Assembly (NCBI RefSeq): GCF_900141915.1
Contig: NZ_FQZG01000039.1
Span: forward strand, 1 to 39,139
Reading direction: 5' to 3'
From: Tessaracoccus bendigoensis DSM 12906
GTDB taxonomy: Bacteria; Actinomycetota; Actinomycetes; Propionibacteriales; Propionibacteriaceae
DNA: 39,139 bases
The notes under the pieces were generated by a model, which had not been told where the DNA came from, did not search any database, and worked only from the letters and a program-made list of their open reading frames with translations. Position numbers and translations under genes: made by a program. How positions within the stretch are numbered: position 1 is the first letter of the stretch; each line of letters begins with the position of its first letter. Below are positions 1 through 39,139 of the stretch, piece after piece.

Positions 1-2
1 CC

Positions 3-156
3 GGTTGAGCCGCCTCGCGAGGAACGAGCGAGGCGTGTCGAAACCACCTTGCGCACGATGCAGGGTCCTGACCCCACTTCTTGAGAGGGTCTGTGGGAAT
101 GGTCGCGTTGGTTTCGTCACGGTCCCCGGCGCTTCGGCGGTGGGACCGGCTCAACC
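3..156. repeat. Nested palindromic intergenic element, copy A (inverted relative to the 10.5 kb copies)
   Basis: Arms of about 43-47 nt (3-45 and 110-156) are inverted copies of one another, running from GGTTGAGCC to CGAAACC. Each arm also holds its own hairpin: CCTCGC/GCGAGG in the left arm and GGTCCC/GGGACC in the right. The central 64 nt match, in reverse complement, the centre of the copies at 10507-10792 (shared CGCGACCAT and TGCGCAAGGT), so this copy has the opposite orientation. No credible coding sequence lies here. Confidence 0.85.
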
Positions 157-246
157 GACGCGCGGCCCGGCTCAACCGACCCGCGGCCCGGCTCAACCGA
201 CCCGCGGACCGGCTCAACCGACCGACGACCCGGCTCCTCAACCGTC
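148..246. repeat. 21-bp tandem repeat made from the element's GGCTCAACC end
   Basis: GGCTCAACCG recurs at 148, 169, 190 and 211, a strict 21-bp period with spacers such as ACCCGCGGCCC. A degenerate CTCCTCAACCG copy follows near 234. It reads as a seven-residue PAQPTRG repeat in one frame, but that frame has no other coding character. The array grows directly out of the right end of the palindromic element and runs into the 3' end of the methyltransferase gene. Confidence 0.85.
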
Positions 247-1023
247 CGCCGGCCTCAATTCGTAGGCCAAGATCGCGGCCGCCGTCGCAACGTTCAAAGA
301 GTCCACGCGGTCGGTCATCGGGATGCGGACATGCAGGTCGGCCCCTTCCTGCCACGCCGCGCTCAACCCGGCGCCTTCCGTGCCCAGCAGCAGCGCGACC
401 CGCTCGGGAACCTGAATCCCCGGCAGCTCAACGGCAAGTGGCGACAGCGTCGCGGCGACCACGGTGAACCCGGCTGCGCGGAGCCGCTCCGGCCCCTCCC
501 CCAGCCCCAACCGCAGCCACGGCAACTCCAACGACCCGCCCATCGACGCCTTGACGGCTCTCCGGTACAGCGGGTCGGCCGAGCCGTGCGACAGCACCAA
601 CGCATCCCAACCGAGCCCCAACGCCACCCTGACGATGGCGCCGAGGTTGGTGTGGTCGACGATCTCCTCGCACACCAGCACCCGGGAGGCGTCCTTGACC
701 AAAGCCCAAGGCGCCTCTGGCGGCCGGTCGAACGAACCGAGCGCCCCGCGATGGACGTGGAACCCGCTGATCCGTTCAATCATCTCCTCAGAAGCCACAT
801 ACACAGGCAGCTCCGGCCACGCCCCCAGCAGCGGGGCCAGGCCCTCCAACCAGCGCGGCTGCAGCAGCATCCCGCGGGGGCGGCACCCGGCCGCGAAGGC
901 CCGCTGGATGATCTTCACTCCCTCCGCGATGAACCTGTCACCCGAGCGACGCAGCTGGGAATCCCTCAGCCCGGTGAAGTCGCGCAGGCGAGGGTCTGCG
1001 GGGTCGGTTACCTCGATCAGCAC
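238..1023 (-). CDS. TrmH/SpoU-family RNA 2'-O-methyltransferase
   Basis: A 261-residue SPOUT methyltransferase predicted to transfer a methyl group from S-adenosylmethionine to a ribose 2'-OH in rRNA or tRNA. The N-terminal 95 residues look like the substrate-binding domain (FIAEGVKIIQRA). The C-terminal knot carries the three SpoU motifs: HTNLGAIVR near residue 124, LLLGTEGAGLS near 212 and IPMTDRVDSLNVATAAAIL near 234. The exact target base cannot be told. The start is GTG at 1023, with no Shine-Dalgarno site but a TAGCCT box six bases upstream, so it is probably leaderless. The stop TGA falls inside a GGTTGAG motif of the adjoining repeat array. It is divergent from the pabB-pabC fusion, only 23 bp away. 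Confidence 0.88.
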   Translation of the reverse strand: MLIEVTDPADPRLRDFTGLRDSQLRRSGDRFIAEGVKIIQRAFAAGCRPRGMLLQPRWLEGLAPLLGAWPELPVYVASEEMIERISGFHVHRGALGSFDRPPEAPWALVKDASRVLVCEEIVDHTNLGAIVRVALGLGWDALVLSHGSADPLYRRAVKASMGGSLELPWLRLGLGEGPERLRAAGFTVVAATLSPLAVELPGIQVPERVALLLGTEGAGLSAAWQEGADLHVRIPMTDRVDSLNVATAAAILAYELRPADG

Positions 1024-1029
1024 GGCGCC

Positions 1030-1035
1030 AGGCTA
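1030..1035 (-). promoter_or_regulatory. -10 box of the TrmH-family gene
   Basis: TAGCCT on the minus strand, then six bases, then the GTG start. This fits a leaderless transcript. It shares two base pairs with the opposite -10 box at 1034-1039. Confidence 0.55.
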
Positions 1036-1039
1036 CCCT
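1034..1039 (+). promoter_or_regulatory. -10 box of the pabB-pabC gene
   Basis: TACCCT followed by seven bases and the ATG at 1047, with no Shine-Dalgarno site between, fits a leaderless start. The box overlaps the divergent TAGCCT box by two base pairs. Confidence 0.55.
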
Positions 1040-1046
1040 TGCCCGC

Positions 1047-2690
1047 ATGAAACCCTTCGCCCTGCTCGACGATGCGCAGGGCGGAACGCTCGAACTGCTC
1101 GATGATCTGGCCAGGGTGGATCCGGTCGATCCCGATACGCTTGACGACGCGCTGAACGACGGTTGGGCACGCGGGTGGCGCTCGCTGGCGTGGCTGCCCT
1201 ACGAGTGGGGCAAGGTCGACGGCGCCGTCTACTGGTTCGCCCGCACCGCGGCCCTCCATGCCTTCCCCGCGTCGGGCCCCGGGCACCTTTCGCCCCTCAC
1301 TCCAGACATCACACAGGCCGACCATGGCGCCGCCGTCGCCGTCCTTCACGAGGCGATCGCCGCAGGGGACAGCTATCAGGTCAACTACACATTCCGGCTG
1401 CGCGGGCGCCTCACCGGCGACCCGGTCGGCCTCTACCGCCGCCTGCGGCTCAGGCAGCCGACACCCTTCGGCCTGGTAGCTCACCTTCCAGAACCGGCCG
1501 ACCCGTGGACGCTCAGCCTCAGCCCCGAACTCTTCCTGCGGGTAGAAGGCGACCAGGTGACCGCCAGGCCCATGAAGGGCACCGCGACCGCCGACCTTCC
1601 CCCCACCGCGCTCTCTGCGGACCCGAAGAACCGGGCCGAGAACCTGATGATCGTCGACCTCCTCAGAAACGACCTGTCGCGGGTCGCGGACGGCGTGGAG
1701 GTCGTCGACCTGTTCGGCGTCGAACGCGTCGGCGACCTGTGGCAGATGTCGACGACGGTGCAGGGTCGGCTGCGCCCCGACGTCACTCCTGCGAGCCTGC
1801 TGCGGGCGACGTTCCCCTGTGGGTCGATCACCGGGGCTCCGAAGCTGTCGAGCATGGACCTCATCTCGCGGGTCGAGGCCTCACCTCGCGGCATCTACAC
1901 CGGGGCGCTCGGTACCATCGATCCCGGCGGCATGCGACTCAGCGTCGCGATCCGTACCCTCACCGTCGACGCCGCCTCGAATGCGACGCTGGGAATCGGT
2001 GCCGGGATCGTCGCCGACAGCGTCGCCGCCCTCGAATGGGAGGAGTCGTTGGCCAAGGCCACCTTCACGCGCCCGCCCATCCTGAAGGAGGCGCTCCGCG
2101 TGATCGACGGCGTCGCCCCGCTCAAGGCCTTCCACGAGAAGAGGCTGAGTGCCGCGGCAAACGAGCTCGGCTACCCGTTGCCCGACAACTGCATCGACGA
2201 CGCGGTCCGGGATACCCCGCCCGGGCTCTGGCGGCTCGGCCTCGACGTCGCCTCTGACGGCACCGTCGAGGTGACCAGGTCTCCCCTGGTACCCGTACAG
2301 GATGTGACGGTGCTGCTCGCGCAACGACCGTGGCCGGTCGGGCCGCTGACGCACCTCAAGACGTCCGAGCGGGCTCATCTCGATGAGGCCTGGCGAGGGG
2401 CAGAGATGTTTGGAGCGTTTGACGCGATCGGCTTCGACGAGGCGGGCCTGGTGCTGGAGGGCGGCCGCTGCAACGTGTTCGCGCTACTGGACGGACGGTG
2501 GGTCACCCCGCGGGCCGGGATGCTCCCGGGCGCGCAGCGGGCGGCGGTGCTCGACGATCCCTCGCTGCTCGGCACCGACCGCATCGATGAGGTCGACCTG
2601 GTGGTCGCCGACCTCCGACGCGCGGACCGTATCGTGGTCACCAATGCCGTCCGCGGCATCCTCAACGCGCATCTGGAGGAGCGTCCTTGA
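1047..2690 (+). CDS. Aminodeoxychorismate synthase component I fused to aminodeoxychorismate lyase (PabB-PabC)
   Basis: A 547-residue bifunctional folate enzyme. Residues about 1-350 are the chorismate-binding PabB half, which aminates chorismate to 4-amino-4-deoxychorismate. Its hallmarks are ENLMIVDLLRNDLSRV, the GSITGAPK loop with the PabB-type active-site lysine, and GIGAGIVADS. Residues about 355-547 are a class IV aminotransferase fold like PabC, which releases p-aminobenzoate and pyruvate. Its candidate PLP lysine is in THLKTSERAH, and GLVLEGGRCNVFAL follows. The glutaminase subunit PabA is not in the window. The start is ATG at 1047 behind a TACCCT box (leaderless). The stop overlaps the TTG start of the next gene (TTGA), so the two are probably translationally coupled. 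A shared role with the permease is not evident. Confidence 0.9.
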   Translation: MKPFALLDDAQGGTLELLDDLARVDPVDPDTLDDALNDGWARGWRSLAWLPYEWGKVDGAVYWFARTAALHAFPASGPGHLSPLTPDITQADHGAAVAVLHEAIAAGDSYQVNYTFRLRGRLTGDPVGLYRRLRLRQPTPFGLVAHLPEPADPWTLSLSPELFLRVEGDQVTARPMKGTATADLPPTALSADPKNRAENLMIVDLLRNDLSRVADGVEVVDLFGVERVGDLWQMSTTVQGRLRPDVTPASLLRATFPCGSITGAPKLSSMDLISRVEASPRGIYTGALGTIDPGGMRLSVAIRTLTVDAASNATLGIGAGIVADSVAALEWEESLAKATFTRPPILKEALRVIDGVAPLKAFHEKRLSAAANELGYPLPDNCIDDAVRDTPPGLWRLGLDVASDGTVEVTRSPLVPVQDVTVLLAQRPWPVGPLTHLKTSERAHLDEAWRGAEMFGAFDAIGFDEAGLVLEGGRCNVFALLDGRWVTPRAGMLPGAQRAAVLDDPSLLGTDRIDEVDLVVADLRRADRIVVTNAVRGILNAHLEERP

Positions 2691-3658
2691 AGCTCAAGCT
2701 TGATCCGAACCTGATGATCATCCTCGGTTCGCTGGCCCTTGGCCTGTCGTTGCCCGTTTCGGGCACCTCTGCGGACGTGTTGAATGTGATCGAGAAGGTC
2801 GCCATCTTCGTGCTGTTCTTCGGTTACGGGGCACGCCTATCGGCCGCAGAATCGCTGGCCGGGTTGAAGAACTGGAAGCTCCACGTCGCGATCCTCGGTA
2901 CGACTTTCGTGGTCTACCCATTGATGTCGCTGCCGATGCGGTGGCTGCCCGAGGCATGGGTCTCCACCCCGATCCGGATGGGGCTGATCTTCCTGTGCCT
3001 AGTGCCATCGACGGTGCAGTCGTCCATCACTTTCACGTCTCTGGCCCGCGGCAACATCGCCGCCGCCATGGTGTCGGCGACCGCGTCCAACGTGCTCGGG
3101 GTGCTGTTCACCCCGCTTCTGGTGATGCTGCTGATCCCCGACGCGGGCGGGGGCAGCGTGGGTGCCGGGCAGCTGGTCAACGTCGTGCTGCAACTACTGC
3201 TCCCGTTCTTCCTCGGCCAACTCTCCCGGTTCGCCACCGCCGAGTTCATGTCGAAACACAAAGCGCGCCTGAAGTACCTGGACCAGGGCGTGATCTGCCT
3301 GATCGTCTACGCGGCCTTCTCCGACCTGCGGGTCTCGGGCGTGTGGCGCCAGCTCCAGATCGGCGACCTGATCGGCGTGCTTGTGATCGTCGCCGTGCTG
3401 CTGACCTTCATGTTCTGGTTCACCTGGCATCTCGGGAAATGGATGGGGATGCCGCGCGGAGACCAGATCGCCCTGCTGTTCTGCGGCACGAAGAAGTCGC
3501 TTGCCACCGGGGTCCCGATGGCGAGCGTCCTGTTCAGCGGGCCGGTCGTCAGCGTGCTGGTGATCCCACTGATGCTCTACCACCAGTCCCAGCTGATCGT
3601 CAGCTCCGTCCTCGCCGGACGGCTCCGGGAAACGATGCCAGAGCCGCCATCGGCCTGA
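2687..3658 (+). CDS. Bile acid:sodium symporter-like (SBF-like) membrane transporter
   Basis: A 323-residue integral membrane protein with about nine or ten hydrophobic segments. It has the conserved block LVPSTVQSSITFTSLARGN (about residues 105-123) and the late motif CGTKKSLATGVPMA near 265, both typical of the SBF-like branch related to E. coli YfeH. The family contains Na+-coupled carriers of organic anions, but the substrate of this branch is generally unknown. The start is TTG at 2687, chosen because GGAGGA at 2675-2680 sits six bases upstream and because the TTG overlaps the preceding stop. It ends 8 bp before the convergent SPFH gene, and no hairpin was seen between them. Confidence 0.82.
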   Translation: MKLKLDPNLMIILGSLALGLSLPVSGTSADVLNVIEKVAIFVLFFGYGARLSAAESLAGLKNWKLHVAILGTTFVVYPLMSLPMRWLPEAWVSTPIRMGLIFLCLVPSTVQSSITFTSLARGNIAAAMVSATASNVLGVLFTPLLVMLLIPDAGGGSVGAGQLVNVVLQLLLPFFLGQLSRFATAEFMSKHKARLKYLDQGVICLIVYAAFSDLRVSGVWRQLQIGDLIGVLVIVAVLLTFMFWFTWHLGKWMGMPRGDQIALLFCGTKKSLATGVPMASVLFSGPVVSVLVIPLMLYHQSQLIVSSVLAGRLRETMPEPPSA

Positions 3659-3666
3659 CCCCTGCT

Positions 3667-4833
3667 CTACTTCTCCACTTCCAGGTCGGGTTGCTCGGCC
3701 GGCTCGGGCTGCGCGGACGGCTCGGCCTGCCCGATTGCTGGAGTCTCGCCCGTGCTCCGCGACGGCAGGCGCCCGGCCTCCAGCGTCTTGGCGTCGGCGA
3801 TGGCCCGCTCGACGGTGGCGTTGGTGCGCCTCTGCTCACTCTCGGCATGGGCCTGGATCTCGGCGTGTACGTCCACCTTCTCGGGCGCCGCGAACTTCCT
3901 GACGGCGTGCGAAAGATAGTCGCGCACCTCCGGCTCGCCGCTGACCTGCCCGAGCCCCTTCAGGGCATCATTCAGCTCAGAAGGCACGATCCACACCTTG
4001 TTCGCGTCGCCCTGGGCCAGCTTCGGCATCATCTGCATGTACTCGTAGGCGAGCAGGGCCTGATCGGGTTCAGCAGCATGGATCGCGCTGAACACCGTCG
4101 AAATCGCCTGCGCCTCGCCCTCGGCCCGAAGCATCTGGGCCTGCCGTTCGGCCTGTGCGCGTAGCACCTGGGCCTCACGGTCGCCCTGCGCCCGGAGGAT
4201 CGCGGCCTCCCGATCGCCTCCGGCGGAGAGGATCATCGCCTGCCGCTCGCCTTCGGCCCGCAGGATCTGGGCACGCTTGTCGCGCTCGGCCCGGGCACCC
4301 TTCTCCATGGCATCGCGGATCGTGGGCGGTGGCTCGATGGCCCGCAGCTCGACCCGGTTGACCTTGATGCCCCATTTGCCGGTCGCCTCGTCGAGCACCA
4401 TCCGCAAGCGTTGGTTGATCTCCTCACGTGAGGTGAGCGCGGCTTCCAGATCCATCCCGCCGATGATGTTGCGCAGCGTCGTCATGGTGAGCTGCTCGAT
4501 GGCGGCCCGGTAGTCCTGCGCCTCATAGGCCGCCCGGCGTGGGTCGACGACCTGGTAGTAGATGACCGAGTCGATCGAAACCATCAGGTTGTCCTCGGTG
4601 ATCACGCCCTGCGGTGGGAAGGGGATTACCTGCTCGCGCATATCGAGGGTGTAGCGGATCTGGTCGAAAAATGGGATAACCAGGTGCGGGCCCGGTTCGA
4701 GCGCGCGCCGGAACTTGCCGAGCCGCTCGACCAGCGACACGTGTTGCTGGCGGATGATCTTCAAGGTTGCGGCAAGCATGAGCACCACCACCACCACCAG
4801 CACTATTAGTAGGATCACACTGAGTCCAGGCAT
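3667..4833 (-). CDS. SPFH/Band 7 (stomatin/HflK-like) membrane-anchored protein
   Basis: A 388-residue protein with one N-terminal membrane anchor (about residues 5-24, a run of V/L/I). A Band 7 domain follows (about 25-190): VSLVERLGKFRRALEPGPH, then TEDNLMVSIDSVIYYQVVDP. Next is a long charged helix (about 190-250) with an 11-residue periodicity of the ILRAxGxRxAQ type, as in oligomerising stomatins. The tail after about 350 is rich in P, E and A and looks disordered. Such proteins form ring-shaped scaffolds in functional membrane microdomains. AGGAGG lies five bases before the ATG. It is the last gene of ABC ATPase-NfeD-SPFH, 20 nt after NfeD. Pairing with NfeD is the classical arrangement. 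Confidence 0.9.
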   Translation of the reverse strand: MPGLSVILLIVLVVVVVLMLAATLKIIRQQHVSLVERLGKFRRALEPGPHLVIPFFDQIRYTLDMREQVIPFPPQGVITEDNLMVSIDSVIYYQVVDPRRAAYEAQDYRAAIEQLTMTTLRNIIGGMDLEAALTSREEINQRLRMVLDEATGKWGIKVNRVELRAIEPPPTIRDAMEKGARAERDKRAQILRAEGERQAMILSAGGDREAAILRAQGDREAQVLRAQAERQAQMLRAEGEAQAISTVFSAIHAAEPDQALLAYEYMQMMPKLAQGDANKVWIVPSELNDALKGLGQVSGEPEVRDYLSHAVRKFAAPEKVDVHAEIQAHAESEQRRTNATVERAIADAKTLEAGRLPSRSTGETPAIGQAEPSAQPEPAEQPDLEVEK

Positions 4834-4853
4834 GGCTGCCTCCTAAATTGCGG

Positions 4854-5330
4854 CTAACTTCCTAGTGCTTTCGAGGCCGGGTAGACGATCAGCGTGATGC
4901 CGTCCAGGGCGAAAACTTCGATGTCTTCACCGTTCTCGATGGGGATGCCGGGATCGTAGGCCCGCGCCTCCCAGATCTGTCCGTCGACCTTCACCTCACC
5001 CATCGACCCGGTGACCGCGCTGGTGGCGACCCCCTTTGAGCCGACGAGGTTGTCAAAGGTCGAGCGGTAGCCGGGCGCGTTGCGGACCCTGGCCAACAGC
5101 GTCGGACGGAGCAGGAACAGCGTTGCGACGGCGGTGATGACGGCGATCAGCACTTGGAGCCAGAGCAGCCCGGGAAATACGAGCGCGGTCACGCCACCCA
5201 TCAGAGCGCCGGATGCGAGCATCAGAAGCGTCAGGTCGAGCGTCAGGAGTTCGGCCGCGGCCAACCCGAGCCCCAGGATGCCCCAGGCGGCCCACAGGTT
5301 GCTCCGGACCCACTCCACGAACTCGTTCAT
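4854..5330 (-). CDS. NfeD-family membrane protein
   Basis: A 158-residue protein with an N-terminal amphipathic stretch and three or four membrane helices (about residues 12-80), including the acidic-hydrophobic LAAAELLTLDLTLLMLASGA. A soluble OB-fold NfeD domain follows (about 95-155): LVGSKGVATSAVTGSMGEVKV, then GEDIEVFALDGITLIV. NfeD proteins partner SPFH proteins, and the next gene is one. I chose ATG at 5330 over the upstream in-frame GTG at 5351. It forms an ATGA overlap with the ABC ATPase stop and has GAGGAG six bases upstream. Confidence 0.88.
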   Translation of the reverse strand: MNEFVEWVRSNLWAAWGILGLGLAAAELLTLDLTLLMLASGALMGGVTALVFPGLLWLQVLIAVITAVATLFLLRPTLLARVRNAPGYRSTFDNLVGSKGVATSAVTGSMGEVKVDGQIWEARAYDPGIPIENGEDIEVFALDGITLIVYPASKALGS

Positions 5331-6112
5331 CGCCTGCTCCTCGCCCCCCACCTGCCGTCGCGGTGCTCGACCGTGAGGGGCAGCCCGAAGGTCCGGCTCA
5401 AGTTCGCGTCCGTCAGCGTCTCATCGATCGGCCCGGCGGCGACGACCCTGCCCGCGTCGAGCAGCAGCGCGTGGGTGATGCCCCGGGGAATCTCCTCGAT
5501 GTGGTGTGTGACCAACACGGTCGCGGGGGACGCCGGGTCCTCGCAGAGCTGGGACAAGGTATCGACCAGCGCTTCGCGGCCTGCGAGGTCGAGCCCGCTG
5601 GCCGGTTCGTCCAGCAGCATCAGCTCCGGGTCCGGCATCAGGGCGCGGGCGATCTGGACGCGCTTGCGTTCGCCCTCACTGAGGGTCCCGAAGGTGCGCT
5701 CAGCGAGGTGATCGATCCGAAGAGACGCCAGCAAGCGTGTCGCACGCTCCATGTCGTAGTCGTCGTAGTCTTCTCGCCAGCGGCCGACGACCGCGTAGCC
5801 GGCCGACAACACGACGTCGCGGACCCGCTCACCTGCGGGGATCCGTTCGGCGAGCGAAGAGGAGGACAATCCGATTCGGGGACGCAACTCGAACACGTCG
5901 ACGGTGCCGATCACCTCGTCGAGGACGCCGACGACCCCCTCGCTCGGGTAGAGCTGCGCGCCCAACAACTGGATGAGCGTGGTCTTCCCGGCGCCGTTGG
6001 GCCCGATCACCACCCAGCGCTCGCCTTCTCCCACGACAAGTTCGACGGAATCGAGCAGAACCGCATTTCCACGTCGAACCGTCACGCCTGCAAGTTCAGC
6101 CACCATCGCCAT
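5327..6112 (-). CDS. Orphan ABC transporter ATP-binding protein (YlmA/ModF-like)
   Basis: A 261-residue single nucleotide-binding domain. Walker A is GPNGAGKTT near residue 38. The signature is LSEGERKR rather than LSGGQ, Walker B is ELMLLDEPASGLD, and the H-loop is VLVTHHIEEIP. LSEGE is usual in this soluble subgroup. No permease is adjacent. Instead the gene overlaps NfeD by ATGA, suggesting its partner is encoded elsewhere or that it works with the NfeD/SPFH membrane proteins. The second possibility is inference. The ATG at 6112 has TAGGTT six bases upstream and no Shine-Dalgarno site, so transcription may start at the codon itself. A second ATG two codons in is possible. Confidence 0.85.
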   Translation of the reverse strand: MAMVAELAGVTVRRGNAVLLDSVELVVGEGERWVVIGPNGAGKTTLIQLLGAQLYPSEGVVGVLDEVIGTVDVFELRPRIGLSSSSLAERIPAGERVRDVVLSAGYAVVGRWREDYDDYDMERATRLLASLRIDHLAERTFGTLSEGERKRVQIARALMPDPELMLLDEPASGLDLAGREALVDTLSQLCEDPASPATVLVTHHIEEIPRGITHALLLDAGRVVAAGPIDETLTDANLSRTFGLPLTVEHRDGRWGARSRR

Positions 6113-6118
6113 GCGTCA

Positions 6119-6124
6119 AACCTA
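6119..6124 (-). promoter_or_regulatory. -10 box of the ABC ATPase-NfeD-SPFH operon
   Basis: TAGGTT, six bases, then ATG at 6112: a leaderless arrangement. It lies in the 59-bp gap after fabI, so this set may be transcribed both from here and by read-through from fabG-fabI. Confidence 0.5.
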
Positions 6125-6171
6125 CCGGACCGGGCGAAACGACGGTGGCGCGCCACCCCGTCAGGAGTCGA

Positions 6172-6945
6172 TCACGCTCCGGTGGAGTGCAGGCCCCCGT
6201 CGACGTGGACCATCTCGCCGGTGGTGGCCGGGAACCAGTCGCTGAGCAGCGCGACGATCGCCTTGGCCGAGGGCACCGCGTCGGCCGGGTTCCAGCCGAG
6301 CGGTGCCCGTTCGCCCCAGATGTCGTTGAACGATGACGCGCCCGGGATGGCCTTCTTTGCAACGGTGTCGACGGGGCCGGCGGCCACCAGGTTGCAGCGG
6401 ATGCCGTCGGGGCCGAGGTAACGGGCGAGGTAGCGCGAGGTCGACTCGAGGGCTGCCTTCGCGACGCCCATCCAGTCGTAGGTCGGCCAGGACACGGTCG
6501 CGTCGAACGTGAGGCCCACGATGCTGGAGCCGCGGCCCAGCATGGGTCGCGCGGCCATCGTCAGCGACTGAAGCGAGTACGCGGAGATGTGCATCGCGTT
6601 GGCGACGGCGTCCCATCCGGTAGAGAGGAACTTGCCGCCCAACGCGGATTCGGGGTCGGCGTAGGCGATCGAGTGCACGATGCCGTCGAGCCGGTCGCCG
6701 AAATGCTCCGAGAGCTGCTCGGGGAGGGCCGCGAGGTGTTCGGGGTCGGTGACGTCGACCTCAATCAGCGGTGGCACGGTGTCGAGCCTCGAGATCGCCC
6801 GCTGAGCGGGGGCGACGGCCCTGCCCGCGGCTGAGACGACGACGTTGGCGCCCTCCCGCTGCGCGATGTCGACGACGGCGTACGCGATGGAGGTGCGCAT
6901 GGTCACGCCGGTGACCAGGATGTTCTTGCCTTCGAGGATTCCCAT
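6172..6945 (-). CDS. fabI: Enoyl-[acyl-carrier-protein] reductase, InhA-type
   Basis: A 257-residue short-chain dehydrogenase-like reductase that carries out the last step of fatty-acid elongation, reducing trans-2-enoyl-ACP with NAD(P)H. It begins like InhA (GILEGKNILVTGVTMRTSIA, the atypical FabI nucleotide-binding loop). It carries the FabI active site FDATVSWPTYDWMGVAK, with Tyr156 and Lys163 spaced Y-x6-K as in InhA Tyr158/Lys165. The C-terminal GEMVHVDGGLHS block is also typical. AGAAGG lies eight bases before ATG 6945. It follows fabG by 16 nt, the same order as mabA-inhA in mycobacteria. Cofactor preference cannot be read from the sequence. Confidence 0.93.
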   Translation of the reverse strand: MGILEGKNILVTGVTMRTSIAYAVVDIAQREGANVVVSAAGRAVAPAQRAISRLDTVPPLIEVDVTDPEHLAALPEQLSEHFGDRLDGIVHSIAYADPESALGGKFLSTGWDAVANAMHISAYSLQSLTMAARPMLGRGSSIVGLTFDATVSWPTYDWMGVAKAALESTSRYLARYLGPDGIRCNLVAAGPVDTVAKKAIPGASSFNDIWGERAPLGWNPADAVPSAKAIVALLSDWFPATTGEMVHVDGGLHSTGA

Positions 6946-6961
6946 GATCGATGCCTTCTCT

Positions 6962-7675
6962 TTAGTGGCCCATGCCGAGGCCGCCGTCGACAGGCAGCAC
7001 GGCTCCGGAGATGTAGCCGGCGTGTTCGCCGGCGAGGAACAGCGCCGCGTCGGCGACGTCGTCGACCGACCCGAGCCGGCCGGCCGGGATACGCGCCTTG
7101 TAGCCGGCGATGACGTCGTCGCTGAGCACGGCGGTCATGTCGGTCTCGATGAACCCGGGGGCGATCACGTTGGCGGTGACGTTCCGGGTGCCTAGCTCGC
7201 GGGTGAGGCTGCGCGCCATGCCGACCAGCGCCGACTTGCTGGACGAGTAGTTGATCTGGCCGGCGGATCCGAAGAGGCCGACGACCGACGAGATGAGGAT
7301 GACGCGGCCGAAGCGGCCCCGCATCATCGGACGGCTGGCGCGGCGGACGACGCGGAAGGTGCCAGTGAGGTTGGTGTCGATGACGGTGTTCCAGTCGTCG
7401 TCGGACATCCGCATGAGCAGGGTGTCCTTGGTGACGCCCGCGTTGGCGATGAGGATCTCAACCGGCCCGAGTTCCTTCTCGACGTTATCGAAGGCCAGGT
7501 CGACCTGGGCCTGGTCGGTGATGTCGCACACCACCCCGAGGACCCCTTCGGGCACGTCCCCCGAACGGTAGGTCGCCGCGACGCGGTACCCGGCGTCGCG
7601 GAACTTCTCTGCGATGGTGCGTCCGATGCCCTTTGAGCCACCGGTGACCAGGACTACTCGTGATTGATCTGCCAC
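6962..7675 (-). CDS. fabG: 3-oxoacyl-[acyl-carrier-protein] reductase
   Basis: A 237-residue classical short-chain dehydrogenase reducing beta-ketoacyl-ACP with NADPH. It shows the Rossmann motif TGGSKGIG near residue 10, the NAG motif (IANAGVTKDTLLMRM), the catalytic Ser in ILISSVVGLFG with YSSSK downstream, and the FabG ending GAVLPVDGGLGMGH. I chose GTG at 7675 (MADQSRVVLV) over the in-frame TTG three codons upstream. TAAGTT lies seven bases before the GTG, no Shine-Dalgarno site exists for either, and the protein then starts like its relatives. It forms an operon with fabI. Confidence 0.92.
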   Translation of the reverse strand: MADQSRVVLVTGGSKGIGRTIAEKFRDAGYRVAATYRSGDVPEGVLGVVCDITDQAQVDLAFDNVEKELGPVEILIANAGVTKDTLLMRMSDDDWNTVIDTNLTGTFRVVRRASRPMMRGRFGRVILISSVVGLFGSAGQINYSSSKSALVGMARSLTRELGTRNVTANVIAPGFIETDMTAVLSDDVIAGYKARIPAGRLGSVDDVADAALFLAGEHAGYISGAVLPVDGGLGMGH

Positions 7676-7682
7676 GAGGAGC

Positions 7683-7688
7683 AACTTA
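7683..7688 (-). promoter_or_regulatory. -10 box of fabG-fabI
   Basis: TAAGTT with seven bases to the GTG start and no ribosome-binding site. It lies in the 23-bp gap after the lipoprotein gene. Confidence 0.45.
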
Positions 7689-7698
7689 CCGCAGGGAG

Positions 7699-8451
7699 TC
7701 AGTTACAGCGCGATGTGATGAAACCGGCAAGTCCTTTGTCTTCCCGGTCGGTCTCCAGGTTCCAGGTGTCCTTGGTGGCTGCCCCGATCATGTGACAGGC
7801 GAGTTGATTGACCGAGCTCGGGGTGTCGAGAAGGGCTTCATACTCCGGCTGGCTGTCGATCAGCTCGGCCATCATGACCGGTGCCAGCGCCACGGCACCG
7901 AGTGGATCGCCGGGGGTGAGATCCCGGGCGAGGCGGGTGGGCGTCACCAGTATCCGGGCGGCCGATTCCCATTCGGCCGACTCCACCAGCGTCGTCCCCG
8001 CGAGGAAGGTGACGGACGTGGCCGCCTCCGGAGCGTCGATCCTGGCCGCTGCCCCATCCGCCCTGAAGGGGGAAACGGTCTCGGCTCCCGCGTCGTCGGT
8101 GGCCGTTGGTCTGGTGAGCAGCCAACCGTTGGCGATCGTGATCCGCCCTGCGACAACCTGCCAGGGCGAGCCGTCGATGGCGATCGTCGGCTCAGGGACG
8201 GCAGGCAGGCTGAGCGCGAGCGATCCGTCGGGCAGTTCCTCGACGCTTGCTGAGGTCGGCAGCACCAGAGTCACGCCCCCGAGGTCGACCGATGTGGTTG
8301 GCTCCGAAGTGGTCGGTGTGACGGCCGGGCTCGTTCTGGGGGTGACGGAGGACGGGGGTGGGGTGGTCGTCGGCGCGGGGGCGTCCGCGGGCGCACAGGA
8401 GGCGAGCACCAACGTCGCGACGACCGCCACCACCCGCGCCGAGAACCCCAT
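7699..8451 (-). CDS. Secreted lipoprotein with a C-terminal DUF2599-like domain
   Basis: A 250-residue protein. The N terminus is a signal peptide ending in the lipobox LVLASC, so Cys18 should be lipidated and the protein exported. Residues about 19-52 form a Thr/Pro/Ser-rich linker. The last 40 residues (QLACHMIGAATKDTWNLE through to the terminal CN) match the DUF2599 pattern of Cys-His, DTWNLE and a closing Cys-Asn; the two cysteines probably form a disulphide. The function of DUF2599 is unknown to me. ATG 8451 is preferred because TATCCT lies six bases upstream and the protein then begins with a proper signal sequence. The gene is divergent from DUF3099. Confidence 0.75.
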   Translation of the reverse strand: MGFSARVVAVVATLVLASCAPADAPAPTTTPPPSSVTPRTSPAVTPTTSEPTTSVDLGGVTLVLPTSASVEELPDGSLALSLPAVPEPTIAIDGSPWQVVAGRITIANGWLLTRPTATDDAGAETVSPFRADGAAARIDAPEAATSVTFLAGTTLVESAEWESAARILVTPTRLARDLTPGDPLGAVALAPVMMAELIDSQPEYEALLDTPSSVNQLACHMIGAATKDTWNLETDREDKGLAGFITSRCN

Positions 8452-8457
8452 CCCAGG

Positions 8458-8463
8458 AGGATA
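8458..8463 (-). promoter_or_regulatory. -10 box of the DUF2599 lipoprotein gene
   Basis: TATCCT, six bases, ATG at 8451; no Shine-Dalgarno site. Leaderless arrangement. Confidence 0.5.
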
Positions 8464-8494
8464 ACTCGGGCAGACGGCCACCACGGGAGGGGCC

Positions 8495-8500
8495 TAAGCT
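8495..8500 (+). promoter_or_regulatory. -10 box of the DUF3099-SURF1-RlmA operon
   Basis: TAAGCT, six bases, ATG at 8507. GGGGG lies between the box and the ATG but is too close to act as a ribosome-binding site, so a leaderless start is favoured. Confidence 0.5.
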
Positions 8501-8506
8501 GGGGGC

Positions 8507-8827
8507 ATGTCCCGCACGCGCGACGCGACGCTCATCACGAACGCGAGTCGCAGCCAGACCCTGGAGCTCGCCGAGCGCCAGAAGCGCTACCTGATCACCA
8601 TGGGTATCCGCACCGGCTGCTTCCTCGCGTTCCTGATCGTGCCGGGTTGGTGGAAGCTGGTGGCCCTCGGAGCGGCCGCGCTGCTGCCTGCCTTCGCCGT
8701 GTTGTTCGCCAACAACGCGGACCATCACGCCCCTACGGCCGCACCGGACGGGGAGGGAGCGCAAGTTCGCGCGATCACCACGGGCGATGTGGTGCGTGGC
8801 ACCGTCGAGGAGGAAACCGACAAGTGA
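8507..8827 (+). CDS. DUF3099 family membrane protein
   Basis: A 106-residue protein with two closely spaced hydrophobic segments (about residues 32-48 and 50-68). It matches the actinobacterial DUF3099 pattern: LITNASRSQTLELAERQKRY, then MGIRTGCFLAFLIVPGWWKL, then LLPAFAVLFANN. The C-terminal 35 residues are polar and acidic. No biochemical function is known to me. The stop overlaps the GTG start of the SURF1 gene (GTGA), so the two are likely co-translated. A role near cytochrome oxidase assembly is only an inference from this neighbour. Confidence 0.8.
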   Translation: MSRTRDATLITNASRSQTLELAERQKRYLITMGIRTGCFLAFLIVPGWWKLVALGAAALLPAFAVLFANNADHHAPTAAPDGEGAQVRAITTGDVVRGTVEEETDK

Positions 8828-9666
8828 ATCGGCAGGTAAGGCGCTGGATCGCGATGGGCGTGCTCGTCGTGATCCTGGTCATCACGTTCATCCAGCTCGG
8901 TGAGTGGCAGCTTCGTCGCCTCGACGAGCGCCGCGACTCGAACGCGACGGTGCAGGCGCACGAGGCGTTGCCGGTGCAGCCGTACCAGGAGGTGATGAAC
9001 CGCGAGATCGACGAGGCCGACCAGTGGTACCGCGTCACGGCGACGGGCTCCTACACCGGCGCCCAGTTCCAGGTGCTGTACCGCTCGTTGGACGGGTCCT
9101 ACGGCAGCGAGGTCGTCGCGGTGCTGGCCACCGATCAGGGCCAGAACCTGCTGGTCAACCGCGGCTTCCTCACCCGGCAGCCCGGGCACCCGGACGGCGA
9201 GATGCCCGCGACGCTTGAGGGCACCGTAACCGTCACCGGCTACGTCCGTCGAAACGACGGCGACGATGAGAACGCCGCGACACCGCACGAGAACCAGGTG
9301 CGGCTCATCAACTCCGATGCCATCGGCAAGGCTCTCGGAGAGGAGGTCGTGAACGGCTACGTCTCGCTGATCGAGTCGACCCCGTCCGATCCCGGAGGAC
9401 TGACTCCGCTGCACTCCCCGAACCTGGAGGACGAAGGGCCACACCTGAGCTACGCCTTCCAGTGGTTCGCCTTCACCGCGATCGCCGTGATCGGCTTGGG
9501 GGTACTGATCAGAGCCGACGTTCGGGACAGGCGGAAGGCGAAGGCCGTCGCCGAACGGGCTGACGCGGCGAGGGAGGGCGCGGCACGAGGAGAGGCGGCG
9601 CCGAAGGATGTGGCACGGGACGGGGTCGGCGAGGAGTCGGAGGGCGTCCGGGAGGAGGCGCGGTGA
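8824..9666 (+). CDS. SURF1-family cytochrome c oxidase assembly protein
   Basis: A 280-residue membrane protein with a short cytoplasmic start, a first membrane helix (about residues 10-25) followed by the family motif LGEWQLRRLDERRD, a large extracytoplasmic domain, and a second helix near 225-245 preceded by HLSYAFQWFAFTAIA. Both motifs are diagnostic of SURF1, which helps insert heme A into oxidase subunit I. The tail after 250 is a charged Ala/Glu/Arg run of low complexity. The GTG at 8824 has GAGGAGG ten bases upstream and overlaps the previous stop. Heme A itself would come from CtaB and CtaA, encoded later in this window. Confidence 0.9.
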   Translation: MNRQVRRWIAMGVLVVILVITFIQLGEWQLRRLDERRDSNATVQAHEALPVQPYQEVMNREIDEADQWYRVTATGSYTGAQFQVLYRSLDGSYGSEVVAVLATDQGQNLLVNRGFLTRQPGHPDGEMPATLEGTVTVTGYVRRNDGDDENAATPHENQVRLINSDAIGKALGEEVVNGYVSLIESTPSDPGGLTPLHSPNLEDEGPHLSYAFQWFAFTAIAVIGLGVLIRADVRDRRKAKAVAERADAAREGAARGEAAPKDVARDGVGEESEGVREEAR

Positions 9667-10454
9667 GCGGTCTCGACTGGACCGCCTGCCCACACTGCCA
9701 CGAGCCACTCACCCGCACCGGTCGAGCCCTGCGCTGCCCCGTCGGGCATTCGTACGACGTGGCTCGCCAGGGCTACGTCAACCTGCTCGGCCAGGCGCCC
9801 CCGGCGAACGCGGACACCGCCGACATGCTGGATGCACGGTCGCGGTTCCTGGCCGCTGGCCACTACGACGAGGTCGCCCTGGCGGTGGCCGGGGGCGTGA
9901 CCGGGCGACGCGTCGTCGAGGTGGGTGCCGGGACGGCGTTCTACCTTTCGTGGGCGCTCGATGAGCACCCGGATGCGGAGGGCCTGGCGACGGACGTGTC
10001 GGTCGCCGCGGCGAAGCGGGCCGCGCGGGCACACCCGAGGGTCGCCGCGGTCGTCGCCGACACCTGGGCGGGGCTGCCGCTCGTCGACGCATCGGTGGAC
10101 ACCATCGTGTGTGTGTTCGCGCCGCGGAACCCGGCCGAGTTCGCCCGCGTGTTGCAGCCGGGCGGCACCCTGGTCGTCGCGCAGCCGGCCGCCGACCACT
10201 TGATCGAGTTGCGCGAACGCTACGGCCTGCTGGGGGTGGCTGCGGACAAGGTCGACCGGTTGGGCGCGGCCTTCCCGGGCTGGACGGTGTCGTCACGTCG
10301 CGAGGTGCGCTCGCGGGCGTCCCTGACGGCCGTCGAGGTCGCCGACCTGATCGCGATGGGCCCCAACGCCTTCCACGGGCTGCCTGGAGAGGTGGGGTCG
10401 GCGGAGGTGCAGGTGTCGGTCGACGTGCTTGCCCTGCGGTCGCCGGGAGGGTGA
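9663..10454 (+). CDS. RlmA-like 23S rRNA (guanine-N1)-methyltransferase
   Basis: A 263-residue S-adenosylmethionine-dependent methyltransferase. The first 45 residues are an RlmA-type zinc ribbon: CPHC (from about residue 9) and then CPVGHSYDVARQGYVNLL. The Rossmann domain has VVEVGAGTAFYL as motif I near 82 and a PPAN-like acceptor strand replaced by CVFAPRNPAEF. Family members modify G745 or G748 of 23S rRNA, and which one cannot be told here. The GTG at 9663 overlaps the SURF1 stop (GTGA) with GAGGAGG upstream. The gene ends 12 bp before a block of palindromic repeats. Confidence 0.83.
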   Translation: MSGLDWTACPHCHEPLTRTGRALRCPVGHSYDVARQGYVNLLGQAPPANADTADMLDARSRFLAAGHYDEVALAVAGGVTGRRVVEVGAGTAFYLSWALDEHPDAEGLATDVSVAAAKRAARAHPRVAAVVADTWAGLPLVDASVDTIVCVFAPRNPAEFARVLQPGGTLVVAQPAADHLIELRERYGLLGVAADKVDRLGAAFPGWTVSSRREVRSRASLTAVEVADLIAMGPNAFHGLPGEVGSAEVQVSVDVLALRSPGG

Positions 10455-10465
10455 GACGAGGCGCC

Positions 10466-10498
10466 GGTTGAGCCGCCTTGCGAGGAACGAGCAAGGCG
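10466..10498. repeat. Palindromic element fragment
   Basis: A single left arm (GGTTGAGCC and a CCTTGC/GCAAGG hairpin) that stops before the GTGACGAAACC end found in full copies. It directly precedes copy B. Confidence 0.8.
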
Positions 10499-10506
10499 CC
10501 CCCGCC

Positions 10507-10646
10507 CGTTGAGCCGCCTTGCGAGGGACGAGCAAGGCGTGACGAAACCCTCGCGACCATACCCAGGGGACTCGTGGACAAGTCCCTGCACCGTGCGCAA
10601 GGTGGTTTCGTCACGGGCCGCTCGTCCCTCACGGCCCGGCTCAACC
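10507..10646. repeat. Nested palindromic intergenic element, copy B
   Basis: 140 bp. The left arm (10507-10549) and right arm (10604-10646) are inverted copies of one consensus, GTTGAGCC to GACGAAACC. The left arm has the inner stem GCCTTGC/GCAAGGC around GAGGGACGA, and the right arm has GGGCCG/CGGCCC. The centre contains a GGGACT/AGTCCC stem. It is nearly identical to copy C and opposite in orientation to copy A. Confidence 0.9.
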
Positions 10647-10653
10647 AGCCGCC

Positions 10654-10792
10654 GGTTGAGCCGCCTTGCGAGGAACGAGCAAGGCGTGACGAAACCCTCG
10701 CGACCATACCCAGGGACTCGTGGTCAGGTCCCTGCACCGTGCGCCAGATGGTTTCGTCACGGGCCGCTCGTCCCTCACGGCCCGGCTCAACC
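10654..10792. repeat. Nested palindromic intergenic element, copy C
   Basis: 139 bp, a direct repeat of copy B starting seven bases after it. The arms are 10654-10696 and 10750-10792. Differences from B are few (for example GAGGAACGA in place of GAGGGACGA in the hairpin loop, and one base fewer in the central CAGGGG run). The remaining 80 bp to the AAA+ ATPase (10793-10872) hold a poly-C run and the -10 box, and nothing else recognised. Confidence 0.9.
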
Positions 10793-10860
10793 GACGCTCC
10801 CCCCCCCAAACTCATACGGCGATTCGTGGAAGCGCTCCCCCGGCTGCTCCCGTCCATCAC

Positions 10861-10866
10861 TACTCT
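10861..10866 (+). promoter_or_regulatory. -10 box of the AAA+ ATPase-GPH-GH13 operon
   Basis: TACTCT, six bases, ATG at 10873; no Shine-Dalgarno site. Leaderless arrangement. Confidence 0.5.
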
Positions 10867-10872
10867 TTCCGC

Positions 10873-12261
10873 ATGGACATCGACGACGACCTGCGCTCGT
10901 TCCTCGCCCAGTTCTCCAAACTTGGCGAACTGGCGAACACCGTGCAACAGGCTGGCGCCGTCACCTCACTCACCGACGCCCTCAGCGCCCACCTTGGCAG
11001 GTCGGCCGAGGAGGTCGCGACCGTCTCGAAGGAGGTCCCCGGCTACCGGTTCGCCGACTACGACGTCGCCTTCGAACTTCTCGCCGGACCCGACGCCACC
11101 CTGATCGGGATCGGCGGCGGCGATCAGCGCCAACACATGTCGCTCGGCGACATGGTCGGAAACCAATGGAACCGGCTCCCGGTCGGCCAGGTCGACTGGG
11201 CCGACATCGCCATCAACGCGACCGAGACCCGGCGGGTCGTGGCGCTCGGAATCCGCCTGTTCAGATTCCACGATCAACCGGTTGCCGTACTCACCAGGCG
11301 AAACTCGCAGATGCACGGCAACGGTCAGGGCGTGATCGAGGTCCTGAGCCCCGACGGGCAGGTCGCCAGCGACCTCATCGCAGAAGCGACCAGGGTCGGG
11401 ATCGAACGCTCCGTCCTTCGTGGCAACGTGATCAGCCTGGAGTTGGTTGGCTACGAAGGCGAGGGCGACGGGTTCCGGTTCATCCCACGACCAGACGTCC
11501 CCGCCGAGGCCGTAATCCTGCCTGAGGGAACCCTTGAACGGGTCACGGGCCACGTGCTGGGCGTGGCTGAGCATGCGGAGATGCTTCGCCGATACGGGCA
11601 GCACCTGAAACGTGGTGTCCTTCTCTACGGGCCACCAGGCACAGGCAAGACCCACACGGTTCGGCACCTGCTCTCGATAGGCACTGGTCACACGGTGATC
11701 CTGCTCTCGGGCCAGACGCTGGAATTCGTGCGGCAGGCCACCTCGATCGCCCGACACCTTCAACCCGCGATCGTGGTGCTCGAAGACTGCGACCTGGTTG
11801 CGATGGGACGCGACTTCGGTCCGGCCGGTCAGCCGTTGCTGTTCGAATTACTCGACGCCCTCGACGGGCTCGACACCGACACCGACATCGCATTCGTGCT
11901 CACCACCAACCGGGTCGACGTGCTGGAGGAGGCGCTCACGCAACGTCCGGGCCGCGTCGACCTCGCCGTCGAGATCGCGCCGCCAGACCAGGAAGCACGC
12001 AGGCGACTGCTGGACCTCTACCAGGGCACGGTCTCGTTCTCCGAGGCCGCCCTCGACGAGGTGGCAAGGCGCAGCGACGCGCACACCGCGTCGTTCTTCA
12101 AGGAACTCATCCGCCGAGCCGTGCTGTACGCCGCGGAAGACGGCCTTGAGCCGACCGACGTGCATCTCCTGTCCGCGCTCGCCGCACTCCAATCGGACCA
12201 GGAGGCGCTGTCGCGCAACCTCGTAGGAGGCTTCATGGACCCGTTCACCGAAGAACTCTGA
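10873..12261 (+). CDS. AAA+ ATPase with an unrecognised N-terminal domain
   Basis: A 462-residue protein. Residues about 1-215 match no family I can name. The AAA module follows: Walker A GPPGTGKT at 253-260, a Walker B of the form VVLEDCD (Glu304-Asp305, so ED rather than DE, as in Bcs1-like and some VCP-like ATPases), sensor 1 FVLTTNRVD, the arginine-finger block QRPGRVDLAVEI, and a C-terminal helical lid. No transmembrane segment or protease domain is attached, so it is probably a remodelling ATPase of unknown client. I start at ATG 10873 because TACTCT sits six bases upstream; open frame continues upstream only through repeat DNA. It overlaps the GPH symporter by one base (TGATG), so the two are translationally coupled. 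Confidence 0.85.
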   Translation: MDIDDDLRSFLAQFSKLGELANTVQQAGAVTSLTDALSAHLGRSAEEVATVSKEVPGYRFADYDVAFELLAGPDATLIGIGGGDQRQHMSLGDMVGNQWNRLPVGQVDWADIAINATETRRVVALGIRLFRFHDQPVAVLTRRNSQMHGNGQGVIEVLSPDGQVASDLIAEATRVGIERSVLRGNVISLELVGYEGEGDGFRFIPRPDVPAEAVILPEGTLERVTGHVLGVAEHAEMLRRYGQHLKRGVLLYGPPGTGKTHTVRHLLSIGTGHTVILLSGQTLEFVRQATSIARHLQPAIVVLEDCDLVAMGRDFGPAGQPLLFELLDALDGLDTDTDIAFVLTTNRVDVLEEALTQRPGRVDLAVEIAPPDQEARRRLLDLYQGTVSFSEAALDEVARRSDAHTASFFKELIRRAVLYAAEDGLEPTDVHLLSALAALQSDQEALSRNLVGGFMDPFTEEL

Positions 12262-13607
12262 TGGGCAACCGCCTGGGGTTCGGGCTCGGCACCCTCGGCC
12301 GCGACGGGCTGGCGGCCATGGTGTCGATGTTCCTCATGTTCTACCTCACGGACGTGTTGGAGATCTCCGGCGCCCAGTTCGCCATGGTCAGCGCCATCAT
12401 GGTCGCGATGAGGGCCTTCGATGCCATCAACGACCCGTTCATGGGTGTCGTCGTCGACAACACCCGGTCGAAGTGGGGCAAGTTCAAGCCGTGGATCCTG
12501 ATCGGCGCGGTTGCCTGGGCGGGTTCCAGCCTGTTGATGTTCGCCGACTTCGGTGTCCGCGGCTGGGGCTACGTCGTGCTGTTCACGGTCGTGTACCTCG
12601 TCTACGAGATCTCCTACACCATCAACGACATCTCCTTCTGGTCGATGTTGCCCTCACTGACCGACGACCAGGCCGAGCGGGAACGAATCGGGGCCGTGGC
12701 GCGGATCTTCGCCAACATCGGCCTGTTCGCCGTCGTCGTCGGCATCCTCCCCGTCACCTCAGCGTTGACGGAGGTCCTGGGATCGGACGAGGCCGCCTGG
12801 TTCGCCGTGGTGTGTGTGCTGGCCGCGCTGATGCTGGCGTTCCAGTCGCTGACGCTGTTGTTCGCCCGCGAACAGGTCAACGCCCCGCAAGAGCACACCA
12901 GGCTGCGCGAACTGTTCGGCGTGATCGGCCGCAACGACCAACTGCTGTGGGTCACGCTGGCGATGGTCGCCTTCATGACCGGCTACGGCATCACCACCTC
13001 GCTCGGCGTCTACTACTTCAAGTACATCGTCGGCAACGAGGGCGCATACTCGATCTTCGCCGCCATCCTCGCGGTTGCCCAGATCACCGCGCTCATCTGC
13101 TTCCCCGCGATCTCGAAACGGCTGCGCCGCGGCCAGATCCATCTCCTGGCCAGCACGCTGATGACGGTCGGCTACCTCGTGTTCCTGTTCGCCGGCACCT
13201 CGCTTGTGATCACGGGAGTCGCGGGCGTGCTGCTGTTCACCGGCCAGGGCATGATCCAGCTGCTGATGGTGATGTTCATCGCCGACAGCGTGGAGTACGG
13301 CGAGTGGAAACTCGGTCGCCGCAACGAGTCGATCACGTTCTCGCTGCAACCCTTCATCTACAAGTTGAGCAACGCGTTCGCCGTCGCGGTGGTCAGCATC
13401 ACCGTCCTGGCCACCGGCATCGACACCGCCAAGTCCGCGGCCGACGTCGGCACCGGTTCGGCCTGGCTGTTCCGCGTCTCGATGATGGTGGCGCCCATGC
13501 TGCTTGTGATCGCGAGCTACCTTGTGATGCGGGCGAAATACGTCATCGACGAGGACAGGTACGCACAGATCCTCGCCGACCTGACCATCAGGAGGTCCGG
13601 TGGCTGA
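12261..13607 (+). CDS. GPH-family (glycoside-pentoside-hexuronide) cation symporter
   Basis: A 448-residue permease with about twelve hydrophobic segments, of the major facilitator clan. Typical GPH features are the opening GNRLGFGLGTLGRDGLAAM, the first-loop motif AFDAINDPFMGVVVDNTRSK followed by WGKFKPWIL, the SFWSMLPSLTDDQAERERIG loop, and DSVEYGEWKLGRRNESI near residue 350. GPH carriers import oligosaccharides or glycosides with H+ or Na+. Because the next gene encodes a GH13 alpha-glucosidase, an alpha-linked glucose oligomer is the likely cargo (inference). The start overlaps the AAA+ stop by one base. The end overlaps the GH13 start by 8 bp. Confidence 0.9.
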   Translation: MGNRLGFGLGTLGRDGLAAMVSMFLMFYLTDVLEISGAQFAMVSAIMVAMRAFDAINDPFMGVVVDNTRSKWGKFKPWILIGAVAWAGSSLLMFADFGVRGWGYVVLFTVVYLVYEISYTINDISFWSMLPSLTDDQAERERIGAVARIFANIGLFAVVVGILPVTSALTEVLGSDEAAWFAVVCVLAALMLAFQSLTLLFAREQVNAPQEHTRLRELFGVIGRNDQLLWVTLAMVAFMTGYGITTSLGVYYFKYIVGNEGAYSIFAAILAVAQITALICFPAISKRLRRGQIHLLASTLMTVGYLVFLFAGTSLVITGVAGVLLFTGQGMIQLLMVMFIADSVEYGEWKLGRRNESITFSLQPFIYKLSNAFAVAVVSITVLATGIDTAKSAADVGTGSAWLFRVSMMVAPMLLVIASYLVMRAKYVIDEDRYAQILADLTIRRSGG

Positions 13608-15570
13608 ACCGATCACGAGGCGCAGCACCGTTCGGGAGGTGTACGCCACCCCGATGGGTCGCGACGTGATCGACAAGGTTCTCCTGCAGACGGGTGTCCC
13701 AGGGCGGACGGTCGCGGCGCTGGCGCCGATCAGGCTCTCCACCCTCGACAGGCTCACACACAGGGTCACCGGGCCCGGATTCATCGACGCCGTCATCGAA
13801 CTGGTCAACTCGGAGACCGGACGCCCCTCGGACGACCCGGCACCCGATCCCGCACCCTGGTGGCGACAGGCCGTCTTCTACCAGGTCTACCCACGCTCGT
13901 TCGCCGACTCGGACGGTGACGGCATCGGCGACCTGCGTGGCGTCATCGACCACCTCGACTACCTGGCCGATCTCGGCGTCGACTGCCTCTGGCTCTCCCC
14001 CATCTTCGACTCACCGAACGAAGACATGGGCTATGACGTTCGCAACTACCGGATGGTCATGAAGGAGATGGGTACCCTCGAAGACCTCGACGAACTGATC
14101 TCCGGATGCCACGAACGCGGCATGCGCATCATCCTCGACCTGGTCGTCAACCACACCTCGGACGAGCATCCCGCCTTCAAGGAGGCGGTCCGCGATCCCG
14201 ACGGGGCCTACGGCGACTACTACTACCTACTTCCCGGCGACCCCGAGCACCCCCCGAACAACTGGACGTCGTTCTTCTCCGGCCCTGCATGGCGCTGGAT
14301 CCCCGAGGCAAGCCGATGGGCTCTGCACCTCTTCGCCGAGGGTCAGATAGACCTGCGGTGGGACAACCCCCAGGTGCGACGCGAAGTCGCCAACATCGTC
14401 GGCTGGTGGCTGGACAGGGGGATCGACGGGTTCCGCCTCGACGTGATCAACTACATCTCCAAGCCTGAGGGCCTGCCTGACGGAAACGAGTTCGTCGGCA
14501 CCCTAATGGGTTTCGTCGGGGTCGAGCACTACTTCTACGGGCCACGCCTCGGCGAGTTCCTGCGCGAATTGCGGCGCGACGGCTTCACGCGCCGGTCGGC
14601 TCCGGCCTCGACCCCTCGCGCCAGGCTCACCGACGGTCGACTCGGCGAACCGCTTGCCCCCGACCCGGTGGCGCTCATGGTGGGTGAAACACCCGGGGTC
14701 GGGATCCAGTTGGGTCGGATGCTCACCGCGGCAGGCCGTGGGGAGTTAGACCTGACCTTCAACTTCGACGTCCTCGACACGCCCGGCCGGACCCGCTGGG
14801 ACTCCTATGTCTACGACGCCGATTACCTGAAGCGCTACTTCCACCGCTATCTGAACGCGCTGGGCCAGAGCGACTGGCTGGCGGTGTTCTTCGACAACCA
14901 CGACAACCCTCGGATGCTGAGCAAGTTGGCTGGCAGCACCGAGTCGGACCCGGCCATACGTTCCGCCATCGGGAAACTGCTGGCCACGATCCAGTTGACG
15001 ATGCGGGGCACGCCGTTCCTGTACCAGGGGCAGGAGTTGGGGGCGGTGAACCAGCCGTTCACCGGCATCGACGACCTGCGTGACGTCGAGTCCATAAACC
15101 GGTATGCGGAACTGCTTGCCGCCGGGGTCGGCCCCCGGGCCGCGTGGCGGGAAATCCTTGCCGGCACCCGCGACCACGCCCGCGTCCCGATGCGTTGGAC
15201 ACCAGAGGGCAGGTTCAGCGAGGCAACCCCCTGGCTCGTGGGACACGACAAGTCACCGGGCTTCTCCGCAGAGGAACAGCTGACCGATCCCCACTCCGTC
15301 CTGGCCTGGCATCGTGACCTCATAGCCCTGCGCCGTGAGCACCCGGCCCTGACGCTCGGCGACCTCGAATGCGTACATCCCAAGAGGAGGGGGTACCTGG
15401 CCTACCTCCGCTCGTTCGGGGAGGAACAGTTCCTGATCGAGTGCAACCTGACGCCGCGGCCGCAGCATCGGCCACGGTTCCGCCCGACGGTGACACCGAT
15501 CCTCGGGGGGCCCCGCCGCCCGACGATGGCCCCCTGGGAGTCGACCGTCAGTCGCCTGGCCCGGGATTGA
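13600..15570 (+). CDS. GH13 alpha-glucosidase (oligo-1,6-glucosidase-like) with an N-terminal extension
   Basis: 656 residues, about 100 longer than ordinary oligo-1,6-glucosidases. Residues 1-85 form an extra module (TVREVYATPMGRDVIDKVLL...) that I cannot assign. The barrel starts at WWRQAVFYQVYPRSF. Region I is DLVVNHTSDEH. Region II is GFRLDVINYISK with nucleophile Asp281. The acid/base is Glu363 in MVGETPGV, and region IV is FFDNHDNPR with Asp435. Val282 after the nucleophile is the residue seen in alpha-1,6-specific members, which suggests isomaltose-type substrates. There is no signal peptide, so it is cytoplasmic and acts on sugars brought in by the coupled symporter. GTG 13600 has AGGAGG four bases upstream. 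It ends at a bidirectional terminator. Confidence 0.87.
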   Translation: MAEPITRRSTVREVYATPMGRDVIDKVLLQTGVPGRTVAALAPIRLSTLDRLTHRVTGPGFIDAVIELVNSETGRPSDDPAPDPAPWWRQAVFYQVYPRSFADSDGDGIGDLRGVIDHLDYLADLGVDCLWLSPIFDSPNEDMGYDVRNYRMVMKEMGTLEDLDELISGCHERGMRIILDLVVNHTSDEHPAFKEAVRDPDGAYGDYYYLLPGDPEHPPNNWTSFFSGPAWRWIPEASRWALHLFAEGQIDLRWDNPQVRREVANIVGWWLDRGIDGFRLDVINYISKPEGLPDGNEFVGTLMGFVGVEHYFYGPRLGEFLRELRRDGFTRRSAPASTPRARLTDGRLGEPLAPDPVALMVGETPGVGIQLGRMLTAAGRGELDLTFNFDVLDTPGRTRWDSYVYDADYLKRYFHRYLNALGQSDWLAVFFDNHDNPRMLSKLAGSTESDPAIRSAIGKLLATIQLTMRGTPFLYQGQELGAVNQPFTGIDDLRDVESINRYAELLAAGVGPRAAWREILAGTRDHARVPMRWTPEGRFSEATPWLVGHDKSPGFSAEEQLTDPHSVLAWHRDLIALRREHPALTLGDLECVHPKRRGYLAYLRSFGEEQFLIECNLTPRPQHRPRFRPTVTPILGGPRRPTMAPWESTVSRLARD

Positions 15571-15571
15571 C

Positions 15572-15605
15572 GAAGGCGCGGCACCCCTCGGGGCACCGCG
15601 CCTTC
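15572..15605. terminator. Bidirectional hairpin between convergent GH13 and phosphohexomutase genes
   Basis: GAAGGCGCGG (15572-15581) pairs perfectly with CCGCGCCTTC (15596-15605). The loop contains a further CCCC/GGGG stem. There is no strong T-run on either side, as is common in GC-rich actinobacteria. Confidence 0.8.
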
Positions 15606-15617
15606 AGCGTCATCGGC

Positions 15618-17045
15618 TCAGAGGCCCAGGAACTCCCGGAACTCCTCGCAGCACTTCTCGGCCCGTGCCTCATCCGGCAACTCGCAGAAGATGCGCAGGA
15701 GCGGCTCGGTGCCGGAGAAGCGGGCGATGATCCAGCCGTCCTCGAAGTAGACCTTGCAGCCGTCTTCGTAAGAGGTGCGCACGACGGGCTCGCTGAACGT
15801 CGGGAGCTTCTTCTCCACCATCAAGGTGTTGAGGATCTCCGGCTTGCGGTCCATGTCGAACTTGAAGTCGGTCTCGGCCATGTAGTGCGGCGGGAACTGG
15901 CCGACGATCTCGGCGTAGATCTGGCTCATGGGCTTGCCGACGACGGCGATCATCTCGACGAGAAGCGCGGCGGCATAGATGCCGTCTTTACCTGCGATGT
16001 GGCCACGGACGGTGAGGCCGCCGGAGCTCTCGCCACCGATGACGGCGTCGGTCTCGAGCATCTTGCCGGAGATCCACTTGAACCCGACAGGCACCTCATA
16101 GGCCTTCTCGCCGAACTGTTCGGCGACATCGTCGAGCAGCGACGTGGTGGCCACGTTGCGCACGACCGCGCCCTTCCAGCCCTTGTACTTCAGGAGGTAG
16201 TAGTACAGGATCACCAGCAGCTGGTTGGGGTGCAGGAAATTGCCCTGGTCGTCGATGATGCCGATCCGGTCGGCGTCACCGTCGGTGGCGATGCCCAGGT
16301 CGCACTTGTTCTCGACGACGTAGCGGGAGAGGGCCTGGAGTGTGTGCGAGGACGGCGAGGGCAGCCGACCACCGAACAGGGTGTCGTGGCGGTCGTTGAT
16401 CACCTCGACGTCGGCGCGCGCCGTCATCAGGATCGTCTGCAGTGAAGTCTTGGAGACACCGAACATCGGGTCGAGGGCGATCTTCAGCCCGGCCTCACGG
16501 ATGGCTTCCATGTTGACCTGGTTGATGATCGAGTCGATGTAGCCGTTGAAGGTGTTGATCTCCTCGATGGCACCCGTCTCGATGCCCTTGTCGTAGGCGA
16601 TCGTCGGGATGTCGGCCTCGGGGGCGCCCTCGAGCGACTCCATGCGGTGCTCGATGTCCAACGTCACGTCCTGATCGGCGTCCTTGCCCCCACGGGTGAA
16701 GACCTTGATGCCGTTGTACAGGGCGGGGTTGTGCGAGGCGGTGATCGCCATGCCGTAGGGGAAGTTCTGGTCCTTGACCGTCCACATGATCAGCGGGGTC
16801 GGCGCCTGCGCCACCTTGATCACCTTGGTCGGGATGCCGTACCCGGCGAACACCTCAGCGGCCCAGCCAGCTGAAACATCCGAGAGGAAGCGTCGGTCGT
16901 AACCGATCACGATGCCCTCCTGGGCAACACCTTCATCAATCATCCGCGCTGCGAGCGCCGCTGCAAGCAGCATCACGTTCGCCCGGATGAATTCGTCGCC
17001 GATGATCGCTCGCCATCCGCCGGTTCCAAAGTTGATTCTCGCCAC
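15618..17045 (-). CDS. Phosphoglucomutase/phosphomannomutase family protein
   Basis: A 475-residue alpha-D-phosphohexomutase that interconverts sugar 1- and 6-phosphates through a phosphoserine. All four domain signatures are present: the catalytic loop TASHNP with Ser104, the metal loop ATDGDADR near residue 258, the sugar-binding GGESSGG near 340, and the phosphate-binding RFSGTEPLLRIF near 445. It opens with FGTGGWRAIIGDEF. Preference for glucose or mannose cannot be decided by eye. GTG 17045 has TAGTCT six bases upstream and no Shine-Dalgarno site. It converges on the GH13 gene, and a glucose 1-phosphate/6-phosphate role would fit alpha-glucoside use. Confidence 0.88.
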   Translation of the reverse strand: MARINFGTGGWRAIIGDEFIRANVMLLAAALAARMIDEGVAQEGIVIGYDRRFLSDVSAGWAAEVFAGYGIPTKVIKVAQAPTPLIMWTVKDQNFPYGMAITASHNPALYNGIKVFTRGGKDADQDVTLDIEHRMESLEGAPEADIPTIAYDKGIETGAIEEINTFNGYIDSIINQVNMEAIREAGLKIALDPMFGVSKTSLQTILMTARADVEVINDRHDTLFGGRLPSPSSHTLQALSRYVVENKCDLGIATDGDADRIGIIDDQGNFLHPNQLLVILYYYLLKYKGWKGAVVRNVATTSLLDDVAEQFGEKAYEVPVGFKWISGKMLETDAVIGGESSGGLTVRGHIAGKDGIYAAALLVEMIAVVGKPMSQIYAEIVGQFPPHYMAETDFKFDMDRKPEILNTLMVEKKLPTFSEPVVRTSYEDGCKVYFEDGWIIARFSGTEPLLRIFCELPDEARAEKCCEEFREFLGL

Positions 17046-17051
17046 ACCTGA

Positions 17052-17057
17052 AGACTA
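17052..17057 (-). promoter_or_regulatory. -10 box of the phosphohexomutase gene
   Basis: TAGTCT, six bases, GTG at 17045: leaderless arrangement. Confidence 0.5.
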
Positions 17058-17111
17058 GACCCGACACCCGGCGTGAACGGTCACCATCGCGAGCGAACGC
17101 GCATAGTTGTT

Positions 17112-17135
17112 GCGCAGCCGCTCAGACGGCTGCGC
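17112..17135. terminator. Hairpin after the ABC-F gene
   Basis: GCGCAGCCG (17112-17120) and CGGCTGCGC (17127-17135) form a perfect 9-bp stem with a 6-nt loop, beginning 8 bp past the ABC-F stop. On the minus strand it is followed by AACAACT rather than a T-run. It separates the ABC-F gene from the phosphohexomutase promoter. Confidence 0.65.
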
Positions 17136-17143
17136 GGCACCGG

Positions 17144-18742
17144 TCAGGCAAGGTCGATCAACTCGATGTAGTCATGCGACCAGAGGTCCTCAACCCCGTC
17201 CGGCAGCACGAGCACCCTGTCGGGTTGCAGGGCCTCGACCGCGCCGGGATCGTGCGTCACCAGTACAACCGATCCCGCATACGTGCGGATGGCGTTGAGC
17301 ACCTCGGCGCGGGAGGCGGGGTCGAGGTTGTTCGTCGGTTCGTCCAGGAGCAGCACATTGGCTGCGGAGACGACCAGCATCGCCAGGGCGAGACGGGTCT
17401 TCTCCCCACCGGAGAGCACCTTCGCGGGCTTGGCCACGTCGTCACCGGAGAACAGGAACGAGCCGAGCACCTTTCGGACCTCGGTGTCGTTGAGGTTCGG
17501 CGAGGCCGAGACCATGTTTTCGAGCACGCTGCGGCTCACATCGAGGGTTTCGTGTTCCTGCGCGTAGTAGCCGACCCTTGCACCGTGGCCGAGCTCGACC
17601 CGACCGGACGACGCCTCCTCGATGCCGTAGAGGATCCGCAGCATCGTCGTCTTGCCTGCGCCGTTGAGGCCGAGGATGACGACCTTCGAGCCGCGGTCGA
17701 TGGCGAGGTCGACGGCGGTGAACACCTCAAGCGAGCCGTACGACTTGCTGAGCTCGTAGCCCCTGAGCGGGGTCTTGCCTGACGGCGCGGGATCCGGGAA
17801 CCGGATCTTCGCGACCTGATCCTGGGCACGCTCCCCCTCCACGCCGGCCAGCAACTTCTCCGCCCTCTTGGCCATGTTCTGCGCGGCGACGGCCTTGGTG
17901 GCCTTGGCGCGCATCTTGTCCGCCTGCGCCATCAGTTGCGACGCCTTGCGCTCGGCATTGGCAAGTTCGCGCTTGCGGCGCTTCTCGTCGGTCTCCCGCT
18001 GCAGCAGGTAGCGCTTCCAATCCATCGAATAGATGTCGAGCTCTGAGCGGTTCGCGTCGAGGTGGTAGACCTTGTTGACGACGGCTTCGAGGAGCGCGGT
18101 GTCGTGCGAGATGATGATGAGCCCGCCCGGGAACCCCTGGAGATAACCGCGAAGCCAGACGATGGAGTCCGCGTCCAGGTGGTTGGTCGGCTCGTCGAGC
18201 AGCAACGTATCTGCGTCGGAGAACAGGATGCGGGCCAGTTCGATGCGGCGACGCTGGCCGCCGGATAGCGTCTTCAGCGGCTGCCCGAGCACCCGATCCG
18301 GCAGTCCGAGGTTCGACGCGATCCGCGCGGCCTCCGATTCGGCGCCGTATCCGCCTGCCGCGACGAACGCCGCCTCTGCACGCGCGTAGGCGGCCATGGC
18401 CTCTTCACGCTCCGCGCCGTCGGCGGTGGCCATCGTCTCCTCGGCACGGCGCATCCGCCGCATCACCTGATCGAGGCCACGGGCGCCGAGCACACGGTCG
18501 CGGGCGATCTGCTCCGGGTCGCCCGAGCGCGGATCCTGTGGGAGGTAGCCGAGTTGGCCGCTGCGCGTCACCGTGCCCCCGGCGGGCATCGACTCCCCGG
18601 CGAGGATCCGGGTGAGTGTCGTCTTCCCTGCCCCGTTACGGCCCACGAGCCCGATCCGGTCGCCGCCGATGACCTGGAAGCTCACGGGAGACAACAGCAG
18701 CCGGGCACCTGCCCGCACCTCAACATCCTTGACCTGTAGCAC
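17144..18742 (-). CDS. ABC-F family ATPase (ribosome-associated type)
   Basis: A 532-residue protein with two nucleotide-binding domains and no membrane segments. The first has GRNGAGKTT near residue 35, LSGGQRRR and LLLDEPTNHLD. The second has GLNGAGKTT near 360, LSGGEKTR and LLLDEPTNNLD. Between them (about 245-320) lies a long basic coiled-coil linker, the ABC-F P-site tether. Members act on stalled or initiating ribosomes, and some protect against antibiotics. Resistance cannot be claimed from sequence alone. Length and neighbourhood resemble M. tuberculosis Rv1473 (from memory). The start is GTG at 18742; no clear Shine-Dalgarno site, only AGG four bases upstream. Confidence 0.88.
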   Translation of the reverse strand: MLQVKDVEVRAGARLLLSPVSFQVIGGDRIGLVGRNGAGKTTLTRILAGESMPAGGTVTRSGQLGYLPQDPRSGDPEQIARDRVLGARGLDQVMRRMRRAEETMATADGAEREEAMAAYARAEAAFVAAGGYGAESEAARIASNLGLPDRVLGQPLKTLSGGQRRRIELARILFSDADTLLLDEPTNHLDADSIVWLRGYLQGFPGGLIIISHDTALLEAVVNKVYHLDANRSELDIYSMDWKRYLLQRETDEKRRKRELANAERKASQLMAQADKMRAKATKAVAAQNMAKRAEKLLAGVEGERAQDQVAKIRFPDPAPSGKTPLRGYELSKSYGSLEVFTAVDLAIDRGSKVVILGLNGAGKTTMLRILYGIEEASSGRVELGHGARVGYYAQEHETLDVSRSVLENMVSASPNLNDTEVRKVLGSFLFSGDDVAKPAKVLSGGEKTRLALAMLVVSAANVLLLDEPTNNLDPASRAEVLNAIRTYAGSVVLVTHDPGAVEALQPDRVLVLPDGVEDLWSHDYIELIDLA

Positions 18743-18805
18743 CGACCTATTTTCGCGGTCTTACCCCGATTAACCAAACCAGGGGGCCAGGGATCGATCC
18801 AGAAC

Positions 18806-18825
18806 CGGGCAGGGGGCCCCGCCCG
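18806..18825. terminator. Possible hairpin after the alpha/beta hydrolase gene
   Basis: CGGGC (18806-18810) and GCCCG (18821-18825) enclose a GGGGG/CCCC stretch that can extend the stem after one mismatch. It lies about 20 bp past the hydrolase stop. The minus-strand read continues into TGGTTTGGTT further on. Confidence 0.35.
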
Positions 18826-18843
18826 TCCAGCTCGGTCTCCGGA

Positions 18844-19671
18844 TCAGTCGAGCCGTGAGACGAAGTCGAGGATCGCACCCTCCCACTGCTCGGCGTGAGA
18901 GTCGTTCGCCCCGTGTGGGGCACCCTTGAGGACCACGAGTTCGGCGTGCGGAACCAGCTCGGGCATCCGCGCCGAGGAGGCCCCGAGCGGAACGTTCTGG
19001 TCGCCGTCGCCATGCAGCACGAGGGTGGGCACCTTGATGGCCGCCACCTCGGCTCGGAGATCGGTGGCCCAGATCAGGATGGTTGCCGGAGCCGCGATCG
19101 CCCCTGATTGGCGGGCGATCTGCAGGGCCTCCCCGCGGATCTCCTCATCGACGAGCAGCCCTGCATCCTGCGTGGAGTAGAAGGTGGTTATGAAGGAGTC
19201 GAGGAAAGCATCACGGTCTGCCGCGCAGCCTCTCGACAGCTCCTCGAACGCGGACATCGGCATGGCACCGTCAGGGTTGTTGTCCGAGATACACAAAGCA
19301 GGGGTGATCGAACCGGAGAAGATCACCCCTGCGACCCGCTCGTTGTGGCGCCCGGCCAGTTTCGCGGCCTCTCCACCACCCATGGAGAAGCCGAGCACAA
19401 CGGCATCGTGCAGGTCGAGGTATTCCAGGAGGGAAGCGGTGTCCGCCGCCAGAGTGTCGTAGTCGTAGCCGCTGTCGGGCTTGCCGGATTCGCCGAAACC
19501 TCGCCGGTCATAGGTGATGACCCGCAGCCCTGCCTCGTAGAAGGAGGCGGCGTTGCGGTTGAAAGTCGAGCCGGAGAGCGGCCATCCGTGGATCAGCACG
19601 AGTGGCCGGCCCTCGCCGCCGGTGTCGGTGTAGTGCAGGGATAGGCCGTCGGGCGTAGTCAGGTGCGGCAT
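18844..19671 (-). CDS. Alpha/beta hydrolase (non-heme chloroperoxidase/esterase type)
   Basis: A 275-residue alpha/beta-fold hydrolase. The oxyanion segment is LIHGWPLSGSTF near residue 27, followed by YDRRGFGESGKP. The nucleophile elbow is LGFSMGGGE near 95, the acid is Asp in LHGDGDQNVP near 220, and the histidine is in GAPHGAND near 250. This combination and length are typical of cofactor-free haloperoxidases, which in practice are esterases or perhydrolases. The substrate is unknown. I start at ATG 19671 because GGAGG lies six bases upstream. Longer in-frame starts lack a ribosome-binding site. The gene stands alone between the suf operon and ABC-F. Confidence 0.85.
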   Translation of the reverse strand: MPHLTTPDGLSLHYTDTGGEGRPLVLIHGWPLSGSTFNRNAASFYEAGLRVITYDRRGFGESGKPDSGYDYDTLAADTASLLEYLDLHDAVVLGFSMGGGEAAKLAGRHNERVAGVIFSGSITPALCISDNNPDGAMPMSAFEELSRGCAADRDAFLDSFITTFYSTQDAGLLVDEEIRGEALQIARQSGAIAAPATILIWATDLRAEVAAIKVPTLVLHGDGDQNVPLGASSARMPELVPHAELVVLKGAPHGANDSHAEQWEGAILDFVSRLD

Positions 19672-19845
19672 CTTCGCCTCCATCCAGGTCTGGTGGCTCC
19701 AGCCTAGCGGCCCGTCACGCCTAATTGCACGGGTATAGGGCGCCATTCGGGCGACTGACTTCGTTGTCGTCGGTCGACGTAGAACACCGCTACGACTGAC
19801 CTCCTACGCCTTGCCATTCATCCCGACTGACACCCCATACTCATC

Positions 19846-19861
19846 CGCACCTTCAGGTGCG
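19846..19861. terminator. Possible hairpin downstream of the suf operon
   Basis: CGCACC-TTCA-GGTGCG is a perfect 6-bp stem with a tetraloop, about 70 bp past the sufT stop. There is no T-run. Apart from this, the 261-bp gap 19672-19932 holds nothing recognised. Confidence 0.3.
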
Positions 19862-19932
19862 ACAGACCACTAGTGAAGGTTCGCATTGCGCATACCGGCA
19901 TCCACAAAGTCAGGGCCCCAGCCGCGACCGCC

Positions 19933-20325
19933 TCAGAGGTTGTAGCCGATGGCCCTCAACTGCTCGCGACCGTCTTCGGAGATCATCTCAAGGGTCCACG
20001 GCGGTAGCCACACCCAGTTGATGGTCACGGAATTGACCAGCGTGTCGAGCACGTACTTCGTGTCGTACTCGATCTTGTCGGTCAGGGGGCAGGTCGGCGA
20101 AGTCAGCGTCATGTCGATCGTCACATCGCCCTGGTCGTCGACCTGCACGCCGTAGACGAGGCCCAGGTCGACGACGTTTACCATCAACTCCGGGTCGACA
20201 ACGTCCTTCATCGCCTCGAGGACCTCGTCCTCGGTAGGTAGTACCGGCTTGGTGTCATGGCTCAGGTCGACGTCAGGCAGTTCATCCTTGACGAGGTCGC
20301 TCGGCCTCTGGTCCGGGGTGTACAT
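19933..20325 (-). CDS. sufT: SufT-like metal-sulfur cluster assembly factor (MIP18/DUF59 family)
   Basis: A 130-residue MIP18-family protein, thought to help mature Fe-S proteins. The domain spans about residues 32-130: EVLEAMKDVVDPELMVNVVD, GLVYGVQVDD, then MTLTSPTCPLTD with the conserved Cys that family members use, and the ending VWLPPWTLEMISEDGREQL typical of SufT. The first 30 residues are acidic and unconserved. ATG 20325 has AAGGAG six bases upstream and overlaps the sufU stop by one base (TGATG). It is the last gene of the suf operon. Confidence 0.9.
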   Translation of the reverse strand: MYTPDQRPSDLVKDELPDVDLSHDTKPVLPTEDEVLEAMKDVVDPELMVNVVDLGLVYGVQVDDQGDVTIDMTLTSPTCPLTDKIEYDTKYVLDTLVNSVTINWVWLPPWTLEMISEDGREQLRAIGYNL

Positions 20326-20768
20326 CAGTTCTCCTTGGTGGTGGCTTGCAGGGTGGCATCGCGCATCGCGGACCACCCGAGGAGGGCGCACTTGACGCGC
20401 GCCGGGAACTTGGAGACTCCGGCGAACGCGATCGCGTCCTCGAAGACGTCTTCGTCGGGGGCGATCCTGCCCTGGGACTGCATCATCTCCAGGAACCGAT
20501 CGTGCAACTCGAGCGCATGAGCGGTCGTTCCCCCGATCAGCAGATCGGTCATCACCGAGGTGGAGGCCTGAGAGATGGAGCAACCCTCCCCTTCGTAGGA
20601 GATGTCTGCGATGGTGTCGCCGTCGAGATGGACCCGCAGGGTCAACTCATCACCACAGGACGGGTTCACGTGGTGCACTTCCGCGCCGTAGCCGTCGCGG
20701 AGCCCGCTGTGGTGCTTCTCACGGTAGTGATCGAGGATGATCGTCTGGTACAACTCGTCGATGTTCAT
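20325..20768 (-). CDS. sufU: SufU zinc-dependent sulfurtransferase
   Basis: A 147-residue SUF-type IscU-like protein that accepts sulfur from SufS and passes it to the SufBCD scaffold. Ligands are in the expected places: Cys38 and Asp40 in NPSCGD, Cys63 in GEGCSISQAS, and Cys127 in RVKCALLGW. It has the 18-21-residue insertion between the second and third Cys that separates zinc-binding SufU from IscU (GRIAPDEDVFEDAIAFAGV). ATG 20768 follows GAAGG. It lies 13 nt after sufS. Confidence 0.92.
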   Translation of the reverse strand: MNIDELYQTIILDHYREKHHSGLRDGYGAEVHHVNPSCGDELTLRVHLDGDTIADISYEGEGCSISQASTSVMTDLLIGGTTAHALELHDRFLEMMQSQGRIAPDEDVFEDAIAFAGVSKFPARVKCALLGWSAMRDATLQATTKEN

Positions 20769-20781
20769 GGATCCTTCGCTT

Positions 20782-22017
20782 TCAGAGCTTCGGCGCGAAG
20801 TAGTTGCGGGTGAACACCAACGCGTCCGCGAGCGCGTCGATCTCGGCCAGCGTGGTGTACAGGTAGCTCGACGCTCGGGTCGAGCTCTGCTCCCCCAGCC
20901 GCTTGTGCAGCGGGCGGGCGCAGTGGTGCCCACCACGGATCGCCACCCCGCGCGAATCCAGCACCTGCATCACGTCATGCGGATGCACGCCCGACAAGTT
21001 GAAGGAGATCGCGCTGCCCCGGTCGACGGTGTCGGTCGGGCCGAGGATACGCAGACCATCGATGGTCGTCAGCTTCCCGAGCGCATAGGCGGTGAGTTCG
21101 TCATCGTGCGCCGCGATGTTGTCCATCCCCAAACCTTGCAGATAATCGACCGCCGCCCCCAGACCCACCGCCTGGGCGATCGGCGGAGTGCCTGCCTCGA
21201 ACCGGTGGGGCGGTGCCGCATAGGTCGAATGCGTCATCTCGACGACCTCGATCATCTCGCCGCCACCGAGGAAGGGTGGCAGCTCGGCGAGCAGGCCGTA
21301 GCGCCCCCACAACACGCCGATACCGGTGGGGCCGACCATCTTGTGGCCGGTGAAGGCGACAAGATCGGCCCCCAGCAACGACACTTCAGTAGGGACGTGA
21401 GGCACGCCTTGCGAGGCATCCACGACCATGACGGCCCCCACTGCGTGCGCGGAAGCCGCGATGCCGGGGATCGAATTGCGGGTGCCGAGCACGTTCGAGA
21501 CCCAGGTCAAAGAAACCACCTTTGTGCGTTCGTTGATGAGCCGCTCGCGTTCGGCCTTCTCAAGGTCGAGGCGACCGTCGTCGGTGATGTCGAACCAGCG
21601 AAGCGTCGCCCCGGTGCGCTCGCACACCAATTGCCAGGGCACGATGTTCGAGTGGTGCTCCATGACGGAGATGACCACCTCGTCGCCGGGCCCCAACCGG
21701 GACGCGAGGGTGTTCGCGGCCAGGTTCAGGGCTTCTGAGGCGTTCTTGGTGAACACGATCTCCTCGGCACTGGCAGCCCCGACGAACGCCCCGATCTTCG
21801 CCCGTGCACCTTCGAACGCTTCCGTGGCCTCCGCACCCAGTTGGTGCATGGCGCGCGCCACGTTCGCGTTGTGCTGAAGGTAGAACTCTGCCATGGCGTC
21901 CACCACCTGGCGCGGCTTCTGAGACGTGTTGGCCGAGTCGAGGTAGCTGAGGGGCCACTGCCCCACCGTGCGTCCCAGGATCGGGAAATCCGCCCGTACC
22001 TTTTCGACGTCGTACAT
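20782..22017 (-). CDS. sufS: Cysteine desulfurase SufS (type II)
   Basis: A 411-residue PLP enzyme that converts cysteine to alanine and a protein-bound persulfide. The PLP lysine is Lys226 in FTGHKMVGPTG. The catalytic cysteine is Cys366 in RGGHHCARPLH, within the short rigid loop of group II enzymes that need an activator (here SufU). HHSNIVPWQ (near residue 122) and the C-terminal RASSYLYTTLAEID are also typical. ATG 22017 has AAAGG six bases upstream. It sits between sufC and sufU. Confidence 0.95.
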   Translation of the reverse strand: MYDVEKVRADFPILGRTVGQWPLSYLDSANTSQKPRQVVDAMAEFYLQHNANVARAMHQLGAEATEAFEGARAKIGAFVGAASAEEIVFTKNASEALNLAANTLASRLGPGDEVVISVMEHHSNIVPWQLVCERTGATLRWFDITDDGRLDLEKAERERLINERTKVVSLTWVSNVLGTRNSIPGIAASAHAVGAVMVVDASQGVPHVPTEVSLLGADLVAFTGHKMVGPTGIGVLWGRYGLLAELPPFLGGGEMIEVVEMTHSTYAAPPHRFEAGTPPIAQAVGLGAAVDYLQGLGMDNIAAHDDELTAYALGKLTTIDGLRILGPTDTVDRGSAISFNLSGVHPHDVMQVLDSRGVAIRGGHHCARPLHKRLGEQSSTRASSYLYTTLAEIDALADALVFTRNYFAPKL

Positions 22018-22054
22018 CAGTTGCCTTTCTGACTGCTGGTTGCGGGAACGAGGC

Positions 22055-22819
22055 TCAGGCGTTTGCGACGGCCTTCACGTACTCCTCGTAGCCGGTCACC
22101 TCGAGCTTCTCCGCGAGTTCCTTGCCACCCTCGTCGACGATGCGACCGTCGACGAACACATGAACGAAATCGGGCTGGATGTAGCGCAGGATGCGGGTGT
22201 AGTGCGTGATCAGCATCACCGCCCGGTCGCCCTGGGCCGAGTAGCGGTTCACACCTTCGGCGACGACCTTCAGCGCGTCGATGTCAAGCCCGGAGTCGGT
22301 CTCGTCGAGGATCGCCGCCTTGGGGTTCAGGAGTTCAAGCTGAGCGATCTCGTGGCGCTTCTTCTCGCCACCGGAGAAGCCCTCGTTGACGGAGCGGGCC
22401 GCGAACGACTTGTCGAGGTCCATCCCAGCGAGCACCCGCTCGACGTCCTTGACCCAGGTGCGCACCTTGGGCGCCTGGCCGTCCAGAGCGGTCTTGGCGG
22501 TGCGGAGGAAGTTGGCGACAGAGACGCCCGGCACCTCGACGGGGTACTGCATGGCCAGGAACAAGCCGGTGCGGGCCCGTTCGTCGACCGTGAGCCCGGT
22601 CAGCTCGACGCCGTCGAGGGTGACCGATCCGGAGGTGATGACGTACTTCGGGTGCCCGGCGAGCGCATAGGCGAGGGTGGACTTGCCCGACCCGTTGGGG
22701 CCCATGATGGCGTGCACTTCGCCGGGGTTGACGGTGAGGTTGACCCCCTTGAGGATCTCCTTGTGGCCCTCCTCGGTGATGACGTCGGCGTGCAGGTCCT
22801 TGATGACAAGCGTGGACAT
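22055..22819 (-). CDS. sufC: SufC ATPase of the Fe-S assembly scaffold
   Basis: A 254-residue ABC-type ATPase. Walker A is GPNGSGKST near residue 39, the Q-loop is FLAMQYPVEVPGVS, the SufC-specific signature is FSGGEKKRHEI, and Walker B is AAILDETDSGLDIDAL. It forms the SufBCD complex with the two flanking scaffold subunits. I chose ATG 22819 (MSTLVIKDLHA) because AGGAG lies ten bases upstream and an earlier in-frame start would overlap the Rieske gene. The ending EEYVKAVANA is typical. Confidence 0.95.
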   Translation of the reverse strand: MSTLVIKDLHADVITEEGHKEILKGVNLTVNPGEVHAIMGPNGSGKSTLAYALAGHPKYVITSGSVTLDGVELTGLTVDERARTGLFLAMQYPVEVPGVSVANFLRTAKTALDGQAPKVRTWVKDVERVLAGMDLDKSFAARSVNEGFSGGEKKRHEIAQLELLNPKAAILDETDSGLDIDALKVVAEGVNRYSAQGDRAVMLITHYTRILRYIQPDFVHVFVDGRIVDEGGKELAEKLEVTGYEEYVKAVANA

Positions 22820-22832
22820 GGGTTCTTGGCTC

Positions 22833-23195
22833 CTAGTTTTCTTCAAAGTTGAGGGGGTTGTCGGGGTCGACGAGGATGTCGTCGCCGTCGATCTGGACGG
22901 GGAACACGCGCACCGGCTGGGTGGCCGGAAGGTTCAGTGCCCGCCCCGTGCGCAGGTCGAAGGTCGACCCGTGCAGATAGCACTCGATGGTGCGGCCAGC
23001 CACCTCACCCTCGCTGAGGGGTACGTGGCCATGGCTGCACAGGTTCTCGATGGCGTAGAGGTCACCGCCGTGACGCACCAGGGCCACTTCGAGTTCACCG
23101 TCATCCTCGCGCCCGGATCCCGTTTCCGGGACCTCGCAGGCGAGAGGCACGTCATCGGTGAGTTCATCGGCGGTGGCGACCGGCACGAAAGTCAC
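22833..23195 (-). CDS. Rieske-type [2Fe-2S] ferredoxin in the suf operon
   Basis: A 120-residue single-domain Rieske protein. The cluster ligands are in NLCSHGHVPL (C-x-H) and ECYLHGSTFDL (C-x2-H), the spacing of dioxygenase-type soluble ferredoxins. It may deliver electrons for cluster assembly or be a client of it; neither is shown here. The start is GTG at 23195, which overlaps the sufD stop (GTGA). It is placed between sufD and sufC, a position I recall from Streptomyces and corynebacteria but not from M. tuberculosis. Confidence 0.9.
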   Translation of the reverse strand: MTFVPVATADELTDDVPLACEVPETGSGREDDGELEVALVRHGGDLYAIENLCSHGHVPLSEGEVAGRTIECYLHGSTFDLRTGRALNLPATQPVRVFPVQIDGDDILVDPDNPLNFEEN

Positions 23196-24367
23196 GCCAC
23201 GTCCGCCGTCCGTGTGGTGCCGTGGACGAGGGAGAGTTCGCGTTCGACCTGTTCGAGCAGCTTGCGTTCGATGTGCTCCACACCGACACGCCGGATGATG
23301 TCGTTGAAGAAGCCGTGCACGATCAGACGGCGTGCCTCTTCCTCGGTGATGCCGCGGCTCATCAGGTAGAACAACTGGTTGTCGTCGAATCGACCGGTGG
23401 TGGACGAGTGGCCCGCGCCGAGAATCTCGCCGGTCTCGATCTCGAGGTTCGGCACGGAATCGGCCTGGCAACCCTCGCTCAGGACGAGGTTCTTGTTGGT
23501 CTCGTAGGTCTCGATCCCCAGCGCCACCTTGCGGATCAGCACGTCGCCGATCCACACCGAATGCGCGCCCTTGCCCTGCAACGCGCCGCGGTAGTCGACG
23601 TTCGACTTGGTGTTGGGCTCGTTGTGGTCGACGAACATGCGGTGCTCGACGTCCTGGCCCGCATCTGCGAAGTAGAGGCCGAACTGCTCAAGTTCGCCGC
23701 CGGGGCCCTTGTAGCGGGCCCGCTCGGCGATCCGGATCGCGCGGCCACCCATGGAGGCGTGCACGGTGCGCACCCGGGCGTCACGGCCCACTTCCACCGA
23801 GATCTGGCCACCGTGGATCGATTCGTCGTCCCAGTCGTTGACGTAGACGAGGTTGATCTGCGCGCCGTCCCCGATGCGGAAGTCGAACTTGCAGGCGTAC
23901 TGCGCGGTTCCCTCGAAGCGCAGCACCAGCGTCGCCTTGCTATGCGTGCCGAACTCGGCCACGAACGTCTCCGCCGCCTGTCCGCCCTTGCCGGTGCCGA
24001 TGAAGACGATCGGCTCCGAGATCTCCGTTTCGGCCGGAACGTGTAGGTAGGCGGCCTGCCGGGTGCGCTGTGCCGCGATCGCCGAGATCCGATCGACGGG
24101 CGGTTCGACGGCCAACTCGCGGGCCTGGGCCGTGGTGATCATCTTGAACTCGACGCCGGGCGGCATCTCGCCCGCCCAATCCAGTTCACCGGCGGGACCG
24201 CCGTCGGCCAGCAGGGGCTTGAACGTCTTGACGGGGGTGAACCGCCAGATCTCCTCACGCCCGGTCGGCATGGGGTGCTTCTCAAGGTCGTAGCTCGGCT
24301 CCGGGTGAAGGTGCGACTCGATGGTCTCGATCGCCCCAACGACGTTGGGCACGGTTGCAGTAGTCAA
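23192..24367 (-). CDS. sufD: Fe-S cluster assembly protein SufD
   Basis: A 391-residue SufB/SufD-family beta-helix protein, partner of SufB in the scaffold. Diagnostic stretches are VDYRGALQGKGAHSVWIGDV (about residue 265), LSEGCQADSVPNLEIETGEI (about 305), GHSSTTGRFDDNQLFYLMSR and the ending VEHIERKLLEQVEREL. The start is a TTG at 24367 with only a weak AAGAGA-like site; a GTG at codon 6 is an alternative. It lies 46 nt after sufB and overlaps the Rieske gene. Confidence 0.93.
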   Translation of the reverse strand: MTTATVPNVVGAIETIESHLHPEPSYDLEKHPMPTGREEIWRFTPVKTFKPLLADGGPAGELDWAGEMPPGVEFKMITTAQARELAVEPPVDRISAIAAQRTRQAAYLHVPAETEISEPIVFIGTGKGGQAAETFVAEFGTHSKATLVLRFEGTAQYACKFDFRIGDGAQINLVYVNDWDDESIHGGQISVEVGRDARVRTVHASMGGRAIRIAERARYKGPGGELEQFGLYFADAGQDVEHRMFVDHNEPNTKSNVDYRGALQGKGAHSVWIGDVLIRKVALGIETYETNKNLVLSEGCQADSVPNLEIETGEILGAGHSSTTGRFDDNQLFYLMSRGITEEEARRLIVHGFFNDIIRRVGVEHIERKLLEQVERELSLVHGTTRTADVA

Positions 24368-24413
24368 TTCAACTGTCTCTTTCTAAGGACTTCTCGGTGT
24401 GGACGGAGCGGCG

Positions 24414-25856
24414 TCAGCCGACCGCGCCTTCCATCTGCAACTCGATCAGACGGTTCAGCTCCAGGGCGTACTCCATGGGCAGTTCCCGGGCGATCGGCTC
24501 GATGAAACCGCGCACGATCATGGCCATCGCCTCGTCCTCGCCCAAACCGCGCTGCATCAGGTAGAACAGCTGGTCGTCTGAGACCTTGGAGACGGTCGCC
24601 TCATGCGCCATGGAGACGTCCTCTTCACGGACATCCACATACGGGTAGGTGTCGGAACGCGACACGTTGTCCACGAGCAGCGCATCGCACTTCACGGAAG
24701 AGGCGGAGTGGTTGGCGCCCGGGTCGACCTGCACGAGCCCGCGGTAGGACGCGCGACCACCGGAGCGGGCCACGGACTTGGAGATGATCGAGCTGGACGT
24801 GTACGGCGCGCAGTGCACCATCTTGGAGCCGGTGTCCTGATGCTGGCCCTCCCCCGCGAACGCGATGGAGAGGGTCTCGCCCCGGGCGTGTTCGCCCATT
24901 AGATAGACGGCGGGGTACTTCATGGTGATCTTGGAGCCGATGTTGCCGTCGACCCACTCCATCACGGCACCCTCTTCACAGGTGGCGCGCTTGGTGACGA
25001 GGTTGTACACGTTGTTCGACCAGTTCTGGATGGTCGTGTACCGGACGCGGGCGTCCTTCTTGACGATGATCTCGACGACCGCGGAGTGCAGCGAATCCGA
25101 CTTGTAGATCGGAGCCGTGCAGCCCTCGACGTAGTGCACGTAGGAGCCCTCGTCGGCGATGATCAGCGTTCGCTCGAACTGCCCCATATTTTCGGTGTTG
25201 ATGCGGAAATAGGCCTGCAGCGGAATCGCGACGTGCACGCCCTTGGGGACGTAGATGAACGAGCCACCGGACCAGACCGCGGTGTTCAGGGACGCGAACT
25301 TGTTGTCACCGACGGGGATGACGGTGCCGAAATGCTCCTGGAAGATCTCGGGGTGCTCCTTGAGGGCGGTGTCGGTGTCGAGGAAGATGACACCTTGCCG
25401 CTCCAGTTCCTCGTTGATCTTGTGGTAGACGACCTCGGACTCGTACTGTGCGGCGACACCCGCGACAAGGCGGGCCTTCTCCGCCTCGGGGATGCCGAGA
25501 CGGTCGTAGGTGTTCTTGATGTCCTCGGGCAGGTCCTCCCAGGTCTGGGCCTGCTTCTCGGTCGAGCGCACGAAGTACTTGATGTTGTCGAAGTCGATCT
25601 CGGACAGGTCGGCACCCCACTTGGGCATCGGCTTCTTGTCGAAGAGCCGGAGCGCCTTCAGGCGCAGGTCGAGCATCCACTGCGGCTCGTCCTTCATGTG
25701 TGAGATGTTGGCGACCACATCGGGGTTCAACCCACGCTTCGCCGTTTCACCGGCGGTGTCGGCGTCGTGCCATCCCCACTTGTAGCTGGAGAGCGCCTCG
25801 ATGTGTTCGTCCTGCGTGGCACCCAATCCGGGGGCCTGCGGTGCGGTCTGCGTCAT
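24414..25856 (-). CDS. sufB: Fe-S cluster scaffold protein SufB
   Basis: A 480-residue scaffold subunit. Typical blocks are [20 protein letters not shown] near the start, [20 protein letters not shown] in the middle, [20 protein letters not shown] (conserved Cys and Glu), [31 protein letters not shown] and [21 protein letters not shown] use ATG 25856. A GTG five codons upstream at 25871 overlaps the sufR stop (GTGA) and is a real alternative. Neither has a strong Shine-Dalgarno site, which points to coupling to sufR translation. No intein is present. Confidence 0.94.
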
Positions 25857-25867
25857 ATCCGTATCCG

Positions 25868-26536
25868 TCACTTTCTTTTCGGGATGTTGGGCGTGGGAAG
25901 CGGGGTTGGTACGTGCGTGGTGCAGACGCCGTCGCCGTGTGCGATGGTCGCCAGCCGTTGCACGTGGCTGCCGAGCAGGCGGGAGAAAAGTTGTGTCTCC
26001 ACCTCGCACAGCACGGGAAACGCCGCGGCCACGTGGGCCACCGGGCAGTGGTGCTGGAGAAGTTGGTTGCCTGAATGGACCGGTCTCACCGATGGAGCGT
26101 AGCCGTCCACCTCAAGCGCCTCCACGAGCGCCTCGATGGCGGGACGATCCGGGTTAGCATCGCGGAACTGCAGGAACCGTTCCTCGATGCAGGCGATCTG
26201 TTCGTCGGCCAACTCCCGCACGGCGCCTGGCCCGGCGACCGTCGACAGCCTGCGCAATGCGGCGATCGCGAGCGCATCGTAGGACTGCCGGAACTCGGCA
26301 CGCCCCGCATCGGTCAGGACGAACACCTTGGAAGGCCGCCCACGGCCTCGCGCGCCGTAAACCCGCTCCTCTCGCGAGGTGAGCACGCCGTCATCGATCA
26401 GTCCGGTCAGGTGTCGACGAATGGCGGCGGGGGTCAGGTCGAGGCGCTCGGCAAGCTGGCGGGCGGTCTGCGGCCCGTCGTGGAGAATCAAACCAACCAC
26501 TCGCTGGCGGGTCGGGACCTCTGCATCCACCGTCAC
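25868..26536 (-). CDS. sufR: SufR-like winged-helix Fe-S regulator of the suf operon
   Basis: A 222-residue DeoR/ArsR-like regulator. The winged helix is in residues about 10-75 ([20 protein letters not shown], then the wing [16 protein letters not shown]). The C-terminal half has three cysteines: C-x12-C in [16 protein letters not shown], then x27 to GVCTTHVP. Together these should hold a [4Fe-4S] cluster that senses cluster supply; family members repress the operon when loaded. GTG 26536 has GGGAGG six bases upstream. It heads the operon, so autoregulation is expected, and it is divergent from an ABC exporter that may share the control region. Confidence 0.9.
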
Positions 26537-26554
26537 GATTCACCTCCCACCGCA

Positions 26555-26574
26555 GGCTCCACGACCGCGGAGCC
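26555..26574. promoter_or_regulatory. Inverted repeat in the sufR leader, possible operator
   Basis: GGCTCC (26555-26560) and GGAGCC (26569-26574) are inverted around 8 bp, just upstream of the sufR ribosome-binding site. A weak promoter, TTGAAT-N17-AAGACT, can be read on the minus strand near 26592-26620, and an imperfect CTTG-N9-CAAG palindrome overlaps its -35. None matches a SufR site I know with certainty. Confidence 0.3.
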
Positions 26575-26671
26575 AAATTAACGTACGCCAGTCTTGCCAA
26601 TTCTTGTTCAGGATTCAAGCAAGGGTCGCCTAAGTCGGCCATGCGCCATCGTCGTGCGCGCCCCAGACAGA

Positions 26672-26677
26672 TAGGCT
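26672..26677 (+). promoter_or_regulatory. -10 box of the ABC exporter-ctaA operon
   Basis: TAGGCT, six bases, GTG at 26684; no Shine-Dalgarno site. This spacing is why the second of two adjacent GTG codons is taken as the start. Confidence 0.5.
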
Positions 26678-26683
26678 GACGTG

Positions 26684-27385
26684 GTGCCTGCCCTCGACGC
26701 ACGAGACGTCTGCCTCAGTTTCGGTCCGGTCCATGCCCTGAAGAGGTTGACCCTCACCGCCGAGGAGGGCCGCATCACAGCCCTGCTCGGCCCCAACGGA
26801 GCGGGCAAGACCTCCTTCATCCGCTGCTGCACCGGCCTGGCCCGGCCGGACAGCGGATCCCTGACCCTGTTCGGCGAGGCTCCCGGCTCTCCGGCTGTGC
26901 TTGCCCGCATCGGCCTCATGCCCCAGGCGACCGGCGCCTGGTCCGGGGTCCGCGCCGGCGAGCTGCTTCGCTATCTGGCCAGCCTCTACGCAGACCCGCA
27001 TCCGGTAGACGACCTGATCGCGCTGCTCGGCATCGGCCCCTTCGAGAAGACGCCGTACCGTCGCCTCTCGGGCGGACAACAACAGGCCGTCAACCTCGCC
27101 GGGGCCATCGTGGGCCGACCCGGCCTGGTGTTCCTGGACGAGCCGACCGCTGGGCTCGACCCGCGTGCGCGGCGACTCACCTGGGACGTGGTGCGCGGGC
27201 TGCGCGCGGCCGGGGTCGCGGTGCTGTTGACCACGCACGACATGACGGAGGCCGCCGAGCTTGCCGACCGGGTACACATCGTCGACATGGGCGAGGTCCG
27301 GGTGAGCGGCACCGCCTCTGAGCTGACCGTCGACGGTTCACTCGAGGATGCCTACCTGCGCTACACGACCGGAGACGCCCGATGA
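26684..27385 (+). CDS. ABC-2 type exporter, ATP-binding protein
   Basis: A 233-residue ATPase of the drug/polysaccharide export (CcmA/DrrA-like) class. Walker A is GPNGAGKTS near residue 38, the signature is LSGGQQQAVNLA, Walker B is LVFLDEPTAGLD, and the H-loop is LLTTHDMTEA. GTG 26684 is preferred to GTG 26681 by its distance from TAGGCT. It overlaps the permease by ATGA. Together with ctaA downstream and sufR divergent upstream, this matches the Rv1456c-Rv1460 order in M. tuberculosis as I remember it. The cargo is unknown; a heme- or respiration-related role is only suggested by position. Confidence 0.88.
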   Translation: MPALDARDVCLSFGPVHALKRLTLTAEEGRITALLGPNGAGKTSFIRCCTGLARPDSGSLTLFGEAPGSPAVLARIGLMPQATGAWSGVRAGELLRYLASLYADPHPVDDLIALLGIGPFEKTPYRRLSGGQQQAVNLAGAIVGRPGLVFLDEPTAGLDPRARRLTWDVVRGLRAAGVAVLLTTHDMTEAAELADRVHIVDMGEVRVSGTASELTVDGSLEDAYLRYTTGDAR

Positions 27386-28140
27386 GCCTCGACCTGACCC
27401 CCCACGCCGCCGCGGCCACCCCGGCGTCCCGCATCTGGTCGCACGCCAAGATGGAGGCGACCCTGATCCTTCGCAACGGCGAACAGGCGTTGCTCGCCGT
27501 CGTCATCCCGGTCGCGATCCTGCTGGGCGCCAGCCTTTTCGGCGACCGGTTGGGGCTGGGTCTGCAACAGACCGCACCCTCGGTACTGGCCCTGGCGATA
27601 TGGAGTTCCGGTCTCACCACGCTGGCGATCGCGACGGGGTTCGAACGCAGGTACAACGTGCTCGAACGGTTGGCCGCCACCCCCCTCGGGAAGCCGGGGA
27701 TCCTGGCAGGCAAGGGGCTGGGAATCGCACTGATCACGGCTGGGCAGGTTCTGGTGCTCGCCGTCATCGCATTAGCCCTCGGTTGGCGCCCGGTCTGGTC
27801 GCTGCCCGCCCTGCTGGTCTCCATCTTGGTGTCGGTTCTGGCGATGGGCGCCTTCGCGGGGATCGCGCTTGCGCTCGCCGGGTCGCTGAGACCCGAGGCA
27901 ACCCTTGCGCTGGCCAACCTGCTCTATCTGGTCGGGATGCCGCTGGGCGTGTTGCTGCCTGCGGACCGGTTCCCCGGATGGACCGCACACCTGGTTCAGG
28001 GGCTTCCAACGGGCGCGCTCGGTGAAACGCTGCGGGCCGCCTCCAACGGCCAGGCCCTAGGCTGGCCGATAGCGGTTGCGGCGCTGTGGTGCGTCGCCTC
28101 CCTCGCTCTGGCATGGAAGGTGTTCAAGTGGACTTCCTGA
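27382..28140 (+). CDS. ABC-2 type exporter, permease protein
   Basis: A 252-residue membrane protein with about six hydrophobic segments. It has the ABC-2 family pattern of a cytoplasmic start (SRIWSHAKMEATLILRNGEQ), a first hairpin, ATGFERRYNVLERLAATPLG near residue 85, and LANLLYLVGMPLGVLLPADRF in the fifth helix region. It forms the transporter with the preceding ATPase (ATGA overlap) and runs 13 bp into the ctaA start, so all three genes are co-transcribed and probably co-translated. Confidence 0.87.
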   Translation: MSLDLTPHAAAATPASRIWSHAKMEATLILRNGEQALLAVVIPVAILLGASLFGDRLGLGLQQTAPSVLALAIWSSGLTTLAIATGFERRYNVLERLAATPLGKPGILAGKGLGIALITAGQVLVLAVIALALGWRPVWSLPALLVSILVSVLAMGAFAGIALALAGSLRPEATLALANLLYLVGMPLGVLLPADRFPGWTAHLVQGLPTGALGETLRAASNGQALGWPIAVAALWCVASLALAWKVFKWTS

Positions 28141-29048
28141 GGAAGCTCGTCGACGGCGAGAAGGCTCTGCGGATCTGGCTGTTTGCGTCGCTGATCTGCA
28201 ACATGGGCATCGTCGTCACCGGCGCCGTGGTTCGGCTGACGGCATCAGGCCTCGGCTGCTCGACGTGGCCGAAGTGTACCGAAGAGAGCTACGTCCCCCA
28301 TGAGGCCTCGGGCATCCACGGCCTCATCGAGTTCGGGAACCGGACGCTCACATTCGTGCTGATCATCGCAGCGCTCGGCGCCTTCATCGCCGCCTGGCGG
28401 AACCGTGGCCCGCGGACCAAGCTGTGGTGGATCACGCTGGGGATCGGCATCGGCATCCCGTTCCAAGGCGTGATCGGCGGGGTCACCGTCCTGACGCAGC
28501 TGAACCCGTTCGTGGTCGCTCTCCATCTGATGCTGTCGGTCGCGTTGATCGTAATCTGCGTCTGGTCGCTGCAAGTGGCTTCGGGCCGCCCCGCGATCAT
28601 GGTGAACGCGAGGCAGCGCACGGCCGTGATCGCAACCTTTGCCGCCTGCATGCTCGCTACCTGGATCGGCACCGTCGTGACCGGCTCCGGCCCCCACGCA
28701 GGTGACGAGGACGCCGTCCGCACCGGATTCCAGATCGAAGTGGTGGCCAAGTTCCACGGACTCTCCGCCTGGCTCGTGGTCGCTCTGACCCTGGTCTGCC
28801 TCTTCCTGTTCCGAGGGCTGCCCCAAGTCCGCCGCATGATGGGCACGCTTCTCCTGGTGGTCCTGGCCCAGGGCGCGATCGGCTACATCCAGTACTTCCT
28901 CGGGGTACCTGCACTCATAGTCGCCATGCATATGGTTGGGTTGACGGTGCTGACCGCGGTCGCGGCCAGACCGCTGGTGACAACCGCAAGGAGTACGCAT
29001 GTCGACCAATCCGGTGCTGACGCTTCAACTGCCCTTCACGCTTCCTGA
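28128..29048 (+). CDS. ctaA: Heme A synthase (CtaA/Cox15)
   Basis: A 306-residue membrane enzyme with about eight helices that oxidises heme O to heme A for aa3-type oxidase. Two internally repeated halves each bring heme ligands: GIHGLIEFGNRTL and VALHLMLS in the first, KFHGLSAWLV and VAMHMVGLT in the second. The early LTASGLGCSTWPKC segment carries the cysteine pair found in many Gram-positive CtaA proteins. GTG 28128 is chosen because GGAAGG lies seven bases upstream; an ATG at 28113 would add five residues. The 3' end overlaps the oligopeptidase gene by 50 bp. Confidence 0.92.
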   Translation: MDFLRKLVDGEKALRIWLFASLICNMGIVVTGAVVRLTASGLGCSTWPKCTEESYVPHEASGIHGLIEFGNRTLTFVLIIAALGAFIAAWRNRGPRTKLWWITLGIGIGIPFQGVIGGVTVLTQLNPFVVALHLMLSVALIVICVWSLQVASGRPAIMVNARQRTAVIATFAACMLATWIGTVVTGSGPHAGDEDAVRTGFQIEVVAKFHGLSAWLVVALTLVCLFLFRGLPQVRRMMGTLLLVVLAQGAIGYIQYFLGVPALIVAMHMVGLTVLTAVAARPLVTTARSTHVDQSGADASTALHAS

Positions 29049-30975
29049 CTTCGCTGCCGCGACACCGGCGCACTACCGTGACGCGATCGCAGGCTCGATG
29101 GCACACCACCTGGCCCTGCTCGCCACCCTGCGCGACGACTCTTCGCCCGCGACCATCGAAAACGTGCTCGGCGCTTGGGAAGACGCCGGGGCAGACCTCC
29201 GGCGCGCGCTGAACGCGTTCTACGCGGTGCGTTCCTCTGACACCAACGACGAACTCGATGCCATTGATGAGGAGTTCGCGCCGCTGCTGGCCGCCCATGA
29301 CGACGCCATCCACCTCGACCGTGCGCTCTATGCCCGCCTCCGCGCGCTCGAGGCCCGCATCCTTGGCGGCGAGGTCGAAGCCGATGAGCAGGATCGCTAC
29401 GCCCTCGATGAGACACTCCGGGAGTTCCGCCGCGCGGGCGTCGAACTGGGCGACGACGACCAGGCCAGGCTCCGGGAGCTGAACAGAATCCTCGCCGAGC
29501 TCGGCAGCCGTTTCGAGACGCTCAACCGCGGCGCCCGCAACGCGGGCAGCCTCACGGTGGTAGAGGCTGACCTGGCCGGGCTCACGACCGAGGAGAAGGA
29601 GTCGCTCCACGACGGCGACGGCTACCGGATCGACCTGGTCAACACCACGCAGCAACCGCTGGCGGCCAAGCTGACCGACGCCGGTGTGCGTCGTCGGCTG
29701 TTCGAGGCCTCGACGACGCGTGCGTTGAGCGGGGACTTCGACACCCGGGAGATCGTGGTCGCCACCGCGCGGGCCCGTGCGGAACGGGCCCGGCTGCTGG
29801 GCTACCCGAACCACGCCGCGATCGTGGCTGAGGCGGGTTGTGCCAAGTCGACCGACGCGATCCTCGACGTGCTCGTCCCGCTGGCGCAGGCCGGTCTGGC
29901 CAAGGCCCGTGACGAGGCCGCCCAGCTCGCTGGACGCTACGCGGAGTTGAGCCCAGGGGAAGTGTTCACCGCAGCCGACTGGAGCTTCGTGGAGGCGATC
30001 GTGCGTCGCGAGCGGTATTCGTTCGATGAGTCGCAGCTCGGCGGGTTCCTGCAGGTCGACAAGGTGCTCGCAGCGGTCTACGGGGCAGCGGAGGAGCTCT
30101 ACGGCATCACGTTCCATCCCCGTGCAGATCTGGTGGGCCACGCCCCCGACACGCGGACCTTCGAGGTCCACGACGCCGATGGCAGCACGCTCGGCCTCTT
30201 CGTGATGGACTTCTGGGCGCGTCCGACGAAGAGCGGTGGAGCGTGGATGACCAACATCGTGGAACAGTCGACCCGCGATCAGGCACTGCCCGTGGTGACC
30301 AACAACTGCAACTACACGCCCACCACGACGGCGATCACATGGGACGACGTCATCACGATGTTCCACGAGTTCGGGCACGCGCTGCACGGCCTCCTGGCTC
30401 ACAGTCGCTACGCCTCACGCTCCGGACCCAACACACCCACAGACTTCGTCGAGTTCCCCAGCCAGGTCAACGAGCACTGGGCCTGGACGCCTGGCCGCGT
30501 CCTGCCTGCGGAATGGGTCGAGCGGCTGACACAGGCCGACAAGTTCGGTCAGGGCTACGCCACCGCCGAAACCGAACTGTCTTCACTGCTCGACCTGGTG
30601 TGGCACATGACCCCCTTGGACGAGTTGCCCGCCTCCGCCGACGAGGTCGAGGACTTCGAGCGCAAGGCTTTGGAGAAGTACGGGCTGGTCGAGCCGCTGG
30701 TCCCGCCGCGCTACCGGTCCCAGTACTTCGCCCACATCTGGGGAGGAGGCTATGCGGCCAGCTACTACGGCTACGCCTGGGCCAAGGTGATGGACGCCGA
30801 CGCCGTCGCCTGGTTCGACGATCAGACCGGACCCGTGCGTGAGGCTGGGGAACACTTCCGCCGCACCCTGCTGGCCCCGGGTGGTTCGGTCGACCCGATG
30901 GAGACCTACCGGCGGTTCCGGGGCCGCGACCCGCAACTTCAGCCCCTGCTCGACCGGCTCGGTTTGGAGCTTTGA
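28999..30975 (+). CDS. M3 family metallopeptidase (oligopeptidase A/dipeptidyl carboxypeptidase type)
   Basis: A 658-residue cytoplasmic zinc peptidase that cuts short peptides. The zinc site is MFHEFGHALH with His456, Glu457 and His460, and Glu485 in FVEFPSQVNEHW is the third ligand. NPVLTLQLPFTLPDF at the start and YFAHIWGGGYAASYYGYAWA near the end are typical of the family. There is no signal peptide. AAGGAG lies five bases before ATG 28999, inside the last 50 bp of ctaA, and length and N-terminal fit support this start. A functional tie to heme synthesis is not obvious. Confidence 0.93.
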   Translation: MSTNPVLTLQLPFTLPDFAAATPAHYRDAIAGSMAHHLALLATLRDDSSPATIENVLGAWEDAGADLRRALNAFYAVRSSDTNDELDAIDEEFAPLLAAHDDAIHLDRALYARLRALEARILGGEVEADEQDRYALDETLREFRRAGVELGDDDQARLRELNRILAELGSRFETLNRGARNAGSLTVVEADLAGLTTEEKESLHDGDGYRIDLVNTTQQPLAAKLTDAGVRRRLFEASTTRALSGDFDTREIVVATARARAERARLLGYPNHAAIVAEAGCAKSTDAILDVLVPLAQAGLAKARDEAAQLAGRYAELSPGEVFTAADWSFVEAIVRRERYSFDESQLGGFLQVDKVLAAVYGAAEELYGITFHPRADLVGHAPDTRTFEVHDADGSTLGLFVMDFWARPTKSGGAWMTNIVEQSTRDQALPVVTNNCNYTPTTTAITWDDVITMFHEFGHALHGLLAHSRYASRSGPNTPTDFVEFPSQVNEHWAWTPGRVLPAEWVERLTQADKFGQGYATAETELSSLLDLVWHMTPLDELPASADEVEDFERKALEKYGLVEPLVPPRYRSQYFAHIWGGGYAASYYGYAWAKVMDADAVAWFDDQTGPVREAGEHFRRTLLAPGGSVDPMETYRRFRGRDPQLQPLLDRLGLEL

Positions 30976-31077
30976 CCAGGCCCGCTTCTCCCAACTGGGG
31001 TTCGATGACCCACACCTCACGTACCCTGTTGCCTCCAACGCCGTGGGCGCAGCCGAATATCAGGAGAACCCGCAACC

Positions 31078-31509
31078 ATGCAGTTCAAGAAGACCACCGC
31101 ACTGACGATCGCCGCGTTCGTGGGGCTCGCCACACTTTCCGCCTGCGGTGGAGGCGAGCAATCGACCGCGGATGCCTGCACCGTCGCCCAGAGCACCGTC
31201 GCGTCCGCTGAGAGCGAGATCACCGAGGCCATGTCGGGGGTGACCTCTGGTGAATACGCGAAGGTCAGCGAGGGTTTCAAGACGCTGTCCTCTTCGCTCA
31301 GCGAGGCCGCCGGCAAGGTGAGCAATGCTGAGGTGAAGGCTGCCCTGACTGACTTCCAGAGCGGCGTCGAGGGGTTCGCCGGGCTCTTCGATGGCGTTGA
31401 GGACGGCGACATGACCGCCCTTGCCTCGAAGGTGACGGATCTTGAGCAGATCACCACCCAGATCAGCGAATCGGCGACCAAGCTCGGCGAACTCTGCCCC
31501 GTTTCCTGA
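31078..31509 (+). CDS. Small helical lipoprotein of unknown function
   Basis: 143 residues. A signal peptide with lipobox TLSAC puts the lipidated Cys at position 23, and a Gly-rich spacer follows. The mature part is a low-complexity helical region rich in Ala, Ser, Glu and Val with a heptad-like pattern (TVASAESEITEAMSGV; KTLSSSLSEAAGKVSN), flanked by two cysteines (DACTVA and GELCPVS) that could close a disulphide. No family is recognised. AGGAG lies about ten bases before the ATG. A TACCCT box near 31022 could drive it with a leader of about 45 nt. A strong terminator follows. Confidence 0.8.
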   Translation: MQFKKTTALTIAAFVGLATLSACGGGEQSTADACTVAQSTVASAESEITEAMSGVTSGEYAKVSEGFKTLSSSLSEAAGKVSNAEVKAALTDFQSGVEGFAGLFDGVEDGDMTALASKVTDLEQITTQISESATKLGELCPVS

Positions 31510-31523
31510 TCCTCGGATTCTGC

Positions 31524-31550
31524 AAGGCCCGGCCATCTTGGCCGGGCCTT
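31524..31550. terminator. Strong hairpin between the lipoprotein and MFS genes
   Basis: AAGGCCCGGCC and GGCCGGGCCTT form a perfect 11-bp stem around the loop ATCTT. The convergent genes end at 31509 and 31579, so it can serve both. Confidence 0.88.
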
Positions 31551-31578
31551 CGCATTTGAACCTACGGCTGTACAGGTG

Positions 31579-32988
31579 CTATTCCACCGCGGGAACCGAC
31601 TCTGCATCCGTCCGGCTCACGAAGAAGCCACAGATCGTCGCCCCCGTCCACACCGCGCCAGCACCGAGGAAGGCCCAGTGCGACCCTCCCAGCATGGCCT
31701 CGGCATGCGTCGACACCAGCGATTCGGCAGCCGCGGTCTGCATGGCGAACACCGTGACGAACAGTGCGGTGCCCGCTGCACCGCTCACCTGTTGGCTGGC
31801 CCCGACCACTGCGGAGCCGTGCGAGTAGAGATTCCTCGGAAGCGAACCGAGTGCCACGGTGATCAACGGCGTGAAGAGCGCTGCGAACCCCAGGCTCAAG
31901 ACGATGTGGGCGCACATCACCGCCCACCACGGCGTGGAGAGGCTCATGCCGGCCAGGAACAGGAACACTCCGAGCACGGCGAAGCTTGCTGGAATCACGA
32001 GTGGCCGGGGGCCCCATCGGTCGAAGGCCCTTCCGATCGTCGGAGCCAGCAGCCCCATCGCCAAACCGCCAGTAAGCAGCATCAGACCCACGTGCAGAGA
32101 CGAGAGCCCGTAGGCTCGCTGCAACAGCAACGGGAGCATGATGAGCGTCCCGAACAGCGCCATCATCGCCAGTGAAAGCATGATCAGCGACACCGTGAAG
32201 GGTTTTCGGGTGAGGGTGCGGAGATCGAGGAACGCGCGCCCTCGCCCCTGAAGCACGAGTTGCCGGGTGGTGAATGCGACCAGAACCCCGAGGCCGACCC
32301 CGATGCAAAGTGGAGGGAGCCAGAACTCGACATCTGCCCCGATGATGCTCAGCCCGTAGACGAGCGGGCCGAAGCCGAGGGCTGTGAGCAGGACTGAGAG
32401 CCAGTCGAGGGGTGTGTCGGTCGGTTCGTTCACCGACTCAAGCCGCCGATGGCCGAGCCACATTGTCAGCAGACCGATTGGCAGGACGATCAGGAAGATG
32501 AGCCGCCAAGAGCCGATGGAGAGGATCACCCCGGAGAGGGTGGGGCCGAGTGCTGGTGCCATGGCGATAACGAGCGAGATGTTGCCCATCATGGCGCCCC
32601 TCTCACCTTCGGGGACCAGTTGCATGATGGTGGTCATCAGCAGCGGCATCATGATCGCGGTGCCGGAGGCCTGGATCACCCGCCCAACGAGGAGTAGCCA
32701 GAATGCCGGCGCGATGGCACACACCAGCGTGCCGAGGCAGAAGATCGCCATGGCGAGCAGGAACACCGCGCGGGTCGGCAACCTCTCCAGGAGCCAGCCC
32801 GTCACGGGGATGACGACCGCCATGGTCAGCATGAACGCCGTGGTGAGCCACTGGGCGGTTCGCTCCGGGATGGAGAAGTCCTCCATGATCCGGCTCAGCG
32901 CCACGTTCATCGTGGTTTCATTGAGGATGACCACGAACGCGGCCACGATCAGGATCCGGATGACGCGCGGGGTACGCATGGAAGGCAT
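31579..32988 (-). CDS. MFS exporter of the DHA2 (EmrB/QacA) family
   Basis: A 469-residue permease with about fourteen hydrophobic segments. Motifs are AFVVILNETTMNVALSRIME in helix 1, WLTTAFMLTMAVVIPVTGWL in helix 2, the motif A-like LLERLPTRAVFLL, and motif C APALGPTLSGVI near residue 155. These are DHA2 drug/H+ antiporter features; its substrates cannot be predicted. ATG 32988 is chosen because GGAGG sits eight bases upstream; the GTG at 33015 lacks such a site. It is the last gene of a minus-strand run after DUF4921. Confidence 0.87.
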   Translation of the reverse strand: MPSMRTPRVIRILIVAAFVVILNETTMNVALSRIMEDFSIPERTAQWLTTAFMLTMAVVIPVTGWLLERLPTRAVFLLAMAIFCLGTLVCAIAPAFWLLLVGRVIQASGTAIMMPLLMTTIMQLVPEGERGAMMGNISLVIAMAPALGPTLSGVILSIGSWRLIFLIVLPIGLLTMWLGHRRLESVNEPTDTPLDWLSVLLTALGFGPLVYGLSIIGADVEFWLPPLCIGVGLGVLVAFTTRQLVLQGRGRAFLDLRTLTRKPFTVSLIMLSLAMMALFGTLIMLPLLLQRAYGLSSLHVGLMLLTGGLAMGLLAPTIGRAFDRWGPRPLVIPASFAVLGVFLFLAGMSLSTPWWAVMCAHIVLSLGFAALFTPLITVALGSLPRNLYSHGSAVVGASQQVSGAAGTALFVTVFAMQTAAAESLVSTHAEAMLGGSHWAFLGAGAVWTGATICGFFVSRTDAESVPAVE

Positions 32989-33014
32989 TCTCACGTCCTC
33001 CTTCCCGGTGGACA

Positions 33015-33033
33015 CACGCTCAGGGAAAGCGTG
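33015..33033. terminator. Possible hairpin between DUF4921 and MFS genes
   Basis: CACGCT (33015-33020) pairs with AGCGTG (33028-33033) across a 7-nt loop, immediately after the DUF4921 stop. No T-run; it could be a weak terminator or attenuator ahead of the MFS gene. Confidence 0.3.
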
Positions 33034-33036
33034 CCA

Positions 33037-34365
33037 CTAGCGTCGGTAACGCAGCGGGTTCTCCACGGTGGCTACTTCATCCCCGATTGCCAATCCGCCT
33101 GCAACGGAGCCCTGATCCCGCAACTCCAGCAGTCGAGAGACGACCCGCTCCCTGAGCGTACCGGGTGCGATGGTGTTCAGATAGATCTTGGTCGCCCCCT
33201 CAAACCCGGCGAGCGTGGAGATCCGCCACTTGAGCATGATCCTCCAAGGCATCGCGAGCGGGGTGTCCACAGGCCGGTAGTGCCACTCCTCATTGCAGGC
33301 GACCCCAGGCCCGGTGGCGGCGTGTACGGCGTGGAGCAGGTCTGACATCGCCCGGATCTCGGCGGGGCTGTGGTCCCACGGGAAACTCGCCTCGGACTTC
33401 GAGTACACCTCTATCGTCGGGTAGCGGTGCCCGAAGCCGGCGAACGAGAGCGCATGCTCATTCTCGGCGATGATGAGCCCCTGCCGATTCGCGTAGCCGA
33501 CCGCCGCCCGATTGAAGACGTTCGGGTCGGCCGCGAGCCGACGCAGGGTCGAGGCCTGCTGGCTGCCGTGTTCGTCGATGGAGACGAGTTGCTTGTGCAG
33601 GTGGTCGAACGAGGCGCCGGCAGGCTTCAACCAGTTCTGGAACACGGTGACGTAACGGGCGTGCCGGTTGAACGTCAGCATCCGTTCGGTCGCCTCCACC
33701 GTGTGGGCGATGAAGGCCTCATGTTCGTCTGGCGTGAGCGTGCCGGAGGAGGCGAGTGCCGAATCGTCGGTGGCGCCGTCGACGAAGTGTCGCCGGGCGA
33801 TCACCACGTCGTGGCCGCCGCCGAAGAAGCCCGACGCGCGGTGCAGGAGGTCACGCTCCCCCAATGCCGCGATGACCTGCGCGCTGTGGCCTGCGGCCCG
33901 CAGCTTCGCCTTGACGACGTTCAGCACGTGCTCGCGACCGGCCGTAGAGGTGAGGTATGCGTCCCTGCGGTCCCGGATCCATCCTGGGAGTTCGTAGCCG
34001 TAGTTCAGGTGCCAGTAGTCGAAGCTCAGAATCTCGAACAGGTTGGGCACTCGCCGGAACTCGGCGACCGTGTCGAACAGTTCCTCGGCCATGGTGCCGT
34101 GGCGGGTCACGAAGCCGTCTCCTGTCCGGACGACACGGGACTTCTCCGGCGGCGTTTCCAGGTAGCGGTCCTGGCAGAACGCACACGCCCGGTGCCCGTC
34201 CCCCGGCTTCAACGGGCGGGGTTCTGAGGTGGCGACCCCGAGCGGGCGGTTACCTCGCCCCGGGACGGTCCAGACCTCAGTGCCGGTGAACGGGTTGAAC
34301 TGTTTGACGGTGCCGTCACGGAGCGTGGTCAGAAACTCCTGCCCGGCAAAGGCGTCGGCACTCAT
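33037..34365 (-). CDS. DUF4921 family protein (GalT/HIT-superfamily nucleotidyltransferase-like)
   Basis: A 442-residue protein that opens with the family's TVKQFNPFTGTEVWTVPGRG. ACAFC (Cys61-x2-Cys64) resembles the zinc CxxC of galactose-1-phosphate uridylyltransferases. FDHLHKQLV (His255, His257, Gln259) resembles the HPHxQ catalytic site, and GVACNEEWHYRP follows near residue 365. This suggests a nucleotidyl transferase or hydrolase acting on an unknown substrate. It is not canonical GalT: the HPH has become HLH and no gal genes are nearby. ATG 34365 has TAGGGT eight bases upstream and no Shine-Dalgarno site. It lies 37 nt after ctaB. Confidence 0.75.
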   Translation of the reverse strand: MSADAFAGQEFLTTLRDGTVKQFNPFTGTEVWTVPGRGNRPLGVATSEPRPLKPGDGHRACAFCQDRYLETPPEKSRVVRTGDGFVTRHGTMAEELFDTVAEFRRVPNLFEILSFDYWHLNYGYELPGWIRDRRDAYLTSTAGREHVLNVVKAKLRAAGHSAQVIAALGERDLLHRASGFFGGGHDVVIARRHFVDGATDDSALASSGTLTPDEHEAFIAHTVEATERMLTFNRHARYVTVFQNWLKPAGASFDHLHKQLVSIDEHGSQQASTLRRLAADPNVFNRAAVGYANRQGLIIAENEHALSFAGFGHRYPTIEVYSKSEASFPWDHSPAEIRAMSDLLHAVHAATGPGVACNEEWHYRPVDTPLAMPWRIMLKWRISTLAGFEGATKIYLNTIAPGTLRERVVSRLLELRDQGSVAGGLAIGDEVATVENPLRYRR

Positions 34366-34373
34366 GCCTCAAG

Positions 34374-34379
34374 ACCCTA
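34374..34379 (-). promoter_or_regulatory. -10 box of the DUF4921 gene
   Basis: TAGGGT with eight bases to ATG 34365. The spacing is at the long end for a leaderless start. Confidence 0.35.
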
Positions 34380-34402
34380 CGCCATCTCGGTATCGGCCCG
34401 GG

Positions 34403-35323
34403 TCAGAAGATCAACGGGTCGATCGCGACCACCAGGAACAGCAGCGCCAGGTAGGTGTTCGACCAGTGGAACAGCCGCATCGCCTTCAGCTGGGCACCCT
34501 CAAGGCCCCGGTGGGCACGACGCCAGAGCTGAACCGACTCCCAGATGAACACGGCACCTAGCAGGGCCGCGGCGATCGGGTACAGGGGGCCGGTCGGTGC
34601 GAGCGGCCAGAGGGCCAGCGACACCAGCACAGTGGCCACGGCGTAGACGAGGATCTGGTTGGCGACCTTCGGCGCGGGCCTGACCACCGGCAGCATCGGC
34701 ACGTCGGCGGCGGCGTAATCGTCCTTGTAACGGAACGCGAGGGCCCAGGTGTGCGGTGGCGTCCAGAGGAAAACGACAACGAAAAGGATCAGCGGAGCAA
34801 GCGCGACGCTACCGGTCACCGAGGTCCAGCCGATGAGGGGCGGGAAGCAGCCGGCGATGCCACCCCAGATGGTGTTCTGCCAGGTTCGCCGCTTCAACCA
34901 CATGGTGTAGACGAACACGTAGAACGCGTTTGCCCCCAGCGCCAGCCAGGCCGACAACCAGTTGGCGCCGAAGCCGAGGATCAGCGTCGACGCGATCCCG
35001 AGCACCACGCCGAACACCAATGCCGCAGCTGTGCTCACCTGGTGGAGCGGCACCGGACGGCGACGGGTGCGGCGCATGATCTCGTCGATGTCGGCGTCGA
35101 AGACGCAGTTGAAGGTGTTGGCCGAGCCGGCGGCGAGGAAACCGCCGACGAGAGTCACGAGCATCAACTGCCAAGGTGGCAGCCCTCCCGCGGCAAGGAA
35201 CATGGTCGGTAGTGTGGTGACGAGGAGCAACTCGATCACCCGGGGCTTCGTCAGGGCGACATACGCCTTGACGACATCGCCGACCCTCGCCTTCGCAGGC
35301 GCTGCGACACTCGCGACAGCCAC
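34403..35323 (-). CDS. ctaB: Protoheme IX farnesyltransferase (heme O synthase)
   Basis: A 306-residue UbiA-family prenyltransferase with about nine helices that attaches farnesyl to heme B. The first Asp-rich motif is NTFNCVFDADIDEIMRRT, followed by RRRPV; the second polar loop is YKDDYAAADVPMLPVV near residue 205. TKPRVIELLLVTTLPTMFLA at the start is typical of CtaB. The start is GTG at 35323 with only GGGG as a weak site. A TAGACT box near 35354-35359 could give a leader of about 25 nt. The product feeds CtaA, encoded 6 kb away on the opposite strand. Confidence 0.93.
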   Translation of the reverse strand: MAVASVAAPAKARVGDVVKAYVALTKPRVIELLLVTTLPTMFLAAGGLPPWQLMLVTLVGGFLAAGSANTFNCVFDADIDEIMRRTRRRPVPLHQVSTAAALVFGVVLGIASTLILGFGANWLSAWLALGANAFYVFVYTMWLKRRTWQNTIWGGIAGCFPPLIGWTSVTGSVALAPLILFVVVFLWTPPHTWALAFRYKDDYAAADVPMLPVVRPAPKVANQILVYAVATVLVSLALWPLAPTGPLYPIAAALLGAVFIWESVQLWRRAHRGLEGAQLKAMRLFHWSNTYLALLFLVVAIDPLIF

Positions 35324-35425
35324 ACAAACCCCGATTCCAAGAGACTCCGAGGTAGTCTAGCGTGCCCCAGCCGGAGTCGCCGCCTTCCGATGTGGTATGA
35401 CGTCCGGATCCCCCGTCCCGAAGGC

Positions 35426-35431
35426 TAGTGT
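35426..35431 (+). promoter_or_regulatory. -10 box of zwf-opcA-pgl
   Basis: TAGTGT with eight bases to ATG 35440 and no Shine-Dalgarno site. It lies in the 116-bp divergent gap with ctaB, which otherwise holds only the candidate ctaB box. Confidence 0.4.
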
Positions 35432-35439
35432 GGTCCCTG

Positions 35440-36969
35440 ATGAACAGCTACGAGAACCCGCTGCGCGACTCACAGGACCGCCGGTTGCCCCGCATCGCCG
35501 GACCTTGTGTCCTGGTGATCTTCGGTGTCACAGGTGACTTGTCCCGCAAGAAACTCATGCCCGCCGTCTATGACCTCGCCAACCGCGGGCTGCTGCCCCC
35601 CGGCTTCGGCCTCGTCGGTTTCGCACGTCGCGACTGGGCCGACCAGGACTTCGCGAAGGTGGTTCACGACGCTGTCAAGGAGCATGCGCGCACCCCCTTC
35701 CGGGAGGAGGTCTGGGAGCAGCTACTCGAAGGCATCCGTTTCGTGAGCGGCACCTTCGACTCGGACGAGTCCTTCGAACGCCTCAAGAAGACCATCGTCG
35801 AGTTGGACACGACTCGAGCCACCGGGGGCAACCACGCGTTCTATCTTTCGATCCCGCCGTCGGGCTTCGAAACGGTGATGTCGCAGCTTGCGAAACACGG
35901 GCTGGTCGAGCGTCAGCCCGAGACCTGGAACCGGGTGGTGATCGAGAAGCCCTTCGGCCACGACCTTGCCTCGGCGCGGGAACTCAACGCCGTGGTCGAG
36001 CGCCTCTTCAAGCCTCAGGAGGTGTTCCGGATCGACCACTACCTGGGCAAGGAGACCGTTCAGAACCTGTTGGCTTTGCGGTTCGCCAACCAGATGTTCG
36101 AGCCGATCTGGAACAACCACTACGTCAGCCATGTTGAGATCACCATGGCCGAGGACATCGGCATCGGTGGCCGTGCGGGCTACTTCGACGGGATCGGCGC
36201 CGCTCGCGACGTCATGCAGAACCACCTGCTGCAACTGCTCGCCCTGACCGCCATGGAGGAACCAACCAGCTTCGAGGCTTCACAGCTGCGCGCCGAGAAG
36301 AAGAAGGTCCTGGCTGCGGCACACGTCCCGACGCCCTACGACCGTCACACGGCCCGCGGCCAGTACTCGGCCGGCTGGCAGGGTGGCGAACCGGTGATCG
36401 GGTACTTGGAAGAGGACGGCGTCCCAGCCGACTCGGGCACCGAGACCTACGCGGCGATCAGGGTCGACATCGACAACCGGCGCTGGGCCGGCGTGCCGTT
36501 CTACCTGCGTACCGCCAAACGCATGCCGAGGCGCGTCACGGAGGTGGCATTGGCGTTCAAGCGGGCACCCCACCTGCCGTTCACCGCCACCGACACCGAG
36601 GAACTCGGCACGAACGCACTGGTGATGCGCATCCAACCAGACGAGGGGGTCACCCTCCGGTTCGGCGCCAAGGTGCCTGGGACGCAGATGGAGATCCGCG
36701 AGGTCTCCATGGATTTCGCCTACGGTGGTTCATTCACCGAATCCTCGCCCGAGGCGTATGAGCGACTCATCCTCGATGTGCTACTCGGAGAACCGCCACT
36801 GTTCCCCAGGCAGGAAGAGGTCGAGCTGAGTTGGCAGATCCTGGACCCGGTGCTCGAATACTGGGCTTCGCAACCCGGCAACCCGGAACAGTATCTGGCA
36901 GGCACCTGGGGCCCTGAATCCAGCTTCGAGATGGTTGCCCGTGACGGCAACACGTGGCGCAGGCCGTGA
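35440..36969 (+). CDS. zwf: Glucose-6-phosphate dehydrogenase
   Basis: A 509-residue enzyme oxidising glucose 6-phosphate to 6-phosphogluconolactone with NADP+. The coenzyme motif is FGVTGDLSRKKLMPAVYDL near residue 31, the active-site block is VFRIDHYLGKETVQNLLALR near 198, and IEKPFGHDL precedes it. The C-terminal RLILDVLLGEPPLFPRQEEV is typical. I chose ATG 35440 (MNSYENPLRDSQDRRLPRIA). A GTG four codons upstream lies within the TAGTGT box and is less likely. It is followed 13 nt later by opcA. Confidence 0.95.
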   Translation: MNSYENPLRDSQDRRLPRIAGPCVLVIFGVTGDLSRKKLMPAVYDLANRGLLPPGFGLVGFARRDWADQDFAKVVHDAVKEHARTPFREEVWEQLLEGIRFVSGTFDSDESFERLKKTIVELDTTRATGGNHAFYLSIPPSGFETVMSQLAKHGLVERQPETWNRVVIEKPFGHDLASARELNAVVERLFKPQEVFRIDHYLGKETVQNLLALRFANQMFEPIWNNHYVSHVEITMAEDIGIGGRAGYFDGIGAARDVMQNHLLQLLALTAMEEPTSFEASQLRAEKKKVLAAAHVPTPYDRHTARGQYSAGWQGGEPVIGYLEEDGVPADSGTETYAAIRVDIDNRRWAGVPFYLRTAKRMPRRVTEVALAFKRAPHLPFTATDTEELGTNALVMRIQPDEGVTLRFGAKVPGTQMEIREVSMDFAYGGSFTESSPEAYERLILDVLLGEPPLFPRQEEVELSWQILDPVLEYWASQPGNPEQYLAGTWGPESSFEMVARDGNTWRRP

Positions 36970-36982
36970 GGAGAACCCACTG

Positions 36983-37888
36983 ATGATCGTGGAATTGAAG
37001 AACACCACTTCCCGTGCAATCTCGGCCGCTCTGGTGGACGCGCACCGGGGCGTCGGCAGCGCCAGCGGCCTGGTCCTGACCCTGGTCATCGTGACCGGCG
37101 AGTCCCGGTTCAGCGAGGTGCTGGAGGCCGCCAAGGCCTCGGCCACCGCGCACCCTTCCCGCGTGATCGTGGCCACCTTCGACGACGGCTCCGAATCCGG
37201 TTTGGATGCGACGGTCGAGGTCGGCGAGGGGCTGCCAGGCGACCTCATCGTGCTGCGCCTACACGGCGACCTGCGCCACCACGGCGACTCGGTCTGCCTG
37301 CCGCTGCTGCTACCCGACTCGCCCACCATCGTGTGGTGGCCGCACGAATCGCCTGAGAACCTGGCGACCGACCCCATCGGCTCCCTCGCCGACCGGCGGA
37401 TCACCGACGCTGCGGGGTGCGGTGATCCTGTCGAGGCACTTCTCCGACGGGCCCGGCACCACACCCCCGGGGACACCGACCTGGCGTGGACCAGGTTGAC
37501 CCGGTGGCGCTCGCTCCTCGCGGCGGCACTGGACCAGACCAGAACCCAGGTGACCGATGCGGTGGTTTCCGCGGCCCCCGACAATGCCCCCGCCCTGCTG
37601 CTCATCGCCTGGCTCAAGGCGCGGCTTGGGGTTCCGGTGACTTACCTCCCCGGTGACCTGCCCGGTGTCAACTCAGTGGTGTTGAGCACGACTGAGGGCG
37701 ACATCAGCGTCAGGCGGTTCGCCGAGGGTCGCGCGCTGTACCAGGTACCTGGGCAACCGGAACGCACGGTCGCGCTCAGGCGCCGTCCCCTGACGGACCT
37801 GCTGACCGAGGAGCTGGGCAGGATGGACGCCGACGACGTCTTCGAATCCGCCGCGGCACAGGTGGTCACCGATGCAGGGGAGCGATAG
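36983..37888 (+). CDS. opcA: OpcA, glucose-6-phosphate dehydrogenase assembly protein
   Basis: A 301-residue OpcA protein, an allosteric partner of Zwf in actinobacteria and cyanobacteria; it has no enzyme activity of its own. Typical segments are LTLVIVTGESRFSEVLEAAK, EVGEGLPGDLIVLRLHGDLR, SVCLPLLLPDSPTIVWWPHE and SLADRRITDA. GAGGAG lies nine bases before ATG 36983. It overlaps neither neighbour and sits between zwf and pgl, the standard actinobacterial order. Confidence 0.93.
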   Translation: MIVELKNTTSRAISAALVDAHRGVGSASGLVLTLVIVTGESRFSEVLEAAKASATAHPSRVIVATFDDGSESGLDATVEVGEGLPGDLIVLRLHGDLRHHGDSVCLPLLLPDSPTIVWWPHESPENLATDPIGSLADRRITDAAGCGDPVEALLRRARHHTPGDTDLAWTRLTRWRSLLAAALDQTRTQVTDAVVSAAPDNAPALLLIAWLKARLGVPVTYLPGDLPGVNSVVLSTTEGDISVRRFAEGRALYQVPGQPERTVALRRRPLTDLLTEELGRMDADDVFESAAAQVVTDAGER

Positions 37889-37889
37889 C

Positions 37890-38621
37890 GTGTACAGGAG
37901 GCTGATCCGCCTGCACGATGCCGACGAGGTCTCCTCTGTGGTCGCTGCCCGCCTGTTGGCCCGCCTGATCGAGCTCCAGAGCACCCAACCCCTCGTCCAC
38001 GTCTGTCTGACGGGCGGAGACACGGCCAATGCGATGTATGAAAAGCTCGCCGATCTGGCCCACGGGTCAGATCTGGATGCTTCAAAGCTTCAGTTGTGGT
38101 GGGGGGACGAACGCTTCGTGCCTGCGACCGACCCGGCACGAAACTCGTTGCAGGCCATCACCCGACTGGCCAGGACGGTGTCAATCAAGTCCGCTGACAC
38201 TCACATGATGGCGGCGGCTGACGGCCGCAAGGACCCACATGAATCTGCCGCCGAGTACGAGGCCGAGTTGGGCAACACCACCTTTGACATCACGCTGCTG
38301 GGCATCGGGGGCGACGGCCATGTGGCGTCGTTGTTCCCGAACCATCCGTCATCGGAGCCGACTACACGTGCCGTGATCGGGGTCACAGACAGCCCGAAGG
38401 CGCCACCGGAGCGCATCACGTTGACGGCTCCGTCCCTGAACCGGTCCCACGAGGTATGGTTCCTGGCCACCGGAGCCTCAAAGGCCGAAGCGGTTGCCGC
38501 CACCTTGGAGGGCGACCCATCTCTTCCCGGCTCCGCCATCAAGGGCGATGTCGCAACGTTGTGGTTCCTCGACCGCAAGGCCGCCGCTGAACTCCCGGCC
38601 CAGTACTCCTGCCCCTTCTAG
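37890..38621 (+). CDS. pgl: 6-phosphogluconolactonase
   Basis: A 243-residue lactonase of the NagB/DevB fold that hydrolyses the product of Zwf to 6-phosphogluconate. Signatures are CLTGGDTANAMYEKL near residue 38, WWGDERFVPATDPARNS near 68, and LLGIGGDGHVASLFPNH near 132. I start at GTG 37890 because GGGGAG lies seven bases upstream and it directly follows the opcA stop. An ATG at 37872 would overlap opcA and has no ribosome-binding site. It is the last gene before the repeat block. No clear terminator was found. Confidence 0.92.
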   Translation: MYRRLIRLHDADEVSSVVAARLLARLIELQSTQPLVHVCLTGGDTANAMYEKLADLAHGSDLDASKLQLWWGDERFVPATDPARNSLQAITRLARTVSIKSADTHMMAAADGRKDPHESAAEYEAELGNTTFDITLLGIGGDGHVASLFPNHPSSEPTTRAVIGVTDSPKAPPERITLTAPSLNRSHEVWFLATGASKAEAVAATLEGDPSLPGSAIKGDVATLWFLDRKAAAELPAQYSCPF

Positions 38622-38681
38622 CACGGAGCGCCCGCTTCCGACCGGACGCCGCCGGGCTCGGCCCTTCCGCATGTAAATGCC

Positions 38682-39139
38682 GCTGGTGACGAGCCTTTCC
38701 GCAGGTATCGACGCCGGAACGCTGGTGACCAGCCTTCCGCAGGTATCGGCGGCGGCTCCGGGCTGGGTGACTCTAGGGCCTGCCGTGCTCGTCCGTCGAG
38801 CTGCCAGGTGGTGGTGATGGTCGTGGACACCAGCGGTTTGCGGCCGATACCAGCAGTATCGCTGGACACCAGCCGTATACCGCTGGTGACCAGCCCTTCC
38901 ACAGGTAACGGCGCCGGAACGCTGGTGACGCGCACGCCGCTGGCGACCGGGTGTCCCACGGCACGTGCCCCGAGACGACGCGGGTGGTGCTGTTGATCGG
39001 CCCGGACACCAGCGGTTTGTGGCCGATACCAGCAGTATCGCTGAACACCAGCCGTATACCGCTGGTGACGAGCACTTCCACAGGTATCGACGCCGGAACG
39101 CTGGTGACCAGCCTTTCCGCAGGTATCGGCGGCGGCTCC
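38682..39139. repeat. Complex intergenic repeat block rich in GCTGGT/ACCAGC
   Basis: A unit of about 39 bp (GCTGGTGACSAGC, CTTYCRCAGGTA, CGCCGGAAC) occurs at 38682, 38882 and 39061, each time directly followed by a further GCTGGTGAC at 38721, 38921 and 39100. A 105-bp segment repeats at 38825-38929 and 39004-39108 with about six differences. The first 78 bp recur at 39061-39139. Palindromes abound, including GCTGGTGACCAGC, CACCAGC-N8-GCTGGTG and CCAGC-AGTATC-GCTGG. No coding sequence is credible in 38622-39139, and the block continues past the window end. Confidence 0.85.

Follow-up and report, generated by a model that had tools for sequence, protein, structure and literature searches.

The BIMEs of Enterobacteria are mosaics of inverted palindromic units arranged in tandem clusters, and the attC sites of integrons carry the cores GTTRRRY/RYYYAAC and go with an integron integrase. 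In 2011, Bertels and Rainey reportedly treated GTAG REPs and REPINs together with RAYT. The pairing of GTAG REPs/REPINs with a RAYT transposase is also set out in the accessible part of Nunvar 2010 (PMC2817692). According to the accessible part of Di Nocera 2013 (PMC3733652), REPs occur mainly in Proteobacteria, GTAG REPs are linked to RAYT transposases, and CGTC REPs, with a stem of 8–9 bp and a loop of 4–5 (Table 1 of that paper), have no dedicated transposase; the phyla that this part names for CGTC REPs are Proteobacteria, Chlorobi, Bacteroidetes, Spirochaetes and Thermotogae, and Actinobacteria are not among them.

The repeat family of Tessaracoccus bendigoensis analysed here works, by anatomy, like a REP, BIME or REPIN: a short imperfect palindrome recurs many times between genes, frequently as inverted pairs. 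In the T. bendigoensis genome, the family departs from GTAG REPs in tag and RAYT, and from CGTC REPs in the keeping of the tag and in stem and loop size. With GTAG REPs and REPINs, it shares short imperfect palindromes, many intergenic copies, inverted pairs with a spacer, and stem changes that keep the palindrome. In contrast to them, its arm is longer and has tandem GA mismatches as well as a second, outer stem, the genomes searched hold no Y1 transposase, and the arms of the T. bendigoensis genome carry no GTAG at the stem foot: GAGCC precedes the stem in the arms listed, where a GTAG or GTRG head would stand, and where GTAG does occur, in a few arms (GCGAGTAGGC), it lies within the hairpin. 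With CGTC REPs, as described in the same partial source (PMC3733652), it shares the lack of a dedicated transposase and dimers of like or unlike arms, and the complement of most T. bendigoensis arms reads CGTC beside the stem. However, this tag is not kept in relatives, where the complement strand reads CGAC (most other Tessaracoccus arms shown) or CGATAC; the stem is ~7 bp in T. bendigoensis and shorter in, for example, L276 and L098; loops are at least 9; and the arms have GA mismatches in the loop and a separate outer stem. Like the BIMEs of Enterobacteria, the family forms mosaics of inverted units and tandem clusters, but the unit sequence is unrelated. The ends GTTGAGC/GCTCAAC fit the attC core letters by eye. 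An open-access keyword search, with most subscription journals outside its reach, returned no paper describing this repeat family among the matches listed. If a large family in actinobacteria has another frame and lacks a RAYT, the question of what else moves REPs would become testable.

Copies in the window and in the genome

The window, i.e., the whole 39,139-nt stretch analysed, was read directly and contains three inverted-arm elements (3–156, 10507–10646 and 10654–10792) and a truncated arm, as the first-pass annotation had claimed, with the stem pairs named there all present (Table 1). The full arms are 43 nt long in five cases and 47 nt in the sixth (110–156), and elements 2 and 3 are separated by 7 nt. 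A small gene finder trained on the window puts element 1 downstream of a SpoU methylase gene (238–1023, − strand), and elements 2 and 3 between two + strand genes, which a domain search identified as a methyltransferase (9759–10454) and an AAA ATPase (10873–12261).

Table 1. Repeat features of the window
Feature	Position	Strand	Description
Left arm, element 1	3..45	+	hairpin GCCTCGC/GCGAGGC, tail GTGTCGAAACC; also matched by covariance models
Core, element 1	46..109	+ (orientation defined as + in this analysis)	64 nt
Right arm, element 1	110..156	-	47 nt; hairpin GGTCCC/GGGACC
About four 21-nt units	157..240		each an arm end (GGCTCAACC) plus spacer
Truncated arm	10466..10499	+	hairpin GCCTTGC/GCAAGGC kept; without 3' tail GTGACGAAACC
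Left arm, element 2	10507..10549	+	first letter C, not G; covariance-model match
Core, element 2	10550..10603	-	54 nt
Right arm, element 2	10604..10646	-	hairpin GGGCCG/CGGCCC; exact-pattern and model match
Left arm, element 3	10654..10696	+	hairpin GCCTTGC/GCAAGGC; exact-pattern and model match
Core, element 3	10697..10749	-	53 nt; predicted hairpin CAGGGAC/GTCCCTG
Right arm, element 3	10750..10792	-	hairpin GGGCCG/CGGCCC; exact-pattern and model match

The 21-nt units are also seen upstream of many other arms and look like leftovers of truncation or slippage; recombination or slippage could be the source of both the tandem copies and the 21-nt array. A second repeat family, rich in CACCAGC/GCTGGTG palindromes, occupies positions 38677–39139 of the window and adjoins arms in two other contigs (C118, at L048; C133, at L056 and L058).

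The genome is a draft of 158 contigs (4.13 Mb); one protein encoded in the window shares 66–73% identity with three named Tessaracoccus records. The exact pattern GGTTGAGCCN{0,30}GACGAAACC occurs at 97 places in the draft (49 + 48), four of them in the window, whereas the reversed pattern, used as a control, occurs at none; a covariance model built from 20 arms raised the count to at least 150 arms. The case that the first-pass annotation had named as speaking against its reading, a genome with only these copies, does not hold with this count. Many draft contigs end in or near an arm (C15, C17, C27, C53, C86, C91, C99 and others); the assembly was probably interrupted by the repeats, and the copy numbers given here may therefore be too low. 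Other palindromes are found within the family. Five elements (C73, C89, C130, C147, C148) have cores of 146–147 nt that enclose a nested palindromic insert around TTAACATCGCGATGTT, which also stands beside unpaired arms in C34, C65, C69 and C102; an inverted repeat around GTGCATAGATCTCTGTATACGTGGAGGC is inserted in or beside arms at L036 and L048 (cores of 229 and 224 nt; C88 and C118) and in C119, C123 and C150.

Fold and covariation of the arm

The unit of the family is best explained as the ~43-nt arm. It folds into an imperfect hairpin, in which the outer stem (GGTY...RACC) is followed by a tandem GA/GA mismatch, an inner stem that covaries and a short loop; many copies consist of two inverted arms with unlike stems flanking a core of 50–70 nt. 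In 20 arms, hand-picked for diversity, all seven inner-stem pairs change on both sides, and double-change cells number 44 versus 15.3 in shuffles, with 0/500 shuffles reaching 44 and at most 13 such cells when the partner is slid. A set of 73 distinct arms from eight other genomes, found with the model and hence biased towards paired arms, has 8/12 pairs changing on both sides and 112 double-change cells versus 31.0 in shuffles (0/500 reach 112). Two further statistics were not clearly above shuffles, namely the count of pairs with a double change (reached by 32/500 shuffles for the 20 arms and 69/500 for the 73 arms) and further pair types (238/500, 20 arms). The excess of double-change cells in both sets supports the maintained fold proposed in the first-pass annotation.

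The outer stem is invariant in the 20-arm set and covaries across species (GGTT/AACC, GGTC/GACC): in 133 distinct arms, a model-found set with the same bias towards pairing, the variable pair is T/A in 94, C/G in 35 and other in four, i.e., 129 are paired, and the C/G pair was absent from the training set of the first model. The GA/GA mismatch beside the outer stem is kept in 129/133 arms, and a second GA...GA closes the loop in 98/133, with 83 of these 98 loops (hand sum) reading GNA or GNNA. In DNA, loops of this type, like tandem GA pairs, are unusually stable.

Pairing in the inner stem is strong without being complete. Among 70 distinct T. bendigoensis arms, 320 of the 350 cells at the first five stem positions are paired (318 Watson-Crick and 2 G-T), and 28 arms have at least one non-paired cell; many of these belong to bulge or shift classes (GCCCGG, GCGCC, GGGCCG/CCGCCC), and in a few a lone mismatch has no compensating change, as in GTCTCG/CGAGCC and GGTCCC/GGTACC. 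The earlier statement that the stem always stays paired is therefore right for the arms of the window and too strong for the genome, where a few arms do have uncompensated changes, the kind of copy which that reading took as counting against it.

Genomic placement and spread among Actinomycetes

Of the 106 sites counted in nine genomes, 104 fall outside predicted genes, a count for which T. bendigoensis arms were taken as those starting with GGTTGAGCC, CGTTGAGCC or AGTTGAGCC, with two false regex matches left out and with 38 of the sites having no gene on one side; in genome G002, 145/148 arms are outside predicted genes. The family is thus intergenic, and its inverted pairs are dispersed as in REPs and BIMEs.

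In G002, the origin was set at dnaA (in agreement with GC skew) and the terminus was taken to lie opposite. The 106 sites of this genome are concentrated towards the origin (KS p = 2e-8), with five in the outer 30%, a pattern noticed post hoc. Arms of class T46 follow the replichore in 36/45 cases ([27,4],[5,9]; p = 9e-4, or p = 0.003 with one arm per site; post hoc), and classes T43 (p = 0.27) and T45 (p = 1.0) show no such bias, in a classification that leaves 31/148 arms unclassified. When arms are sorted by length alone, again post hoc, p for replichore orientation is 2.5e-4 for those of 46 nt and 0.012 for all 148. Core orientation, clear in 21 of the 22 paired elements, is 12 − and 3 + on the right replichore and 5 + and 1 − on the left. 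In the T. bendigoensis draft, the dnaA contig is the richest in arms, with 18 of the 150 matches listed, in five clusters, where 0.8 sites would be expected assuming 95 in all (Poisson p = 0.001; post hoc). G005 has no origin crowding: by hand count, 12 of its 19 mostly weak arms are in the terminus half. Origin crowding and replichore orientation are a lead, not a result.

Matches were found in 25/147 genomes of the order and, under stricter filters that lose weak matches, in 32/374 genomes of the class, covering 9/134 genera and six families (T. bendigoensis is included in both counts). Within Tessaracoccus, the distribution is patchy, from 0 to at least 148 arms per genome, the highest count being 148 matches among 150 candidates scored. 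The exact pattern was sought in 60 genomes (T. bendigoensis and 59 relatives) and, besides T. bendigoensis, was found in one genome of the same genus, G008, in two elements with other stems; a single 22-nt match in G036 was taken as chance. Carriage by phages was considered and rejected, as the 12 exact matches in viral contigs had, by eye, neither an arm-like hairpin nor a partner arm and were ascribed to chance; blastn gave no match in plasmids and phages.

One orthologous locus displays presence and absence: G010 has an element in a spacer whose counterpart in G023 is without it, and a G023 element ~1.2 kb away is absent in G010. Exact element boundaries and any target-site duplication were not readable; at this locus the flanks have diverged. 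It was the one usable locus from a search with joined G023 flanks, and it has diverged edges and no precise empty site. As to the features of MITEs of a DDE insertion sequence, namely a target-site duplication and a parent element sharing the ends, this one locus with diverged flanks offers no precise empty site, and no transposase was seen near arms by eye. In G023, the same element is found at two places (L120 and L121), each with a GGCGTTATTCACG flank, apparently another repeat.

Proposed mobilisation and competing explanations

We consider it probable that the family is a REP-like repeat that is non-autonomous and depends for its movement on an enzyme acting in trans, apparently not of the Y1 type, which our searches did not find. 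What was observed directly is how many copies there are, that their stems covary, that they lie between genes, how they are spread across Actinomycetes, and their presence or absence at one orthologous locus; as no enzyme was found, we infer the transposition itself. In the mechanism we envisage, a protein acting in trans would recognise the hairpin on a single DNA strand and then move or copy the element, with the constant GA mismatches fixing strand and register. Pairs of unlike arms would survive because like arms would form a long perfect palindrome. None of the 23 paired T. bendigoensis elements has identical first six stem letters in both arms, versus ~2 expected from an estimate based on stem frequencies; with so few expected, the absence of like-armed elements is weak evidence. 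The lack of a dedicated enzyme has a precedent in CGTC REPs, as given in the accessible part of PMC3733652. A bolder extension, possible but doubtful, is that the family belongs to a class-wide actinobacterial REP-like superfamily, with a tandem-GA hairpin frame unlike that of GTAG and CGTC REPs, moved as single-stranded DNA at replication by a non-Y1 enzyme, which would leave copies near the origin and oriented by replichore.

It is unlikely that the arms are instead a transcribed RNA element, such as a terminator, an mRNA stabiliser or an RNase target at gene ends, with the RNA fold under selection. Nearly all sites are intergenic, as such an element would have it, and the folding energies leave room for it. 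As RNA, the strand with GA is the more stable in 57/70 arms and the less stable in 12/70, whereas as single-stranded DNA it is more stable than its complement in 34/70 and less so in 36/70; since RNA energies favour the GA strand and DNA energies do not, the arms may have a role in RNA. Yet the family is patchy in one genus and multiplied in single species, occurs in tandem copies and clusters, has no link between T46 arms and gene strand in G002 (5/2 and 10/4, p = 1.0), and drew 0 Rfam matches at gathering score in the window.

Movement by a RAYT or TnpA enzyme (IS200/IS605, Y1), which the first-pass annotation had proposed, is improbable; its gene would have to have been lost, to have diverged beyond the reach of Pfam, or to lie in a gap of the assembly. 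The imperfect hairpin and the intergenic inverted pairs are those of REPs and REPINs, and the accessible part of PMC3733652 describes REP dimers made of unlike arms. In several relatives, GAGTAG replaces GAGCC, bringing GTAG to the stem foot (L125 and L126 in G025, L097 in G073, L278 in G069, L281 in G043, L284 in G040 and L282 in G091). Against it, PF01797, the Y1 family, had no match at E<=0.01 in the T. bendigoensis genome, none in 39 Tessaracoccus genomes (this one and G025 included) and none in ten element-bearing genomes of other genera (G073 and G043 included), while it matched 6/14 control genomes, E. coli among them. With PF01797 unmatched in all element-bearing genomes searched, neither a RAYT gene flanked by repeats nor a Y1 TnpA of the IS200/IS605 type was seen, and the RAYT/Y1 candidate was rejected: the enzyme is not a Y1 transposase detectable by Pfam. 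The maintained fold, the REP/BIME-like inverted pairs, the intergenic placement and the many copies of the first interpretation are supported, and its Y1 enzyme is not. In the sample of PMC6006769, as far as the accessible part goes, Actinobacteridae have Y1 genes of subclass 1.1 only. Genes close to the arms, judged by eye from sequence, named no other candidate: 276 ORFs from loci near arms, clustered with a home-made filter, included no recurring transposase, and none of the three G002 genes flanked on each side by an arm no more than 250 nt away looks transposase-like.

That the arms are a DNA site used by the host, for chromosome organisation or for replication near the origin, and spread through usefulness, is very improbable. 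It would account for the origin crowding and T46 orientation in G002 and for the arm-rich dnaA contig of T. bendigoensis, but these patterns were all noticed post hoc, the T43 and T45 classes are unbiased, the mostly weak arms of G005 fall largely in the terminus half, and no match turned up in most of the genomes sampled from the order and the class.

Least probable of all is that the whole element is the unit, its inverted arms folding jointly into a four-way junction on which a junction enzyme would act: the fold is attractive (10654–10792, as single-stranded DNA, is predicted to form such a junction with no unpaired base where the stems meet, z = -5.6), yet the arms show no covariation with each other. 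Only one position of the joint stem varies (A/T), and there the arms agree in 16/23 elements versus 15.6 expected if independent (23 of the 33 paired elements, with cores of at most 70 nt), and some arms carry the tail GTGGGCGTTACC, which mismatches its partner GTGACGAAACC. In L093 and L283, the facing arms differ, one being GGTT/AACC and the other GGTC/GACC, and the outer pair agrees within each arm, so that each arm pairs with itself. On these three grounds the arm, not the element, was taken as the unit of the REP-like repeat. An alignment covered 22 of the 23 elements and two of G008. Similarity of the core nonetheless extends across species: letters resembling CACGGTGCAG are found in G000, G008 and G023 alike, and the cores of G002, read in the opposite orientation, resemble those of G000 around CCGACCACA.
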